Origin: Phycisphaerae bacterium
GTDB taxonomy: Bacteria > Chloroflexota > Anaerolineae > 4572-78 > J111
Length of the DNA: 64,000 nt
Reading direction: 5' to 3'
Assembly: GCA_028285035.1 (NCBI GenBank)
Contig: JANQQF010000181.1
Span: forward strand, 1-64,000
In this document: one piece after another, positions 1 through 64,000 of the stretch
How the letters are laid out: every line of letters starts with the position of its first letter
Numbering within the stretch: position 1 is the stretch's first letter
The notes under the pieces: generated by a model
What the model was told of the DNA's origin: nothing
Seen by the model: only the letters and a program-made list of their open reading frames with translations
Databases searched by the model: none
Translations under genes and position numbers: made by a program

Positions 1-2
1 CC

Positions 3-212
3 GCGCGTTTTTGGCGGGAATCCATCGCTCACAAACTAGTGGATGCCCAACAAAAGCATTCGGGCATGACATTTGAAAATGTCTATCTACTTAATTCGCT
101 TAATCGGTTAAAAAGGATGATACATCAGAAAATAGAGATTTCGACTCAATCATCTTGCAAATTCTGTTGTACCACCTACCGTTTTTGTTAAACCTCGTTA
201 TAATCAAAAATG
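3..212 (+). CDS. C-terminal end of an unidentified protein (5' end outside window)
   Basis: The frame starting at base 3 is open from the window edge to a stop at 210-212, about 69 residues. It includes a hydrophilic helix-like stretch (FENVYLLNSLNRLKRMIHQK). The last 20 or so residues are Cys-rich and look like out-of-frame readthrough, so the original gene may have ended differently and been joined by a deletion to the fucosyltransferase remnant that follows. The family is not recognised; a glycan-synthesis gene is possible from context only. Confidence 0.3.
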
Positions 213-577
213 TTTGCAATATGGATTATTATGCCAAAGCGATTGACTATATTTGGAGTCGTTTGGGGTCACCCTATTTCTTCGTTTTTTCTGATGATAT
301 TGCTTGGTGCAAAGCAAATTTCCAGGTCAGTCAAGCTGACTTTGTCGATATCTCAGCCCCTGTCATACAACCTATGACCGATTTTCAGTTAATGGGGCTG
401 TGTCGTCATCATATTATCACAAATAGTACATTTTCGTGGTGGCCAGCTTGGCTGAATAAAAAACCCAAAAAAATCGTCGCTACTCCCTATCGATGGTTTA
501 ATGACGAGGTCATGAATGTGCAGGCGGTACAAGACACAATCCCTGAGAATTGGATCAGGATCGAATTCTCAAGCTAA
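155..577 (+). pseudogene. Truncated GT11 alpha-1,2-fucosyltransferase-like remnant
   Basis: From about base 213 the translation reads as the C-terminal part of a family 11 glycosyltransferase. It has DYYAKAIDYIW, then FFVFSDDIAWCKANF, then LMGLCRHHIITNSTFSWWPAWLN, and ends in a WIRI-type tail. Intact GT11 enzymes are about 280-300 residues and carry a nucleotide-binding HxRRGD motif in the N-terminal half. That half is absent here, and the first 20 residues of this frame do not resemble the family. I therefore read it as a 5'-deleted remnant fused to the end of the preceding gene. No ribosome binding site is evident at 155. Confidence 0.6.
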
Positions 578-600
578 GACCAACTGATTAAACTATCGCC

Positions 601-1386
601 TCAGCCCTCCAAACTTGTCGTCCGAATCATCACTCGGCGTTCGCGGCGATTGTCGCTGATGGGGTAATGCAAGGTGAAGCGATTGTCCCACATCAACACC
701 CCGCCAACTTGCCAACGGAAACGGCAACTAAAGCGATGTTCCTCAAGCAACGCATACAGATACTCCAACAATGGCTTGCTTTCAGCAGCGGTCATACTCT
801 CAAAGCCCGTGACAAACATCCGATTGACGTAGATACCTTCAGCCCCCGTGATGGGATTTTTACGTACCACCGGATAAACAGCCATATATCGCTCGTCGAT
901 AGGTGCGCCAGGGCCGTAATAACTGTGGATCACTCTGAGACCACGCAGAAGCTCTTGCATCCCAGCCGAAAGGGAGTTGAAGGCGGCGATAGTACTGACA
1001 AAGCAGGTGTCGCCTCCGACCGATGGCACAATCTGGCCATGTAAAATGGAGACATAGCCACCAGGCTTCAACCAACTGACATCGTTGTGCCAGCTCGCCC
1101 CACCAAACACCGTTTCATCGCTCGGCTCGCGGCGCAGTTCCAGCACATCCAGGCAGTCATCAAAGCCGTTGTCGACGAGGGGGTGAAGAAATGGCGGGCC
1201 AAAACGACGGCCAAGGGCGCTCAATTGAAAGCGGTCCAACGATTGATCAGGAAAATAGAGGACCAATCGCTCCGCCAAGGTGGTTTCAATTTGCTCAAAA
1301 TCGGCATCCGACAAACTATTGAGGTCAATCCCCTCAACAACAGAGCCGATGTTTTCAGTGACAGGGGAAATGTTTAAAGTAGACAT
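601..1386 (-). CDS. TauD/TfdA-family Fe(II)/2-oxoglutarate dioxygenase
   Basis: 261 residues from an ATG at 1386, which has GAGAAG about 6 bases upstream. A longer upstream reading has no family similarity. The iron-binding facial triad is visible as H-x-D in GASWHNDVSW and a distal His in TLHYPISDNRRERR, followed by the Arg-rich 2-oxoglutarate-binding end (RVMIRTTSL). The family hydroxylates sulfonates, alkyl sulfates, phenoxyacids or betaines at the expense of 2-oxoglutarate and O2. The substrate cannot be read from sequence. It is divergently transcribed from a sulfatase, so an alkyl-sulfate or sulfonate substrate is an inference worth testing. Confidence 0.85.
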   Translation of the reverse strand: MSTLNISPVTENIGSVVEGIDLNSLSDADFEQIETTLAERLVLYFPDQSLDRFQLSALGRRFGPPFLHPLVDNGFDDCLDVLELRREPSDETVFGGASWHNDVSWLKPGGYVSILHGQIVPSVGGDTCFVSTIAAFNSLSAGMQELLRGLRVIHSYYGPGAPIDERYMAVYPVVRKNPITGAEGIYVNRMFVTGFESMTAAESKPLLEYLYALLEEHRFSCRFRWQVGGVLMWDNRFTLHYPISDNRRERRVMIRTTSLEG

Positions 1387-1548
1387 CGTTATCTTCTCAT
1401 ATTTGAATGTGACAGGATTTCGGAATATTATCGAACAAATCATCATAACGGCCAAATTAGGCAGTGGGGAGCCAAACAGAAATATGTTTCGGCAGCCAGA
1501 ATTGCATTCTCCACCTGCGAATGGACAGGCTAGTTGAGGATTAACAAA

Positions 1549-3048
1549 ATGTCTCAAGCGCAACCCAACATTCTGATCATCTATCCCGATCAAATGCGAC
1601 ACGATGTGATGGCCTGTGCGGGCAACCCTGCGATCAAAACTCCGTTTCTCAATCAGTTAGCCAATGAGGGGGTGCAGTTCACCAACGCACACGTGTCTTA
1701 TCCGCTGTGCTGCCCCTTCCGCGCCTCATTGCTCACGGGCAAATATGCCCAATCCCACGGGTTGACCCAGAATCACTTTCCCCTCGATGCCAACCAGGAT
1801 TTTCTGGCGGCGTTGTTAAAAGGGGTGGGCTATCAAACGGGTTATGTGGGCAAATGGCATCTTGAGGGCGGGCCGAAACCGGGCTATGTGCCCCTCGATA
1901 GACGATTTGGGTTTGATGATTTTGTCGGCTTTAATCGAGGTCATCAATATTTGCAAGCAATTTTCTATCGAGATACCGATCAGCCCTATCACTGTAAGCG
2001 CTATGAGCCTGATTTTCAAACGGACCACATCATCAAATTTATCGAAAAAGCTGTGACCAACGGGAGCGATCAACCCTTCTTCGGTTTTGTCGGTTATGGG
2101 CCACCCCATCATCCCAATACGATGCCTGAGCATTGGCGGAATATGTATGATCCGAATGAGATCCCATTGCCACCTGGTGTGCCCAACCCAGAATTACAGC
2201 GAGATACTCAGCAACAACGACTCGAAATTGATTGTGAAGGCAACGAAAAAGCGAGGCTCAAAAGCCGTTGCGCCTATGGCACGAAACCACCAGGGGAGCC
2301 AGAAACGGAAGAGGAAATCCGCCAATTTATTGCCGAGTATTACGGGATGGTCAGTAACATTGATCACAATGTAGGCCGCATCCTCAACTGTCTAGACCGA
2401 TTGGGGGTGGCTGACAACACAATGGTCATCTTCTTAAGCGACCATGGCGATATGCTGGGGCAGCACGGTTATTATTGTGGCTATAAACCCACGGGCCATC
2501 GTTCGGCGATGCAAGTGCCTTTTATTGTTAGATATCCTGCAAAATTTGAGGCAGGGAGGACGGTTGATGCCTTGATTGATGTGGCAGTGGACACGATGCC
2601 GACGCTGTTAGAGCTTTGTGGGGTTGCCATTCCGGAAGCGGTGGAGGGGGTGAGTTATTTGCCATTACTGGATGGTTCAGCCGAAAGCACCCGTGACCAA
2701 ATCAACTACCAAACGTTTAAGATGGTGGATGGCGTCAAGGGCGAATTTACCCCCGTGCCTGAACGTGGCATCCGCACCAAGGGTTGGTTGTACGTGCGGC
2801 AACCCATCCGAAGAAAACTCCTCTTTGATCAAAATGCGGACCCTGACGAATTAAACAATCTGGTGGATGATCCACAATATGATGCCTTGATGGATGAGTT
2901 TGATGCACAGATTGAAGCGCACATGCAAGCCACAGGCGACGATTGGGAGATACATCTCGACTTTCCGCCGCCCAACTTCCTAACCCACGAGGAGGCGAAG
3001 CGGTTTATGGAAGAAGAATTGATGGAACGTGCCATTATTGTAAGTTGA
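1549..3048 (+). CDS. Type I sulfatase (formylglycine-dependent)
   Basis: 499 residues from the ATG at 1549, which has TTGAGGA 8 bases upstream; an in-frame TTG at 1534 lies inside that site. The N-terminus PNILIIYPDQMRHDVM is the first metal-binding strand. The activation motif is CCPFRASLLTG, a C-x-P-x-R form with Phe where most sulfatases have Ser or Ala. Further ligands are in FLSDHGDMLGQHG. No signal peptide is visible, so it is probably cytoplasmic or exported by an unseen route. It hydrolyses a sulfate ester of unknown type. It faces away from the TauD-like dioxygenase and converges on the EamA-like gene. Confidence 0.9.
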   Translation: MSQAQPNILIIYPDQMRHDVMACAGNPAIKTPFLNQLANEGVQFTNAHVSYPLCCPFRASLLTGKYAQSHGLTQNHFPLDANQDFLAALLKGVGYQTGYVGKWHLEGGPKPGYVPLDRRFGFDDFVGFNRGHQYLQAIFYRDTDQPYHCKRYEPDFQTDHIIKFIEKAVTNGSDQPFFGFVGYGPPHHPNTMPEHWRNMYDPNEIPLPPGVPNPELQRDTQQQRLEIDCEGNEKARLKSRCAYGTKPPGEPETEEEIRQFIAEYYGMVSNIDHNVGRILNCLDRLGVADNTMVIFLSDHGDMLGQHGYYCGYKPTGHRSAMQVPFIVRYPAKFEAGRTVDALIDVAVDTMPTLLELCGVAIPEAVEGVSYLPLLDGSAESTRDQINYQTFKMVDGVKGEFTPVPERGIRTKGWLYVRQPIRRKLLFDQNADPDELNNLVDDPQYDALMDEFDAQIEAHMQATGDDWEIHLDFPPPNFLTHEEAKRFMEEELMERAIIVS

Positions 3049-3127
3049 TTATATACAACTTTTATCCCCAAGATATCACAATAAAATCAACAGGTCAGAG
3101 AAGACAGATTGCAAATGATTAATATTT

Positions 3128-3568
3128 TTAGGCATGACTCACAATAATCGCTCCAATCACCATGAATATTGCCCCGGTTAACAGTTGTAGAACATTGATT
3201 GACTGATACTCTGCAAGAATAGTTAGGGCAAATATCACCGTAAACAGCGTGGTTAAGGACGTAATTGGTGAAAGTTGTGATACAGGCATATTAAATTTGG
3301 TTAATCCAACTGCAAGAAAAGTTACTCCAGCACTAAAACAAAGACCTTGAATAAATGCATAAAAACCGCCTTTGAAGGAAAATGTTGTGTCATTAAAGAT
3401 GAAGTAAGCAAGCACGCTAGTTACAAAGACGCCAGCCGAAATAAAGAATAAATAAGCGCTAAAATTCAAACCAGATTTAACACTAAGCTTTTGAAAGATA
3501 GTTCCAATCGCCCATAGAGTCGCAGGCAGCACCCCCCCAACAAATAATGCAAAATATGTTTTTATCAT
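3128..3568 (-). CDS. Small EamA/DMT-type membrane protein
   Basis: 146 residues with about five hydrophobic segments and no large soluble part. The pattern (LPATLWAIGTIFQKLSVKSG, a mid-protein ISAGVFVTSVLAYFIF, a final GAIFMVIGAIIVSHA) matches a half-length EamA-like unit of the drug/metabolite transporter superfamily. Full DMT carriers have ten helices, so this would need to dimerise. It lies 42 bases after the second permease gene on the same strand and may be the last gene of the sulfatase/transport operon. Its substrate is unknown. Confidence 0.7.
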   Translation of the reverse strand: MIKTYFALFVGGVLPATLWAIGTIFQKLSVKSGLNFSAYLFFISAGVFVTSVLAYFIFNDTTFSFKGGFYAFIQGLCFSAGVTFLAVGLTKFNMPVSQLSPITSLTTLFTVIFALTILAEYQSINVLQLLTGAIFMVIGAIIVSHA

Positions 3569-3610
3569 TATTCTCTATACCAAAACTCAGACTTGAAAGC
3601 CTGATTTAAT

Positions 3611-4492
3611 TTACCCTTTTACCGCCCCCGCTGTCATCCCGGCGATGATTTGTCGAGCTGAGACGAAGGTCAGGAGCAAGGGAGGGATAACAATCAGGGT
3701 ACCCATCGCCATAATCCGGCCCCATTCAACACCTTGATCGGTCAGGAAGAGGGTAATTGCTACGGGGAGGGTCCGGGTTAAACGGTCAGTCAGAATCAGG
3801 GCCAAAATGAATTCGTTCCAGGAAATACGGAAGACAAAGATAGCAGCGACAGCAAAGCCGGATCTCATCAGAGGAAAGATAATTCTAATGAAAACCTGCA
3901 AGGGTGAGGCCCCATCGACGATGGCTGCTTCTTCTAGCTCAATCGGGATTTGTTTGACAAAGCCGATGAGCAACCAAATGATAAAGGGCAAGTTCAGACC
4001 CATATAAAACAGAATTAGACCAACCCGCCCATCTTCAACCCCATATTCCAACCATAAGGCAAAAATAGGCACGGCTAACACGGCTGGGGGAACCATTCGG
4101 ATAATCAAGGTTGACTGGGCCATAAAGCCGCGTCCTCGGAATTTCATACGAGCGATAGCGAATGCAGCCAATCCACCAGCCACGAGGGTGACGACGGTTG
4201 CCCCAACCCCAACGAATAAAGAGTTTACCAAAATCCGACCGAAGTTCTGTTCCTGTAGAATGTGCTCATAATTGTTAATGGTGGGCACAAAAAACCAGAT
4301 TGGTGTCCGGGAAAGAATATCGACCTGCGTTTTTACAGAGGTCATAAGCATCACATAGAGTGGGAGAAGGATGATGAGTGATAGAATAATGAGGGTCAGA
4401 TAATGAAAAACAAGTGACCATTTGATTCTTGAGGGTCTGGTTATGTTTGCAAGGGTGGCATTATTTTCAACAATCGTTGTTTGGGTCGTCAT
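3611..4492 (-). CDS. CUT1 ABC sugar transporter permease, MalG type
   Basis: 293 residues with six predicted membrane helices and the ATPase-contact EAA loop reading EEAAIVDGASPLQVFIRII. The C-terminal MTAGAVKG tail is typical of MalG-like permeases. It starts 2 bases after the partner permease stop, with a GAGGGG site upstream of the ATG. It forms the inner-membrane channel with the 4495-5421 product and receives substrate from the SBP at 7181-10129. No ATPase gene is present in this operon. Confidence 0.92.
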   Translation of the reverse strand: MTTQTTIVENNATLANITRPSRIKWSLVFHYLTLIILSLIILLPLYVMLMTSVKTQVDILSRTPIWFFVPTINNYEHILQEQNFGRILVNSLFVGVGATVVTLVAGGLAAFAIARMKFRGRGFMAQSTLIIRMVPPAVLAVPIFALWLEYGVEDGRVGLILFYMGLNLPFIIWLLIGFVKQIPIELEEAAIVDGASPLQVFIRIIFPLMRSGFAVAAIFVFRISWNEFILALILTDRLTRTLPVAITLFLTDQGVEWGRIMAMGTLIVIPPLLLTFVSARQIIAGMTAGAVKG

Positions 4493-4494
4493 CG

Positions 4495-5421
4495 TTAGCT
4501 TCCCCTTTCATCTCGTAATGGATTTTGATAGATCATCACAACCAAACTCAATATCAACAGGATTGCCAATAGTAAGACAGAAAGGGTAGAGGCATAGCCG
4601 AGTTGTTGCGAGGTGAAGGCTGTTTTGTAGATATGCAGCGCCAACACCTGTGTACTGAGGCCCGGCCCGCCAAAGGTGAGGATGAACATTACGACTAACC
4701 CCCGGAAAACATCAATGAGACGGAGGAGAAATGTAACCAAAATGATATCTCGAATCATCGGCAACTTTACATACAAGACCATTTGCCACCAGTTGGCCCC
4801 ATCGATGTGAGCGGCAGAAATCGTATCGCTAGGCAGGGCCTGTAAGCCCGCTAAAATAATAATGAGTACAAAGGGCGTCCATTGCCAAACATCTGTAATG
4901 ACGATTGACGCGAAGGCCAAGTCAGGATCTGCTAGCCAAAGCTGTCGTTGAAAACCAACATTCTGGAGGATAGGGATAGTCTCACCAATCTGCTCTAGAT
5001 AGTAGTTAATCATCCCGGTGCGGGCGTCATAAAGATAGCGCCAAATCAGCCCCACCGCCACCGGTGAAACCATCAGGGGTAAGATGAAAATAGTCCGAAA
5101 GATCGCCATCCCGCGAATCGGACGCTCTAACAGCAATGCCAAAGCAATGCCAAGAATCATCTCCAGAAACATTACCCAAAAACTGAATCTAAGCGTCACT
5201 CCAACGACAGTATAGACATCTTCATCTTGTAACATTCGGATATACGAGTCACCACCAATGAACTCTCTAGACTCCCAGGGTGTGCCCATATCCCAATCAA
5301 AAAAGCTGAGATAGAGCGCATTCGATAGCGGCACCACCAAGGCCAGAATGAGTACAAGGGCGGCGGGCAAGATGAAGAGGTAGGGTGCATATTTTCTTGG
5401 ATCATTTAGGGCTTGCAGCAT
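4495..5421 (-). CDS. CUT1 ABC sugar transporter permease, MalF type
   Basis: 308 residues, about six membrane helices, with the EAA loop region SAAHIDGANWWQMVLYVKLP. The N-terminus APYLFILPAALVLILALVVP is the typical first helix of this family. The RBS is GAAAGGAA, about 9 bases before the ATG. A 182-base gap with a large inverted repeat separates it from the upstream sulfatase gene. It pairs with the MalG-type permease. Confidence 0.92.
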   Translation of the reverse strand: MLQALNDPRKYAPYLFILPAALVLILALVVPLSNALYLSFFDWDMGTPWESREFIGGDSYIRMLQDEDVYTVVGVTLRFSFWVMFLEMILGIALALLLERPIRGMAIFRTIFILPLMVSPVAVGLIWRYLYDARTGMINYYLEQIGETIPILQNVGFQRQLWLADPDLAFASIVITDVWQWTPFVLIIILAGLQALPSDTISAAHIDGANWWQMVLYVKLPMIRDIILVTFLLRLIDVFRGLVVMFILTFGGPGLSTQVLALHIYKTAFTSQQLGYASTLSVLLLAILLILSLVVMIYQNPLRDERGS

Positions 5422-5452
5422 AATTCATCTTTCCTTTCAACGGCTATTCAAA

Positions 5453-5587
5453 AGCTGCTTTAAAGGCCTAGCATCGTCAGATTGGTCCAGTCTGTCACCA
5501 TGATGTTGGCTAAAGTGTACTCACAAGCAGCAGACATCATCCAAAAAACCGGGCTTTTCAAGACTGAACCAATCCTTTAAAGTAGCT
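5453..5587. repeat. Large nested inverted repeat inside an operon
   Basis: Two arm pairs nest around one centre. The outer arms AGCTGCTTTAAAGG (5453-5466) and CCTTTAAAGTAGCT (5574-5587) have one mismatch. The inner arms GATTGGTCCAGTC (5480-5492) and GACTGAACCAATC (5562-5574) also have one mismatch. The left side carries about 13 extra bases between its arms. It could be a decayed miniature element or an mRNA processing/stability structure between the sulfatase and permease messages. Confidence 0.7.
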
Positions 5588-5603
5588 TCTTAAAGATGCA
5601 TGT

Positions 5604-7103
5604 CTACGTTGGAATCCCAACGGGCGTGCTGGACACATCAATGGGCGGCTGTGGCCAATGAATGCCACGCTGTCCAGCCAAACCTCGGCGCGGGAATGGC
5701 GTGAATGGTTTGTCGGGCCAGCCTACCAGCTTGCCGTCCTGGATCCATTCTCGGTCGACACCATGCATTTCATCAATCAGCAAGGCTGTTAACCGCTCCT
5801 GAACATCCTGATACATTTCCGAGTGGGCTAGATTATGCAATTCGTGTGGGTCGTTTTCCAAATCAAAAAGCTGCATATGATTGCCAACCGCATAGTAGAT
5901 CAATTTGTATTGATCAGCCCGAATCATGCGAGTCGCCCCCGCATCTTCAACACATTCGCCGTAGAGATGGCCCCGTTTTTGCTCACCAATCATCGATAAG
6001 CCTTCCACCGTTTCTGGGATGTCGATACCCGCCATATCTAGGAGAGTTGGCATTACATCTCGAACCGCAACCAACCGGTCATCAGTGCGGTGATGTCCGA
6101 CACGCTCATCAAAGCCTCGCTCCCCTTCGCCTGTTCCCATCAAAATCATAGGGATATGGGCGGATGGTTCATAAAAGAGACGTTTAGCCCATAATCCGTG
6201 ATTACCCAGCATTTCACCGTGATCTGACAAAAACAAGATAATCGTATTATCAAGCTCTTTCTCTTCACGCAAAGTCCCAATTACTACGCGAATTTGATGG
6301 TCGATATGGGTACAAAGCGCATAAAACGCCCGACGAATAGCTCGAACTTCCCGCTCATTGTAATGATTCCAATTATCCCGAACGGCTTTCAGGAAATATG
6401 GTAATGCATCGGGATCGGAAGCCCATTCGCCGTGATAGGGCATGTCTGGTTCAACATCCAGGTACATATTGAGATAACATTGTAAGGGTACTAGGGGCGG
6501 ATGCGGATGATTGTAAGAGAGATACCATAGGGACGGTCGGGTTGGATCACGTCGTTTGATAAAACGCACCATTTCTCGGGTGTGCCAGTTGGTCGAGTGG
6601 CAATATTCAGACAGATGCCAGGGCCGGGTGGTGTAGTCGTTGTTGCTCATCCCATGAGCATAGTGCTGTCCCGTGTGACCTTGCTCAGACAAAAAGATTT
6701 CGTAGTCATCCATCACCCCTTTATTGGCCCGACCTTCCTCGGCCAGGAGAATGTCATCGAACCCGATACGATCACGCATCGGATGAACGTGGGTTTTTCC
6801 GACGGCATAAGCCTGATACCCCGCATTCCGAAACGTTTGAGCTAAGGTTGGTAGATGAGCGGGCATCGGCTCTTCAACGATGAAGGCGCGGTCACCATGG
6901 ACACGAGGCGAGGTACCCGTCATCAATGATCGCCGCGAGGGGAGGCAAATAGGACACTCAGCATAGGCATTGGTGAAGCGTACCCCGTTACGGGCAATTT
7001 GATCCAACGTTGGGGTGAGAATGGTTGGATGTCCGGCGGAACCAAGTAGCGAGCCTTGCCAATGGTCAACCGTGATTAGTAATACATTTGGGCGTTCTGA
7101 CAT
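5604..7103 (-). CDS. Type I sulfatase within an ABC transporter operon
   Basis: 499 residues from the ATG at 7103 (AGGA 9 bases upstream; an in-frame TTG three codons earlier sits on the RBS). The N-terminal metal strand is PNVLLITVDHWQGSLLG, and the activation motif CLPSRRSLMTG is the classic C-x-P-S-R in which Cys becomes formylglycine. FLSDHGEMLGNHGLWAK holds later metal ligands. There is no signal peptide. Its position between an SBP gene and its permeases suggests that the imported compound is a sulfate ester desulfated inside the cell. The exact substrate is not readable. Confidence 0.92.
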   Translation of the reverse strand: MSERPNVLLITVDHWQGSLLGSAGHPTILTPTLDQIARNGVRFTNAYAECPICLPSRRSLMTGTSPRVHGDRAFIVEEPMPAHLPTLAQTFRNAGYQAYAVGKTHVHPMRDRIGFDDILLAEEGRANKGVMDDYEIFLSEQGHTGQHYAHGMSNNDYTTRPWHLSEYCHSTNWHTREMVRFIKRRDPTRPSLWYLSYNHPHPPLVPLQCYLNMYLDVEPDMPYHGEWASDPDALPYFLKAVRDNWNHYNEREVRAIRRAFYALCTHIDHQIRVVIGTLREEKELDNTIILFLSDHGEMLGNHGLWAKRLFYEPSAHIPMILMGTGEGERGFDERVGHHRTDDRLVAVRDVMPTLLDMAGIDIPETVEGLSMIGEQKRGHLYGECVEDAGATRMIRADQYKLIYYAVGNHMQLFDLENDPHELHNLAHSEMYQDVQERLTALLIDEMHGVDREWIQDGKLVGWPDKPFTPFPRRGLAGQRGIHWPQPPIDVSSTPVGIPT

Positions 7104-7131
7104 ATTATTCAATCCTATCTGTTGTTTTTCC

Positions 7132-7167
7132 AGAGGTTAGCGGTTTGTTAACAAACCGCTAACCTCT
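7132..7167. terminator. 36-bp perfect palindrome between SBP and sulfatase genes
   Basis: Two perfectly complementary 18-base arms (left arm AGAGGTTAGCGGTTTGTT) meet without a gap. It lies 13 bases downstream of the SBP stop on the minus strand and 28 bases before the sulfatase ATG. There is no long U-run, so I read it as an mRNA-stabilising or attenuating hairpin that raises SBP over downstream products. A rho-independent terminator is less likely. Confidence 0.8.
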
Positions 7168-7180
7168 TACATTCCTAGTA

Positions 7181-10129
7181 TTACTGAGGAGCATCTCCCC
7201 AGGTGCCGTAATATCCTTCGCGGTCCATAATTTCACGCAGTTTCACAGCAGCTTCGTCCATGGCTTCCTGAACGCCTTTTTCACCAGACATGGCTTCCGA
7301 CAGGGCGACGCCGAGCACATTGACATTCATTTCATCCCATTGGGCCACGAGTGGCCGCCAATCGGGTTCAGCACACTCAAGCTGTTCCAAAATAACTTCG
7401 TATTCAGGAAACTGGGCCTGCAATTCAGGGTCATTCAGGGTCGATTTACGAACGGGTTCACCACCAATTTCAGCCAGCTTGCGGTCTTGCTCTTGGCTCG
7501 TGAGCCATTGCATAAAGAGGAAGGCAGCTTCAGGATTCTTGGCATTCGTTGGAATACCCAAAGCAAAGCCACCTGTTTCAGAACCACATTGTTTGGCAGT
7601 TGGGTGTAGAGCGTACCCCACCAAACCATCTACTCTAGATCGTTCAGGGTTGCGGGTCAAGGCCGCGATTTTGTGATGATCTAGGAACATTCCTACCTCT
7701 CCCTGCAAGAAGGTATTATGCGCATCACCAATGCCAAAGCTACCAACACCAGGCGGTGAGTTCTCAAAGATCGTTTTCAAGGTCTCAGCCGCAGCCACGC
7801 CTTCTGGGTTGTTTACAATCGGATTCCATAGATCGTCAAAGACACCCCCGCCATGTGGAGTCAAATGGAAGAGCCAGGCTGCTGTGATCTGGTGGCCAGT
7901 TGCCCCACGAGAGGTCATCCCATACACACCATCGACATTATCGGTGATGTACTGAGCCGTTTCTAACAACTCATCATAGGTTTCAGGCACTTTTAGGTTG
8001 TGCTCTTCAAAAATGTCTTTACGATAGGTTAGAATACTTGTTTCTGCGGCAAAGGGGATGCCGTACAGGGCCTGGGTCGGACCAGGGAGATAGGCTCGTC
8101 TGCCGCCGACTGCACCACCAGTCAGCAAGTAAGCCTCTACAAAGTCTTCTGGATTATAGTTGGGGTCAACCAGATCGGCCCTAGTAAAGAAGGGGGCCAG
8201 GGGTTGAATGAGACCTTTGTTTACATACTCAGTCTTCCACATCACCACCCAAGCGACCATATCGTAGTCACCACCATCTGGCTTACTCATCTCCAACACC
8301 TGCTTGTCGTGCATGCTCAGATACTGGATTGAGTCCACTTCAACATTGATGCCAGTCAATTCTTCAAACTCTGGAATTAACTCTTTAGCTTTTTCAAAGG
8401 GGGCCGTTGCGGGCCAACTCACCACAATCGTTGTACCTTCATAAGGTTTGTAACGATCTGCCGCAGTGGTGTAATACCCTTCACGGTCCATAATCTCACG
8501 AAGCTTGACGGCGGCTTCGTCAAGCGCCTCCTGAACACCTTTTTCACCAGACATAGCTTCTGATAGGGCGACGCCTAGCACATTGACGTTCATTTCATCC
8601 CATTGAGCAACCAGCGGTCGCCAATCGGGTTCGGCACACTCAAGCTGTTCTAGAATAACCTCGTATTCGGGGAATTGGGCTTGCAATTCGGGGTCGCTTA
8701 GCGTTGATTTACGGACAGGTTCGCCCCCAATTTCGGCCAGCTTGCGGTCTTGTTCTTTGCTCGTGAGCCATTGCATAAAGAGGAAGGCGGCTTCAGGATT
8801 CTTGGCGTTCGTTGGAATACCCAGAGCAAAACCACCCGTTTCAGAGCCACATTGTTTGGCGGTGGGGTGGAGAGCGTACCCCACTTTACCATCCACTCTA
8901 GAGCGTTCAGGATTGCGAGTCAAAGCAGCGATTTTGTGGTGATCCAGGAACATTCCCACCTCGCCCTGCAAGAATGTATTATGCGCATCACCTATACCAA
9001 AACTACCCACACCGGGCGGTGAGTTTTCAAAGATTGTTTTCAGGGTCTCAGCCGCAGCCACGCCCTCGGCGTTGTTCACAATCGGATTCCACTCATCATC
9101 AAAGATACCGCCACCATAGGGGGTCAAATGGAAGAGCCAGGCCGCTGTAATCTGGTGACCAGTTGCCCCGCGGGAGGTCATCCCATACACACCATCGACA
9201 TTATCGGTGATGTACTGAGCTGTCTCTAACAACTCATCATAGGTTTCAGGTACTTTCAGGTTGTGCTCTTCAAAGATATCTTTGCGATACGTCAGAATAC
9301 TTGTTTCTGCAGCAAAGGGGAGCCCATAGAGGGCCTGGGTTGGGCCGGGGAGGTAGGCTCGTTTACCACCTACCGCACCACCAGTCAGCAAGTAAGCCTC
9401 TATGAGGTCTTCTGGATCGTAGTTGGGATCGGCCAGTTTGGGGTCGGTGTAGAATGGGGCCAGGGGTTGAATGAGGCCTTTGTTTACATACTCGGTCTTC
9501 CACATCACCACCCAAGCGACCATATCGTAGTCACCGCCATCTGGCTTGCTCATCTCCAACACCTGCTTATCGTGCATGTTTAGGTACTGGATTGAATCCA
9601 CCTCGACATTGATCCCAGACAATGCTTCAAATTCTGGAATTAATTCTTTGGCTTTTTCAAAGGGAGCTGTTGCGGGCCAACTCACCACAAGCGTTGTGCC
9701 AGCATAGGGAGCATAGGGGTTGGTGTCACTGCTTGTCGGAGCCGTCTCTTCAGTGGCAGTAGCGGCTTCTTCTTTGGCCGCCTCGGCTTCAGCCATTGCA
9801 GCTTCAGCTTCGGCTTGGGCTTCTTCAGCCTGGGCTTGGGCTTCTTCAGCCGCAGCTTGCGCTTCAGCTAACTCTTCGGCATTGGCGTTTTCTGCTTCAG
9901 TAACCTTGGCTTCAGCAGTCGCCAAAGCAGCTTCAGCCTCAGTTTGGGCAGCTTCGGCCTCAGCCTGAGCCTCCGCAGCAGCGGCTTGGGCTGCTTCTAG
10001 CTCAGCTTGGGTAGCTGAGTCAACCTCTTGGACAGTCGGTTCAGCTGAAGAACAGGCAACTATTAATGTTGCTATTAGGAACAAAATTATGAAAAAACCG
10101 CATCGTTTCAAGAAATTCTTCTTCGTCAC
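7181..10129 (-). CDS. Lipoprotein with two tandem family 1 solute-binding domains
   Basis: 982 residues from a GTG at 10129 preceded by AAGGAGG; an upstream ATG in frame lacks an RBS. Residues 1-25 form a lipoprotein signal peptide with lipobox LIVAC and Cys26. Residues 27 to about 135 are an Ala/Glu-rich, probably coiled-coil tether. Two CUT1-type solute-binding domains follow, at about 141-553 and 562-974, each complete and about 94% identical (I count some 23 differences by eye). The usual family length is 400-450 residues with one domain. It delivers substrate to the 3611-5421 permeases. Both copies keep the protein sequence while their codons differ, so both appear to be under selection. 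Confidence 0.92.
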   Translation of the reverse strand: MTKKNFLKRCGFFIILFLIATLIVACSSAEPTVQEVDSATQAELEAAQAAAAEAQAEAEAAQTEAEAALATAEAKVTEAENANAEELAEAQAAAEEAQAQAEEAQAEAEAAMAEAEAAKEEAATATEETAPTSSDTNPYAPYAGTTLVVSWPATAPFEKAKELIPEFEALSGINVEVDSIQYLNMHDKQVLEMSKPDGGDYDMVAWVVMWKTEYVNKGLIQPLAPFYTDPKLADPNYDPEDLIEAYLLTGGAVGGKRAYLPGPTQALYGLPFAAETSILTYRKDIFEEHNLKVPETYDELLETAQYITDNVDGVYGMTSRGATGHQITAAWLFHLTPYGGGIFDDEWNPIVNNAEGVAAAETLKTIFENSPPGVGSFGIGDAHNTFLQGEVGMFLDHHKIAALTRNPERSRVDGKVGYALHPTAKQCGSETGGFALGIPTNAKNPEAAFLFMQWLTSKEQDRKLAEIGGEPVRKSTLSDPELQAQFPEYEVILEQLECAEPDWRPLVAQWDEMNVNVLGVALSEAMSGEKGVQEALDEAAVKLREIMDREGYYTTAADRYKPYEGTTIVVSWPATAPFEKAKELIPEFEELTGINVEVDSIQYLSMHDKQVLEMSKPDGGDYDMVAWVVMWKTEYVNKGLIQPLAPFFTRADLVDPNYNPEDFVEAYLLTGGAVGGRRAYLPGPTQALYGIPFAAETSILTYRKDIFEEHNLKVPETYDELLETAQYITDNVDGVYGMTSRGATGHQITAAWLFHLTPHGGGVFDDLWNPIVNNPEGVAAAETLKTIFENSPPGVGSFGIGDAHNTFLQGEVGMFLDHHKIAALTRNPERSRVDGLVGYALHPTAKQCGSETGGFALGIPTNAKNPEAAFLFMQWLTSQEQDRKLAEIGGEPVRKSTLNDPELQAQFPEYEVILEQLECAEPDWRPLVAQWDEMNVNVLGVALSEAMSGEKGVQEAMDEAAVKLREIMDREGYYGTWGDAPQ
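7208..8446 (-). repeat. Intragenic tandem duplication, copy 2 (C-terminal SBP domain)
   Basis: This block aligns without gaps to 8471-9709 at an offset of exactly 1263 bases (421 codons). Differences are spread along it and are mostly synonymous: a 52-base sample near the 3' end shows 8 changes. It encodes residues 562-974 of the lipoprotein. Confidence 0.93.
8471..9709 (-). repeat. Intragenic tandem duplication, copy 1 (N-terminal SBP domain)
   Basis: Partner of 7208-8446, encoding residues 141-553. The join between copies encodes a short TTAADRYK-type linker, so the second domain follows the first almost directly. Confidence 0.93.
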
Positions 10130-10247
10130 TGTATCCTCCTTAGAACATCGTTGTTTAAATTTCACATTTTGTTTTAAGTGATTTCAATTCCTGTATTTAC
10201 ATCACTATTTTTTGTTATCCACCTCCCATTCTTTGAAAGTTAAATTA

Positions 10248-10994
10248 TCAATAAATACTCGCCCCACCATCTAGCCTAAGTACCGCTCCGGTGACTTTGC
10301 GTGATTCATCACTGGCCAAATATAAAGCGAGGTTTGCCACATCCGCTGGTTCGGAAGGCCCTAGGAGTGACTTCTGATAAATTGGATTGTCTTCTTTTAT
10401 AAAGGCAGCAACTCGTTCTGTCAGAACGACACCAGGGGCCATTACATTGACTCTGATGTTTTCTTTGGCCCATTGCATTGCCATAGCGCGACTCATAGCC
10501 AAAACCCCACCTTTTGAGGCCGTATAGGCATCGGCCCCGTGGGTACCTATGACCGCTCGCAGGGATGAAATGTTGATGATTGAACCACCACCAGATTTCG
10601 ACATTTCGGGAATCACCCGTCGGCAACAAAGTAAGGTGCCATACAAATCGACTCGAATCGTGCGCCAAAATTCATCAAGGTCGAGATCGGTCACTGGTCC
10701 ATCTTTTGTAGAACCGCCGCCCGCACAGTTGAATAACACATCAATCTTGCCAAAGTGATCTAGGGCCTTGATAACTAGATCGTCAACACTTTTCTCATCG
10801 CTCACATCTCCACCCACAGCAATGGCTGTACCACCATTTCTCTCGATAAGAGCCACGGTGTCTTTGGCGGCCTCAAGATTGAAATCTGCAACGATCACGC
10901 TTGCACCCTCATGGGCAAATGTCAGCGCAGATGCACGTCCGATGCCGTTGCCACCCCCCGTAATTAGGGCTGACTTTGCTTGTAATCGACTCAT
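10248..10994 (-). CDS. Short-chain dehydrogenase/reductase (SDR)
   Basis: 248 residues, classical SDR. It has TGGGNGIGRAS for the dinucleotide, NCAGGG in place of NNAG, catalytic Ser in INISS, and the Tyr-Lys pair in AYTASKGG. The C-terminal LRLDGG is typical. Its ATG overlaps the previous SDR stop by 4 bases (ATGA), so the two are translationally coupled. With the adjacent SDR and the downstream transporter it probably oxidises an imported sugar or polyol. The substrate is not determinable. Confidence 0.9.
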   Translation of the reverse strand: MSRLQAKSALITGGGNGIGRASALTFAHEGASVIVADFNLEAAKDTVALIERNGGTAIAVGGDVSDEKSVDDLVIKALDHFGKIDVLFNCAGGGSTKDGPVTDLDLDEFWRTIRVDLYGTLLCCRRVIPEMSKSGGGSIINISSLRAVIGTHGADAYTASKGGVLAMSRAMAMQWAKENIRVNVMAPGVVLTERVAAFIKEDNPIYQKSLLGPSEPADVANLALYLASDESRKVTGAVLRLDGGASIY

Positions 10995-11770
10995 GACATA
11001 TTTCCTTCTCTCAGGCTGGGGGATAAAGTGACATCAACACCTCCAACGACTTGCTCAGTCGGTAGTAATTCTATGGTCAAGATATTTACATGGGGTGGGG
11101 CATTCAGGGCAAATAGGATCGCATTGGCAATATCTTCTGGTTGTAATTCCATCATCTTGCTTTGCCCCATCTGACTAAGCTTTTGGCGATCTCCTGCGGC
11201 AGCCTGATAAAATTCTGAAGCGACCCGACCGGGACAAATCTCTGTCACTCGGATACCCGAACCACGCAATTCGTAGCGAAGATTCTGGCTAAACTGATGG
11301 ATGGCTGATTTGGTCCCCCCATAAATAGCCGAAACCAACGTATGCAGGCCTGAAATTGAACCAATGTTGACAATGTGTCCACACCCGCGTTGTCGCATTC
11401 CAGGCACCGTGGTCAAGATTAGTTGAATAGGGGCGACGACATTAATGTCAAACGCTTCCTGGATCTGTGCAAAGTCTAGATCCTCCATTCCCGTAATACC
11501 ATGTCCAACACCAGCATTATTGATGATCACATCTGCCGCAAAATCTTGTAGCTCCGTTGAAATTTTATTAAGGTCACGCACGTCTACCACCAACCAATGA
11601 CATCCCGTCTTTTTTGACAACGCCTCCAACTGAGGCTGCCTGCGGGCCAAGGCCAATACCTCAAAACCGGATGCGGAAAGCGATTTAACGGTTGCTGCAC
11701 CGATTCCACTGGTTGCCCCAGTGACAATTGCTTTTTGAGATGCCAACTTGGTGACCATAAATTTTCCCAT
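10991..11770 (-). CDS. Short-chain dehydrogenase/reductase (SDR)
   Basis: 259 residues. The cofactor motif TGATSGIGAAT, NNAG in INNAGVG, Ser in NIGSISG and the YGGTKSA Tyr-Lys pair are all present. The start is ambiguous: ATG at 11770 (used here) or ATG at 11758; neither has a strong RBS. It is the first gene of the operon running to 3128 and is divergent from the SorC-type regulator, with a 22-bp palindrome in the shared promoter region. Confidence 0.88.
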   Translation of the reverse strand: MGKFMVTKLASQKAIVTGATSGIGAATVKSLSASGFEVLALARRQPQLEALSKKTGCHWLVVDVRDLNKISTELQDFAADVIINNAGVGHGITGMEDLDFAQIQEAFDINVVAPIQLILTTVPGMRQRGCGHIVNIGSISGLHTLVSAIYGGTKSAIHQFSQNLRYELRGSGIRVTEICPGRVASEFYQAAAGDRQKLSQMGQSKMMELQPEDIANAILFALNAPPHVNILTIELLPTEQVVGGVDVTLSPSLREGNMS

Positions 11771-11868
11771 TAGTTTGCAATGATGAGAGGCTTATTTTCA
11801 GGAATTCATGCCTCACATCAAGATTGACAATAATGTTTTAATAAATCAGAAAAGAAAATATTCCCGTA

Positions 11869-11890
11869 TATATGAAAATATTTTCATATA
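11869..11890. promoter_or_regulatory. Perfect 22-bp palindrome, candidate SorC-type operator
   Basis: The core TGAAAATATTTTCA at 11873-11886 extends to perfect 11-base arms. It sits about 100 bases upstream of the SDR operon and 160 upstream of the regulator. Related AAAATTTTC and AAATATTTTCA strings occur at 13190-13220, just after the regulator gene, which could be auxiliary sites. Assignment to the adjacent regulator is inference. Confidence 0.6.
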
Positions 11891-12050
11891 CAACATCCTA
11901 CATCACTTTCGTTTGTCTGTCAAAATTGATTTTGGTGAATTTGCAGCACCTTGAAATTTTGCCCAGTCGTTATTTTTTATTACAATGCCGATGGCTATTT
12001 GAGTAAAAATAGGTAAAATAAAAACCGACTGTAACAAGGAGCAAAAATAT

Positions 12051-13007
12051 ATGGAGAATCCTAGATATTCTCAAATGGTCAGAGCAGCTGAACTATACTA
12101 CGAACGCTATCTGGGCCAGCGCGAAATCGCCAAAATTCTTGGCAACTCTACTTCGACGGTTTCCCGATTATTGGTTGATGCTCGTGCAGCGGGCATCGTC
12201 GAAATCACTATCAATCGACCAATTGAAAAAATACCTGAATTATCAGAACGTTTACGAAAAGAATTTGATCTCCGTGACGCGGTGGTTGTGAGGGGGTCAC
12301 CTATTCATGAAAATGGGCTACGTATTGTGGGTGAGGCAGCTTCAGAATTGTTGCTAAGCATTATCGAGGACAACATGATCATTGGTATCAGTTGGGGACC
12401 GCCAACCTACCATTTGGTTCAGGCCCTACCTGACACCCCAATGCAAGGGATCAAGGTCATCCAAATGTTAGGCAGTTTAGGCGAGGGTGATCCAGCAGTT
12501 GATGGCCCTGAGTTGGCCTTGCGGTTGGCCGAACGGTTTCACGGCAAGTATCGCACGGTCCAATCTCCGGCTGTGGTTGAGAGTAAAGCATTTTGCCAAA
12601 TGCTACTGCAACAGCCTCAAATTCGGGAAACCCTGGAACAGGCCTCACGGGCCAAAGTGATGATAACGGGTATTGGTTCCGTCGCTGACGAAGGATCGGG
12701 CTTGGAGCGGGCTGGTTATATGACTAAAGAGGAGCGATTGGACTATTTGGCTGGAGGGGCAATCGGTCACTTGATGGCCAAGATGTTTGACATCAATGGT
12801 AATGAGATTGATAGCTATAACGAGCGCGTGGTAGCAATGTCATTTGATCATCTTCGCCAAGCTGAGTGGTCAATTTGTATTTGTGAAGCACCATGGAAAG
12901 CCCCGGCGGTGTTGGGAGCCTTACGAGGACGATTTTTCAATACGCTCGTTATCGATGAAGAAACCACACTTGAAGTTTTACGTCTAGCCCAGAAGGCCAA
13001 CGGCTAG
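12051..13007 (+). CDS. SorC/DeoR-family sugar-binding transcriptional regulator
   Basis: 318 residues with AAGGAG upstream of the ATG. The N-terminal HTH is at residues 15-45 (YLGQREIAKILGNSTSTVSR). The C-terminal part is the SorC sugar-binding domain, with GISWGPPTYHL and later ITGIGSVAD and GAIGHLMAKMFD, which normally binds a phosphorylated sugar or sugar acid. It is divergent from the SDR/SBP/sulfatase operon, its likely target. Confidence 0.9.
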   Translation: MENPRYSQMVRAAELYYERYLGQREIAKILGNSTSTVSRLLVDARAAGIVEITINRPIEKIPELSERLRKEFDLRDAVVVRGSPIHENGLRIVGEAASELLLSIIEDNMIIGISWGPPTYHLVQALPDTPMQGIKVIQMLGSLGEGDPAVDGPELALRLAERFHGKYRTVQSPAVVESKAFCQMLLQQPQIRETLEQASRAKVMITGIGSVADEGSGLERAGYMTKEERLDYLAGGAIGHLMAKMFDINGNEIDSYNERVVAMSFDHLRQAEWSICICEAPWKAPAVLGALRGRFFNTLVIDEETTLEVLRLAQKANG

Positions 13008-13347
13008 TATATCTCCATTAGCAGTAACCACGTTGTATACCCTGCACTATCATCTCATGCTCAGCAGCCAAGTCACTTGAATTTGCTACTCGGGACACTC
13101 TCATAAATAGCTTATGAGGGTATCCTGAGACAAGTGGTCTTTGTACAACAGAGATATTTCAGGCAACACTATTGCCTCAACATTTCGGGAAAATTTTCAT
13201 TACACCAAAAATATTTTCAAGAAGATTTGACAACAATAGTCTTCTCGGTTACGATGACTGCAATTATTCCCGTAAACAGAAGAATAATTGCAGTTCAATA
13301 CACCGCACATTAAAAATTGAATTATTAATGATAATCAACATAGATAA
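13008..13347. other. Intergenic region, no gene
   Basis: 340 bases between the SorC regulator and the VOC gene, which converge. It is AT-rich and contains the strong hairpin at 13089-13129 and SorC-palindrome-like strings near 13190-13220. A 64-codon frame at 13172 has no family features and I do not call it. Confidence 0.7.
13089..13129. terminator. 18-bp stem hairpin after the SorC regulator
   Basis: Arms 13089-13106 and 13112-13129 pair with one mismatch and two G-U pairs around a 5-base loop (ATAGC). It begins 82 bases past the regulator stop. There is no clear U-run, so it may end or protect convergent transcripts. Confidence 0.65.
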
Positions 13348-13770
13348 TTATGGGAATGGCTCGTAAACCAACTCAATCATGTGCCCATCAGGATCATATA
13401 GATACAGTTGGGTGGCACCGTCACCGCGTTCACGTGGCGGTGAGACCAACGATATGTTGTGTTCGGCAAGTGTTTGCAATGTTTGGTCGAGGTTGCGGAT
13501 GCTAAAACACATGTGACGAGCGAAGGTGATGTCACGCTCTGGCTTGTCGGCACGTGGTTCATTTACGGGATCGCCCGATATCTGTCGAGCTTCACTGCTG
13601 TGGATGGTGTGTACCTCACATCCATTTTTACGAAACCATTGTCCCGCAAATGTGAATGTTTTCGGTCGCGACACTTCTTCCATCCCCAAAATATCACAAT
13701 AAAAATGGCGCGATGCCTCTAAATCTTGGACGACAATGCTACAATGGTGGAGTGAGATTAGTTCGATCAT
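13348..13770 (-). CDS. VOC (glyoxalase/bleomycin-resistance) family protein
   Basis: 140 residues, one VOC module. It opens LHHCSIVVQDLEASRHFYCDILGM, has a central FARHMCFSIRNLD, and ends LYLYDPDGHMIELVYEP. The His and Glu positions for a metal site are present. Members include lactoylglutathione lyase, epimerases and extradiol dioxygenases; the reaction here is unknown. It is the last gene of the second CUT1 operon, 3 bases after the permease stop. Confidence 0.85.
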   Translation of the reverse strand: MIELISLHHCSIVVQDLEASRHFYCDILGMEEVSRPKTFTFAGQWFRKNGCEVHTIHSSEARQISGDPVNEPRADKPERDITFARHMCFSIRNLDQTLQTLAEHNISLVSPPRERGDGATQLYLYDPDGHMIELVYEPFP

Positions 13771-13773
13771 TTT

Positions 13774-14631
13774 TTATTTTACCGCCCCCATCGTCATCCC
13801 TTCCACGAAGTAGCGACGAATAGCGTAGGCCATAATCAACATCGGGACCATCACAATAATTCCAGCAGCCGACATCTGCTCCCACGGCACATCACGTTCA
13901 CCTACTACATTGACCAAACCGACAATAACGGTCCGAGTTTTGGCCGAGGTAAGCAGTAAGGCGTAGAGGAACTCATTCCAGGCTAGGAGGAAGGCAAACA
14001 CCGAGGCGGTGATAATCCCGGGCATTGCCAGCGGCATTGTGATGTAACGCAAGATACCGAACTCGGTACAGCCATCAACCAAGGCCGCTTCCTCGATTTC
14101 ATTGGGTAGGGTATCGATAAAGCCATAGAGCAGCCACATCGCAAAAGGAACGGTCCGGGTCAGGTTGACGACGGTAATCGCTGTGTAGGTATCGAGCAAT
14201 TGCAATTCCCGGAAGATGTTGAAGTAGGGTAGCACCATAACTACCGGCGGGAAGAACTGGGTTGAAAGGACCAAAACCAGCAGCAGCCGTTTACCTGGTA
14301 TTCGAAATCGTGAGAGGGCATAAGCCCCAGAAGTTGCCAGCGGAATAGTGATGATAACTACGGCGATACAAATGATCAAACTGTTGATGACCAAATCCCC
14401 AAAGTTAAAGGCATCGGAGAACAGGATGCGAAAGTTCTCAAGCGTGGGGGGGAAGATGACCGTCGGCTTGGTCACATCAATAGGGCGTTTGAAGGCCGAG
14501 ATAGTTATCCAAAAAATAGGAAACATCACGAACACAAGGATACCAGCCAGCGACAAATAATATAACAGTCGATTGACCATATCTCGATTGCGCCGCTGAG
14601 CACTTGACATAGTTGCAATAGTGTTTGTCAT
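13774..14631 (-). CDS. CUT1 ABC sugar transporter permease, MalG type
   Basis: 285 residues, six helices, EAA loop EEAALVDGCTEFGILRYITM, and the family tail EGMTMGAVK. The gap to the partner permease is 4 bases. It works with the 14636-15499 product and the SBP at 15800-17323. No ATPase is encoded in the operon. Confidence 0.92.
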   Translation of the reverse strand: MTNTIATMSSAQRRNRDMVNRLLYYLSLAGILVFVMFPIFWITISAFKRPIDVTKPTVIFPPTLENFRILFSDAFNFGDLVINSLIICIAVVIITIPLATSGAYALSRFRIPGKRLLLVLVLSTQFFPPVVMVLPYFNIFRELQLLDTYTAITVVNLTRTVPFAMWLLYGFIDTLPNEIEEAALVDGCTEFGILRYITMPLAMPGIITASVFAFLLAWNEFLYALLLTSAKTRTVIVGLVNVVGERDVPWEQMSAAGIIVMVPMLIMAYAIRRYFVEGMTMGAVK

Positions 14632-14635
14632 GATA

Positions 14636-15499
14636 TTAGTCCAATAGTATACGTGAGTAAAGGTACGCCAGACCGATCAGGACGACGGTCATCAACATCG
14701 ATAGAGCCGAGGCGTAGCCCATATCAAAAACCTGAAAGCCAACCCGGTAGACAAAGTAGTTGAGCGTTTCCGTCGCCCGACCGGGTCCACCAGCAGTCAT
14801 CGTTTGTACCACATCAAACATACGGATGCTAAACAATGTCACCAACAGGGTTACAATAAAGATCATTGGCCGCAGCAGTGGCATGGTGATGCTCAAAAAG
14901 ATACGCACGGGGGAGGCTCCATCAACACGAGCCGCCTCAAAAATTTCGGGTGAGATGTTATTAAGCGACCCCAATAGCATCAAGCCCGACAATGGTCCCC
15001 ACGACCAGAACACGGGGACACAGAGCCAAAAAAGCGCTGTTCCAGGGTTACCGAGCCACAACACATCTTGAATGGGCGGGAATAAAAAATCGAGAATGAC
15101 ATCAAAGATTCCTTGGTCAGCCAGCAACATAAAGCGGAATGAGTAGCCGCGTAGCGTTAGGCTAATAGCGAATGGAAAAATCAGGAGCGCCTTGATAATA
15201 CCGCTGGCAAAATTGGTGCGCTGTAGCGTAATCGCACAAAAAACGCCAATCGCGATTGAGAAAAACACGGTAATAACAGTGTAATAAAATGTAATAATGA
15301 CGGAGTTTATGAAATTTTCATCGGTAAAAGCCCGTAGGTAATTATCAAGACCAACATAAGGACCAGGAGTTAGCGAGCGCGTGATTTGCCACTCTTGGAA
15401 GCTCAAGTTGATCACGGAAATAACAGGTAGAATGGTCGTTAGAACAATAACCAATAGGCCGGGGAATAGTAGAGCATATTTTATGTTTGAGGTTCGCAT
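14636..15499 (-). CDS. CUT1 ABC sugar transporter permease, MalF type
   Basis: 287 residues with six helices and the EAA loop FEAARVDGASPVRIFLSITM. GAGGAT precedes the ATG. The gene is separated from the SBP gene by 300 bases that hold three inverted repeats, which probably lower permease expression relative to the SBP. Confidence 0.92.
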   Translation of the reverse strand: MRTSNIKYALLFPGLLVIVLTTILPVISVINLSFQEWQITRSLTPGPYVGLDNYLRAFTDENFINSVIITFYYTVITVFFSIAIGVFCAITLQRTNFASGIIKALLIFPFAISLTLRGYSFRFMLLADQGIFDVILDFLFPPIQDVLWLGNPGTALFWLCVPVFWSWGPLSGLMLLGSLNNISPEIFEAARVDGASPVRIFLSITMPLLRPMIFIVTLLVTLFSIRMFDVVQTMTAGGPGRATETLNYFVYRVGFQVFDMGYASALSMLMTVVLIGLAYLYSRILLD

Positions 15500-15513
15500 T
15501 TTATCCTCGGTTT

Positions 15514-15554
15514 CAAACCGCCAAACCTCAAAGAGAATGATGTTTGGCGGTTTG
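15514..15554. terminator. 13-bp perfect inverted repeat just before the MalF-type permease
   Basis: Arms CAAACCGCCAAAC (15514-15526) and GTTTGGCGGTTTG (15542-15554) enclose 15 bases. The core resembles the palindrome at 7132-7167 (CAAACCGC-AA-CCTC on both), suggesting a related element at the same operon position. Confidence 0.75.
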
Positions 15555-15691
15555 GATAGTTGGAGGTGGGAGATGAGAGATTGACCATTTATCTAAACAC
15601 ATACGGCAACCCCAAATCTCCTAACCTCCCAATCGCCTACAAAATGGGTCTTCAACTAGTAATTAAACAAATCCAGTGTTTCGCAGTTACT

Positions 15692-15739
15692 AGTATTTCG
15701 CTGCATAAATAGAGCAACTGTTACTAAGAGCGAAATACT
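15692..15739. terminator. 11-bp perfect inverted repeat between SBP and permease
   Basis: Arms AGTATTTCGCT (15692-15702) and AGCGAAATACT (15729-15739) enclose 26 bases. It is the second of three hairpins in this gap. Confidence 0.7.
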
Positions 15740-15742
15740 TAA

Positions 15743-15794
15743 ACAGTTGGGCGTTGAGATGTTCGTTACTGTATAGCTATCTACGCCCAACTGT
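15743..15794. terminator. 12-bp perfect inverted repeat directly after the SBP stop
   Basis: Arms ACAGTTGGGCGT (15743-15754) and ACGCCCAACTGT (15783-15794) enclose 28 bases. It begins 5 bases downstream of the SBP stop codon on the minus strand, the place expected for a 3'-end protecting hairpin. Confidence 0.75.
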
Positions 15795-15799
15795 ACTAG

Positions 15800-17323
15800 T
15801 TAGTTATATCGACCAGATCGCTCCATCACCTCGGTGACTTCAGCGGCGGCAGCGTCTAAAGTGCTTTGAACATCAGCACCAGTTGCGATTTCTGAAAGGG
15901 CAGCCTCTAAAATAACACTGACTTCAGGAAACTCAATGTAGACCGCCTCGGGCGAGGCGTTAGCATAGGCATTGCCCATTGCTGCGCTAAAGCCATCATT
16001 CGCGTCAGGCGCATTTGCCTCATCACTTAGCAGGGAAGACAATCGATTGGCCACAACAGTATTACGGGTTGGGTCACTCTTATCTGAGATTACCTGTAAA
16101 TCCAGATCAGGGTTGGTCATCCACTTAATCCACTCGACAGCTGCTTCTTTATTATTTGAGCTGGAAGAGATGGCCATTGGCCAAGCCATTGAAATAGGAT
16201 CAGAGCCTTTGGCTGGACCAGGAATCGCGGCTGTATAACCAACATTATTGCGAACGATTTCTTCAGAGGTATCTTCACGAGTGAAGATATTGTAGGACCA
16301 AGACCAACCAATGGCCATGGCTGCTTCACCACTGGCAAATGAGTTGCGCATATCACCTTCATTATAGGTTGGGGCACCCGGTGGGGCGTACTCTAGCAAA
16401 CTGGCGTAAAATTCGGTGGCTTCGATACCCGCTTCGTTGTTGAAAATGGGTCGCCAGTTATCATCAAACAGATCAGAGCCGTTGGTACGTAGCATGTTGG
16501 TCCAAGGCATTAAGCTGATCCCACCACCTTGGTTAGCCCAGTTCATGGTAATCCCATAGGTGTCGTTGTCGGCTTCATTGATTGCCTGAGCTGCCGCAGC
16601 TAACTCTTCCCAGGTGGTTGGTACATCAAGACCAAGCTCCTCAAAGATGTCTTCGCGATAGTAGAACATCATCACGTGAGAACGGACAGGAATACCATAA
16701 GTTACGCCGTCAATTTGAGCAATTTGTCGTGATGAGTTCGGGTAATCGAGGAGGTTAGTATCAATCTCATCTTTGTAATTTTCAATCGGCTCAAGGAATT
16801 GGGCCAAAGAAGGTCCCCAGGTCCCAAAGTAGATGGTTGTATCCCAGCTACCCGGATTTCCTAAACTTTCGGTGACAATTTTCTCACGCAGACCACCGAG
16901 CGGGTCGTTAGTAAAGGTGACGTTGATACCAGTCAGTTCGCGGAACTCTTCCACACTGTCAGCCCAGGCCGCAAACTGAGCGGCGGCGGGACAACAGATC
17001 AAGAAAGTCAACTCAGTGCCATCATATGGCTTACCTGGCTTAAGGCCGTAGGGTAGTGTTTCTTCAACTTCTGCCTCTACCTCAACTTCAACAATCTTTT
17101 CAACTTCGACTTCTTTTTCAACAACAACCGTTTCAACCACGGTGACTTCAACTTCTTTTTCGACTTCAACCACTTTCTCAACTTCGACTTCTTTTTCAAC
17201 AACAACTGTTTCAACCACAGTAATTGTTTCTGGTTCAGCCGCTCCACAAGCCGCTAGGCCTAAGGCCATCAACATTAATGTGGCAACAAATAACACTAAA
17301 CTCTTTTTATTTCGGAAAAACAT
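15800..17323 (-). CDS. CUT1 solute-binding lipoprotein with Glu/Val repeat tether
   Basis: 507 residues from the ATG at 17323 (AAGGAGGAAGC upstream). The signal peptide ends in lipobox LGLAAC, Cys26. Residues 35-88 are an almost pure Glu/Val/Lys repeat with a 21-residue unit (TVVETVVVEKEVEVEK and following) present twice, 26 residues apart. From about 95 it is a single family 1 solute-binding domain (WEELAAAAQAINEADNDTYG, a Trp-rich mid region, GEAAMAIGWSW). It captures an unknown sugar-like substrate for the 13774-15499 permeases. Glu/Val tethers like this are common in Chloroflexota SBPs to my knowledge. Confidence 0.92.
   Translation of the reverse strand: MFFRNKKSLVLFVATLMLMALGLAACGAAEPETITVVETVVVEKEVEVEKVVEVEKEVEVTVVETVVVEKEVEVEKIVEVEVEAEVEETLPYGLKPGKPYDGTELTFLICCPAAAQFAAWADSVEEFRELTGINVTFTNDPLGGLREKIVTESLGNPGSWDTTIYFGTWGPSLAQFLEPIENYKDEIDTNLLDYPNSSRQIAQIDGVTYGIPVRSHVMMFYYREDIFEELGLDVPTTWEELAAAAQAINEADNDTYGITMNWANQGGGISLMPWTNMLRTNGSDLFDDNWRPIFNNEAGIEATEFYASLLEYAPPGAPTYNEGDMRNSFASGEAAMAIGWSWSYNIFTREDTSEEIVRNNVGYTAAIPGPAKGSDPISMAWPMAISSSSNNKEAAVEWIKWMTNPDLDLQVISDKSDPTRNTVVANRLSSLLSDEANAPDANDGFSAAMGNAYANASPEAVYIEFPEVSVILEAALSEIATGADVQSTLDAAAAEVTEVMERSGRYN
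17081..17221 (-). repeat. Coding direct repeat for the Glu/Val tether
   Basis: Units 17159-17221 and 17081-17143, 78 bases apart, encode the same 21 residues apart from one Val/Ile change. The coding strand is built from GAA and GTT-type codons, giving long low-complexity runs that could slip and change tether length. Confidence 0.85.
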
Positions 17324-17645
17324 GCTTCCTCCTTGAATCAATATTTTTTAAGATTTTTGATTGATACCAACATTCATATTTTTGTCTAAATTATTTCATT
17401 CACCCTCCTTACTTCATCGTTTGAGATTAATAATTACCCATCTTGAATCTAACTTATTTTTTAGGGACACGGAAAACACAGAAGACGCGGGTTTTGGATT
17501 ATTTTTCTTGATTTCTATGTTTTCCACGTCCCATTGTCGGTTCGGGCAAACTGGTGGTTAGGACAGTTAATCGTTTTACCACTATTGAGACTACCCAAAA
17601 AAACATTTCCTAATTGGGGAGAACGGAAGCAAATTTGGAAATACC
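17324..17645. other. Intergenic region with one inverted repeat
   Basis: About 320 bases between the acyl-CoA operon end and the SBP operon start; both run on the minus strand. It must hold the SBP promoter in its right-hand AT-rich part. I see no operator copy here that matches the regulators in this window. Short frames on the plus strand (17361, 17534) have no protein-like features. Confidence 0.6.
17464..17532. repeat. Inverted repeat with GGGACACGGAAAACA arms
   Basis: GGGACACGGAAAACA (17464-17478) pairs with TGTTTTCCACGTCCC (17518-17532) with two mismatches around a 39-base loop. It looks like a mobile or repetitive intergenic unit; a second copy is not present in the window. Confidence 0.6.
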
Positions 17646-18629
17646 TTACTTTTCGATCTTGGGGCGTTGAACTTCACCGCCAGCTTGAATCAGCATTCGC
17701 CGGACAATCTCTTCATCCCGATTCCGTTTAAAGGCATCAGGATCACGAACCGTCCAGTCGTAGAAGCCGTTGCCAGATTTCATCCCTAGATTGCCATCAT
17801 TTTTGAGTTGGCCAATCATTGTTTCGCCGGGTGAAGCAACATTGCTCAAATCAGCCCAGACCGCTCTAGCTGCCTCGCTGTCGATCAAGTCGAGGCCAGC
17901 CAGATCAGCGTGCTCAAAACAGCCCATCGCGGGCAATCGGACCGCGTACCCCTCTTTCAGCACGGTATCACACACCTCCGGTGTGACCAGCCCTTGCCCG
18001 ACCAAAGTAACAAACTCGCGTAAAATTGCGTGTTGAATACGTGCCCATAAAAAGCCAGGAATATCTGGACACGGTACGGGGCTTTTCCCACACTGGGTCA
18101 ATAGATCGACAACAAATTGGGTGGTTGCCTCTGCGGTCTGCTTACCGGGAACAACCTCAACCAAACGGACAAGGTGTCCTGGCTGAGCATAATGAGCAAT
18201 CGCGAAACGCTCGGGGTGCTTTAACGCCTCTTGCAAGGCGGTAGCGCTCAAAGCGGACGTAGTGCTAGACAAAATAACATCCGCAGCGATGTGACCCTCC
18301 ACCTGGCTCAATAGCTGTTGCTTCTCAGCCAAATCCTCGACAATGGCTTCAAGCACAAAGCTGGCTAAATCGACCGCCTCAGTTAAATCTTCGGTCACAC
18401 TGATACGAGCCAAGATTTCACCTCGATCAGTCGAGACCAAACCAACCTCAATCATGTAATCTAAGTCAGCCTCAATCCGCGCCTGGGCAGCCGTTAATGA
18501 GGCTGATCGTCGCCCCCACAGAGAAACGGCTACGCCACCCAAGGCCAACGACAGGGCAATTTGTCCGCCCATCGTACCACTACCAAGGATAGCAGCCTTT
18601 TGCACTGCTCCAGCATTCACACTAGACAT
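17646..18629 (-). CDS. 3-hydroxyacyl-CoA dehydrogenase-family NAD-dependent enzyme
   Basis: 327 residues from the ATG at 18629 (an alternative ATG is at 18641; neither has an ideal RBS). The Rossmann motif AILGSGTMGGQIA starts near residue 15. The family's S/T-rich loop STTSALS and the HYAQPGHLVRLVEVVPG segment follow, and the C-terminal helical domain begins after FLWARIQHA. It oxidises a 3-hydroxyacyl-CoA or a free beta-hydroxy acid; L-carnitine and L-gulonate dehydrogenases belong here. It overlaps the preceding gene and is paralogous to 59987-60928. Confidence 0.85.
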   Translation of the reverse strand: MSSVNAGAVQKAAILGSGTMGGQIALSLALGGVAVSLWGRRSASLTAAQARIEADLDYMIEVGLVSTDRGEILARISVTEDLTEAVDLASFVLEAIVEDLAEKQQLLSQVEGHIAADVILSSTTSALSATALQEALKHPERFAIAHYAQPGHLVRLVEVVPGKQTAEATTQFVVDLLTQCGKSPVPCPDIPGFLWARIQHAILREFVTLVGQGLVTPEVCDTVLKEGYAVRLPAMGCFEHADLAGLDLIDSEAARAVWADLSNVASPGETMIGQLKNDGNLGMKSGNGFYDWTVRDPDAFKRNRDEEIVRRMLIQAGGEVQRPKIEK

Positions 18630-19578
18630 GGGCCCAACCATTCCCTTCTTTGCGAATCAAGCCTTGAGCCTCGTACATATTCAGAATAGCATTCATCGAA
18701 ACCAAAGCCCGCCACTCGCGTACTTTTTCAAAGCGATCACACACTTGATTACGCAACTCACCCATATCAATCCCCGGATTGTTTTTAATCACCTCCAGGG
18801 TCGCATCTTCTATTTCAGTCACACGCCGGTCACAATCCTGTGCCCAAGCGATACCATCTTCGCCAGAGCAGGGATGATCGTGCGACGATAAGACGGTTTC
18901 GACGCCCCGTTCACGAATAAAATCTTCAATCTTTTTGAACGTGTTATGCATCTCTGTGGAGTCCTCATAGAGGTAGAGAACGGGGTTGTAATCAGGCAGG
19001 AGGGGATCGGCAAACACCAAAATTTTGCTTTCTTCGTGAAAGAAACCGATTTCGCCCATCGAGTGCCCCATTAGCTCAACTACTTCAAGCTTGATATCAC
19101 CCAAATCAACAATATCGCCTTCTTTCAAAAAGCCGTGGACCGGGGCGGAGTTGGGCCCCATCCAATCAAGATATTCTTCTTCAAGTGGAAAAAGTGGCTC
19201 TACCTCAGGGAAAGCATGGACGATTGTTTTAGCGTTGAGCATATTATCGGCAATACGATCTGCCCGACCTTCGTGCGCCAACACCTCGCACCCCGATTCT
19301 TCCACCAATTGGGCATTGTTACCCACGTGATCCATGTGCTCGTGGGTACACAAAACGTAATCCAGGTCTGACTTTTCCATCCCCAGTTCGACAAACCCTT
19401 TTTCTAGGTCTGGATAACCTGCATATAGCCCGCTATCAATCAGGGCCGTCTTTTCACTACCCTGCACCATAAAAATACGCACGGCAGTTTTACCAGCGTG
19501 ATCCCCCGGCAAGCCCATACTAATCATCGAAAATGGACCATATTTTCCCACGACAACTTTATCGTTTTCACTGCTCAT
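18622..19578 (-). CDS. Metallo-beta-lactamase fold hydrolase
   Basis: 318 residues from the ATG at 19578 with AAAGGAG 11 bases upstream. The zinc motif THEHMDHVGN (HxHxDH) is present, with further ligands in MGHSMGEIGF, VFADPLLPD and SSHDHPC. The C-terminal 80 residues are helical (DMGELRNQVCDRFEKVREW), as in MBL proteins acting on thioesters or lactones. Given its place in a CoA operon, thioester hydrolysis is a fair guess, not shown. Confidence 0.85.
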   Translation of the reverse strand: MSSENDKVVVGKYGPFSMISMGLPGDHAGKTAVRIFMVQGSEKTALIDSGLYAGYPDLEKGFVELGMEKSDLDYVLCTHEHMDHVGNNAQLVEESGCEVLAHEGRADRIADNMLNAKTIVHAFPEVEPLFPLEEEYLDWMGPNSAPVHGFLKEGDIVDLGDIKLEVVELMGHSMGEIGFFHEESKILVFADPLLPDYNPVLYLYEDSTEMHNTFKKIEDFIRERGVETVLSSHDHPCSGEDGIAWAQDCDRRVTEIEDATLEVIKNNPGIDMGELRNQVCDRFEKVREWRALVSMNAILNMYEAQGLIRKEGNGWAHV

Positions 19579-19736
19579 TGATGGCACTGCTCCTTTGCAC
19601 GGTTTTGTCTTGTTTAGGGTAACTTAGGTTGTTAACCAACCATTAGATGTGAGTATGGATTAAGAATTAAGAAGTATGAAGTATCAGTTTGATAATCATA
19701 ATTTCTTCTTACTCCTTACGTCTTACGATCTACACT

Positions 19737-20537
19737 TTACTTTCCGCGAAACTGCGGGTCACGTTTCTCGATAAAGGCGGCAATCCCCTCCTTGCCGTCC
19801 TCTGTGGCAAACAACGTACCAAGAACACGCTGCTCAAAGGTCAGGGCGGCGGTTAACGAGGCCTCCACCCCATCATCAATGACCCGCTTCCCTTCGGCCA
19901 AGGCAATGTCAGGCTGTTTGGCTAATTCCTCAGCTAAGGCCATCGCTGTGGGCATCAACTGATCTGGTTCACACGCTTCCATCGCAATGCCATAGGCCAC
20001 AGCTTCAGCCGCCGTAATCATTTTGCCGGTCAGAATCATCTCTTTGGCCCGCATTGTGCCAATGAGGCGTGGCAAACGTTGAGTGCCCCCACCACCGGGC
20101 AGTAAACCTAGCTTAATTTCGGGCAGGCCAACTTTAGTTTTGTTGTTGATAAAGATGAAATCACAGCACAACGCCAACTCAAGCCCACCCCCTAAGGCAT
20201 AACCATTAACGGCACAGATGGTGATTTGGGGCAGGGCTGCAATGGCGTCGAAAGTGCGACGGGAGCGTCGTTGAAAGGCGTCGAATTCGGTTTGAGAGAC
20301 GTTATGATATCCAGTAATGTCTGCCCCGGCCACAAAGCCTCGGCCCGTGCCGGTGAGGATCAAGACCTTCGTTCCTTTATCACTGCTCACCTGTTGAATA
20401 TAGTCGCCGAGTACTTCCATAATCTCAAAGTTCAAGGCCCCCAAGCTTTCTTCGCGATCAACCCGAAGTGTCGCGATCTTATCGGCTTGGGTCAGCACTA
20501 GATTTGGATGTAGTCGCTCTTCTTTTGGTTCGCTCAT
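19737..20537 (-). CDS. Enoyl-CoA hydratase/isomerase (crotonase) family
   Basis: 266 residues. The oxyanion-hole segments are visible as GRGFVAGADITGY and NGYALGGGLELALCCDF, and the catalytic Glu region is GLPEIKLGLLPGGGGTQRLPR. Both hydratase glutamates appear to be at their expected places. It starts on an ATGA overlap with the CoA-transferase gene. A 158-base gap follows before the MBL gene, holding an imperfect AT-rich repeat. Confidence 0.92.
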   Translation of the reverse strand: MSEPKEERLHPNLVLTQADKIATLRVDREESLGALNFEIMEVLGDYIQQVSSDKGTKVLILTGTGRGFVAGADITGYHNVSQTEFDAFQRRSRRTFDAIAALPQITICAVNGYALGGGLELALCCDFIFINNKTKVGLPEIKLGLLPGGGGTQRLPRLIGTMRAKEMILTGKMITAAEAVAYGIAMEACEPDQLMPTAMALAEELAKQPDIALAEGKRVIDDGVEASLTAALTFEQRVLGTLFATEDGKEGIAAFIEKRDPQFRGK

Positions 20538-21724
20538 CCAATCACTCCCTCATCAAGCAAGGCTTGTGCTTTCTCGGCCCCCAAAACTTCCTCAAATATC
20601 TCCACAGTATGCTCGCCGACTTGGGGCGGCACATAGCGCAACGTCGCCGGTGTCTCGCCCATTTTAATGGGGCAGCCAATGGCCGTAATTAAGCCGCCCT
20701 TGGGATGGTTCATTTTCACAAGCAAGTCAGAGTCCATTTCCTGAAGTTCCTGCATTGCTTCCTCTGGCGTTCGAACAGGGGCAGCCCAGACATCGGCCTC
20801 TATAAAAATCTCCATCCACGCTGCGGTGGTCTTCTGTTTGGTCGCTTCCTCCAACTGCCATTTCACTTTATCTCGTTCGACCCAAGCATCCAACTCGCCC
20901 AATGTGGGATCACCAACTAGCCCACCCAATTTGTCTAACGGAATCATTGCAATGGCCACCCAGCCGTCCTGGGTGGGGTAGACGCCATACGGGGCATCAT
21001 TCCAGGTCGAGGCCAACCCCGACTGTGAACGGGTTAAATCAACATCCTGGTTCATAATCGTAAATAGCTCTTGACACATACTGGCTAACAGTGAGGAGTA
21101 CAAATCAACTTCGACCCACTGTCCAATCCCGTGTTCATTACGGGCCAAGACCCCAGCCATTACTGCGTTGGCAAACGAGTAACCACCAACGATATCGGCA
21201 ATGGGTGTGCCTTGGGGGGTAGGCGGGTCGGTGCCTCGACCCGTGTTGAACATCACCCCGGCCATCGCTTGTACCAACAGGTCTTGGCCTGGTCGCTTGA
21301 GTTTAGCGAACTCCGACTTTTGCCCCCAGCCAGAGCCAGACACATAGACGATATCGGGCTTGACCTGTCGGAAATCTTCATAGCCTAAGCCCAGACGCTC
21401 CATTACCCCAGGCCGAAAATTCTCAGTGACAACGTCACAGGTTTTGGCTAATTCTAGTAATGCCTCACGTCCTTTGGGGTCTTTGAAATTGGCGGTCACA
21501 GAGCGTTTGTTTCGATTCATCGACAAAAATGCGGCAGAGTCACCACCAACAAACTCACCAACCATCGGCATAGTTCGCAACCACTCACCTACCTTTTGCC
21601 GCTCCACCTTAACCACGTCAGCCCCTAAATCGGCCAAAATTTGGATACCAAACGGCCCCATCATCATCTGGGTAAAATCAAGAATTCGTATACCTGTCAG
21701 AGCCCCTTTTGTCTCAGTCGTCAC
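20534..21724 (-). CDS. Class III CoA-transferase (CaiB/BaiF family)
   Basis: 396 residues from a GTG at 21724 that shares its first base with the upstream TAG stop (ATAGTG), with AGGAGG 11 bases before; a longer ATG reading lies inside the previous gene. It has GIRILDFTQMMMGPFGIQILADLGADVVKVE, the active-site Asp region in GQDLLVQAMAGVM, and the family C-terminus. It moves CoA from a donor such as succinyl-CoA to an organic acid. Next to a crotonase and a hydroxyacyl-CoA dehydrogenase it would start a beta-oxidation-like route. Confidence 0.92.
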   Translation of the reverse strand: MTTETKGALTGIRILDFTQMMMGPFGIQILADLGADVVKVERQKVGEWLRTMPMVGEFVGGDSAAFLSMNRNKRSVTANFKDPKGREALLELAKTCDVVTENFRPGVMERLGLGYEDFRQVKPDIVYVSGSGWGQKSEFAKLKRPGQDLLVQAMAGVMFNTGRGTDPPTPQGTPIADIVGGYSFANAVMAGVLARNEHGIGQWVEVDLYSSLLASMCQELFTIMNQDVDLTRSQSGLASTWNDAPYGVYPTQDGWVAIAMIPLDKLGGLVGDPTLGELDAWVERDKVKWQLEEATKQKTTAAWMEIFIEADVWAAPVRTPEEAMQELQEMDSDLLVKMNHPKGGLITAIGCPIKMGETPATLRYVPPQVGEHTVEIFEEVLGAEKAQALLDEGVIG

Positions 21725-22866
21725 TATGCTGTCACCTCCTGGGCGAGTGTGCGATGCTGGGCGTAGCATCGTTCCATCTTTGTAATTATTGCCTCTGGGC
21801 TATCGTTGCCCTGCAATCCAGCCACCAAAATCTGACCACATTCTTTTTGTATCGGTGGCCACCAAGGGGCCAAAGGCCTTGTGTAGGCCTGCTCCATCGT
21901 TTTCAGGGTATCTGAGAAAAAGTAGCCCACAGCTTTGTTTGCCAGCGGTGTATTCCAAACCATTTGGCTACCAGGTTGCGCCCCATTCATCGTCAGAAAT
22001 GTCTGAACATCCGGCATCACATACCACGCCGCAAATGTTGCGGCCTCTTCAGGCTGGGTAGATCGGGAAGACACGGCGATCCCTGCCCCACCCAACAGGC
22101 TACCTGCGCCAACGGGTGGTGCCCCAAATCGCCAATTCCCTTCGTGTGGTTGGGTTAGGCGGGTGTAACCAAAGGTAAAGGGAATGTAAGCAATGGTGTG
22201 GCCTTTATTGGCCTCAGCAAACAACTGTGGAGGTGTAAATTGCCAGCAGATATCTGGCACCATCGCTGCTAATTTTGCCAACAATTCTAAAGCTTGAATC
22301 GTGGCCGCTCGATCCAGGAACATCCTGTCCCCACCCGTCGGGGCTGTCCCTTGGCCAGCCAACAAGCTAAAAAGGCAAGAGATGGCATCGGTATGATGCA
22401 AAGCTACGGCTACCGACCCAGGATGCTCTTCAGCCAAAGAGAAAATCTCATCCCATGTTTTAGGTCGATCCACATTGAGCAAGGCCAACACGTCAGGACG
22501 GTAGGCCGAGACGTGACACGCCGCATCCGCAGCCACGGCATAGGGATGGCCGCCCACAAAGTAGGATTTGTAACAGTTGGCCAGGGCATCCTCTTCTAGT
22601 CGTGCCAAGGTATTTTCATCCAGCAACGAATCCAGCGGCAAAATCGCCCCTTCTTGGGCTGCCCCGGATACATGTGGGTGATCGATAACCATCACATCGC
22701 AGGTTTCAGCCAGTTCAGTCAAAGGCTGATCATTAAACGCAGTCAGCGGACGCGTTTGGATTTTCAGTTCGATTCTCTTTTTTTGCCACCACATTTTGGC
22801 AGCAGCTTTCAGGGGTTCTACACACCGAGCATCGTCCCAAGCAGTGACTCGTAAGGTGTTATTCAT
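21724..22866 (-). CDS. SBP-like protein lacking a signal peptide
   Basis: 380 residues. The fold pattern is a family 1 extracellular solute-binding protein: an opening beta strand (LRVTAWDDARC), a domain-crossing PYAVAADAACHVSAYRPDVL with RPKTWDEIFSLAEEHPG, and GAGIAVSSRSTQPEEAATFAAWYV. It starts MNNTLRVTAW with no hydrophobic leader or lipobox, so it should stay in the cytoplasm. The gene is 2 bases after the URO-D-like gene and overlaps the CoA-transferase start. No permeases are nearby. It may bind the pathway substrate inside the cell as a sensor or carrier; this is inference. Confidence 0.8.
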   Translation of the reverse strand: MNNTLRVTAWDDARCVEPLKAAAKMWWQKKRIELKIQTRPLTAFNDQPLTELAETCDVMVIDHPHVSGAAQEGAILPLDSLLDENTLARLEEDALANCYKSYFVGGHPYAVAADAACHVSAYRPDVLALLNVDRPKTWDEIFSLAEEHPGSVAVALHHTDAISCLFSLLAGQGTAPTGGDRMFLDRAATIQALELLAKLAAMVPDICWQFTPPQLFAEANKGHTIAYIPFTFGYTRLTQPHEGNWRFGAPPVGAGSLLGGAGIAVSSRSTQPEEAATFAAWYVMPDVQTFLTMNGAQPGSQMVWNTPLANKAVGYFFSDTLKTMEQAYTRPLAPWWPPIQKECGQILVAGLQGNDSPEAIITKMERCYAQHRTLAQEVTA

Positions 22867-22868
22867 TA

Positions 22869-24026
22869 CTAACTTTCCTGCCGTCGTCGTCGGCGTCGCT
22901 GGCCTTTACGACCAATACTATGATCAGAGGTTTCAACATAGCCCAAGGCAAAATATTTTAGCACCTCGGGATCAGTCTCTTCTTGAATATTGTTTGGGTC
23001 CCAATCCCGCCAGCCCTGCACCATCGCATCCACGTGCTCGACCGGCGACCCCGCTGAAATGCCACCACCGAGTGAGCAAATCAAGCCCTTGTCACCTGCC
23101 GCCTTGTTGAGATAATGCTGAGTGACCCGATAAATCATCTCTGGCTTCTCATTCATCACCACCTGCATCGGGGGGATGTTGCCCATAATGGCGCAGTGAT
23201 CGCCCATAATGCTTTTGGTTTTCACCAAATCTGATTGGTACGAGTTTTGGTACACTTCAAAATGCATTTCCGTTAAGGGGCCATCCAGATGAGGGCAGCT
23301 AGCATCGTTGTGATAAATGCGCACCATTCCCTCGAATTCATCAAAGATACGATTGAGATAGGGCAAGGCAAATTCGTGATAGTGTTCGACAGAAATCAGG
23401 GCCAAGAGGTCGTCCATAATCATAAAGCCCTCAGGCTCACTGACCATCTCCATTTGAGCGTGCAGCCATTTAATGAGAAAATTGGTAATCTTATCTAAAA
23501 ATTTGTGAACGGCTTTGGGGTTGGTGACCATCGCAGGAAACAGGGCTTCAGCCCCCATCAGCCAGTTGGCGGTGACGATTGGCCCGCGTGCGCACAGTAA
23601 GTTGACCTTTAGTCCCTCGGCATTCAAGCGCTTCTCCGCATATTGATAGGCTTTTAGGGCAAACGGCAAAAGGCCAGATTCATAGACATTTGGTTCCGGC
23701 GCATCAGCCCAATACTCAGGGTCATCAACCATAAATTCTAGCGACGGCGGGTAATCTTTATGCCAACTCATCCGCACACCCCAGGCCGAGGGCTCCAAGG
23801 CCATGCCATACTCGAACCAAAAGCCTGGCACCCAAGTCACTTCCGGCCATTGGTCCAGCAGCCGTCGATAACTTTCAAACCACACGTCAGGCTGTAAAAA
23901 AAACTCCATGTGATCGACGCCCAAATATCCAGGCAACCAAGGACTGTCAACAATAAAGGCTATCGGTGGTTTTTCATATGTCTCTAAAAAGGCCGTTTTC
24001 TTGAAAAGTTCCCAAGGCGTTGTCAT
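22869..24026 (-). CDS. Uroporphyrinogen decarboxylase-fold protein (methyltransferase-like)
   Basis: 385 residues, TIM-barrel URO-D superfamily. Recognisable segments are GFMIMDDLLALISVEHYHEFALPYLNRIFDEF, the strand IYHNDASCPHL, MGNIPPMQVV and the final ICSLGGGISAGSPVEHVDAM. It is not a clear haem-pathway HemE. The catabolic setting fits the MtaA/corrinoid-methyltransferase-like branch, whose members often have unknown substrates, although no corrinoid protein is encoded here. It ends in an Arg-rich tail (GQRRRRRRQ). First gene of the LacI-facing operon. Confidence 0.8.
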   Translation of the reverse strand: MTTPWELFKKTAFLETYEKPPIAFIVDSPWLPGYLGVDHMEFFLQPDVWFESYRRLLDQWPEVTWVPGFWFEYGMALEPSAWGVRMSWHKDYPPSLEFMVDDPEYWADAPEPNVYESGLLPFALKAYQYAEKRLNAEGLKVNLLCARGPIVTANWLMGAEALFPAMVTNPKAVHKFLDKITNFLIKWLHAQMEMVSEPEGFMIMDDLLALISVEHYHEFALPYLNRIFDEFEGMVRIYHNDASCPHLDGPLTEMHFEVYQNSYQSDLVKTKSIMGDHCAIMGNIPPMQVVMNEKPEMIYRVTQHYLNKAAGDKGLICSLGGGISAGSPVEHVDAMVQGWRDWDPNNIQEETDPEVLKYFALGYVETSDHSIGRKGQRRRRRRQES

Positions 24027-24050
24027 AAATTTCGTCCTCTTTTAATAAAT

Positions 24051-24066
24051 GGTAAAACGTTTTACC
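24051..24066. promoter_or_regulatory. LacI-type operator, 16-bp perfect palindrome
   Basis: GGTAAAACGTTTTACC with the central CG typical of LacI-family operators. It lies 25 bases upstream of the URO-D-like start, between it and the divergent lacI-type gene. The same core recurs at 34260-34285. Confidence 0.88.
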
Positions 24067-24188
24067 GGATCGTATAATAGGCAATACTTAAGTTTTTGTC
24101 AAATCAAAGAAACTGCTCAAGAATGAATTTGAGGGAAACGTAAGCTCCTCATATAATAGATAGAGATAAGTATCGATTTGGTGATCTA

Positions 24189-25193
24189 TTGGCGACGTTA
24201 AAAGACATTGCAGAGCAGGTTGGTGTAACCCCTGCGGTTGTCTCCCGATTATTACGTGGGGATGACACCCTCCGGGTTAACCCGAAAACCCGTGAAAAAA
24301 TATTACAGGTGGCCCAGGAGTTGGAGTATGCGCCCAATATCTCGGCCCAATCCCTACGCCTCTCCCGCTCAAAGCTGATTGCGATGGTGGTGCACGATGT
24401 GGTCAATCCGGTATTTGCGGAAATCGTGAGCGGGGCGCAGCAAGCCGCAAAGGAACACAACTACTCTTTACTATTGGGTGATGCCGATCCACTGGGACCG
24501 GGTGCCACTCGAATGACTGATTTAATTCGGGGGGGAGCTTTAGACGGGTTTATTCTTCAAGGGGCGGATACAGCCAGTGACCAAGCTCTCCGTGATGCGG
24601 CTAGCAAACACGTCCGGACTGTGCTCCTACAAGAGCGACCTGGCTCAGATTATGGCGTCGTCCGCTTACCTGATGAACAAGCGGGGGTCATCGCCACGGA
24701 CCATTTGCTAGATTTAGGCCATACAAAAATCGGAATGTTAGGGACAGCTGAAGGGCTCCATTTGTCAGAAGCCCGCCATCAGGGCTGGCGGACGGCTTTG
24801 GATAAGCGCGGCATAATCCCTGATCAAGCCTGGGTCGGCTGGTTTGGCTCTGATGTCACAGCCGGATATGAAGGAATGAAGCAGTTGCTTACGCAAGCCG
24901 CCGATCTCACGGCCATTGTGGTCAGCAATGTGGCCACTGCTATCGGCGGGGTATCAGCCGCGTTTGAGATGGGACACACGGTCCCTGATGATTTATCGAT
25001 CGTAGCCATCCACGACACGCCCTTTGCCAAACATCTTCGCCCCGCCCTGACCGTCGTTGATATGCCGCTCGCCACACTAGGGCGACGAGCGGTTGAAATG
25101 CTGCTTGGTGATGTTGCTCCAGCCGGTCAAGAGGTGGTTGTGGAGACCCCATCGCCTCAACTCATTGAGCGAGCCTCGACTAGACGAGTTTAA
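24189..25193 (+). CDS. LacI-family transcriptional regulator
   Basis: 334 residues from a TTG at 24189 (GGTGA just upstream; no ATG fits). HTH ATLKDIAEQVGVTPAVVSRLLRG at residues 2-24, hinge helix PNISAQSLRLSRSK, then a periplasmic-binding-protein-like effector domain with the usual D-x-F-I-L-Q, PDEQAGVIATDHLLDLGH and AIHDTPFAKHLRPALTVVDMPL segments. It is divergent from the acyl-CoA operon with an operator in between. The matching operator 10 kb away suggests it also controls the 34226-32435 genes. Confidence 0.93.
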   Translation: MATLKDIAEQVGVTPAVVSRLLRGDDTLRVNPKTREKILQVAQELEYAPNISAQSLRLSRSKLIAMVVHDVVNPVFAEIVSGAQQAAKEHNYSLLLGDADPLGPGATRMTDLIRGGALDGFILQGADTASDQALRDAASKHVRTVLLQERPGSDYGVVRLPDEQAGVIATDHLLDLGHTKIGMLGTAEGLHLSEARHQGWRTALDKRGIIPDQAWVGWFGSDVTAGYEGMKQLLTQAADLTAIVVSNVATAIGGVSAAFEMGHTVPDDLSIVAIHDTPFAKHLRPALTVVDMPLATLGRRAVEMLLGDVAPAGQEVVVETPSPQLIERASTRRV

Positions 25194-25218
25194 GGCAAAA
25201 TCCACTCAACTACAAACC

Positions 25219-26265
25219 TTAGCGCTGCACCCGCCCTGAGGCATCACCCCCCATCAACCGTTTAACCTCGGCTAATGTGGTCAAGTTCGCATCACCAGAG
25301 ATGGAGTGCTTTAAGCATGAGGCGGCCACGGCAAAATTGAGTGCATCTTCATCCGCCATGCCTGTGTACAAGCCATAAATCAGTCCAGCGGCAAAGGAAT
25401 CGCCACCCCCCACTCGATCCACAATATCGGTGATGTCGTAGCGGTGGCTGAGGAAGAAGTCGCTGCCATTGTATAAACAGGCCGACCAGCCGTTGTGACT
25501 GGCGCTGTAGCTCTCCCGCAGCGTGATTGTTTGATATTTCAAATTTGGAAAGGTTTCGAACATCTTTTTCGCGAGTGCTTCATAACGGGCTGTATCCAAC
25601 TCACCCGAGGAGACGCTTTGCTCCCACTCCCCCTCAGTCACACTCACACCCAAGGATCGCTGGCAATCTTCTTCATTCGCAATCCCAACATCAACATGCT
25701 TGACTAGCTCGCGCATGACCTCTGGCGCAGATTTGCCATAGTTCCACAATTTCTTGCGAAAGTTATAGTCACAGGAGACCGTGACACCGCGTGCTTGGGC
25801 GGCTTGAGCCGCCGCCAGAGACAGCGTTGCAGCGGTTTCGCTCAACGCTGGGGTAATTCCAGTGATATGGAACCAGCCCGCCCCGGCAAAAACTGCATCC
25901 CAATCAAAGCTGTCGGGGGACGCAGTGGCAATTGCAGAGTTGGCCCGATCATAAACCACATTGGAGGGGCGTTGATTGGCCCCAGCCTCCAGAAAGTAAA
26001 TGCCCAGCCGTTCCCCGCTACGTTGAATGAGTGAGGTGTCAACCCTGTAGCTGCGCAAAAAGCGGATACAGGCCTCGGCCAGAGGATTGTCGGGTAAGGC
26101 GGTCACAAACGCAACATCTAAACCAAAATTGGCTAATGAAACCGCCACGTTGCCCTCACCGCCCCCAAAGGTAGCTTCGAGATTAGGGGATTGAAAAAAC
26201 CGCTCAAAGCTAGGTGGCTTCAAACGAAGCATGATTTCGCCTAAGGTAATAACTTTGCCACTCAT
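25219..26265 (-). CDS. kdgK: PfkB-family sugar kinase, probably 2-keto-3-deoxygluconate kinase
   Basis: 348 residues from the ATG at 26265 (AAGGAG 8 bases upstream). The N-terminal [10 protein letters not shown], the Gly-rich [18 protein letters not shown] and the C-terminal catalytic [17 protein letters not shown] with its Asp base are standard PfkB. FERFFQSP and [13 protein letters not shown] are KdgK-like. It phosphorylates KDG to KDPG for the aldolase encoded just upstream; eda and kdgK are adjacent, fitting a lower Entner-Doudoroff step. Confidence 0.88.
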
Positions 26266-26268
26266 CAC

Positions 26269-26913
26269 TTATTCTCCTTGTCTGATCTGCTGAATTGTTT
26301 CAACCGCTTGTCGAGCAAGCTGAGTGATTTCGGTAAACTTACCCTCAGTAATGAGTTGCTTCTTCACCATCCAACTGCCACCACAGGCATAAACGTTCCC
26401 CAGTTGCATATAATCAGACAGATTTCTAGGACTGATACCCCCCGTTGGAATAAATTTGACAGCACCGTACGGGCCACCAATGGCCTTGAGCAATTTCACC
26501 CCACCACTGGCTTCGGCGGGGAAAAACTTCAGGATAGTCAAGCCTTTACGCAAGGCCATGTTGATTTCGGTCGGGGTGATTACCCCAGGGGTGACTGGTA
26601 TCTCATTGGCCAAGCACCAATCAACGACCTCAGCATCAAATCCAGGCGTAACAATAAATTTTGCGCCAGCAGTTTTGGCCTGTTCGGCTTGCTCTACAGT
26701 CAAAACCGTGCCCGCCCCGACTATCATATCGGGAAATTTTGCACTCAAGGTGGCGATACTGTCTTTGGCGGCGGCGGTGCGGAAGGTGATTTCAGCACAC
26801 GGCAAGCCCCCGGCCATTAGGGCCACACCTAGCTGCTCGGCATGATTCGCATCTTCAATGGCCACCACGGGCACAATCCCTAAACTACCTATCGTTTCAA
26901 TGACATTATTCAT
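26269..26913 (-). CDS. eda: KDPG / 4-hydroxy-2-oxoglutarate aldolase
   Basis: 214 residues from the ATG at 26913 (GAGAGG upstream; a GTG three codons earlier is less likely). Class I aldolase motifs are EITFRT (catalytic Glu), VGAGTVL, TPGF and the Schiff-base Lys in ILKFFPAE, with the phosphate loop FIPTGGIS. It splits KDPG to pyruvate and glyceraldehyde 3-phosphate. The promoter faces the GntR gene across two operator copies. Confidence 0.93.
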   Translation of the reverse strand: MNNVIETIGSLGIVPVVAIEDANHAEQLGVALMAGGLPCAEITFRTAAAKDSIATLSAKFPDMIVGAGTVLTVEQAEQAKTAGAKFIVTPGFDAEVVDWCLANEIPVTPGVITPTEINMALRKGLTILKFFPAEASGGVKLLKAIGGPYGAVKFIPTGGISPRNLSDYMQLGNVYACGGSWMVKKQLITEGKFTEITQLARQAVETIQQIRQGE

Positions 26914-26931
26914 TCTGTACACCTCTCTTTA

Positions 26932-26952
26932 TTCTGTCAAGCTGTCTGACAG
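26932..26952. promoter_or_regulatory. GntR operator copy 1 (CTGTC-N-GACAG)
   Basis: TTCTGTCAAGCTGTCTGACAG; the odd palindrome is at 26942-26952, 29 bases upstream of the eda ATG. It matches copy 2 in direct orientation with two changes (19 of 21 bases), and the inner part also pairs with copy 2 as an inverted repeat of 17 bases. Confidence 0.8.
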
Positions 26953-26980
26953 GTTAGCCAATTATAGTACGCCCATTATC

Positions 26981-27001
26981 TTCTGTCAAACTGTCAGACA
27001 G
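26981..27001. promoter_or_regulatory. GntR operator copy 2 (CTGTC-N-GACAG)
   Basis: TTCTGTCAAACTGTCAGACAG, 58 bases upstream of the gntR-type ATG. The two copies are 49 bases apart, close to five helical turns, which would suit cooperative binding and shared control of both divergent promoters. Confidence 0.8.
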
Positions 27002-27059
27002 CTTGACGGGTTTAGCTCTCTATCTTATAATATTCGGAATTTCGCGGAAAGTGTGCCTT

Positions 27060-27752
27060 ATGCAGCCCAAATTATCACGTCAAACCTTATCCGAACAGCT
27101 CGCTCAACAACTTATTGATTTTATTATCGAACAAAATCTCCAACCCGGTGATGCCCTACCCTCCGAGTATAAGTTGGCCGATGATTTTGGGGTCAGTCGT
27201 CCTATTGTCCGTGAAGCGCTCAAGTCGCTATCAGCACAGGGCTTTATTCAGGTGGTTAACGGTAAAGGCGCGTTTGTAAAGCACGTTGATGATAAATTAT
27301 TGCGACTGTTTTTTACCCAAGCCATCCAAGTCAGCCAAAACGGCCTACTGGAGTTATTGGAAATTCGAAAGCCGCTGGAGATTGAGAGTGCTCAGCTTGC
27401 CGCCCAGCGAGGCACAGATGAAGAAATTGCCAAGATCATCGATGTTGTCACCCAGATGCAAGAAAGTTTAACCGATTTGAATCGTTATGCCGAGCTTGAT
27501 GTCCAGTTCCACCTCTACATCGCTGCGGCCAGCCACAACACCATACTCTACCACTTCATTAGTTCAATTCGCCATTTACTCACCGATGTTGTTGAAGCGG
27601 GGTTACAGCGCCGTGATACACCTGAGCAATTATTAAAGATGCAGATGGGGCATGAAAAAATTGCCCAGGCCATTTGTCAAAAAAATCCAGATGAGGCTGG
27701 GCAATCGATGGAGGCCCACTTTGATGAGGCCCTACTATTTCTGATAAACTGA
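27060..27752 (+). CDS. GntR-family (FadR/FCD) regulator of the KDG genes
   Basis: 230 residues from the ATG at 27060 (GGAAAG upstream). Winged HTH at residues 8-70 (LPSEYKLADDFGVSRPIVREALKSL, VVNGKGAFV), then an all-helical FCD domain with metal-site pattern D-x3-H (ELDVQFHLYIAAAS) and later His residues. It probably senses a KDG-type sugar acid. Divergent from eda-kdgK. Its stop abuts the stop of the next gene with no gap. Confidence 0.9.
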   Translation: MQPKLSRQTLSEQLAQQLIDFIIEQNLQPGDALPSEYKLADDFGVSRPIVREALKSLSAQGFIQVVNGKGAFVKHVDDKLLRLFFTQAIQVSQNGLLELLEIRKPLEIESAQLAAQRGTDEEIAKIIDVVTQMQESLTDLNRYAELDVQFHLYIAAASHNTILYHFISSIRHLLTDVVEAGLQRRDTPEQLLKMQMGHEKIAQAICQKNPDEAGQSMEAHFDEALLFLIN

Positions 27753-28025
27753 CTATTCAGCGGTCGTTGGGTCAATGATCGTCTTGATGACTGAAACGCT
27801 ATTTGCTGGAAGCCCAGCCTGTCGAGCATGTTCCAGCACCATTGCCTCACTTGGTGCAATGTAAACACAGTAAACTTTATCTCCTGTGACATAACTTTGC
27901 ACCCATTGAATCTGGGGTCCCATATCTTGCAGAACCCCACAGCTATTTTGCGAGGCCCCTTGCAGTTCCGTCGCAGATAGATCACCTACTCCAGGCATCT
28001 CTCGTTCGATAATAAACTTTGGCAT
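27753..28025 (-). CDS. DUF4242-family small protein
   Basis: 90 residues. PKFIIEREMPGVGDLS, then NSCGVLQDMGPQIQWVQSYVTGDKVYCVYIAP, ending IIDPTTAE, is the standard DUF4242 layout. A Streptomyces member is reported to bind nickel; its cellular role is unknown. It converges exactly with the GntR gene. Confidence 0.85.
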   Translation of the reverse strand: MPKFIIEREMPGVGDLSATELQGASQNSCGVLQDMGPQIQWVQSYVTGDKVYCVYIAPSEAMVLEHARQAGLPANSVSVIKTIIDPTTAE

Positions 28026-28137
28026 GATAATCTATCTTTCTTTAACTAAGTTCTTGATAATTTGTATACACTTACACCTTATCAGATCAGCTAAAACTAC
28101 TAGCTTCTACCTGATTAATTCTGACAGTTTTTACACT

Positions 28138-28638
28138 TCAATCAGTCAGATGGGGTTGTAGATTTTGTTTTTCCCACCTTGATAACTCTGAACCTAAATT
28201 TACAGATAGAAGCGGGGAGACATAATCGGTTGGCTTCCGGGACTGTGGCAGCGCATCGTCTTCCCATACTAACAATTCCGATCCACCATCCACAGAAATT
28301 TCTAATGCAGGGTTTTCAACCGGATCAAGAGGCTCTAGATTTAATTGTTCCCAGACTGATGGCTCCAACGCGTTGTCCGGCGCTAGAGACTTTGCAGTCT
28401 CATCAACGCTATTAAGCGGTATTTCAGGCTCGACCTCTGCTGATGACAACTCCGGGGTCAGGTTTGTAGAAGTGAAGGCCCCAACAACATCGATCTGGGT
28501 TACCGGTTCTTGCTCAAACACACGTTCGACAGTTATATGGTCCTGAGCGATTGCAGTTGTTGTTAGAATTAGACTGCTGATGAGTAAGATAGTTAACAAG
28601 GCTACGACAAAGAAACGGCTTATTGCTTTTTTAGACAT
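28138..28638 (-). CDS. Exported protein with Trp-Glu repeat motifs, unknown function
   Basis: 166 residues with GGGAG before the ATG. Residues 1-31 are a Sec signal peptide (FFVVALLTILLISSLILTTTAIA). The mature part is acidic and low in structure, with three related motifs: PSVWEQLNLEP, ELLVWEDDALP and ELSRWEKQNLQP. The spacing is about 40-50 residues. I do not recognise a family. It could be a small cell-surface or secreted binding peptide. Confidence 0.7.
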   Translation of the reverse strand: MSKKAISRFFVVALLTILLISSLILTTTAIAQDHITVERVFEQEPVTQIDVVGAFTSTNLTPELSSAEVEPEIPLNSVDETAKSLAPDNALEPSVWEQLNLEPLDPVENPALEISVDGGSELLVWEDDALPQSRKPTDYVSPLLSVNLGSELSRWEKQNLQPHLTD

Positions 28639-28695
28639 AGTAAGGCTCCCTTTTTAATTATTTTTGAAATCAACTTTCTTCCCACTTTACAAGAT

Positions 28696-28754
28696 GATCG
28701 TTTGACGAAGCGTAGTCGTGATCGTTTGATACAATAACCTTTCGATCAAACGAT
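28696..28754. promoter_or_regulatory. Three copies of GATCGTTTGA before the BTAD regulator
   Basis: GATCGTTTGA occurs at 28696-28705 and 28720-28729 (24 bases apart) and inverted as TCAAACGAT at 28746-28754. The last two form a 10-base perfect hairpin followed by T-runs. It sits between the exported-protein gene and the BTAD regulator and may be an operator for one of them. Confidence 0.6.
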
Positions 28755-28899
28755 TTTTTGACTTTGCCCCTGAGACCTCCTAGAATTGATGCAGGTAGCT
28801 TCGATTTCAGGCTTGAAAGATCACATTACTGTTTTTCTACTCAATTTCTATCTCTCAAATCCCCTCTTCCATAATATCAAAAATTAAGGCCAGCTAAAG

Positions 28900-31800
28900 A
28901 TGACCCTTATCATTCATCTCTTAGGCTCCATTCAAATCAGTCGTGATAATCAACCAATCTCCCTGCGTGGTTACAAAACCACCGCTTTACTCGCTTACCT
29001 ATTACTGACCAGCAAAGCTCACACACGCCGCCATCTCATCGATCTTCTTTTTGATGGGCCGGCTGACCCCAAGGCCAGTCTACGCTGGATCCTATCCCAA
29101 CTTCGGCAGGCAATCGGTCCCGAATTTGTTTTGGCTGACCGACAACAGATTGCCTTTAATTTTGACAGTGATTATTGGTTAGATGTCGCTGCCTTTGAGG
29201 CGGGGCAGATCAATTTATATCAGGGTGATTTTTTAGAGGGACTCAATGTTCGTGATGCATTTGGCTTTGAAGAATGGGCTTCCTTTGAGCGGGAACGACT
29301 ACGGAAACAATATCAAACGGCTCTAATTGAACAGCTTGAGAAAAATGAAAGTCTGGGGAATGACATCAGGGTTGTTGAAACAGCCCAGCAGCTACTCCGT
29401 CTGGATAATTTTCAAGAAGTATGGCATCGAGCGTTGATGAGGACCTATGCCCGACAGGGGCAGCGTGAGGCGGCCTTGGCTCAATTTAATTTCTGCCGCC
29501 GAATTCTCAAAGAGGAATTAGGGACGGAACCCGCCAAAGAAACTGTCGCCTTAGCCGAGCAAATCCAAGCAGGCACTCCAGAGGCTCCTATATTGGTTTC
29601 TAGCCAGTCTCAAGATACCCTACTCACCCGGCCAGCTTTCCTTGAGCCTTCAAATGAGACATCGGTAGACACAGATATTAATTTTGTCGCGCGTGAAGAA
29701 GAACTCATCCAGCTAAACAACTTTTTTGACTTGGCTCTGGCCGGTCAGAGTCGTGTCGTATTTGTGACAGGTGATCCTGGTAGTGGTAAGACGGCTTTGG
29801 TACAGGAATTTAGCCAGCGCATCCAAGCTACCCAGCCTGAGTTGATTGTCGCCGGGGGAGTTTGTAATGCTTTTACCGGTGTAGGCGACCCCTACTTACC
29901 CTTTCGTGAAGCCTTAAGTCTACTGGCCGGCGAGGTCGAAACCAGGGGGATATCCGGTACGATCAGTCGGGACCAAGCACAACGGCTATGGGCCTTGATG
30001 CCTCAGACAATTCAAACATTGATGGTGAACGGGCCGGACTTGCTTGATATCTTTATTTCGAGTTCAAGCCTGATCCAACGCGGAACAATAGCCGCCCCCG
30101 GTGGCGCGAACTGGCTGTCCCAACTCATCGAATTGGTCACCCATAAGAAAGCCACATCTCCTCCAGTTCAGCTACAACAGGCCAACCTGTTCGAACAATA
30201 CACCAAAGTGATACAGGCCCTCGCTCAGCAGCAGCCCATATTGTTAATACTAGATGATCTACAGTGGGCTGACGCTGGTTCTATCAATTTGTTGTTCCAT
30301 TTAGGGCAACGGCTCAAAGGTCAACGTATTCTGATTATCGGTATTTATCGACCAGCCGACGTGGCCCTGGGACGTCCTACATTAGGCGGGGGAGGACAGG
30401 AACGACACCCTCTGGAAGCCGTAGTAAATGAGTTCCAACGCAACTTTGGTCAAATTCATATTGATCTGAACAAAATAGAGGGTTACTCATTCATAAAGGC
30501 ATTGCTGGACACTGAACCTCATCAGTTAGATCTTACCTTTCAAGAGGCCCTTTATCAGCACGCTCAAGGTCATGCTTTGTTCACCATCGAAATGTTGCGC
30601 GGTATGCAGGAGCGGGGGGATTTAGTTCAAGATGATCAGGGTCGCTGGATTGAAGGTCCAACGCTAAATTGGGAGATTCTTCCTGCTCGAATTGAAGGCA
30701 TTATAGGCGAACGGATTGGACGATTACCGCCGAAATCACAACAGATATTACAGATTGCTAGCATCGAAGGTGAGGTTTTTACGGCTGAAGTGATTGCCCA
30801 AACACAAGGCATCAGTGAACCGGAGGTGGTTCGACAGTTGAGTGGTAGTTTAGACCGGCAACACCGTTTGGTTCGAAGCCAGGGTAGCCAGCTTTTAACG
30901 GTTGAGGGGCAACGAGTGTCTCATTATCACTTCCGGCATATTTTATTCCAACGATATTTATATAGCACGATGGATGATACAGAGCGAAGTTATCTACATC
31001 AGGCCGTCGGCACGGTTCTTGAGCAACTGTATGAGGGGCAGCCTGAAGAGATAGCCGTCCAGCTTGCCTGGCACTTTCAGCAGGCGGGATTAGTCGAGAA
31101 GGCCATTGGCTATCTACAGCAAGCAGGCGACAGAGCAGTACGACTGTCTGCCTATGAAGAAGCCATAAACCACTTTACCCAAGCGATTACTTTACTCGAA
31201 ACTCTGGCTACGCATTCACAACATGCTCAGCAGGAACTCAATTTGCAAATTGCGTTGGGGCAAGCTCTCTATGTCGTCAAGGGAACAGGGTCACCAGAAG
31301 TAGAACGGGCTTGGAGTCGGGCACGAGAATTATGTGAACAGCTTGGAGAAACAAAACAACTATTTCTAGTGCTTTATGGGTTAGTCACTTACAATGTAAT
31401 GCGGGGTGATATACGACAGACAGCATCAACGCTGGGAGAGCAATGCCTACAGTTGGCTCAAAGCCAGCAAGATTCGACTCTACTTATTGGGGCTTACATC
31501 CTTCTGGGTACCCTCTCACATTATCTTGGTGAATTTGCTCCAGCGCAGATACACTTTGAACGCGGCCTAGCACTTTATGATCCTCAGCAAAGTGCTACCC
31601 TTGTCTCTTTTTACGGACATGACCCAGGTGTTTATATCCGACGCTATCTGGCTTGGACTAGCTGGGAGTTGGGTTATCCTGAACAGGCATTAGAACACGT
31701 TCAGGCAGCAGTCGATCTGGCCAAGGAGCTTTCTCACTCATTTAGCTTGGTCGGAGCATTAGGTCACGCCTGTGTTATCCTTGGGCACTGCCGAGAAGCA

Positions 31801-32385
31801 CAGGCATGTCTCGATCAGGCCGAGGAAACAATTACCACGTCAATCGAGCAGGGGGCTATCCACTGGCAGTTAATTGGCACAATGTGGCGAGGCTGGGCCT
31901 TGGCTGAACAGGGACAAGTAGAAGGAATCGAGCAGATCCGTCAAGGCTTAAAAGAGTATCAGGCTGTCGGAGCACGGGCCACATCTGCAATTTATTTAAC
32001 TATGCTGGCCAACGCATATCTAAAATTTGGGCAAGTAACCGAGGGGCTGATTACGGTTAAGGAAGCCTTAACTGAAATGGACACCATTGGCGAAGGCATC
32101 ATTAAAGCAGAAGCGTACAGGCTTAAGGGAGAGCTATTAAAACGAGATGGAGCAGGCGAAGGGGAAGTGGAACAGCAATTCCTTAAAGCCATCGACATTG
32201 CTCGCCAGCAAAGCGCCAAATCGTGGGAGTTACGGGCAACGGTAAGTTTGTGCCTTTTGTGGCAAGCTCAGGGAAAGCGCGCAGAGGCGGGCCAGATGCT
32301 ATCAAACATTTACAATTGGTTTACTGAAGGTTTTGATAGGGTTGATTTAAAGGAAGCTAAACAGCTTCTTGAAGACTTGTCATAA
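28900..32385 (+). CDS. BTAD/SARP-like AAA ATPase regulator with TPR repeats
   Basis: 1161 residues. Residues 1-95 form the DNA-binding winged-helix part (LLGSIQISRDNQPI, LLTSKAHTRRHLIDLLFDG) and 95-225 the bacterial transcriptional activation domain. From about 262 an AAA/STAND ATPase follows with Walker A GDPGSGKTAL near residue 291 and Walker B ILLILDDLQWAD near 447. TPR-like helices run from about 700 to the end (ALAEQGQVEGIEQIRQGLKEY and others). This is the AfsR/MalT-style layout of large signal-dependent activators. Target and signal are unknown. Confidence 0.9.
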   Translation: MTLIIHLLGSIQISRDNQPISLRGYKTTALLAYLLLTSKAHTRRHLIDLLFDGPADPKASLRWILSQLRQAIGPEFVLADRQQIAFNFDSDYWLDVAAFEAGQINLYQGDFLEGLNVRDAFGFEEWASFERERLRKQYQTALIEQLEKNESLGNDIRVVETAQQLLRLDNFQEVWHRALMRTYARQGQREAALAQFNFCRRILKEELGTEPAKETVALAEQIQAGTPEAPILVSSQSQDTLLTRPAFLEPSNETSVDTDINFVAREEELIQLNNFFDLALAGQSRVVFVTGDPGSGKTALVQEFSQRIQATQPELIVAGGVCNAFTGVGDPYLPFREALSLLAGEVETRGISGTISRDQAQRLWALMPQTIQTLMVNGPDLLDIFISSSSLIQRGTIAAPGGANWLSQLIELVTHKKATSPPVQLQQANLFEQYTKVIQALAQQQPILLILDDLQWADAGSINLLFHLGQRLKGQRILIIGIYRPADVALGRPTLGGGGQERHPLEAVVNEFQRNFGQIHIDLNKIEGYSFIKALLDTEPHQLDLTFQEALYQHAQGHALFTIEMLRGMQERGDLVQDDQGRWIEGPTLNWEILPARIEGIIGERIGRLPPKSQQILQIASIEGEVFTAEVIAQTQGISEPEVVRQLSGSLDRQHRLVRSQGSQLLTVEGQRVSHYHFRHILFQRYLYSTMDDTERSYLHQAVGTVLEQLYEGQPEEIAVQLAWHFQQAGLVEKAIGYLQQAGDRAVRLSAYEEAINHFTQAITLLETLATHSQHAQQELNLQIALGQALYVVKGTGSPEVERAWSRARELCEQLGETKQLFLVLYGLVTYNVMRGDIRQTASTLGEQCLQLAQSQQDSTLLIGAYILLGTLSHYLGEFAPAQIHFERGLALYDPQQSATLVSFYGHDPGVYIRRYLAWTSWELGYPEQALEHVQAAVDLAKELSHSFSLVGALGHACVILGHCREAQACLDQAEETITTSIEQGAIHWQLIGTMWRGWALAEQGQVEGIEQIRQGLKEYQAVGARATSAIYLTMLANAYLKFGQVTEGLITVKEALTEMDTIGEGIIKAEAYRLKGELLKRDGAGEGEVEQQFLKAIDIARQQSAKSWELRATVSLCLLWQAQGKRAEAGQMLSNIYNWFTEGFDRVDLKEAKQLLEDLS

Positions 32386-32391
32386 CTCTGA

Positions 32392-32427
32392 ATTGTGACG
32401 AGAAATGATATCATTTCTCGTCACAAT
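32392..32427. terminator. 36-bp perfect palindrome between convergent genes
   Basis: Arms of 18 bases (left ATTGTGACGAGAAATGAT) are perfectly complementary with no spacer. It lies 7 bases after the BTAD regulator stop and 8 before the SDR stop, exactly where a bidirectional terminator is needed, although U-runs are absent. Confidence 0.85.
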
Positions 32428-32434
32428 CTTCTTG

Positions 32435-33205
32435 TTATCGCCCCATCCAGCCACCATCAACCGTCAAAATCTCCCCATTGACGTAATTGGAAGCGGCTGA
32501 GGCAAGAAAAACGGTCGGGCCTTTGAAATCTTCCGGATTACCCCAACGCCCGGCTGGAATACGTTCTAAAATCGCTTTGGAGCGCTCTGGATTATCCTGC
32601 AACGCCTGGGTGTTATCGGTGCGAATATAGCCGGGAGCGATGGCATTGACTTGCACACCACTACCGGCCCACTCGTTGGCCAAGGCCTTGGTCAACTGCC
32701 CTACCCCGCCTTTACTGGCGGCGTAGCCTGGCACGGTGATGCCTCCCTGAAAGGTGAGTAATGAGGCGGTGAAAATGATCTTACCACTGCCCCGTTCGAC
32801 CATACCTTTACCGATTTCCCGACTCAGGAAAAATTGGGCGTTCAGGTTTACCTCGATGACGGTATCCCAATATTCATCAGGATGCTCTACCGCAGGTTGA
32901 CGCAGAATCGTCCCAGCATTGTTCACCAAAATATCGATAGTGGGATGGTTAGCGGTTACCTGCTTAATAAAGCTGAACAGGGCGGCCCGGTCAGAGAAGT
33001 CACAAGCATAGCCTGTGAAGAACCTCCCTAAGGCTGTCACTTCTTGTTCAATCGCGCTCCCCGAGGCTTCCAGCGTCGCACTCACCCCTACGATGTCTGC
33101 GCCAACCTCTGCCAAGGCTAGCGCCATCGCCTTCCCGATACCTCGTTTACACCCTGTCACCAAGGCGGTCTTACCATCTAAACGAAATTGATCCAGAATG
33201 GTCAT
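32435..33205 (-). CDS. KduD-like SDR, 2-keto-3-deoxy sugar acid dehydrogenase
   Basis: 256 residues, SDR with TGCKRGIGKAMALALAEVGAD, VNNAG, a catalytic Ser, and YAASKGGVGQLTKALANEW. The sequence style is that of 2-dehydro-3-deoxy-D-gluconate 5-dehydrogenase. In this cluster it could instead oxidise 2-keto-3-deoxy-L-fuconate. It follows the Zn dehydrogenase gene by 7 bases, so both should share the LacI-type operator at 34260. Confidence 0.85.
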   Translation of the reverse strand: MTILDQFRLDGKTALVTGCKRGIGKAMALALAEVGADIVGVSATLEASGSAIEQEVTALGRFFTGYACDFSDRAALFSFIKQVTANHPTIDILVNNAGTILRQPAVEHPDEYWDTVIEVNLNAQFFLSREIGKGMVERGSGKIIFTASLLTFQGGITVPGYAASKGGVGQLTKALANEWAGSGVQVNAIAPGYIRTDNTQALQDNPERSKAILERIPAGRWGNPEDFKGPTVFLASAASNYVNGEILTVDGGWMGR

Positions 33206-33212
33206 TATTCCC

Positions 33213-34226
33213 TTACGCCTCCAATAAAATTTTCATAACGCTGCCACCGCTATCCATCTGCTTAAAGCCTGCCTCTAGCTCGGTCAACGGATGAATATCA
33301 GTGATGATTTTGTCTAGGGGAATGGCCCCGGCTGCAGCTAACTCAATCGCCTTAGAAAAGTCTTCGCTTTCATATACTCTAGCCCCAAACATCTGTAGCT
33401 CCTTCCAGAAAAAATGGAACAAGGTCACTTCGGCAGGCTTTCCGTGAATCCCCACGATGACTACGCGGCCACGGGTTCGGGCCAGTTCAGTCATCACCGA
33501 GGCCCCGGCCTGCACGCCCGTCACCTCAAAAACGACATCCGCCCCAGCCGTCTTGGTTTGGGCCTGTACATAGGCCACCACATCTTGCTCAATCGGATTG
33601 ATCACATCGAACCCTAGCTCTTTGGCCAGTGTTAGGCGAAATGGGTTGATTTCCGAAACCAATACCTGTGCCCCAGCCTGTTTCGCCACTAGCGCAATCA
33701 GGATACCAATAGGCCCACCGCCTAAGACCACGGCATACTCACCCGCTTTGACCTGTCCCAGTCGAACATCGTGGCAGGCCACTGCCAGTGGTTCAATCAT
33801 CGCCCCATGGGTGAGGGGGAGCGTTTCCGGCAATTTGTGTAACGTATAAGCAGGTACAGTCCAGTAACTTTGGAAGGCCCCAGGCGTATCAATGCCCAAG
33901 AATTTGAGATTTTGACAGATGTGCTGATGACCCGCGTGGCAGGCCGGGCAATCCCCACACCAATCCAACGGCATCACCGCCACCGCCTCACCGATAGCAA
34001 AACCCTCCACCCCTTCACCAATCGCCGAGACCGTGCCCGACACCTCGTGCCCCATAATTTGGGGAAAAGTCACCCGGTTATCCATCACCCCGTGATAAAT
34101 ATGCAAATCGGTGCCACAGATACCACAGTGCGACACCTTAAGCTGAATTTGTCCTGCTTCTGGTGAGACAGGCGTACACTCACCCGCTCGAATCATCTTA
34201 TTTCCTTCATAAAATATCGCTTGCAT
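33213..34226 (-). CDS. Zinc-dependent medium-chain dehydrogenase
   Basis: 337 residues. Catalytic zinc ligands CGICGTD and GHEVSGTV, the structural zinc cluster CGDCPACHAGHQHIC, and the Rossmann turn VLGGGPIGIL are all intact. AAAAGGA precedes the ATG. Relatives oxidise sorbitol, threonine, galactitol or butanediol. Control by the LacI-type operator 34 bases upstream is likely. Confidence 0.9.
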   Translation of the reverse strand: MQAIFYEGNKMIRAGECTPVSPEAGQIQLKVSHCGICGTDLHIYHGVMDNRVTFPQIMGHEVSGTVSAIGEGVEGFAIGEAVAVMPLDWCGDCPACHAGHQHICQNLKFLGIDTPGAFQSYWTVPAYTLHKLPETLPLTHGAMIEPLAVACHDVRLGQVKAGEYAVVLGGGPIGILIALVAKQAGAQVLVSEINPFRLTLAKELGFDVINPIEQDVVAYVQAQTKTAGADVVFEVTGVQAGASVMTELARTRGRVVIVGIHGKPAEVTLFHFFWKELQMFGARVYESEDFSKAIELAAAGAIPLDKIITDIHPLTELEAGFKQMDSGGSVMKILLEA

Positions 34227-34259
34227 CGAAAAATCCTTTTAGTGTTAAATAGGTAAAAC

Positions 34260-34285
34260 ACACTGGTAAAACGTTTTACCAGTGT
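34260..34285. promoter_or_regulatory. LacI-type operator, 26-bp perfect palindrome
   Basis: The core TGGTAAAACGTTTTACCA extends to 13-base arms. It is the same site as at 24051-24066 and is more extended here. A GGTAAAACA half-site lies just beside it at 34252-34260. It precedes the dehydrogenase pair. Confidence 0.88.
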
Positions 34286-34340
34286 ATAAAAAGTCTCAAA
34301 ACTTGTCAAATACTGGTGATTGATTTTCTGTAAATTGTGG

Positions 34341-35189
34341 CTACCCCAGGCGATAAAAATTTGCGGCATTACGATAAAACAATTTTGTCTTATCATCTGT
34401 AGACAGCCCCTCAACAGCCCAATACAGTGTCTCTAACCAAGCTTGATAAGTAGAGGCTAACAGCGAGACGGGCCAATCTCCGCCATACATTATCCGATCA
34501 ACGCCAAAGGCTTCGATGACATGATCTATGTAGGGTCTTAAGTCTGACTGGCTCCATTGATCTAGATCGGCTTCAGTAACGAGGCCTGATATCTTGCAGT
34601 GAACATTAGGAAACCCAGCTAACTTTGTAATCTGAGTGCGCCACGGCTCTAGTTGTCCGGCTTTAATATCCGGCTTACCAATATGATCCAACACGAATGT
34701 AACCTGCGGGCATTGCTCAACCAACTTCAGTACATCATCCAGTTGATCGTGCTTCACACAAATGTCAAAGCTAAAATCGAAATCAGCTAGAGATTGGACT
34801 CCTGCTACAAAATCAGACTGAAGGCTAAATCCTGGCCCCTCGGATTGGATCAAGCGACGTACACCTTTGACCAAAGGATAATTTGCTAAAGCGCCCAAAT
34901 GTTCACGCACGGCTTCACCTTGTTCTAGCGGGGCAAAGGCCACAATGGCTTGAATACGTGCCTCTTGTTGAGCCATTTTTGTCACCCATTGGACTTCCTC
35001 CAAGCCTTGCGCTGGCAAACAATCACACTGAACAAAGACAATTTTTTCCAGATCGATCGATGTGGACTGCACCAGTAAATCCTCGGGCAAAAAGCGGGTA
35101 TTGATGGCTGGCACCTCAGCCAACCAGTCATATTGAAGATAATGAGGGTCCCAAAAATGGATATGGCTATCAATAACTGTTAAGTTCAT
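34341..35189 (-). CDS. Amidohydrolase-2 family lactonase, L-fuconolactonase-like
   Basis: 282 residues with GGGAGG before the ATG. The TIM-barrel metal start DSHIHFWDP and the later VLDHIGKP and YGGDWPVS segments are typical of sugar-lactone amidohydrolases. In known clusters such a protein opens L-fucono-1,5-lactone to L-fuconate; the neighbours (fuconate dehydratase, sugar SDR, mutarotase) support this. Confidence 0.85.
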   Translation of the reverse strand: MNLTVIDSHIHFWDPHYLQYDWLAEVPAINTRFLPEDLLVQSTSIDLEKIVFVQCDCLPAQGLEEVQWVTKMAQQEARIQAIVAFAPLEQGEAVREHLGALANYPLVKGVRRLIQSEGPGFSLQSDFVAGVQSLADFDFSFDICVKHDQLDDVLKLVEQCPQVTFVLDHIGKPDIKAGQLEPWRTQITKLAGFPNVHCKISGLVTEADLDQWSQSDLRPYIDHVIEAFGVDRIMYGGDWPVSLLASTYQAWLETLYWAVEGLSTDDKTKLFYRNAANFYRLG

Positions 35190-35211
35190 CAGCAGTTACC
35201 TCCCTGGCACA

Positions 35212-36456
35212 TTATAAGCCGACCACGTCATCGACAAAATCTGAGCTACTACCTGGTTCTTGTGGTGTTTGATACACACCATCCGCCACGACTGCCGGAT
35301 GAAGAAAGTGGTCTCGCAAGTGAGGAATATACTCTAAAAAGAGGGCTTCGTGCCCGAGGGCAATATGATTAAAGAGCACCAAATGTTGATGAATTTGCCC
35401 CATATCACCCACGTGCGGCACGATAGGCAACCCAAATTTTCGAGCCAGCAAACTGACGGTAAGAAATTCACTAACTCCGCCCACACGGGTGCAATCAACC
35501 TGAACAAAACTCAAGGCCTGGGCTTGCATAAAATTCTTAAACAAAACCCGGTGGGAGACATGCTCACCTAAAGCGATTTTAACCGGGGCAATGGCCCGGG
35601 CCAGCGTTTGATGGCCCAAAACATCATCTGGTTGGGTCGGTTCCTCAATCCAGTAAGGATTCATATTGGCTAAAGCGAGTGAGGCTCGAATGGCTTTGGG
35701 CAAAGGCCAGCTCTGGTTAACATCTAACATGACCAAAGCGTCATCACCCGCCGCTTCCCGCACCAGATAGGATCGTCGAATATCTCGCTCTGTGTCTGAC
35801 GAGCCAACCTTCAACTTCATCGCGTTAAAGCCAAGTCCGATGGCCCGTTTAACCTTATCTTTCACCTGATCATCAGAATATTGAAACCAGCCAATCGAGG
35901 TATCATAACCGGGATAACCTTGCTGCAAGATGCCTTCCCGTGAGGTACGGCAAGTCTGTTGCTCAGTTAACAATGTCACAGCCTGTTCAGAGGTCAGCAC
36001 ATCTTCTAAATAGCTCAAATCAAGGGTGTTGACTATCTCCGTTGGGGATAAATCCAGAAGTAATTGCCACAACGGCACCCCCCGATTTTTGGCCCACAAA
36101 TCATAGCACGCGTTGGTAATCGAGGCTAAGGCAAGATGGATAATGCCTTTATGAGGCCCTAACCAACGATATTGCGGATGATCAGCGATGGCCTTAAACT
36201 TAGCCCCAAAAGTAGCCATCAACTCCTCAACCTCACACCCAATCAGCACCTCGGAAAGCTCTTTAATCAAATTACAAATCTGTTGATTACCCGCCCCGAT
36301 GGTAAAGACGATTCCGGTGCCAAATAAATTATTGTCGGTATGAAGATAGGCCACGGCATAGGAATATGTTGGATCGGTGTGGATTGAGTCTGTGCCATCG
36401 CCCGGTTTAAGGGGAAATCGTTTTTCTTCGGTTGTAACACGGGTAATTGTTGTCAT
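35212..36456 (-). CDS. Enolase-superfamily dehydratase, L-fuconate dehydratase-like
   Basis: 414 residues. Capping domain signatures GPHKGIIHLALASITNACYDLWAKN, the KxK base in AMKLKVGSSD, the metal ligands in MLDVNQSW, YWIEEPTQPDD and IALGEHVSHR, and the His-containing PHVGDMGQIHQH match fuconate dehydratases. It removes water from L-fuconate to give 2-keto-3-deoxy-L-fuconate. D-arabinonate is a possible alternative substrate. Confidence 0.87.
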   Translation of the reverse strand: MTTITRVTTEEKRFPLKPGDGTDSIHTDPTYSYAVAYLHTDNNLFGTGIVFTIGAGNQQICNLIKELSEVLIGCEVEELMATFGAKFKAIADHPQYRWLGPHKGIIHLALASITNACYDLWAKNRGVPLWQLLLDLSPTEIVNTLDLSYLEDVLTSEQAVTLLTEQQTCRTSREGILQQGYPGYDTSIGWFQYSDDQVKDKVKRAIGLGFNAMKLKVGSSDTERDIRRSYLVREAAGDDALVMLDVNQSWPLPKAIRASLALANMNPYWIEEPTQPDDVLGHQTLARAIAPVKIALGEHVSHRVLFKNFMQAQALSFVQVDCTRVGGVSEFLTVSLLARKFGLPIVPHVGDMGQIHQHLVLFNHIALGHEALFLEYIPHLRDHFLHPAVVADGVYQTPQEPGSSSDFVDDVVGL

Positions 36457-36491
36457 AGTATGGTTAACCTTCTTTAATCTTTAAATTTATA

Positions 36492-37259
36492 CTAACGTCG
36501 ATAGCCTAACTCGGCACCACCACTCACAGGTAGAATGCAACCTGTCATAAATCTTGCTTTGTCGGACAGCAAAAACGTAGCTGCATCTGCGATGACATCT
36601 CCTTCAGGGCAGTAGCCCAGAGGATGAATATCATCGAGATATTGCTCTATGCTCACAGGGTTTGGCTGTTGACTGGCCCATTCACGCAAGAGCGGTGTCC
36701 AGACCCCAGCCGGACAAACAGCATTAACCCGAATTCCCAGTGGGGCATAATCCAAAGCCATCGCCTTGGTTAGGGCAATCATACCGCCTTTGGTGGAGAC
36801 ATACGCCGCGTGATTGGCTTGTCCCATTAGACCGACCATACTGGCTGTATTGAGAATACAACCTTTATTTTTTTGGAGTACCTCAAAAGCAAATTTTGTC
36901 GTGAGATAGACACTCTTCAAGTTAACGCGATGAAGGGCATCCCACTCATCCTCGTCCGTTTCATGTAATGGCTTTGAAGGGCTGGAAATACCCGCATTGT
37001 TGTGAATCGCATCCAGCCGACCAAATGTTTGAACCGCCGTTTGAATTGCCGTTTCGATTGAGGCTCCCTCCCCAACGTCACAATGCAACGTCAGTCCATC
37101 GCCAGTTAAATCATTCACCGTCTGCCGGGCCATCTCCAAATTAAGATCAGCCACAACAACCGTTGCCCCAGCTTCAGCATAGGCCAACGCACACGCTCGG
37201 CCAATCCCTTGAGCGCCGCCTGTGACAAAAATAACTTTATTCTCTAGTAATCGAGTCAT
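36492..37259 (-). CDS. SDR, probable L-fucose dehydrogenase
   Basis: 255 residues with TGGAQGIGRACALAY, NNAGISS, Ser in NTASMVG and YVSTKGGMIALTKAMALDY. The position between mutarotase and dehydratase genes fits L-fucose to L-fuconolactone oxidation with NAD(P). It could equally be the 2-keto-3-deoxyfuconate dehydrogenase, with another enzyme doing the first step. Confidence 0.85.
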   Translation of the reverse strand: MTRLLENKVIFVTGGAQGIGRACALAYAEAGATVVVADLNLEMARQTVNDLTGDGLTLHCDVGEGASIETAIQTAVQTFGRLDAIHNNAGISSPSKPLHETDEDEWDALHRVNLKSVYLTTKFAFEVLQKNKGCILNTASMVGLMGQANHAAYVSTKGGMIALTKAMALDYAPLGIRVNAVCPAGVWTPLLREWASQQPNPVSIEQYLDDIHPLGYCPEGDVIADAATFLLSDKARFMTGCILPVSGGAELGYRR

Positions 37260-37274
37260 TGTTCACTCACCTGA

Positions 37275-37601
37275 TCAATCAACATGAAATATCTCAGTAA
37301 GACTCATCCACCATTCGCCATCTAATCGATTAGGATAGGGGGATTGCATAGGGGCCATAATCGACCACCACTCCTGCGTCTTTGGATCAGCCGCCATCTT
37401 AGCCATATCAGCCGCGAAATCGTCTCCTGTATATTCAAAGTAGGCGAACAAGGTATCATCATTGAGTAAGAAGATGCTATAGTTGCAGATATTGCAATCT
37501 TTGATCGTTTCTAATACCTCCGGCCACACGGCTGTATGATGTTGCTTGTAAGCAGCAAGATGTTCCGGTTTGATACCAATCACCTGCCCAAATCTTTGCA
37601 T
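37275..37601 (-). CDS. L-rhamnose/L-fucose mutarotase family protein
   Basis: 108 residues, the family's usual size. RFGQVIGIKPEHLAAYKQHHTAVWPEVL carries the catalytic His region, and WWSIMAPMQSP with the MSLTEIFHVD tail completes it. It interconverts alpha and beta anomers of a 6-deoxy-hexose. GAGGAG precedes the ATG. Confidence 0.9.
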   Translation of the reverse strand: MQRFGQVIGIKPEHLAAYKQHHTAVWPEVLETIKDCNICNYSIFLLNDDTLFAYFEYTGDDFAADMAKMAADPKTQEWWSIMAPMQSPYPNRLDGEWWMSLTEIFHVD

Positions 37602-37622
37602 GAAATTTCTCCTCTGCCTTGG

Positions 37623-39128
37623 TTACGCTAGATAGTGCCCAATAGCCTGGCTTACCGCTTCATAGCTATGTTGCTGCTCATTCAGATCATCAATTTCACC
37701 AACAATTTGGAATTCCTTAAAGACCAGAATACGACGAGCCAGGTTAATCATTTCTGGCATATCAGAGGAGATAAGAATGATCGATTTTCCCTCGTGCTTG
37801 GCCAAATTCCAGATCAGTTGGTGAATATAGGCCTTGGCCCCTACATCTACCCCGATGGTGGGTTCGTCGATAATCAAAATATCGCAACCCGCCACCAACC
37901 ATTTGGAGATGCTCACCTTTTGCTGATTCCCACCACTCAGGTCTTGTACAATTTGGTCTGGTCCGGTCGCTTTTACGGCAACAGCATCTATATATTTTTC
38001 AGCAACGGCTTGCTCTTGCTTCAATGAGATAGCCCGCCAAGGCGTCAGCAATCGATCCCAAACGGTCATGGCGATATTTGTTTGGATCGGAGCATTAAGT
38101 AACAATCCTAACTCTTTACGGTTTTCTGAGACATACCCCAAGCGATAGCGATGCAAACTATCAGCCATCGAATTGATGCGGGTCGCCTGCCCGTTGATCG
38201 TCACTTCCCCTTCATCCATTGGATCTTCGCCAATAAGAATACGGGCCAGCTCGGTTCTGCCAGAGCCAACCAAACCATAAAAACCTAAGATTTCACCTTG
38301 TCGCAACTCAAAATTTAAGCTTCTAAAGCGACCCGCTTGACAGATATTGCGAGCAACCAGGACCTTATTTTGTCGATCAATATCCAAGGTACCTAGATAT
38401 TCGGTATGAGACTCGCGCCCAATCATCATCTGGACAATATCTTCTTTCTTAAGCCCAGCCACCTTACGCGTTCCAACAAATTGACCATCACGCAGCACAG
38501 AGACCTTATCTCCAACAGCCAGCACCTCCTCTAGTTTGTGTGAGACAAAAATCAGGCTCACGCCTTGAGCGGCTAGCTTTCGCATGAGCTGGAGCAGGTT
38601 TTCCGTTTCGTGCCGGGTCAAGGACGAGGTTGGTTCATCCAGAATGAGAATTTTTGCATCTGCGGAAAGGGCTTTAGCGATCATAATTAATTGCTTTTGG
38701 GCCGCGCTTAAATGACCAACTTCAGTTGTTGCTGGTAAATTCAGCTCTACCATTTGGATATATTCTTCGGCCTCAGTGTTGAGTTTGGCCCAATTGATAT
38801 AGCCGCGTTGGGTAAAATGATGGAGCTTATCCAGCATGATATTTTCGGCGATGGTGCTTTTAGGGATGACCTGGATTTCCTGGCTAACCAAGCTAATTTT
38901 GTGTTGCAACGCATCACTATAACTACCAAGGTTGAGGCGTTGTCCATTCAAAATCGTTTCACCTTCATCGGGCTGATAAATCCCACAAATAATCTTGATC
39001 ATGGTACTCTTGCCAGCCCCATTCTCCCCGACCACGGCGTGAACCTGGCCGGGCTCAAAGCTGATCGAAACTTGATCCAGTGCTTTAACTCCCGGAAAAA
39101 ATTTGCTGACATTTCTTATCTCTAGCAT
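37623..39128 (-). CDS. Ribose-type ABC transporter ATPase (two ABC domains)
   Basis: 501 residues from the ATG at 39128 (GGGAG 7 bases upstream). The first ABC unit has Walker A GENGAGKSTM, signature LSAAQKQLIMIAKAL and Walker B ILILDEPTSSL. The second has the usual degenerate Walker A GLVGSGRTEL, signature LSGGNQQKVSISKWL and ILIIDEPTIGVD. It powers uptake with the 41405 permease and the 39196 SBP. Confidence 0.95.
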   Translation of the reverse strand: MLEIRNVSKFFPGVKALDQVSISFEPGQVHAVVGENGAGKSTMIKIICGIYQPDEGETILNGQRLNLGSYSDALQHKISLVSQEIQVIPKSTIAENIMLDKLHHFTQRGYINWAKLNTEAEEYIQMVELNLPATTEVGHLSAAQKQLIMIAKALSADAKILILDEPTSSLTRHETENLLQLMRKLAAQGVSLIFVSHKLEEVLAVGDKVSVLRDGQFVGTRKVAGLKKEDIVQMMIGRESHTEYLGTLDIDRQNKVLVARNICQAGRFRSLNFELRQGEILGFYGLVGSGRTELARILIGEDPMDEGEVTINGQATRINSMADSLHRYRLGYVSENRKELGLLLNAPIQTNIAMTVWDRLLTPWRAISLKQEQAVAEKYIDAVAVKATGPDQIVQDLSGGNQQKVSISKWLVAGCDILIIDEPTIGVDVGAKAYIHQLIWNLAKHEGKSIILISSDMPEMINLARRILVFKEFQIVGEIDDLNEQQHSYEAVSQAIGHYLA

Positions 39129-39144
39129 CGTCAAACTCCCAATA

Positions 39145-39183
39145 AGACCTACCGACGTTGTGGCTTAGGACGTCGGTAGGTCT
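39145..39183. terminator. 14-bp perfect inverted repeat between SBP and ATPase genes
   Basis: Arms AGACCTACCGACGT (39145-39158) and ACGTCGGTAGGTCT (39170-39183) enclose an 11-base loop. It begins 12 bases after the SBP stop on the minus strand. Role as at 7132-7167: probably a 3' protective hairpin for the SBP message. Confidence 0.8.
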
Positions 39184-39195
39184 AAAGCAATCAGT

Positions 39196-41337
39196 TTACT
39201 GCATTAGGTATTTTGAGGTAAGGTCACTCTTGATTTGTTCAGTAACGGCAGCAATGTCATCAGCATAACTATCGAGATTGTCCACGGTAACAAAAGCTGT
39301 GCCAGAGTCGATGTGATAAACACCGTCAACGGGCTGGTATCCTTCAACCATCAGTTTTAACGCTAACAGTGACAGATAGCCGTGGCCAAAGGGGTTCTGA
39401 GCAATCGTACCATCCATCACCCCGTCCTCAATCGCTTTCATCACGGTTGGATCAGTGTCGATACCGACCGCGTGAATTTCTCGGTCACCACCCGTGTCAT
39501 AGTACTCACCCAACACCTGAGCAATCCCCACACTGGTTGTAAATCCAGTCGCAATCAATCCATCCACCTCATTGATATTGGCCGATAGTACATTACCGAT
39601 CTTATCAACAGCCTCTTCCACACTAGTCATCCCAGAGATTTCTTGAATGATTTCAACATCTGGATATTTGGCGACAACTTCTTCAACCCCTTCTTTCCGC
39701 AAGACCGTGTTCGAGTCTTCCAGCACTTCCAAGACGTTGATGATTTTACCCTGGCCACCCATCGACTCGATCAAAGCTTCGGTAGCTTGCATTGCTGCGG
39801 CCTTTACGTCAGTGGCGACGACGAAGGACGCTGTGGTCGGTTGCAGGGTTGAGGCCCCAAAGTTAATCACTGTCACCCCATTCTGGGTTAACTCCTCATA
39901 CAAACCGTTGGCGCCACTAGCATCAGTCGGATAGACCGAAAAGTATTTGAACCCTTGAGCGGCCAAGGCCTCGACCCGCTCGTTCTGGCTCGCCTGCTCC
40001 CAATCTGGCCCAATCTGCTTCTCAACTGGAATGCCAAAGTCCGCTTCAAAGGCTTCGACGCCCTTGACAACCTCCTCAAAGTAGGGGTGAGGTGCCGAGG
40101 CATACCACACCAAACTGTAATTCTCAGGGTTAACCTCAGGGGCTACAGCCTCAGCTTCAGCCGTATCTCCCGTCGTCAGGTATTTTGAGGTGAGGTCATT
40201 CTTGATTTGTTCAGTAACGGCAGCAATATCATCAGCATAACTATCGATATTGTCTACGGTAACAAAAGCCGTCCCAGAGTCGATATGATAGACACCATCG
40301 ACAGGTTGATAACCTTCGGCGATCAGCTTCAAAGCCAATAACGATAGGTAGCCGTGACCAAAAGGATTCTGAGCAATCGTACCATCCATCACCCCGTCCT
40401 CAATCGCCTTCATCACGGTAGGATCGGTATCGATACCAACCGCGTGAATCTCTCGGTCACCACCGGTGTCATAGTATTCACCCAACACTTGAGCAATCCC
40501 GACACTGGTTGTAAATCCGGTGGCAATTAAGCCGTCGACCTCATTGATATTGGCCGATAACACATTGCCAACTTTGTCGACGGCCTCCTCGACGCTGGTC
40601 ATCCCAGAGATTTCCTGGATAATCTCAACATCTGGATATTTGGCGACAACTTCTTCAACCCCTTCTTTTCGTAAGACCGTGTTTGAATCTTCCAAAACTT
40701 CCAAGACATTGATGATCTTACCCTCACCCCCCATCGATTCAATGAGGGCTTCAGTGGCTTGCATCGCTGCGGCCTTCACGTCAGTGGCGACGACGAAGGA
40801 CGCTGTGGTTGGTTGTAAGGTTGAGGCGCCAAAGTTAATAACCGTCACACCATTTGCGGTTAGTTCTTCGTACAACCCATTGGCGCCGCTGGCATCTGTC
40901 GGATAGACTGAGAAATATTTGAACCCTTGAGCGGCTAGGGCCTCAACCCGCTCGTTCTGGCTAGCTTGTTCCCAATCTGGACCGATCTGTTTCTCGACTG
41001 AAATGCCAAAGTCCGCTTCAAAAGCTTCTACACCCTTGACGACCTCTTCAAAATAGGGGTGGGGGGCCGAGGCATACCACACCAATCCGTAATCATCTGT
41101 GGCTTTATCCGCCTCCGCCATTTCGGCTTCAGTCGATGCTGACACTTCTTCGGTCACCTCTGTCTCGGCAGGTTCAGCCTCAGCTTCTTCAACAACCTCT
41201 TCAACAGGCTCTGCGGCTTGCTCCTCGACAGGTTCGGGGGGCGGGGGTTCAGTACTAGAGCAGGCTGCGAAAACCATACTCAACAAGAACAGCAGGATCA
41301 GAACAGACAAATTTTTTAGCGTATTTCTTTTCATCAT
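39196..41337 (-). CDS. Lipoprotein with two tandem ribose-type sugar-binding domains
   Basis: 713 residues from the ATG at 41337 (AGGAG 7 bases upstream). Signal peptide with lipobox VFAAC, Cys26, then an acidic Glu/Pro/Ala tether to about residue 80. Two complete Peripla_BP_4-type domains follow at about 83-386 and 407-710, differing at about ten positions. Between them is a 20-residue linker (TTGDTAEAEAVAPEV) resembling the N-terminal tether. Normal members have one domain of about 300 residues. It feeds the 41405 permease and 37623 ATPase, probably with L-fucose or a related sugar. Confidence 0.92.
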   Translation of the reverse strand: MMKRNTLKNLSVLILLFLLSMVFAACSSTEPPPPEPVEEQAAEPVEEVVEEAEAEPAETEVTEEVSASTEAEMAEADKATDDYGLVWYASAPHPYFEEVVKGVEAFEADFGISVEKQIGPDWEQASQNERVEALAAQGFKYFSVYPTDASGANGLYEELTANGVTVINFGASTLQPTTASFVVATDVKAAAMQATEALIESMGGEGKIINVLEVLEDSNTVLRKEGVEEVVAKYPDVEIIQEISGMTSVEEAVDKVGNVLSANINEVDGLIATGFTTSVGIAQVLGEYYDTGGDREIHAVGIDTDPTVMKAIEDGVMDGTIAQNPFGHGYLSLLALKLIAEGYQPVDGVYHIDSGTAFVTVDNIDSYADDIAAVTEQIKNDLTSKYLTTGDTAEAEAVAPEVNPENYSLVWYASAPHPYFEEVVKGVEAFEADFGIPVEKQIGPDWEQASQNERVEALAAQGFKYFSVYPTDASGANGLYEELTQNGVTVINFGASTLQPTTASFVVATDVKAAAMQATEALIESMGGQGKIINVLEVLEDSNTVLRKEGVEEVVAKYPDVEIIQEISGMTSVEEAVDKIGNVLSANINEVDGLIATGFTTSVGIAQVLGEYYDTGGDREIHAVGIDTDPTVMKAIEDGVMDGTIAQNPFGHGYLSLLALKLMVEGYQPVDGVYHIDSGTAFVTVDNLDSYADDIAAVTEQIKSDLTSKYLMQ
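39208..40119 (-). repeat. Intragenic tandem duplication, copy 2 (C-terminal sugar-binding domain)
   Basis: Aligns gap-free to 40180-41091 at an offset of exactly 972 bases (324 codons). The first 95 bases show about eight differences, mostly synonymous. Confidence 0.93.
40180..41091 (-). repeat. Intragenic tandem duplication, copy 1 (N-terminal sugar-binding domain)
   Basis: Partner of 39208-40119. The 60-base spacer 40120-40179 encodes the acidic interdomain linker, so the duplicated unit seems to have included part of the tether. Confidence 0.93.
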
Positions 41338-41404
41338 CGAATTTCTCCTCATCAAAAAATTTATATGAAATTTGAATAAGATTTTATGACTTTGCCAACA
41401 CAAA

Positions 41405-42460
41405 TTATTCTGCTTCAGACGGTTGCTGCCTCCTTCCCAAGCGTTTGGTTGATGATTGCACAGCGGCTCGAATGCGATCAAGCGACACGGCCAACAAAAT
41501 AATCAACCCAAGAAATGTTTGCTCAAAATACACATTCACATCAAACATGATCAGGCCATTTTTAATCAGCACGAGTAAGATGGCACTGGCTAATAGGGCA
41601 AGCATCGATGCTTCGCCACCGGTAAGCGCTGTCCCGCCGATGATGGCGACGGCAAAGGAAATAATCAGCCAATCACTCCCGGTGCCTGGTTGGGCCGACC
41701 CCATTCGGGATACCCAAAGTAGGCCAGCCATCGCCCCAAACAGTCCTGACAAGGTATGGCAGAGCAAAATAATTCGATCTGTTCGAATTCCCGAGAGTTG
41801 AGCCGCTTCTAAATTACCGCCCGTTGCCAGAATTTGGCGACCAACTACGGTGAACTTAAAGACATAAGCCATAATGGCCAGGATTAGTATCGCTAGCAGA
41901 AACAAATAAGGCACGCCAAACAATGAGCCTCGCCCTAAAAAGGTGATGGATTTTGGAATTTCGGTGTAAGGAAACCCTCGAGAGATGCCGGTCACTAAGC
42001 CGGTAAAGATAAATAGACTGGCCAGGGTAATGATAAAGGAATTGATCTGTGACTTAATCACGATAAAGCCATTAAAGGCACCTGCGAGCATACCAACTAA
42101 GATAGCAATTGGAGCGGCTTGCCAAGGAGACAGCCCCATTGTTTCCATTGTATAGCCAGCCGTCACCACAACCAGCCCCCCGATGCCACCCAGTGATAGG
42201 TTCATACCACCCACGACCAACACAATCATTTGGCCCAAGGCAATGAAGACATAAAGCCCAGCCGTACGGGAGACATTGAAAAGGTTGTATTGACTAAAAA
42301 AGCTGTCGGTGCCTATGGAGAACACCAAAAATAATAGGGCCGTTGCAATTACAACACTTATATCATTGCGTCTTAACAATTTGGAAATGCGCTGCCCAAA
42401 TCCCGAAACTCGGGGAGAGTCAGACACAAGCAATTGTTGATTAGCATTTGCTTCATTCAT
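41405..42460 (-). CDS. Ribose-type ABC transporter permease
   Basis: 351 residues with GGAGG before the ATG and eight to ten hydrophobic helices. The family motif SGIRTDRIILLCHTLSGLFGAMAGLLWVSR and AIIGGTALTGGEASM identify the RbsC/BPD_transp_2 class. First gene of the fucose-type operon, preceded by the GntR operator at 42513. Confidence 0.93.
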   Translation of the reverse strand: MNEANANQQLLVSDSPRVSGFGQRISKLLRRNDISVVIATALLFLVFSIGTDSFFSQYNLFNVSRTAGLYVFIALGQMIVLVVGGMNLSLGGIGGLVVVTAGYTMETMGLSPWQAAPIAILVGMLAGAFNGFIVIKSQINSFIITLASLFIFTGLVTGISRGFPYTEIPKSITFLGRGSLFGVPYLFLLAILILAIMAYVFKFTVVGRQILATGGNLEAAQLSGIRTDRIILLCHTLSGLFGAMAGLLWVSRMGSAQPGTGSDWLIISFAVAIIGGTALTGGEASMLALLASAILLVLIKNGLIMFDVNVYFEQTFLGLIILLAVSLDRIRAAVQSSTKRLGRRQQPSEAE

Positions 42461-42512
42461 ACAATTCCTCCATTGAATATTGAGTTACTCCAATGTAAAA
42501 CACAGTTTTGGT

Positions 42513-42532
42513 AATGTGGTAAGACCAATTTT
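42513..42532. promoter_or_regulatory. GntR operator before the transporter/fucose operon
   Basis: AATGTGGTAAGACCAATTTT, containing the FadR-type TGGT-NNG-ACCA dyad. The identical 20-mer occurs at 43302-43321 before the regulator gene. Confidence 0.88.
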
Positions 42533-42561
42533 TAGATAAAAAAATAAATTATTTGATTAAT

Positions 42562-43275
42562 TTATTCATTAATAAGTCGCTGCAAATTCTGTTCGGCATG
42601 ATCCAGATGTTGAGCCATCGCTTCTTGGGCAGCCTGCGAGTCGCGTGCTTTAAGCGCCTCAATAATCACTTGGTGTGCTTGCATAGCTCTTTCCGGCTCT
42701 CCGGGAAGACGATACGAATGACGACGGCTTTCTGTGGCTAGCCGGTTTACAACGCTGACAAACCGGGACAAAATTGGATTACGCGAGGCATTCGCGATGA
42801 GCTTGTGAAAATGATGGTCAAGCTCCTCACGTCTTTTGTTTTCTGTCACTGTGGTCATTTCAGCTAAACACTTCTCCAACTCGACAAGTTCCTCCTCGGT
42901 AATATGTTGGGCGGCCAAAGCAACCGTTCGTAACTCCAATGTTTTCCGGGCATCAAATAGTTGAAATATCGAAGACTCATCTAAATCAAAAACAAATTCC
43001 AAATGCTCCACCAATTGTTCAGTCTGCAAGGTAGATACATAGGCTCCCGAACCAGGCCGAATATCGATAACATTCATAATCGACAAAGCCCGTAACGCTT
43101 CTCGCAAAGCGGGACGCCCCACATTCATCATCTCGGCCAATTCTCGTTCAGGGGGAAGCTTATTTCCAGGTAAAAGTTTCTTTTCTTTTATTAGGGTCAA
43201 TAGACTATCGACGATTTTTTTGGAGAGGATATCTTTTTCAAAAGATTGAAACGCGACTCGGGAAGAATTTGTCAT
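42562..43275 (-). CDS. GntR-family (FadR/FCD) regulator of the fucose-type operon
   Basis: 237 residues from the ATG at 43275 (AAAGGTG upstream). Winged HTH LPPERELAEMMNVGRPALREALRALS with wing IRPGSGAYV, then a helical FCD domain (EELDHHFHKLIANAS, QAHQVIIEAL). Identical 20-base operators in front of this gene and the downstream transporter operon indicate autoregulation and local control. Confidence 0.92.
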   Translation of the reverse strand: MTNSSRVAFQSFEKDILSKKIVDSLLTLIKEKKLLPGNKLPPERELAEMMNVGRPALREALRALSIMNVIDIRPGSGAYVSTLQTEQLVEHLEFVFDLDESSIFQLFDARKTLELRTVALAAQHITEEELVELEKCLAEMTTVTENKRREELDHHFHKLIANASRNPILSRFVSVVNRLATESRRHSYRLPGEPERAMQAHQVIIEALKARDSQAAQEAMAQHLDHAEQNLQRLINE

Positions 43276-43301
43276 CAACAAACACCTTTTGGTATACTGG
43301 C

Positions 43302-43321
43302 AATGTGGTAAGACCAATTTT
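43302..43321. promoter_or_regulatory. GntR operator before its own gene
   Basis: AATGTGGTAAGACCAATTTT, identical to 42513-42532, 27 bases upstream of the regulator ATG. Confidence 0.88.
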
Positions 43322-43406
43322 GATAAATAGTATCATTTTTTTAATTTGTTGGCAAATGATGACAATCAGAATCAGATTGACAACCATCAAAGTTAAACAT
43401 CAATCC

Positions 43407-44474
43407 TTAATTGATCTCAACCACGGCCTTCACAACCTCTTGTTCATAAGCCAAATTCATCGCAAATGCTTGAGGCGTTTCATTCAAGGGCACGCGGTGA
43501 CTGACCATATCCAGTAAGTCAACCGCCCCGCTGGCCACGAGTTGAATTGAGCGGGGATATGTGTGGCGCATACGACGGGAAATTTCGATGGTCAGCCCTT
43601 TTCGGCGCACGGTTGAGTGCTGAAAACGGAGGTCATCATCCTCCGAGATGCCGACGATGACGAGGCGACCACCCCGGCGGGCCATTTCAGCCGCCTGTTG
43701 CACTGAATGATCGGCCCACGCAGCTTCAATCGCTACATCGACGCCCCGCCCATTGGTCATCTCCTGTACCACCTGCACTGGATCAACTTCGTCACAGTTA
43801 ATCGGGATTGCGCCCATTTTCTCAGCCACGGCCAATCGCCAAGGAAATTTGTCGGAGACAAAAATTGGTTGAGCCCCGGAGAGTTTGGCTAGTTTCAAAA
43901 TACTTAACCCGACCGACCCAGCTCCCAAGATTGCCACACTATTGGCTACACGCAGTCGAGCCAAGTCGACGGCATAGACGGCGATCCCCAACGGCTCAAG
44001 GAGGGCTGCGGTCACGTCATCAATCGAGTCGGGAATAGGAAAGCAGGTTCGGGCCGGCATATGCATCCATTGACACAAGCTGCCTGGATCTGGGGAGAGG
44101 CCACAAAAATGGAGGTTGAGACAAAGGTTGGGATAACCCAACTCACATTGCTCACAGTGCCAGCAAGGCTGGGCAGGATCGACTGCAACGCGAGTACCCA
44201 CTTGAAGCGGTTGAAAGTTACCATCAAATGAGTCAGGGCCAACCGCCTCAACCACACCAGCAAATTCGTGTCCCAAGATTAAAGGCTTATCGACGACAGT
44301 ATCACCAATTCGGCCATCTTTAAAAGTGTGTAAATCACTGCCACAAATACCAACAGCAGTCACTCGTACCAAAGCTTGACCAGGACCAGGCGGGCCTGGA
44401 TGTGGCACAGTCTCAACCCGCATGTCGGCAGGGCCATGGATACGAACAGCAGTCATTGATGAAGGAAAAGTCAT
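43407..44474 (-). CDS. Zinc-dependent medium-chain dehydrogenase, sorbitol-dehydrogenase-like
   Basis: 355 residues with AAGGA before the ATG. Catalytic zinc set CGSDLHTF and GHEFAGVVE; structural cluster [15 protein letters not shown]; Rossmann [13 protein letters not shown]. It oxidises a polyol or sugar alcohol, or the C-1/C-2 hydroxyl of a sugar. It is the upstream neighbour of the GntR gene on the same strand and may supply one of the oxidations of the sugar pathway. Confidence 0.88.
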
Positions 44475-44510
44475 AGGAATATCCTTTTGAGTAATATCAG
44501 CTTACTTAAA

Positions 44511-45566
44511 TTATTGAGCCAATTGTATAGCAAAATTCCGCAAGTTTGTCGCTTCAACCAACCGCTGTATTTTACCATCAGCCGGATTCGCCACATAAAG
44601 CCCATCTGAGGCACTGAAGTAAATCAAGCCATCACTCCCCAGACTACCAAAAATAATGAGCAACTCTTCGGAGGTCAGGCGCTCAGGCTCCCCCCCGGTG
44701 GCTGGCATCCGCCACCAGTCGGTCGGGATCGGTTGATCGACGTGCGCTTGGGCCACCTGTACCCCAAGCCACGGTTCCCACCAGTGCTGGCTGATGGCTG
44801 GGTTGGCCAGTGAGGCGGCAAAGTAAATGTGCTGAGAGTCTATGGTGAAGAAGGGGCTATCGAGATCAAAGTAAGCTCCAATTTTGAGAAGTTGGACCAG
44901 ATTATCCCCAGCCAAATCTGTCACGACCAAGCCTCGCTCCAGAGTCTCGGGATCGACCGTGATATAGGTTAATTTCTGGCCATCCGGCGACACTCGTGGC
45001 CAAATGCCATCATCGGCAATTTTGAGCGTCGCTTCGGTAGCCAACTCATAACGCCACAAGGCCACGTCAAATCGGCTGCGGGCCGTGGGATCGGGAATGA
45101 AGGTGATGTAGAACAGATATCGCCCATCCGGGGTCCAGACCGGATTAAAATAGAAAAGATCGGCTTGATCAGGCACGTAAACAGGCTGCAACTCAAGTGG
45201 AGGGGTGTCTAAGGCCAAGGTGTAAAGCCCGGCTCGGTCAAAGGGATAGGCTGTTTCATCAACGGGCGGGGGGGTGTATGACAAAGCCAAGCTGTTTGTT
45301 GCCGCCAGAAAATCAATCTGGTTGATCCAACCATCCGGCTCCACCTCAAAGAGTGGGTCTGTTGCCCGGGTGTCAACATCAAATTGGCTCAAGCGAAAAT
45401 CGGGGTAATTGTTGTACTCGATCAAGATTAGCTGATCAACTGAAGCGGCAATGGGTGTGGCTAGTCCATCCCGCTCCTGCAAGGCTTCAATCCGACCACA
45501 ACTGATCAGCAGGAAACAGACGACACAAAACCACCCCCATCTCACCCCATCAATCTGTCTAAGCAC
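44511..45566 (-). CDS. Lipoprotein with TolB/PD40-like beta-propeller
   Basis: 351 residues from a GTG at 45566 that overlaps the previous TAG (ATAGTG). Lipobox LLISC gives an anchored Cys. PD40-type blades repeat: NPVWTPDGRYLFYIT, WPRVSPDGQKLTYIT, DSPFFTIDSQHIYFAA and GSLGSDGLIYFSA. It is likely a surface protein with a structural or binding role; no catalytic site is visible. Confidence 0.8.
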   Translation of the reverse strand: MLRQIDGVRWGWFCVVCFLLISCGRIEALQERDGLATPIAASVDQLILIEYNNYPDFRLSQFDVDTRATDPLFEVEPDGWINQIDFLAATNSLALSYTPPPVDETAYPFDRAGLYTLALDTPPLELQPVYVPDQADLFYFNPVWTPDGRYLFYITFIPDPTARSRFDVALWRYELATEATLKIADDGIWPRVSPDGQKLTYITVDPETLERGLVVTDLAGDNLVQLLKIGAYFDLDSPFFTIDSQHIYFAASLANPAISQHWWEPWLGVQVAQAHVDQPIPTDWWRMPATGGEPERLTSEELLIIFGSLGSDGLIYFSASDGLYVANPADGKIQRLVEATNLRNFAIQLAQ

Positions 45567-46204
45567 TATAACCCTTCGTCATCGGCGAACTGCTTTCTCA
45601 ATTGAGCAAAGGCCATTGGCACTTCACCCAGCCGGAGATACTCCACAATGATGGCGGCGCATGTTTCAGGCAAGTTGCTCGTTGTATCAATTTCAAGATC
45701 ATAGATTTTGTGAGCATGAACGTTTCGCAATTGGCGGCGTGACAAACCCAAATAGCGATCCCCTCGTTTGATCTCACGTCGTTCCAGCTCTTCTAATGAG
45801 CAGTGCACCCCTATAAAAATTACTTCAACACCCTCGCACAACTGAACCATTTCTTTCAGCCAGCGTTGCTGCTCAATCACATGATCAACGATTAAGAGGT
45901 GTCCTTCTTTCGCTTTGGCCGCAATCATGCGATGAAAGCCTGCGATCATTTGAAATCCCAGCGCCATCCCTGGTTGGGGCGTTCTTATAATATCCCGAGG
46001 CAATTTTATCCCTGTACTCATACTTTGCCCGAGGGCTTGGCCTGTATTTTGATAGGCTGATATATAATTTGTAAAAAGATCGCTGTACTGATCAATCGAC
46101 TCAATGACGTAGGGGTCGGTCAACATCTGCTTTAAGGTTTCGGCTAAGGTTGACTTACCCGCACTTGAGGGACCATTCAGCAAGATAACTCTTCCTTTTA
46201 ACAT
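45566..46204 (-). CDS. Chloramphenicol-phosphotransferase-like P-loop kinase
   Basis: 212 residues with GGAGG before the ATG. P-loop LLNGPSSAGKSTLAETL, then LIVDHVIEQQRWL and the family block IGVHCSLEELERREIKRGDR, with KIYDLEIDTT near the end. This is the CPT-like fold, whose Streptomyces member modifies chloramphenicol. Distant members have unknown substrates, so resistance should not be assumed. Confidence 0.85.
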   Translation of the reverse strand: MLKGRVILLNGPSSAGKSTLAETLKQMLTDPYVIESIDQYSDLFTNYISAYQNTGQALGQSMSTGIKLPRDIIRTPQPGMALGFQMIAGFHRMIAAKAKEGHLLIVDHVIEQQRWLKEMVQLCEGVEVIFIGVHCSLEELERREIKRGDRYLGLSRRQLRNVHAHKIYDLEIDTTSNLPETCAAIIVEYLRLGEVPMAFAQLRKQFADDEGL

Positions 46205-46226
46205 GTTTAATCCTCCATTGCGGGGA

Positions 46227-47237
46227 TTATCCCCCCTGCCTCTCTTTTAACAAAAACCCTTTGTACAACTTTGTCCATGTTGTCTCATTCAAACTATTCA
46301 AAATACCACCAAACCCAATCCCCGCGATCAAATAGTAAATCCCTAACAAAATAACAGCAACAATAGAAAATGTTGTCCAAATTCCATCGGCGAAAGCAAT
46401 ACCCATTGGGATTAGCAAGAACAGCGCAGGCAAGGCAGCGGCAAAGCCGTAAATGAATTGAACCACAGCCAATAACACCCAATGGAGAACTGAGTACCCT
46501 ATGTTGCCCCACATCATTGCCCAGCCCCGTTTAAGACTATCAATTGGCCCCAAATCCTCCAAAACACAACTACGAGCAGTAATCTTGCTCAAAATATCCA
46601 AGGCCCAACTCAAAACAGTCCCAAAACAAATAAGGGGGATAAAACAGGCCAGCCCTCCAAAAATATAGGGCAGGAGGGGTGAAAATTTTGCTTCAATCTC
46701 TAGCTCGGGTGGCATTTGACCGGTAGTAAAAGCAGGACCAAAGATATCAAAAAGTTGCAGGAAGAGCCAAATCCCCCAAATCAAAACTGGCAGAAAAAGG
46801 ATGAACTGGGGGAGACCTAGCAGCAGGTTGATTAAAAATAGAGGGACCACCCGACGTTTGCCGACACGCCAGCCCGTGCGGAGAGATGTTTGTTCAGCTT
46901 GGTCAATCTCATCCACCATCCCAATTAGCCCTCCTTTGGTGAACCAGCCAATGAAAACGACAATGATCCACCATACCCAGGCAAAGAGAACAAATCCAAC
47001 AATGTATGGAATTGGGTTATCCAGAAAGGATTGCACATACGGATTCTCAAACGGATTGGGGATATCTGGCAGTTCGCCTTCAGCAGTTGGCTGGGGGAAG
47101 GGAGAGCTTTGCTGAAAATTGACACTAAAGCGATAATCTCCCTGGCCTACCAGAGCCAGGATAATTCCAAGTATCCATAATTTTTTATGATTCCAAAATG
47201 TGGCAAATGAGTCTTTGATGATTTCCAGATAATTCAT
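46227..47237 (-). CDS. Multi-helix membrane protein, unknown function
   Basis: 336 residues with CAGGAG before the ATG and about six hydrophobic segments, several long enough to span twice. A Pro-rich loop (SSPFPQPTAEGELPDIPNPF) follows the first helix. The layout resembles the glycerophosphodiester-phosphodiesterase membrane-domain/DUF975-like group (DSLKRGWAMMWGNIGYSVLHW is characteristic), but I cannot assign a function. Confidence 0.7.
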   Translation of the reverse strand: MNYLEIIKDSFATFWNHKKLWILGIILALVGQGDYRFSVNFQQSSPFPQPTAEGELPDIPNPFENPYVQSFLDNPIPYIVGFVLFAWVWWIIVVFIGWFTKGGLIGMVDEIDQAEQTSLRTGWRVGKRRVVPLFLINLLLGLPQFILFLPVLIWGIWLFLQLFDIFGPAFTTGQMPPELEIEAKFSPLLPYIFGGLACFIPLICFGTVLSWALDILSKITARSCVLEDLGPIDSLKRGWAMMWGNIGYSVLHWVLLAVVQFIYGFAAALPALFLLIPMGIAFADGIWTTFSIVAVILLGIYYLIAGIGFGGILNSLNETTWTKLYKGFLLKERQGG

Positions 47238-47279
47238 CGAGTTCTCCTGATTTTTTTGATATGTAAGATATTCTGAAAC

Positions 47280-47378
47280 CTTCTTTAGATGAGTGATAGG
47301 GCTGTTGCAAGGTCCGTTTACAAATTCCGAGATTTATGCTATTCTTCCCGACTTTGAAATAGCCCTTCTTTAGATGAG
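47280..47378. repeat. Short direct repeat in a divergent promoter region
   Basis: CTTCTTTAGATGAG occurs at 47280-47293 and 47365-47378, 85 bases apart, between the membrane-protein and kinase genes. AGGGCT and AGCCCT lie inside as a small inverted pair. It may be a duplicated promoter element or remnant. Confidence 0.5.
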
Positions 47379-47468
47379 AGGCGCGTTGTTTCTCAATGCA
47401 ACTTATAGTATACTTTAGTCGTAATACACCTCGACTTCTATAGGCCCTTTGTTGATGAGACTGACTCT

Positions 47469-49706
47469 ATGAGTGAAATGCTAAATCGGTATGAAATTTT
47501 GGATGAGCTTGGTCAAGGTGGTTTCGCCATCGTTCATCGAGCGCGTGATACAGTTTTGGACCGGCAAGTTGCCCTCAAAGAACTAAAGCCCTTCTTGTTA
47601 CAAGATAATAGTTGGGTCAAACGGTTTCGTCAAGAGGCCCAAACCATTGCTCGCCTGGACCACCCCCACATTGTGACAATTTATGATGTCATTGAAGACG
47701 AGGGTCGTCTGTTTATTGTCATGCGCCTGGTCGATGGTCCCAGCTTAGAAAGCCATATCACATCACAAGGACGTCTACCCTGGGTCCAAGTGTTCCAGAT
47801 GATGAGCGCCATTACCGCCGGATTGGACTACGCCCACGCCAAAAATATTTTGCATCGGGATATGAAGCCTGCCAATATCCTGCTTGATCCGGAACGAGGC
47901 CCGATGCTGACAGATTTTGGGCTGGCAAAAATTGCCGGGCAGCACAGCATGAGCCTGACCGCGAGCGGCGGAGTGGTTGGCACGCCTCACTACATTGCCC
48001 CCGAAGTTTGGGATGGGCAAGGCACGACCCACCAATCGGATGTTTATGCCCTCGGTTGCATTTTGTATGAGATGTTAACCAGTGAGAAAGTGTTCAAAGG
48101 GGACACCCCACCGGCGATCATGATGTCCCACTTCAAGCCGCCGGTCCTGCCAGCGACCTGGCCGTCTGATGTACCCCCAGGTGTCTCAGATGTACTCAAA
48201 AACGCTTTGGCGCGGCGGCCACGCGATCGGTATGGCAGTGCAGCTGAGATGTCGGCAGATTTAACGGCACTGGCTAACATTAGGGCAACTCCCGAGGCTG
48301 GAACCCAACGAACCCTGACCCCGCCAACGCCCATCATCCCCATTCAGGTCGAACGGCCCGTCGATGAGTTCGCGCAGGTGGAGCCTGAGTTTATCGATCA
48401 AATGACAACCTTGGTGCCCGATGAGCCAGCCCCAAATTTAACCACCACTGCTCAGTCTCAAGCGCCCCGCGAGTCCACCCAGTCTTCTACAGGGATATTG
48501 AACACGTCGGCTAAATTAGAAACCCTGGAGTCTTCGATTGCCATGCTCCCTCCCAGATGGCATCGCTTTTTCAAATTCTTCAGTTTATACATCATCCTCA
48601 TATTTTTTCTGGCGATTATAAATTTGCTGACGGCCCGATACCCTTGGTTTCTCTGGCCAGGCGCAATTTTGGGAATTCCGTTAGCCTTCTATTTTGTGGC
48701 CATCTTATTTGGCTCAAACCGGGAAGAGACCCCCGTAATTGATGTGGAAAAAGCCAGCTCTCCTTCGCAGGAAGTCAGGATGAAGCAGGCCTATCGGCGG
48801 TCGGGCTGTATGTGGATGTCAACCGCCCTGATCGGCAGTGTGGCGGTGCTCTTGATTGGGATCGGTGGATTTTGTGCGGTTGCCCAAAATGTCATTGAAG
48901 GCTTCTTCCCTGAGTTGGTGCTGACCCAAACGATTGCAGAAGAAATTCAGATTCCTACTCCTAACACCGATGAACCGCCTGAGTTGGATCTCAGGTTTTT
49001 TGGTGGCGAGTTGGTTCTATCCTCCGGGGCTGAGGATTTGCTCTTATCAGGCTCGGTCGAGTATAACACCAACGAGATGAGACCTGAGGTAGTTACAGAG
49101 GGTAATCGAGTGATCGTACGCCCGATTGAAAATGTTGGCCTCTCAGCTTTTGTTACAGATGGACTTGAAAATAAATGGGATGTACAGTTGGGATCAGTGC
49201 CCATGCACTTAGCCTTGGATGTAGCCGCCACTACGGCTGATCTTGACTTTGGCGGCGTATCTTTGCTCGACCTTAGGGTCAAACAAGGGGCAGCAGGCTT
49301 TGATTTGTACTTTACCGAGCCAAACAACGTACGAATGGATGAACTCAATTTCAAAGGCGGTGCTTCCAGAGCCAGTCTCTCCAGTTTGGCTAATAGTCGG
49401 GCCGACGAGATCGTCATCGAAGTAGGGGCTGGGGAGTACATTCTTGACTTTGGCGGCGAGTTGCAGAATGATATTGATGTCATAATCCGAGGTGGCTTCG
49501 GTAATGTCACCATCATTATGCCAGAGGAGACACGTGCCGAGGTCATTGTATTACAAGGCAACTCACTTGATGTTGAAATTGAGGGGGCTTGGCTTACTGA
49601 CAATGAGAACCGTTATGCCCTGCCGGCCGACTCATCCGAAAGCGAGTTTGAGATCATTATTGACGTTGAATTTAGTCCGGGCAGCTTAAATTTACACACA
49701 TCGTGA
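47469..49706 (+). CDS. Transmembrane Ser/Thr protein kinase with toast-rack-like ectodomain
   Basis: 745 residues. Residues 1-265 form a Hanks-type kinase: Gly loop LGQGGFAIVH, Lys37 in VALKELK, HRDMKPANIL with catalytic Asp131, DFG at 149-151, and PHYIAPEV. A Pro/Thr/Ser-rich juxtamembrane segment follows to about 365. Hydrophobic spans lie at about 366-413 (two) and 450-472. The C-terminal 240 residues are beta-rich and repetitive (LRFFGGELVLSSGAEDLLLSG, EYILDFGGELQNDIDV, EIEGAWLTDNENRYAL), like toast-rack/LiaF or DUF4097 adhesin-like domains, and should face outward. All catalytic residues seem intact. Likely cotranscribed with 49717. Confidence 0.88.
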   Translation: MSEMLNRYEILDELGQGGFAIVHRARDTVLDRQVALKELKPFLLQDNSWVKRFRQEAQTIARLDHPHIVTIYDVIEDEGRLFIVMRLVDGPSLESHITSQGRLPWVQVFQMMSAITAGLDYAHAKNILHRDMKPANILLDPERGPMLTDFGLAKIAGQHSMSLTASGGVVGTPHYIAPEVWDGQGTTHQSDVYALGCILYEMLTSEKVFKGDTPPAIMMSHFKPPVLPATWPSDVPPGVSDVLKNALARRPRDRYGSAAEMSADLTALANIRATPEAGTQRTLTPPTPIIPIQVERPVDEFAQVEPEFIDQMTTLVPDEPAPNLTTTAQSQAPRESTQSSTGILNTSAKLETLESSIAMLPPRWHRFFKFFSLYIILIFFLAIINLLTARYPWFLWPGAILGIPLAFYFVAILFGSNREETPVIDVEKASSPSQEVRMKQAYRRSGCMWMSTALIGSVAVLLIGIGGFCAVAQNVIEGFFPELVLTQTIAEEIQIPTPNTDEPPELDLRFFGGELVLSSGAEDLLLSGSVEYNTNEMRPEVVTEGNRVIVRPIENVGLSAFVTDGLENKWDVQLGSVPMHLALDVAATTADLDFGGVSLLDLRVKQGAAGFDLYFTEPNNVRMDELNFKGGASRASLSSLANSRADEIVIEVGAGEYILDFGGELQNDIDVIIRGGFGNVTIIMPEETRAEVIVLQGNSLDVEIEGAWLTDNENRYALPADSSESEFEIIIDVEFSPGSLNLHTS

Positions 49707-49716
49707 ACAACTTTTT

Positions 49717-52563
49717 ATGAAAACCTTTAATCAAGCCGTTCTAGCGGCCATAGATACGCACATTGATAAACTCTGCTTTCAAACCGATCAAGGCGGGGTT
49801 TACGATATGGTATCTTATCGGGAGTTCCAAACCCTAGCTTTTCGTCTGGCTCGCTTTTTTACAAATCAAGGACTAACCCCTGGTGATCGGGTGGCCCTGG
49901 TGGCCCCGAATTCACACGTATGGATGGCAAGTTACGTGGCCTGTCTGATGTGTGAAGGGGTGGCTGTCCCTCTTGATCTTTCCTTAGCCCCCTTGACTCT
50001 ACATCGCATTCTCAAGGAGAGTGGGGCGAGCCTGGCCTTGCTGGACGATCAAACCCATCTTGACCACCTCCTTTCGGTCTGGAGTCCAGCAAATCCACGC
50101 GATCTATCAAAGTTAAATACTGTACTGATTATCTCCGAAGAGTTTGTTACCCTCCCCGATGTGACCTCACTAGATGCGGTGTTAGCCGAGCCTCTACCCA
50201 CACCAGAGGAAGAGGCTACGTTTCGCATCAATGCTGAGTCGATTGCCCCCCACGCCAGAGCGGCCATCCATTACGTTATCGATAATGATGGGCAATCCAA
50301 GGGTGCGGTCTTCACGCAGGCCCAACTCGAAGCGGGGGTAAGGCATCTGGCCGAATGGCTGATTTTTGAGGACGATGAATTGGCCTTTACCATCGGCCCC
50401 TGGAGTAGTTTGAGCAGCCTGATTGTGGGGCATCACTATTTTCGCTCAGGCATCCCCAATGCCCTATGCAACAACTTTGAGGGAATCACCCACGATATGC
50501 GGCAAACCAGCCCAACCATTATGTTTGCTGTGCCGTATGCCTTGCAGCTATTTTATGATGCGTACATGGAGCGTGTGGCAAAACAACCCACCGCTACCCA
50601 AGATGTTTTTCGCTGGGCCTTGGCCAAGGGGCGAAAATATGCCACGGCTGGGGATACTGCCTCGCCTGAACTGACAGAGGCCTATCAGCGGGCCTATCTC
50701 ACCTTCTTTAGCGAGTTGCGCGGGGAGGTTGGTGGTCGTTTGCGTCGAATTTATGCGGTGGGGGCGATTTCACCAGATGTATCCGAACTATTTGAGGCCA
50801 TGGGCGTACCCGTTTATGGCTTGTACAGTTTTGCCGAAGCGGGCGGATTTCCCACCTTTGCCAACTCAGACACCTATCGGTCTGGCTCAGTCGGTCGGGT
50901 GGCTCCCGGCTATGAGATCAAAATTGCGGAAGATAGCGAAATTCTCATCAACGGGGAGGCTGTGGTCAAAGAGTATTGGCAGCGCCTTGAGGAGACACAA
51001 CAGCTACACGAGCACGGCGGCTGGCTGCACACTGAGGATTTGGGCTACTTCGACGACGAGGGATATCTGTTCATCACTGAGCGCAAACATCACATGATCG
51101 TGATGTCCACTGGCCGCAAAATCGCCGCCGTACCTATTGAGCAAGCCTTGAGTGCCAGCCCCTTCATCACTCAAGCAGCGGTTGTTGGCGAAGGTAAATC
51201 CTACCTGTCGGCGATGATCGTCCCCGATTTGGCGGCGCTGGCCGAGCATTTTTCCGATGTTGCTACCTCCGACGATACCCTCATCACCACCACCCACCCC
51301 CAAGTAAAGGCCTTACTTGAACAGGTCATTGGTGAGGTCAACCGAGGTCTTGACCGCTGGGAGCAGGTGCAAGAGTTTCGTCTTCTGGAGCAACCGCTCA
51401 GCCAAGATGCCGGGGAATTGACACCCTCAATGAAGATTAGCCGTCACACCGTGGCCCAACGTTATGCCTCACAAATTGAGGCGATGTATCCGGTAACTCC
51501 CAAGTTGAAGGCGCAAGAGGTGTCACAAGTTGAAGTGGAGCCGGAGCGCCTTCGGGAGTTGTTGGAGAAGGAAAAAATCCTTGATGCTTGGATGGCCGAT
51601 GCTGGGATTGAGTTCCTTTTTGAACTGGCTCGGGCCAAAGAGATTGATGCCCCGGCGATGGTCAATATATGTGACACCGTGGCCATGATCGCCCAAATGG
51701 AAAATGAGGAAGTTCCTTTGTCGACGGCCCTAATTGTTGGCGATCCGGTTCGGGTGCGGCGGGTTCTGCCGCCCAGCCAGATTCAGTTGCGTAATCAGAA
51801 TCACATTCGACGAATGCGCCGAATGCTGGTTACGATGGCGAAAGTGGTTGATGGTTTGGTTTTGGGGTATTTAGTCGATAAATATGGTTATGTGCGGGGT
51901 ATTCGCAAATTAGAGATGCCCCTGTCTGACTCAGATAATTACTTACTTGGCCCCCAGTTTCGCCGCCACGCTACCATCTCCCAACAGGCAGATGCGGTGG
52001 TCTTCTTCGTCCCAACCGGCGGGAGACAGGTGCGGGTCTTTGCCGAAGGACAGCTCGTAGGGCGTTATGCCAACGGGGATTGGTCTCCCGATAGTATGAC
52101 GCACGTTCAGGAGGTCATTCGCACTATCGCTACTGAAAAAGAGTACGATGCGCCCCTCATTCGTCGCATCTTGCGTTGTGCCTTTGAAATGTCAGAAGGC
52201 AACATGGGGGCGATTTTTATCATCGGCCACGCCCAAAGCATTCTCGAACGGTCCGACACCTCTGAGATGAGTCACTTCGCCACCATCACCAGTGTGTCGT
52301 TAGATCACCTCACCGATCAGGAGTTGATCAACTTCGCTCGCCAAGACGGGGCCACCATCATTGATGTCGCCGGATTCTTTGCCGGATGTATGATCCTCCT
52401 CCGTCCCCACCCCGAGACCTCCGCTGAAATCGGCCCCGGCAAAGGCGCTCGCCACAGCAGTGCTGCCAAAATGAGCGCTGAGGCTGACTGTCTCGCCATC
52501 ACCGTCTCCCACGATGGACCGATTACGATTTATGACTCTGGGCAACGGCGGCTGTCATTGTAG
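49717..52563 (+). CDS. AMP-forming ligase fused to two diadenylate-cyclase-like units
   Basis: 948 residues, starting 10 bases after the kinase stop. Residues 1-595 match long-chain acyl-CoA synthetases overall (LTPGDRVALVAPNSHVWMASYVA; GYLFITERKHHMIVMSTGRK; LTPSMKISRHTVAQRYASQI with Lys573). However, the P-loop near 186-197 is YVIDNDGQSKGA instead of the YTSGTTG-x-PKG form, and the A7 motif is T-E-D, not T-G-D, at 439-441. Residues 670-790 look like a degenerate DAC unit (DGL at 712, RRH at 749-751). Residues 825-945 are a second DAC unit with DGA at 877 and ARHSS where cyclases have T-RHR. No signal peptide or membrane span. Ligase or cyclase activity is unproven. Confidence 0.82.
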   Translation: MKTFNQAVLAAIDTHIDKLCFQTDQGGVYDMVSYREFQTLAFRLARFFTNQGLTPGDRVALVAPNSHVWMASYVACLMCEGVAVPLDLSLAPLTLHRILKESGASLALLDDQTHLDHLLSVWSPANPRDLSKLNTVLIISEEFVTLPDVTSLDAVLAEPLPTPEEEATFRINAESIAPHARAAIHYVIDNDGQSKGAVFTQAQLEAGVRHLAEWLIFEDDELAFTIGPWSSLSSLIVGHHYFRSGIPNALCNNFEGITHDMRQTSPTIMFAVPYALQLFYDAYMERVAKQPTATQDVFRWALAKGRKYATAGDTASPELTEAYQRAYLTFFSELRGEVGGRLRRIYAVGAISPDVSELFEAMGVPVYGLYSFAEAGGFPTFANSDTYRSGSVGRVAPGYEIKIAEDSEILINGEAVVKEYWQRLEETQQLHEHGGWLHTEDLGYFDDEGYLFITERKHHMIVMSTGRKIAAVPIEQALSASPFITQAAVVGEGKSYLSAMIVPDLAALAEHFSDVATSDDTLITTTHPQVKALLEQVIGEVNRGLDRWEQVQEFRLLEQPLSQDAGELTPSMKISRHTVAQRYASQIEAMYPVTPKLKAQEVSQVEVEPERLRELLEKEKILDAWMADAGIEFLFELARAKEIDAPAMVNICDTVAMIAQMENEEVPLSTALIVGDPVRVRRVLPPSQIQLRNQNHIRRMRRMLVTMAKVVDGLVLGYLVDKYGYVRGIRKLEMPLSDSDNYLLGPQFRRHATISQQADAVVFFVPTGGRQVRVFAEGQLVGRYANGDWSPDSMTHVQEVIRTIATEKEYDAPLIRRILRCAFEMSEGNMGAIFIIGHAQSILERSDTSEMSHFATITSVSLDHLTDQELINFARQDGATIIDVAGFFAGCMILLRPHPETSAEIGPGKGARHSSAAKMSAEADCLAITVSHDGPITIYDSGQRRLSL

Positions 52564-52579
52564 CTGGAACAAAACAAGG

Positions 52580-53563
52580 CTAGGGTTCAGCCAAAGGGTC
52601 AAATGTTAAGAGTGAGTCAATATGAGCCATAGATTGTTTCATCCGCGTTTCATGTGATCCAGTCACAGAGATATACGGTCTATCTTTCGCGTTTAACACC
52701 TCAATCAACCATTCATGCATGACCATTCGAATTTGTTTGCTCTCACGTGTTCCATCTTGAACAAAACCAAAATCGGGTACTGTCAATATATACAAGTTAT
52801 ACAAGTGATCATTAACGATACGTTCTACAGCTTCGGCATAATGATCCATATAACGGCGATGCCAGACGTGCGTGGCTAATGGATCTGTGTCACACACCAC
52901 CAATTGATTGGCTTGCATTGCTAAATTCTCTTCCCAAGCAATTTGCTCCTTGGCAATATGAACAAATTCCTGAGTGCTCCACTGCATTGCATTTGGCGTA
53001 TAGCGACGACCTTCCCAATACCATCGACCATATTCAGGCACCCACACCGTTTGATAATATTGTGCTAAACTTCGGGCTAACGTCGTAGTCCCGCTTGACT
53101 CTACCCCAATCACACAAACGCGCTTGGCAAAATATGCTTTGGCTGGTGGGGTAAGCATATCCCAATGCTGTTTTAAGTTCGCTCGTAGTTCAGTACCAGA
53201 AATAGGATAGGTGCTCCGATCAATATCAATGAGGAGGTGTTCGGCCCCCATAAATTTTGCCCAAGATTCGCCATAGTCCTCTGAGGTAAATGCAACATCA
53301 GGTTGACGCCCAGCCAGTATCTCTAGCGTTCGTTGTGCCCAAGGTTCAGATGCGTTGGGAATATCCTCCAGTGAGGCTATAACCTCAATATCGGGGTGCA
53401 TTGATTTAATCCAATGCGTTCGAAGTGAGCCAGATAGCTCCTGAGTTGGCTTATACCCAACGACAACCACTAAATGATCAACTTGCCGTTTCGCTTCCTC
53501 AATTAGATAGTTATGCCCAAGGTGAAAAGGATAAAATTTACCGACAGTTACCCCTAATGTCAT
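52580..53563 (-). CDS. NadR-like NMN adenylyltransferase / ribosylnicotinamide kinase
   Basis: 327 residues. N-terminal nucleotidyltransferase motif GKFYPFHLGHNYLI and the matching STYPISGTELR at about residues 138-148; C-terminal kinase P-loop GVESSGTTTLARSL with Thr in place of the usual Lys, a form seen in some NadR proteins. There is no N-terminal HTH, unlike enterobacterial NadR. It makes NAD from NMN or ribosylnicotinamide. Converges with the ligase-DAC gene, 16 bases apart. Confidence 0.88.
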   Translation of the reverse strand: MTLGVTVGKFYPFHLGHNYLIEEAKRQVDHLVVVVGYKPTQELSGSLRTHWIKSMHPDIEVIASLEDIPNASEPWAQRTLEILAGRQPDVAFTSEDYGESWAKFMGAEHLLIDIDRSTYPISGTELRANLKQHWDMLTPPAKAYFAKRVCVIGVESSGTTTLARSLAQYYQTVWVPEYGRWYWEGRRYTPNAMQWSTQEFVHIAKEQIAWEENLAMQANQLVVCDTDPLATHVWHRRYMDHYAEAVERIVNDHLYNLYILTVPDFGFVQDGTRESKQIRMVMHEWLIEVLNAKDRPYISVTGSHETRMKQSMAHIDSLLTFDPLAEP

Positions 53564-53597
53564 AACGATATCTCGAGTGATTGTTTTAGATTTTTCA

Positions 53598-54758
53598 TTA
53601 AATCAACTCAACATCTCCCGCCCCGGACAATAACTCGTATCCTGTCTCCGTCATCGCGTAAGTGCCACCCACGAGTACACCGATGCGTTCGGCCTCATCA
53701 AGAAGACAGGTATGCAAGACAAAGGTCATTCCTGGCACGAGAACATCCGTCGAGGTGCGGGTGATTTTGAGCGGTTCAAGCCAGGTGGGAGGATAGCCGA
53801 TGCCGACGCCGTAGCCAAACCGCATCTTGAACACGTCCCCCAGATTTTCCTGCCGCAGAATATCGAGCGCCGGGGCTTCCACTTCAGCAGCAGGTATCCC
53901 CGGTTTTAGCTGAGCCAGCCCAGCGCGTTGACAACGCAGGGCCACATCGTACAACTTTTGGGCGGATAGTTTGGGGTCAGCGTCCGGCACCACCAAGGTT
54001 TGCATCCCAGGGCAATTGTAGCGTCGCTCAACCCCACCAATCTCGATGTGCACCAAATCACCTGCCTCCAGCACCCGATGTTTGGGGGTACCGTGCCCCA
54101 GCAAAGAACGCGTCCCCGTGGTCATTTCGGTCGGGATGGAGACATAGTCGGAACCGCTGCGGCGCATCGCATATTCGATTTCACCAGCCAAAGCAATTTC
54201 GGTCACACCGGGCACCGCATGCTCATGGGCGGCGGCTAGCCCTGCTCGGGTGTGTTCTCCCGCCTTACGCATCAGGTCCAACTCTACTGGCGATTTGATG
54301 GCCCGTAGGCGAGCAATCGGCTCCGTCACATCAACCAACTCGGCTGGGGCGAGCGCTGCGGCTAATTCCAGACCAAAGCTGTGATTCACCGCCGTACTGG
54401 CCAGGTCCAGGCCAATCCAGCGGGCGTTGGTCACTTTCTCCCGCACAACGTTTGCAAACAGCTCGGCGGGTTGGTCAACCCCAAAGCGATAGGTGCGGAT
54501 GTCCGTCACCAAACTTGTCTCGTGCGCAATCGCCACATCGGCATCCCACACCACCAAGGTCGGCGCGGTAGCATCAGGCGTGAGGATGAGAGCTTGGGGC
54601 AGGACTGTGCCTAAAAAGGTGTCATAGCCACTCAGCCAATAGTGCACCTCAGGGGCCATCAAAATGGCGCAATCAAGATTCATATGCCCGAGTGTCTCAC
54701 GGGCTGCGGCTAAACGTGGCTCAAATTCGGCGGCGGGAATGGGGAGGTCGATAGTCAT
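53598..54758 (-). CDS. M24 pita-bread family protein with altered metal site
   Basis: 386 residues: N-terminal creatinase-like domain (ILMAPEVHYWLSGYDTFLG) and C-terminal pita-bread domain (PGVTEIALAGEIEYAMRR, FGYGVGIGYPPTWLEP, LVPGMTFVLHT). Active M24 peptidases have Asp ligands in D-x-G and D-x-T-R segments; here these read HIEIGGVERRYNCPGMQ, so metal binding is doubtful. This is closer to creatinase or ectoine-hydrolase-type relatives, which can work without metal. ATG overlaps the RDD stop (TGATG). Confidence 0.82.
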   Translation of the reverse strand: MTIDLPIPAAEFEPRLAAARETLGHMNLDCAILMAPEVHYWLSGYDTFLGTVLPQALILTPDATAPTLVVWDADVAIAHETSLVTDIRTYRFGVDQPAELFANVVREKVTNARWIGLDLASTAVNHSFGLELAAALAPAELVDVTEPIARLRAIKSPVELDLMRKAGEHTRAGLAAAHEHAVPGVTEIALAGEIEYAMRRSGSDYVSIPTEMTTGTRSLLGHGTPKHRVLEAGDLVHIEIGGVERRYNCPGMQTLVVPDADPKLSAQKLYDVALRCQRAGLAQLKPGIPAAEVEAPALDILRQENLGDVFKMRFGYGVGIGYPPTWLEPLKITRTSTDVLVPGMTFVLHTCLLDEAERIGVLVGGTYAMTETGYELLSGAGDVELI

Positions 54759-55210
54759 CAGGCGTCCACCACTTGCGTACCCGCCACAAGATCATGCAAA
54801 CAGCGACGATCTTTACGGAAGATGAAGAGGACATCAATAAAACTGATAAAATTACCGACGATTGGAACGAGGGTAAAGACATAAAGCAATAAATACCGTA
54901 GTCCAATACTTCGCCCCACGTGTGGCAATTCGCCATTCATATCAACAATTTTTGTATTGACTACCATCTTGCCAATCGTTTGACCTTTTGTATAAAGCAA
55001 ATACCCGTGCAGCACGACAAGCACGAGTACACCTAACACAAAAAAAGTAATTTGCTGCGAGAAAGCCAGTTGTTGACCTGACATCAATTGCTGAAAAACA
55101 CCCGTAACAAACATAATCGGTAGGATAATCGCCATCGCGATAATGGAGTCGATCAATGCCCCGCCTAATCTTTTGCCCAGACTGGCCAAAACTAAATTAT
55201 TTTCGTTCAT
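54758..55210 (-). CDS. RDD-family membrane protein
   Basis: 150 residues from the ATG at 55210 (AAGGAG 9 bases upstream; an ATG two codons earlier is too close to the RBS). RLGGALIDSIIAMAIILPIMF carries the Arg-Asp motif; three helices and the KGQTIGKMVVNTKIVD loop follow, then RRCLHDLVAGTQVV. Function unknown; some members affect salt tolerance or transport. Confidence 0.88.
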   Translation of the reverse strand: MNENNLVLASLGKRLGGALIDSIIAMAIILPIMFVTGVFQQLMSGQQLAFSQQITFFVLGVLVLVVLHGYLLYTKGQTIGKMVVNTKIVDMNGELPHVGRSIGLRYLLLYVFTLVPIVGNFISFIDVLFIFRKDRRCLHDLVAGTQVVDA

Positions 55211-55810
55211 CGTCATTCTCTCCTTGGATATAAGTTATTGATGATTCTTCGAGCATTTTAGTCAAAATTAAGCGGTATCCTATCATTTCAAGGCAGTGAA
55301 TTAATTATACTCCCCTCACCAGGCATTGCCAATCCCAACGAATTTGGGTGCCTCCGGCCCTCGCACGGGGATCAATCCCCGCGCTATCAAACAGCGCCCC
55401 ACCAAGAGGGCTTTGGCCTAAACAACCTTTGGCTTGAAAACCGGATTAATCCGGTGCCGCTTTGTAGCCCGGATCATTCATGTCTGGGCGGGTTTCGGTT
55501 ATATGGCGAGTTGAAAAAATGACCCGTAGGGGCGCAGGCAATCGGCTCAATCGTTCGCCAGCCAAACACCTTTTCCTCCGGTTGCCTCGCCCACGGTCTG
55601 GGTCTAAATTGGTCGGATGTATCGAGAGAATGGATATTTAATCATTGCCCACGAATCATCGGAGATGCACCATCATTCGTTGCCATCGCGGGCGAGGGGC
55701 CTCGGAACGAGGCAAGGTCATTGCGCACTTAGACATCAACGGTCAAGGTTTTGACCTTACCGTCGTCCCTACGATAATATTTGTTGAAAATTGATTATCG
55801 GGAAACAGAA
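55211..55810. other. 600-bp intergenic region with GC-rich palindromic debris
   Basis: No coding frame looks real. It holds ACCGGATTAATCCGGT (55440-55455, perfect 16-bp palindrome), GGGGATCAATCCCC (55367-55380), and other GC-rich short dyads around 55480-55700 whose base composition differs from the neighbouring genes. This looks like decayed repetitive sequence. The promoters of the divergent RDD and GNAT genes should lie at its ends. Confidence 0.6.
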
Positions 55811-56599
55811 ATGACCATCCCACACCAGCAAAGTATTGCCTATCTTGAACAGGATGTGCTCAAACACATCGTGCATCTAAAAATGTTGCATAGTTATGGC
55901 TCGCATATCGAAAGCTTTTATGAAGAGAGCGAGCAAGGGACAGGGGTGTTGCTTCTGTTGCCGACATCGGCCTCGGTGTTTGATACGCACCTTTATCCGA
56001 AGACCGAGTATGTGGTGATGCCAGCGACGGAGGGAGAGGCGATGAAGAGTTTGTTGCGACACCTTCCCAAGCAGGTCAATCTTGTTTTCAAATTCATCAC
56101 CCCCCACGACCGTGATGTAACTGCCCAGGAGTACCACCTTCAACGAGTGACCGCCTTTGTTTCTTACACCAATTCATCTGAAGCCAACTTTATCGCCGAT
56201 GCAGAGGTGGTGGTGTCTGAGCAATTGGATGAGCGATGTTTGGCGTTGTATGTGGGGCAAGGGTATAAGGCGACAGAGATGAAGGCACTTTTTGCGTCTA
56301 ATCAAGCAGTGAGTTTTTCCCTTTTTGCAGATGGCCGCCCCATCTCGACTTGCTTTGTGTATCGCAATTTTGCGAATGTGTGGGAAATTGGGGCCGTTCA
56401 GACGGTCAAGGCGTATCAACGCCGGGGGTATGCTCGACGCATTGTGGGGACGGCGCTGCACTATTTACAACAACGAAATTTACACTCCCGTTATCAAGTC
56501 CAGGAAGACAACCACGCCTCAATCGCCCTCGCTGAGCAAGTTGGGCTGACTCGATTTCTGGTCGCTGAGCATTTTTTACACAATTATACCTCTGAATGA
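55811..56599 (+). CDS. GNAT-family N-acetyltransferase
   Basis: 262 residues from the ATG at 55811 (GGAAA upstream; a TTG ten codons earlier is less likely). The C-terminal half carries the acetyl-CoA loop AVQTVKAYQRRGYARRIVGTALHYL (Q/R-x-x-G-x-A) followed by VQEDNHASIALAEQVGL. The N-terminal 130 residues are a divergent half as in two-domain GNATs. Substrate unknown. Confidence 0.82.
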   Translation: MTIPHQQSIAYLEQDVLKHIVHLKMLHSYGSHIESFYEESEQGTGVLLLLPTSASVFDTHLYPKTEYVVMPATEGEAMKSLLRHLPKQVNLVFKFITPHDRDVTAQEYHLQRVTAFVSYTNSSEANFIADAEVVVSEQLDERCLALYVGQGYKATEMKALFASNQAVSFSLFADGRPISTCFVYRNFANVWEIGAVQTVKAYQRRGYARRIVGTALHYLQQRNLHSRYQVQEDNHASIALAEQVGLTRFLVAEHFLHNYTSE

Positions 56600-56908
56600 C
56601 CCGCAACTAACCCAATTTTGTAAGCAATGAAATATTATGTCATTTCGAATCCGTTAGTGGTGAGAATCTTCCAGGTAGGGCTAATACAATGACCGATCTA
56701 GAAGATTTCTCCGTAAGCGTAGCGACATCGAAGTGACAGGTCCGCTATTTTTTCGTCACTTATGTTAACACTATTATTCAAGATTTTATCATTCTATCCT
56801 GTAAATCTTGTCAATCCTGTCTAAATTTTTCATCACCCAATTTGACATTCTTAAAAAACCACATACAATTGTCTCATATTGTGATTACACATCTTATAAT
56901 GTGAGACA
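56600..56908. other. Intergenic region with a MITE-like repeat and the IclR promoter
   Basis: 309 bases. The left part holds the inverted-repeat element 56638-56738. The right part is AT-rich and holds the operator dyad that runs into the IclR start codon. No gene is seen. Confidence 0.65.
56638..56738. repeat. MITE-like inverted-repeat element
   Basis: Ends TGTCATTTCGA (left) and TCGAAGTGACA (right), with GAGAATCTTCC and AGAAGATTTCTCC as inner inverted segments. The same end sequence and the AGATTTCTC block recur at 63670-63718. About 100 bases and non-coding. Confidence 0.65.
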
Positions 56909-56910
56909 AT
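56868..56910. promoter_or_regulatory. IclR operator overlapping the start codon
   Basis: ATTGTCTCATATT (56868-56880) and AATGTGAGACAAT (56898-56910) are inverted with one mismatch, 17 bases apart. The right arm includes the first bases of the ATG (56909), so binding would block both transcription and translation initiation: a clear autorepression layout. Confidence 0.75.
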
Positions 56911-57685
56911 GACGACACACAAAGCCACCGCCATCGAAAAAACGCTTGAAATATTGCTCGCTTTTGATCCCCACAATCAAGAGCTCGGCACCAGTGAAGT
57001 GAGCCAAAAGTTGGGCTTTCACAAAGCGACAACCTCGCGCATTTTACTCACCCTGGCTGAGCACGGCTTTGTACGCCAAAACCCCCACACCAAAAAGTTT
57101 AGCCTTGGCCCCGCCATCCACCGTTTGGGTTCGGCCCTAACCAATTCACTATCCACCGATGTCATTCAGATCGCTAAGCCATTTGTTGATCAGTTACGAG
57201 ATCAACTGGGCGAAACCATCACCCTGGAGCTTTGGTCGGACAACAGCACGGTGATGACCTATATCGCTGAAAATGGCCGACTGATGCGGGTGGCAGGCCG
57301 TGTGGGCGACCGTTTGCCGTTTCATGCCGCAGCTGGGGCTAAGGCGATTTTGGCCTACTTTGATCCCGTAAAAATCGAGCCAATGTTCTTACCACAACCA
57401 GAACGACTGACCCCGGCTACTGTCACCGATCCTGTCATTTTTCAGGATCAACTGACTCGATTTAAACAACAGGGCTTCGCCGTCGATTATGAGGGCATTG
57501 ATATCGGCATCTCAGCCATCGGTGCCCCGATTTTTAATCATCTAGGTGACCCCTTTGCCGCCGTCGTTGTGGTCACCCCAACCCAACGCCTTTCAACAGA
57601 TCCCGACTCTGATACAGTGATCAACCTTAAACAGACAGCTCAGAAAATTTCCGAGCAGTTTTTCTACGCGAATGGAAATGGGTGA
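56909..57685 (+). CDS. IclR-family transcriptional regulator
   Basis: 258 residues. N-terminal winged HTH (TSEVSQKLGFHKATTSRILLTLAEHGFVRQ), then the IclR effector domain with GRLMRVAGRVGDRLPFHAAAGAKAILAYF, VDYEGIDIGISAIGAPIF and AAVVVVTPTQRL. These proteins usually sense an aromatic or organic acid. The downstream genes on the same strand (57792-62940) are its likely targets. Confidence 0.93.
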   Translation: MTTHKATAIEKTLEILLAFDPHNQELGTSEVSQKLGFHKATTSRILLTLAEHGFVRQNPHTKKFSLGPAIHRLGSALTNSLSTDVIQIAKPFVDQLRDQLGETITLELWSDNSTVMTYIAENGRLMRVAGRVGDRLPFHAAAGAKAILAYFDPVKIEPMFLPQPERLTPATVTDPVIFQDQLTRFKQQGFAVDYEGIDIGISAIGAPIFNHLGDPFAAVVVVTPTQRLSTDPDSDTVINLKQTAQKISEQFFYANGNG

Positions 57686-57791
57686 TTGGTAAGCGGTAAA
57701 TAATAATTGGAAGTTTAACGACTCGCCGCATTAAGCTAAATCCGTTCAATTTGAATAATAAAAAATAACAAACACTCAAAGGAGAAATCTT

Positions 57792-58586
57792 ATGTCGTCG
57801 ACAGATATGTTAGAGTTTTATGATCTCAGCCATCCTTGGGGCTTCCAATGTCCAAACTGGCCCTACTTCAAGGATGTTGAGATTGAGCGCATCCACTACC
57901 ACGCCAAATCGGGTGTCTTGTCGCAGCGAATCACGACCACGATGCACAGCACCACCCACATCGATGCCCCCGCCCACGTGGTGGAAGGCACCCCTTTCAT
58001 CGACGAGGTCCCCCTCGACAAATTCTTTGGCACCGGTGTTGTCGTGTCCATCCCCAAGGAAAAATTTGAGATGATTACGGCAGACGATTTAGAAAAGGCT
58101 ACCCCAAAAATTCAGCCCAATGACATCGTCATCATCAACACGGGTTGGCACAAATTCTACGGCGACAGCCAGCACTACTTTGGTCGCGCCCCAGGCTTGG
58201 TCCCTTCTGCCGCCGAGTGGATGGTTGAAAAGGGGATCAAGGTCATTGGACACGATACTCAGGCTAACGACCATCCGTTGGCTACAGCCATCGGCCCCCA
58301 CGGCCCTGGTGGCCCCTTGCTTCCCGCCATCAACAAAGAGTACGAAGCGTACACTGGCCGCAAGGTCATTGACGATTTCCCCGACTGGGAACCCGTTCAC
58401 CGAATCCTCTTCAGCAATGGCATTCTCGGGATTGAAAACGTGGGAGGCGACATCGACAAGGTGACTGGCAAGCGCTGCACCTTCTCGTTCTTCCCGTGGC
58501 GCTGGACCGGCGGCGATGGTTGTATCATTCGCTTAGTGGCCATGATCGATCCCAAGGGTGAGTATCGAATTTCATCGGGTGAATAA
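57792..58586 (+). CDS. Cyclase-family (kynurenine-formamidase-like) hydrolase
   Basis: 264 residues with AAAGGAG before the ATG. The metal motif HSTTHIDAPAHVVEG (HxxTHxDxPxH) is clear, along with NDIVIINTGWHKFYG, IGHDTQANDHP and LSHPWGFQ near the start. The family hydrolyses formamides, cyclic imides or lactones in a Mn/Zn-dependent way. It opens the catabolic operon. Confidence 0.88.
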   Translation: MSSTDMLEFYDLSHPWGFQCPNWPYFKDVEIERIHYHAKSGVLSQRITTTMHSTTHIDAPAHVVEGTPFIDEVPLDKFFGTGVVVSIPKEKFEMITADDLEKATPKIQPNDIVIINTGWHKFYGDSQHYFGRAPGLVPSAAEWMVEKGIKVIGHDTQANDHPLATAIGPHGPGGPLLPAINKEYEAYTGRKVIDDFPDWEPVHRILFSNGILGIENVGGDIDKVTGKRCTFSFFPWRWTGGDGCIIRLVAMIDPKGEYRISSGE

Positions 58587-58596
58587 AGGAGTAATT

Positions 58597-58653
58597 GGTA
58601 ATTGGTAAATAGTAATTAGTCGTTAAATCCCCAATTACTATTTACCGATTACC
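58597..58653. terminator. 21-bp stem hairpin after the cyclase gene
   Basis: Arms 58597-58617 and 58633-58653 pair over 21 bases with one mismatch around a 15-base loop. A related TTGGTAAGCGGTAAATAATAATT string precedes the same gene at about 57685-57710, so the cyclase gene is flanked by copies of one repeat type. Confidence 0.75.
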
Positions 58654-58705
58654 CCACATTCAAGTTTGTAATCAAATATCATTCTTACACACGGAGGTAA
58701 CAGAA

Positions 58706-59056
58706 ATGACAGTTGTCGTCAACCGTCTCAGTGATGCAAAAAAATATACTGCCCCAGGCCACACGGATACAGTTCACACCATGTGGCTCCAACACAAAAG
58801 CATGGGCTGTGATGCCCCCTATTGGATGGGCTGTTCTTATTACTTACCAGGATCAGAGGCAGAGTGGGGCGCGTCGCCGCTGGATAAAATTTATTTAGTT
58901 TTGAGTGGTGAGCTAACTATTAATTTGGATGATGAGTCGGTCAAGCTCGGGCCAATGGACTCAATCTTTATCGGCCCCGATGTCAATCGCCAAGTTATCA
59001 ATGAAAGCAATGAAGTGGCCACTATGTTGGTCGTCATGCCCTATCCGCCGGAATAG
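58706..59056 (+). CDS. Cupin-domain protein
   Basis: 116 residues with GGAGGT before the ATG. A single small beta-barrel: WMGCSYYLPGSEAEWGAS, IYLVLSGELTINLDDESVKLGPMDSIFIGPDVNRQVINES. The usual metal-binding His cluster of cupin motif 1 is not intact (no HxH), so it may be a binding or isomerase-type cupin. Role in the operon unknown. Confidence 0.82.
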   Translation: MTVVVNRLSDAKKYTAPGHTDTVHTMWLQHKSMGCDAPYWMGCSYYLPGSEAEWGASPLDKIYLVLSGELTINLDDESVKLGPMDSIFIGPDVNRQVINESNEVATMLVVMPYPPE

Positions 59057-59105
59057 GGTTTGTAGAGTTAGGTTTGAATAAGCACTATTTTTCAAGGAGT
59101 TTCTT

Positions 59106-59888
59106 ATGCAAAATATACCAAGTCCGGAACAATTATTTGACGTTAAAGGTAAAGTTGCGATCGTTACGGGCGCGACTGGCGCGTTTGGCGTGGCAGCGGC
59201 GATGGGATTGGCCAAGGCCGGGGCCAAGGTGATGTGTACCGCCCGTAAGCCAGCGACGCTAGAGCCACTGGTCCAATCTATCACCGAGGCGGGTTTTGAA
59301 GCGATGTACGAGGCCGGTGATCCCGTCATCCACGACGATGTCAAGCGAGTGGTTGAAAAGACCGTTGAAGCGTATGGCGGTATCGACATTTTGGTCACAG
59401 CAGCGGGTCTCAACAAAGTCGGAGCCATCATCGAGCAGCCCGTCGAGGATTGGCAAACTGTGATGGATGTCAACGTCAAAGGCACGTATCTTTACTGTAA
59501 GGAAGCGGGCAAGGTGATGGTTGAGCAAGGCCGAGGCGGCAAGGTCATCATTGTCTCTTCAGCCCGCAGCTCGCTGGGGATGGCGAACTACACCGCCTAC
59601 AGCCCCTCCAAAGCGGCTACCGACCTGCTCACCAAATCACTGGCCTGTGAATGGGGCCAATACGATATCAACGTCAACGCCATCGCGCCAACCGTGTTCC
59701 GCTCCCCCCTCACCCAATGGATGTTTGAGGATGACGCCTTCTACAAAAATTTCCTCAAGCGAATTCCAATCGGGCGGCTCGGCGAGCCAGAAGATTTTAT
59801 CGGCTCGGTCATCTTCATGTCCTCAAAGGCGTCCGACTTTATGACCGGAGCAATTATCCCGGTTGATGGTGGATATGTAGCAGGATAA
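59106..59888 (+). CDS. SDR, gluconate-5-dehydrogenase-like
   Basis: 260 residues with AAGGAG before the ATG. TGATGAFGVAAAMGLAKAGA, an AAG in place of NNAG (TAAGLN), Ser in IVSSARSS, YSPSKAATDLLTKSLACEW, ending GAIIPVDGGYVAG. It oxidises a hydroxyl of a sugar acid or hydroxy acid. Confidence 0.9.
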   Translation: MQNIPSPEQLFDVKGKVAIVTGATGAFGVAAAMGLAKAGAKVMCTARKPATLEPLVQSITEAGFEAMYEAGDPVIHDDVKRVVEKTVEAYGGIDILVTAAGLNKVGAIIEQPVEDWQTVMDVNVKGTYLYCKEAGKVMVEQGRGGKVIIVSSARSSLGMANYTAYSPSKAATDLLTKSLACEWGQYDINVNAIAPTVFRSPLTQWMFEDDAFYKNFLKRIPIGRLGEPEDFIGSVIFMSSKASDFMTGAIIPVDGGYVAG

Positions 59889-59921
59889 AATTGCGTATTT
59901 TGTATCCAACCTGATAAAAGA

Positions 59922-59943
59922 AGTCCAAAGTGGACTTTGGACT
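59922..59943. terminator. 9-bp stem hairpin after the SDR gene
   Basis: AGTCCAAAG (59922-59930) and CTTTGGACT (59935-59943) with a 4-base loop. No U-run; may be a partial terminator within the operon. Confidence 0.6.
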
Positions 59944-59986
59944 CCTGAACTCAGATAAGCTTTACGTCATACGAAAGAGATAAATC

Positions 59987-60928
59987 ATGTCAAACCTAAA
60001 AACAATCGGCGTCATTGGCAGCGGCCTAATGGGGCACGGCATCGCCCAAATATTCGCTTGTTATGGGCATCGGGTGATTATCGCCGATCCTAATCGGGAC
60101 AGTCTCAACACCGTTAGAGAACGCGTTCAGAGCAATCTGCAAACGATGATGGCCCACGGGGTCACCTTTGCCGACTCAGCGGAAGTGATTGCCAGCCGCA
60201 TCGAGTTGACCGAAACAATGAGCGACTGTGCAGGTTGTGACTTTGTGGTTGAGGCCGTTTTTGAAGATATGTCACTCAAACAGCGCGTGTTTGCAGAGTT
60301 GGATCAAATTTGCCCGCCATCAACGATTTTGTGTAGCAACACCTCGGTGATGAGTATCACCGAAATTGCCTCAAAATCGATCCAACGTCAACGCATTGTG
60401 GGCACTCACTTCTGGAATCCGCCCTATCTGATGCCCTTGGTTGAGGTGGTTAAAGCCGATGACTCGGCACAGGCGGCGGTCGATGCCACCTTCGACCTAC
60501 TACAAAATGTGGGCAAACATCCGGTCAAGGTGATGAAAGATGTACCGGGTTTTGTGGCCAATCGATTGCAGCACGCTTTGTGGCGCGAAGCGTTTGCGAT
60601 TATCGATGAGGGCATTTGTGACGCGGCAACCGTAGATGAGTGTGTTCGGTTTGGGCCGGGGCTACGCTGGCCTATTCTGGGTCCAGTGGAAAATGCGGAT
60701 ATGGTTGGGCTTGACTTGACCAAGGCCATCCACGATTACATCCTCCCCCACATCAACGCAGCCCCTACACCCTCAACCACCCTCCTTGATCACGTCAACA
60801 AAGATGAACTTGGCTTCAAAAGTGGACGAGGTTTTTTGGGTGAGTGGTCTGAGGAGGCAATGGCTGAGTCCCGGCAACGGCTAGCAAATTATCTGTTGAA
60901 GGCGCAGGTCAAGAATCAAGATGATTAA
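59987..60928 (+). CDS. 3-hydroxyacyl-CoA / L-carnitine dehydrogenase-family enzyme
   Basis: 313 residues. GVIGSGLMGHGIAQIFACYGHRV is the Rossmann motif. CSNTSVMSI and GTHFWNPPYLMPLVEVV follow, then the C-terminal helical domain with NRLQHALWREAFAII. It resembles the protein at 17646 but is less like a fatty-acid enzyme. In known carnitine-degradation operons such a dehydrogenase sits beside a BKACE, as here (62005). It would produce a beta-keto acid for that enzyme. Confidence 0.88.
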   Translation: MSNLKTIGVIGSGLMGHGIAQIFACYGHRVIIADPNRDSLNTVRERVQSNLQTMMAHGVTFADSAEVIASRIELTETMSDCAGCDFVVEAVFEDMSLKQRVFAELDQICPPSTILCSNTSVMSITEIASKSIQRQRIVGTHFWNPPYLMPLVEVVKADDSAQAAVDATFDLLQNVGKHPVKVMKDVPGFVANRLQHALWREAFAIIDEGICDAATVDECVRFGPGLRWPILGPVENADMVGLDLTKAIHDYILPHINAAPTPSTTLLDHVNKDELGFKSGRGFLGEWSEEAMAESRQRLANYLLKAQVKNQDD

Positions 60929-60967
60929 ACAGCAAGCATGCTCTAAAGCACGAAAGTAGGTGTCATC

Positions 60968-61990
60968 ATGAGTGAGTCAATAAAACGCATTGCCATCGAG
61001 GAAGCATTTGTCACGCCTGAAATTGTGGCTGAATGGGATAAAGTCTTAGCCCAAGGTGCGCCAGGTGAACCCGGTTTCAGGAAGATGGGCAACACTATTC
61101 TGGGGGATAATCCCGGCGCAAAAGTGGTTCATCAACGTTTGGTTGATCTTGGTGAACAACGTCTTCAGCATATGGACGAAACAGGCATTGATGTGCAGGT
61201 GATCTCAATCACCTCACCCGGCGTTCAGGTCTTGGAGGCCAACACAGCCACAGCGTTAGCAGCCCAGGCGAATGATCGCTTGAGCGAAGCGGTCGCCAAG
61301 TATCCCCACCAGTTTGCTGGTTTAGCAGCCATTGCACCCCAACAACCACAAGAAGCGGCCAAGGAATTGGAGCGAGCAACCAATACACTTGGCTTCCGAG
61401 GGTCTCTCATTAACTCGCATACTAACGGCGAGTATATGGATGATCATAAATATTGGCCTATATTTGAAGCGTCCGAAGCGTTGGAATTGCCGCTTTATCT
61501 CCATCCGCGCCCACCAGCCCCGTCAATGATCGGGCCATTTCTCGATTATGGACTTTACTTTGCTGGCTGGGGCTTCACCATCGAAACAGCCACGCATGCT
61601 CTCCGGTTGATCATGGGCGGCGTGTTTGATCAATTTCCCAAGCTCAAAATAATTTTGGGGCATATGGGGGAGGGCTTACCCTATTGGCTACAGCGGCTCG
61701 ACAACCGATACTTACTCCAAGTAAAAATTGGGGCGGTCGAAAAAATGCCGCGCTTACCCAGCGAATACTTTAAAGAAAATTTCGTCATTACGACCAGTGG
61801 TGTAACCTCAAATCCGGCCTTACGGCATGCGCTCGACGTCTTGGGGCCTGAGGCTATTCTTTTTGCGGCCGATTACCCCTACGAGTCGGTTGAAGAGGCC
61901 GTTGAATTTATGGATAATGCGCCAATTTCAGAGCAAGATAGACGAATGATTTACCAAACCAATGCTGAACGCCTGTTTGGACTAGCATAA
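60968..61990 (+). CDS. Amidohydrolase-2 family decarboxylase/hydrolase
   Basis: 340 residues. The N-terminus IAIEEAFVTPEIV has Glu where many family members have the His-x-His pair, as in 2,3-dihydroxybenzoate and gamma-resorcylate decarboxylase relatives. LPLYLHPRPP, ILGHMGEGLPYWLQRLDNR and LFAADYPYES hold the other metal residues. A non-oxidative decarboxylase or a hydrolase is likely; the substrate is unknown. Confidence 0.85.
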   Translation: MSESIKRIAIEEAFVTPEIVAEWDKVLAQGAPGEPGFRKMGNTILGDNPGAKVVHQRLVDLGEQRLQHMDETGIDVQVISITSPGVQVLEANTATALAAQANDRLSEAVAKYPHQFAGLAAIAPQQPQEAAKELERATNTLGFRGSLINSHTNGEYMDDHKYWPIFEASEALELPLYLHPRPPAPSMIGPFLDYGLYFAGWGFTIETATHALRLIMGGVFDQFPKLKIILGHMGEGLPYWLQRLDNRYLLQVKIGAVEKMPRLPSEYFKENFVITTSGVTSNPALRHALDVLGPEAILFAADYPYESVEEAVEFMDNAPISEQDRRMIYQTNAERLFGLA

Positions 61991-62004
61991 CTTAGGAGAA
62001 AATT

Positions 62005-62940
62005 ATGGATAAATTAATCATCACTTCGGCCTTAACCGGCGCAATCACTGTGCCCACCCAAACGCCACATTTACCCTACAAACCCGATGATATCGCCGCT
62101 GATGCGATTGCTTGTGCGGAGGCAGGGGCATCGGCCATTCATATTCACGCCCGTGATCCGGAAAATGGTCGCCCCTCCTCTGATCCTGAAATCGTGATGG
62201 AGATTGCCACAAAAATCAAGCAAGGCACCGATGCCATCGTAGGCATTACCACCGGCGGGGGAATGGGGATGACTCCGCAAGATCGTTTGCGCGGGGCAGC
62301 TTTGTGCGAGCCAGAAATCGCCTCATTCAATTTGGGGTCAATCAACTTCTCAATGCACCCCGTGGCCCGTCGTTACCCCAATCCCGAAGATTGGCAGTTT
62401 GATTGGGAGCAGGATTACGTCACTGGAACGGAGAATTTCATCTTCCCCAACACCTTTGGCAGCATGGATATTTTTGCTGAAACGATGCGCGAGAAAAACA
62501 TCAATCCCGAATTCGAAGCCTATGATGTCGGGCATCTCTACAACCTCAAATTTATGGAGAAGCAAGGTATCCTCAAGCCGCCATACTGGATTCAATTTGT
62601 TCTTGGGGTTTTAGGTGGTCTGGCAGCAAATCCGCAGGCGTTACTAACGATGGTGGAGACGGCTGACCGTTTATTTGGCCGCGAAAATTATCGGTGGTCC
62701 GTCATTGGCGTCGGCTACCCCTTTGAGTTCCATATGGCCGCGATGGGGATTATGATGGGCGGACACGTTCGGGTCGGTCTGGAAGACAATATCTTTATCA
62801 AGCGCGGCGTCTTGGCCACCAATGCACAATTGGTCGAAAAGGTGGTTCGATTGGCCGATGAATTTGAGCGGGAAATTGCCACGCCAGGTGAGGCGCGGGA
62901 GATGTTGGGGTTGAAGGGGTTAGAGGGTGTTAATTATTAG
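62005..62940 (+). CDS. Beta-keto acid cleavage enzyme (BKACE, Kce-like)
   Basis: 311 residues with AGGAG before the ATG. The zinc motif HIHARDPENGRPSSD and segments GITTGGGMGMTPQDRL, SFNLGSINF, PEFEAYDVGHLYNL and HVRVGLEDNIFI are typical of the BKACE/DUF849 family. It condenses a beta-keto acid with acetyl-CoA to give acetoacetate and a shorter acyl-CoA. It is the last gene of the IclR operon and overlaps the convergent GAF gene end by 11 bases. Confidence 0.93.
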   Translation: MDKLIITSALTGAITVPTQTPHLPYKPDDIAADAIACAEAGASAIHIHARDPENGRPSSDPEIVMEIATKIKQGTDAIVGITTGGGMGMTPQDRLRGAALCEPEIASFNLGSINFSMHPVARRYPNPEDWQFDWEQDYVTGTENFIFPNTFGSMDIFAETMREKNINPEFEAYDVGHLYNLKFMEKQGILKPPYWIQFVLGVLGGLAANPQALLTMVETADRLFGRENYRWSVIGVGYPFEFHMAAMGIMMGGHVRVGLEDNIFIKRGVLATNAQLVEKVVRLADEFEREIATPGEAREMLGLKGLEGVNY

Positions 62941-63640
62941 AAGCGTCAGTATCAGAAATGAGGTTCTGCAAACGAATCGAGATCTGGTCAGCCAGAAATT
63001 GAAAGTGGGTGATATCTTCTAGGCTAAAACCCATCTCGTTAGATGTGTGGATCCAAAGCACTCCTAAAGCTTGGTACTCCTTCCTTAAGGGAAGAAATAA
63101 TTCCCATCTTGTATCGGGTAGGAGATTACTAGGCAAAATCATATTCTCTGACAATTCAAACTTTATTTCAAGGTTCCACGGCGGATTTTGGGCTAACGAA
63201 TAGGTTAGCACTTCATCACCTTGTATCCAAAACTTATTTTCATTTACCAATTCATTTAGTTTCGGATATTTTGCCAGCAATCGATGACCTTTTTGTCGTA
63301 TCACCTTCCCAGCCTGGCCAGTCCCAGTTTCAAAAATTGCCTCCCTTCTTTCAGGGTCTAGAATATAAAATCCTAAAAAATAAATATCCACATGACTATG
63401 GACAATTCCAATAACTTTATCTAGCCATTGCTCTCGATCTATTTCAGCGGAAGTGGTCTTATCAAGTTTATACAACCCAATTAAAATAGCATTCAATGCA
63501 CTTAATGTAATGATGGGTTGACTGACTGGCTTAGAGTCCTTTTTGGATACAGATCCGGAGGTATTCGTTGCTGTGTTAGAAGATTGTTGAAATAGAGATT
63601 GTAAGAATGTTAGGAATTTCATAATCCAAATTTTATTCAA
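62930..63640 (-). CDS. GAF-domain protein
   Basis: 236 residues (ATG at 63640; an ATG at 63622 is possible and neither has a good RBS). After an N-terminal amphipathic stretch and a Ser/Thr/Lys-rich linker, residues 75-230 fit a GAF fold: WLDKVIGIVHSHVDIYFLGFYIL near its start and ELFLPLRKEYQALGVLWIHTSNEMGFSLEDITHFQFLADQI at its end. No output domain is attached, so it is probably a stand-alone sensor or redox/nucleotide-binding protein. Confidence 0.78.
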   Translation of the reverse strand: MNKIWIMKFLTFLQSLFQQSSNTATNTSGSVSKKDSKPVSQPIITLSALNAILIGLYKLDKTTSAEIDREQWLDKVIGIVHSHVDIYFLGFYILDPERREAIFETGTGQAGKVIRQKGHRLLAKYPKLNELVNENKFWIQGDEVLTYSLAQNPPWNLEIKFELSENMILPSNLLPDTRWELFLPLRKEYQALGVLWIHTSNEMGFSLEDITHFQFLADQISIRLQNLISDTDASNN

Positions 63641-63669
63641 TTTTTATCTATAGTTACTCAAGTAATGGT

Positions 63670-63718
63670 AAGATTTCTCTCTGCATTCCACTTCGTTCCA
63701 TTCCGTTCGAAATGACAT
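63670..63718. repeat. Partial copy of the 56638-56738 element
   Basis: AGATTTCTCT at 63670 and the end TTCGAAATGACA at 63707-63718 match the right half of the element at 56638-56738. It suggests a dispersed intergenic repeat family. Confidence 0.55.
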
Positions 63719-63750
63719 GCCACCCTAATCAGATTTATAACTGATCCCGT

Positions 63751-63999
63751 TTAATTATACCCCCGCACTGGCACGGATGTCGATTGATCAGCATTCAATG
63801 CCTTAACGCCATAATGAGCGATGGCGATGCCGATCACCATTGAGAGGGTAGTGGTGATACTGCCGAGGGAAAGTAAGGGCACGCCCACAAGTGAATGGCC
63901 GAGGTTGCAGCCACCAGAGATTGCGGCACTGACGCCCATAATGAAGCCGCCGACACCTAGCTCAGTGTATCGGAGCATTGTTTCCCCTCGAATCCACAA
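63751..63999 (-). CDS. YeeE/YedE-family transporter, C-terminal part (cut by window)
   Basis: 83 codons including stop; the frame stays open to the window edge, so the true start lies outside. GVGGFIMGVSAAISGGCNLGHSLVGVPLLSLGS is the YeeE/YedE signature with its conserved Cys, and a second helix follows. Family members move thiosulfate or related sulfur compounds, which would fit the sulfatase content of the region. Confidence 0.8.
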   Translation of the reverse strand: MWIRGETMLRYTELGVGGFIMGVSAAISGGCNLGHSLVGVPLLSLGSITTTLSMVIGIAIAHYGVKALNADQSTSVPVRGYN

Positions 64000-64000
64000 C

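Follow-up and report, generated by a model that had tools for sequence, protein, structure and literature searches.

A conserved fusion of a ligase-like half to tandem diadenylate-cyclase-like units, a putative signal-gated source of c-di-AMP

Among the described diadenylate cyclases (DACs), CdaA has transmembrane helices at its N terminus, DisA has a DNA-binding part at its C terminus (PMC8573169, PMC7288161), and in DacZ/CdaZ a single DAC follows a pyruvate-kinase-C-like domain (PMC6741144). According to the available parts of these and related sources, DAC chemistry requires two ATP-loaded units that face each other (PMC8573169, PMC10167629). The protein described here follows neither of the first two layouts: its N-terminal half matches PF00501 and PF23562 and has no CdaA-type transmembrane helices, and its DAC domain is C-terminal and ends the protein, where DisA has an N-terminal DAC followed by the DNA-binding part. 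The preliminary description knew of no system with this domain order, and we likewise found no such architecture in the literature covered, at title and abstract level with subscription papers and preprints mostly outside that coverage.

The gene lies in a window of 64,000 nucleotides, by which we mean the whole stretch of DNA analysed. As the preliminary description had proposed, a ligase-like half and DAC-like units are encoded in one open frame (Table 1). Pfam matches to AMP-binding (PF00501, 4.7e-34) and AMP-binding_C_3 (PF23562) in the N-terminal half, and to DAC (PF02457, 4.6e-15) in unit 2, all exceed their cut-offs. A protein search returned 469 homologues at E ≤ 1e-3, and all three domains are common to the best 120 of these, the window protein included. 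Setting aside three sequences under 930 residues left 117 aligned rows, including the window copy, on which the residue counts below are based. Mean conservation in this alignment is 0.64 and 0.70 in the two ligase lobes, versus 0.79–0.83 elsewhere.

Table 1 Positions in the window of the fusion gene, its parts and the kinase gene upstream
Feature	Position	Strand	Basis
PknB-type Ser/Thr kinase (745 aa; also matches 2TM and Toast_rack_N)	47469..49706	+	Pkinase 9.3e-54; ends 10 bp upstream of the fusion
Fusion protein, 948 aa	49717..52563	+	Single open frame, 0 internal stops; homologues with the same domains
AMP-binding N lobe of ligase-like half, residues 17-421, atypical P-loop	49765..50979	+	PF00501; motif counts
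C lobe of ligase-like half, residues 460-591, A10 lysine K573	51094..51489	+	PF23562, 2.7e-14
Conserved helices before unit 1, residues 609-660	51541..51696	+	Model helices; conservation
Unit 1, probable pseudo-DAC, residues 669-792	51721..52092	+	Element order, profile test, residue counts
Unit 2, DAC domain, residues 796-948	52102..52560	+	PF02457 match at 823-943
DGA motif of unit 2, residues 877-879	52345..52353	+	Invariant, 117/117 rows
RHS of unit 2, counterpart of RHR, residues 912-914	52450..52458	+	Invariant, 117/117 rows

The organisms named among the best 120 of the 469 homologues belong to Chloroflexota or Anaerolineae; three shorter relatives (P0142, P0155, P0162) are partial and carry names from Thermodesulfobacteriota or Acidobacteriota. 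Scanning genome contigs with the single protein returned one relative, in a Chloroflexi MAG, with a best segment 70% identical. The tandem DAC part was matched in 15 of 396 genomes of that MAG's class at E ≤ 1e-15. Thirteen of these hold 17 copies covering nearly all of the tandem part, and the other two (G191 and G027) contain fragments only and lie outside the 17. Sixteen copies are open frames of 921–1003 residues; the seventeenth, in G001, is interrupted (529 residues). A profile of the tandem unit matched 18 of the 396 genomes, the additions being single, more distant DACs. Within one order 13 of 25 genomes matched, and a draw across the phylum gave 2 of 400, one of them G001. The fusion that the preliminary survey proposal sought in other genomes thus recurs, and the class, order and phylum counts show it to be real, conserved and narrow in range. 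An assembly or frameshift join as its origin is ruled out by the 16 other copies with open frames.

In the predicted model, compared with CdaA and DisA, a DAC fold is found in the C-terminal half, at unit 2, the same stretch that PF02457 matches. A PDB sequence search with residues 597-948 gave no match up to E 1. Unit 2 had been called DAC-like on its DGA and ARHS motifs. In the alignment the active-site Asp, Arg, His and Ser are invariant in all 117 rows, alongside the motifs of Table 1. These kept residues argue for an output step, on which we infer gating. There are also departures: Ser takes the place of the third Arg of RHR in all 117 rows, the position of CdaA Thr102 is Ala, and D933 replaces the metal-binding Glu if counted from the Ser, at a point where the profile alignment has a one-residue gap.

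Such departures would suit a tandem unit that is no longer a cyclase and serves as a receptor for nucleotide or c-di-AMP, reporting to the ligase half or to kinase and phosphatase partners. The Ser of RHS, the Ala at Thr102 and the presence of another DAC in the fusion genomes drawn all fit this account, and very high conservation also suits a binding site. We nonetheless regard it as distinctly unlikely, given the invariant Asp, Arg, His and Ser. Moreover, the third Arg is outside the ten DAC site residues listed in the available part of PMC7288161, and it is replaced in four class DACs found by the tandem profile (RHM twice, RHT and RHA). Our CdaA set, for which 30 of 31 loci yielded sequence, is uninformative on this residue because the script that chose it required RHR.

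The N-terminal half has the acyl-CoA synthetase fold, as indicated by both Pfam matches and by Foldseek, where the 50 best-listed matches of the full-length model were all ligase-type; the 60 best-listed rows of a PDB search with the whole-protein profile were ligase-type too. The window copy shows the non-consensus P-loop YVIDNDGQSKGA noted previously, as well as the T-E-D of motif A7. Its residue 440 is Glu in this copy alone, being Gly in 115 and Asp in 1 of the 117 rows. Across the family the P-loop segment (186-198) takes 106 distinct aligned forms in 117 rows, the P-loop lysine (K195) is kept in 64 and the A10 lysine (K573) in 46, and an intact P-loop with the A10 lysine is not found family-wide in these rows. 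Better kept are E374 (106/117), D441 (116/117) and R456 (102/117); E, D, R and the A10 lysine are kept together in 31 rows, including the window copy. Two ordinary ligases of a fusion genome (G252), taken as a control, read SGTTGLPK, YG(Q/S)TE and RK(V/L)RR; six control frames were examined, of which one (L080) has no P-loop in its available part. These alignments show the ligase half to be an acyl-CoA synthetase in decay. Its better-kept residues suggest that nucleotide or adenylate may still be bound, and, as proposed earlier, it may plausibly bind a ligand and gate synthesis.

That this half instead still makes acyl-CoA or acyl-adenylate, and is sensed or regulated by the DAC part, seems quite improbable. 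The well-kept Glu, Asp and Arg would favour activity, as would the retention of K195 and K573 in the window copy despite its atypical P-loop, and the source names are those of long-chain acyl-CoA synthetases. The frequent loss of each of the two lysines and the multiplicity of P-loop forms argue otherwise, and the window copy deviates further at residues 188-191, A373 and E440.

The assignment of unit 1 as DAC-like, with DGL and RRH, stands in part. Its helix and strand order is that of unit 2 in the predicted model, made with unit 1 as part of a longer chain; it reads TALI at the position of the DAC GALI; and its profile scored 23.4 against 30 CdaA-type class sequences, exceeding every one of 200 column shuffles (maximum 20.6). 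Against unit 2 the score was 18.4, under the shuffle maximum of 25.7, and unrelated ligase profiles reached 19.0 against unit 1 and 20.3 against CdaA. Pfam gave no PF02457 match in unit 1 of the window protein and a weak one in one of four unit-1 fragments (E 0.18), where the unrelated Tcf25 scored better (E 0.087). Among the structural alignments listed, DAC rows covered the C-terminal half alone and none lay over unit 1. The RRH depends on register: at motif 2 the profile alignment and the strand count differ by one or two residues, and the gapped profile register sets R749-R750 opposite RH.

Counted from the strands of the model, the place of the phosphate-binding Ser in unit 1 is Pro in 114 of 117 rows, and that of the Glu two residues past it is Gly in 110. 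VDG is kept in all 117 rows, with its DG about two residues off relative to the strand. At motif 2, RH is absent from eight of nine standalone rows (FRRY, YRRY, FSRY, FCRY); the sole standalone row with FRH, P0157, groups with the fusions in the tree. On these grounds, unit 1 would hardly hold the second ATP. It is probably a pseudo-DAC, in agreement with the suggestion that one of the two units is a pseudo-domain. Because two ATP-loaded units are needed and unit 1 is an unlikely partner, the active pair is expected to consist of the unit 2 copies of two chains; units 1 and 2 may pair non-catalytically. Catalysis by units 1 and 2 paired within one chain, as the preliminary description suggested, in a built-in pseudo-dimer with one productive site and perhaps a linear or asymmetric product, is very improbable: tandem DAC-like units in every listed homologue spanning the region, the invariant VDG and the gapped register would favour it, but the lost Ser and Glu places, the displaced DG, the RH missing from eight of nine standalone rows and a chemistry that, in the available parts of the sources, takes two ATP-loaded units all speak against it.

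The tandem unit also occurs without the ligase half, in ten proteins of 342–350 residues (P0157 set aside). The helices that precede unit 1 are present in these standalone relatives too, and mean conservation across residues 600-668 of the fusions is 0.83. In P0204 (480 residues, on a contig of 10453 bases; 26% identical to the first profile row) the tandem unit stands behind a receiver domain, which is listed in the database entry and matches weakly (26.9 bits versus a cut-off of 30.2), so this protein may be a diadenylate cyclase of the response-regulator type. The tree, of 47 rows, comprised 34 of the 117 fusion rows, 12 that have no ligase half, and P0204 on a very long branch. The 34 fusions together with P0134 and P0157, both without the ligase half, form one group (100/100), P0134 lying firmly within it and P0157 on a long branch with weaker support. 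The simplest reading of this tree would be a single fusion event with later losses of the ligase half. Judged from these domain arrangements, the tandem unit is exchangeable: it can stand by itself or follow a ligase-like half, and in one protein it follows a receiver domain.

DACs are present in 285 of 298 class genomes, and in all ten fusion genomes of that draw the DAC matches outnumber the fusion copies, so the fusion is an extra putative synthase and not the sole one. A c-di-AMP riboswitch was found in 4 of the 13 fusion genomes. Two single-DAC proteins of 306 and 316 residues (L099 in G205, L104 in G252), with another N-terminal domain and RHT or RHA, are DacZ/CdaZ-like and come from Chloroflexota genomes; G252 has three DAC matches.

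The 13 fusion genomes (77.5 Mb) contain 488 kinase and 240 SpoIIE matches. At least 10 of the 17 fusion copies have one of these within 5 kb, versus 1.7 expected (P 8e-7), and at least 6 within 1 kb, versus 0.45 expected (P 3e-6), on positions taken from the matches listed on fusion contigs. These P values are a guide, because the two families were selected after viewing the neighbours and the copies are partly non-independent, G270 and G297 resembling one shared locus. For the other 7 of 17 copies, no kinase or SpoIIE domain lies within 5 kb among the matches listed. One locus (L065) runs histidine kinase, SpoIIE protein, fusion, with gaps of 2 and 15 bp and the receiver part read by eye; another (L068) runs histidine kinase, receiver-SpoIIE, fusion. 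The remaining neighbours differ between loci. At L059 (4886-7942) and L061 (12143-15522), SpoIIE, two STAS and a pentapeptide gene precede the fusion in a partner-switching-like cluster, assigned by domains in the former and by sequence family in the latter.

An anti-phage role was considered and set aside, since neither P0001 nor P0204 had a PADLOC match at E 0.01. The kinase upstream of the fusion matched 36 PADLOC models over its kinase domain, the best 25 mostly PD-T4-6, which we take as generic. A plasmid search gave no match up to E 0.01. In the window, no Rfam family reached its gathering score and no tRNA was found; promoter-like sites around genes numbered 7 (5.3 in shuffles) and terminator-like sites 12 (6.0). 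Elsewhere in the window lie, on the minus strand, a chloramphenicol-phosphotransferase-like P-loop kinase (45566-46204; PF07931, 1.8e-44; NCBIfam 85 bits versus a true-enzyme cut-off of 250) and two solute-binding proteins with possibly tandem binding domains, of 994 residues with two SBP_bac_1 stretches (7181-10165) and of 761 residues with two Peripla_BP_4 stretches (39196-41481). On the plus strand lies a SARP/LuxR-like regulator of 1161 residues with BTAD, AAA and TPR parts (28900-32385).

We favour, with confidence slightly better than even, a model in which the product of this gene is an additional diadenylate cyclase gated by a signal. Unit 2 would convert two ATP to c-di-AMP when faced by unit 2 of another chain; unit 1, as a putative DAC repeat that has lost catalysis, would control or scaffold this pairing; and the former acyl-CoA synthetase would now serve chiefly to bind a ligand or provide a conformational input. 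The fusion protein may act alongside Ser/Thr phosphorylation circuits of PknB-type kinases and SpoIIE-type phosphatases. Weighing against this model are RHS for RHR, Ala at Thr102, the possible D933 swap, the mixed profile and Pfam results on unit 1 as a DAC repeat, the ligase residues kept in 31 of 117 rows, the varied neighbours and the 7 of 17 copies with no listed kinase or SpoIIE domain in their 5 kb surroundings. More tentatively, and on balance doubtfully, unit 1 could be an in-chain decoy that caps the catalytic face of unit 2 at rest, released by a ligand or lobe rotation of the pseudo-ligase together with (de)phosphorylation by the kinase or SpoIIE phosphatase. Were that so, c-di-AMP output would report acyl or adenylate status, with, put more plainly, one dead enzyme acting on another.

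The conserved fusion may thus let cells link a signal to c-di-AMP production. If the favoured model is correct, it would represent a class of c-di-AMP synthase that carries its own input, joining in some genomes the DAC that nearly all sampled class genomes have, and it would become possible to test directly how inputs control c-di-AMP synthesis and how metabolic enzymes are turned into sensors.

Compared with known systems, the ligase-like half shares fold and domain order with the long-chain acyl-CoA synthetases of the ANL superfamily, FadD11 being its best NCBIfam match at 175 bits, far under that model's cut-off of 950 bits; unlike in those enzymes, the adenylation motifs are decayed in many fusion rows. 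The standalone tandem-DAC proteins P0176 and P0188, annotated as DisA nucleotide-binding domain proteins, have a tandem unit 47–52% identical to that of the fusion but are without the ligase half. Unit 2 has the fold and most active-site residues of CdaA/DacA and DisA, which themselves lack both a ligase half and a tandem DAC. With DacZ/CdaZ (PF02457) it shares the DAC fold, the DGA and the G-x-RH motif, whereas in the fusion a DAC-like repeat and a ligase-derived half stand before the DAC.
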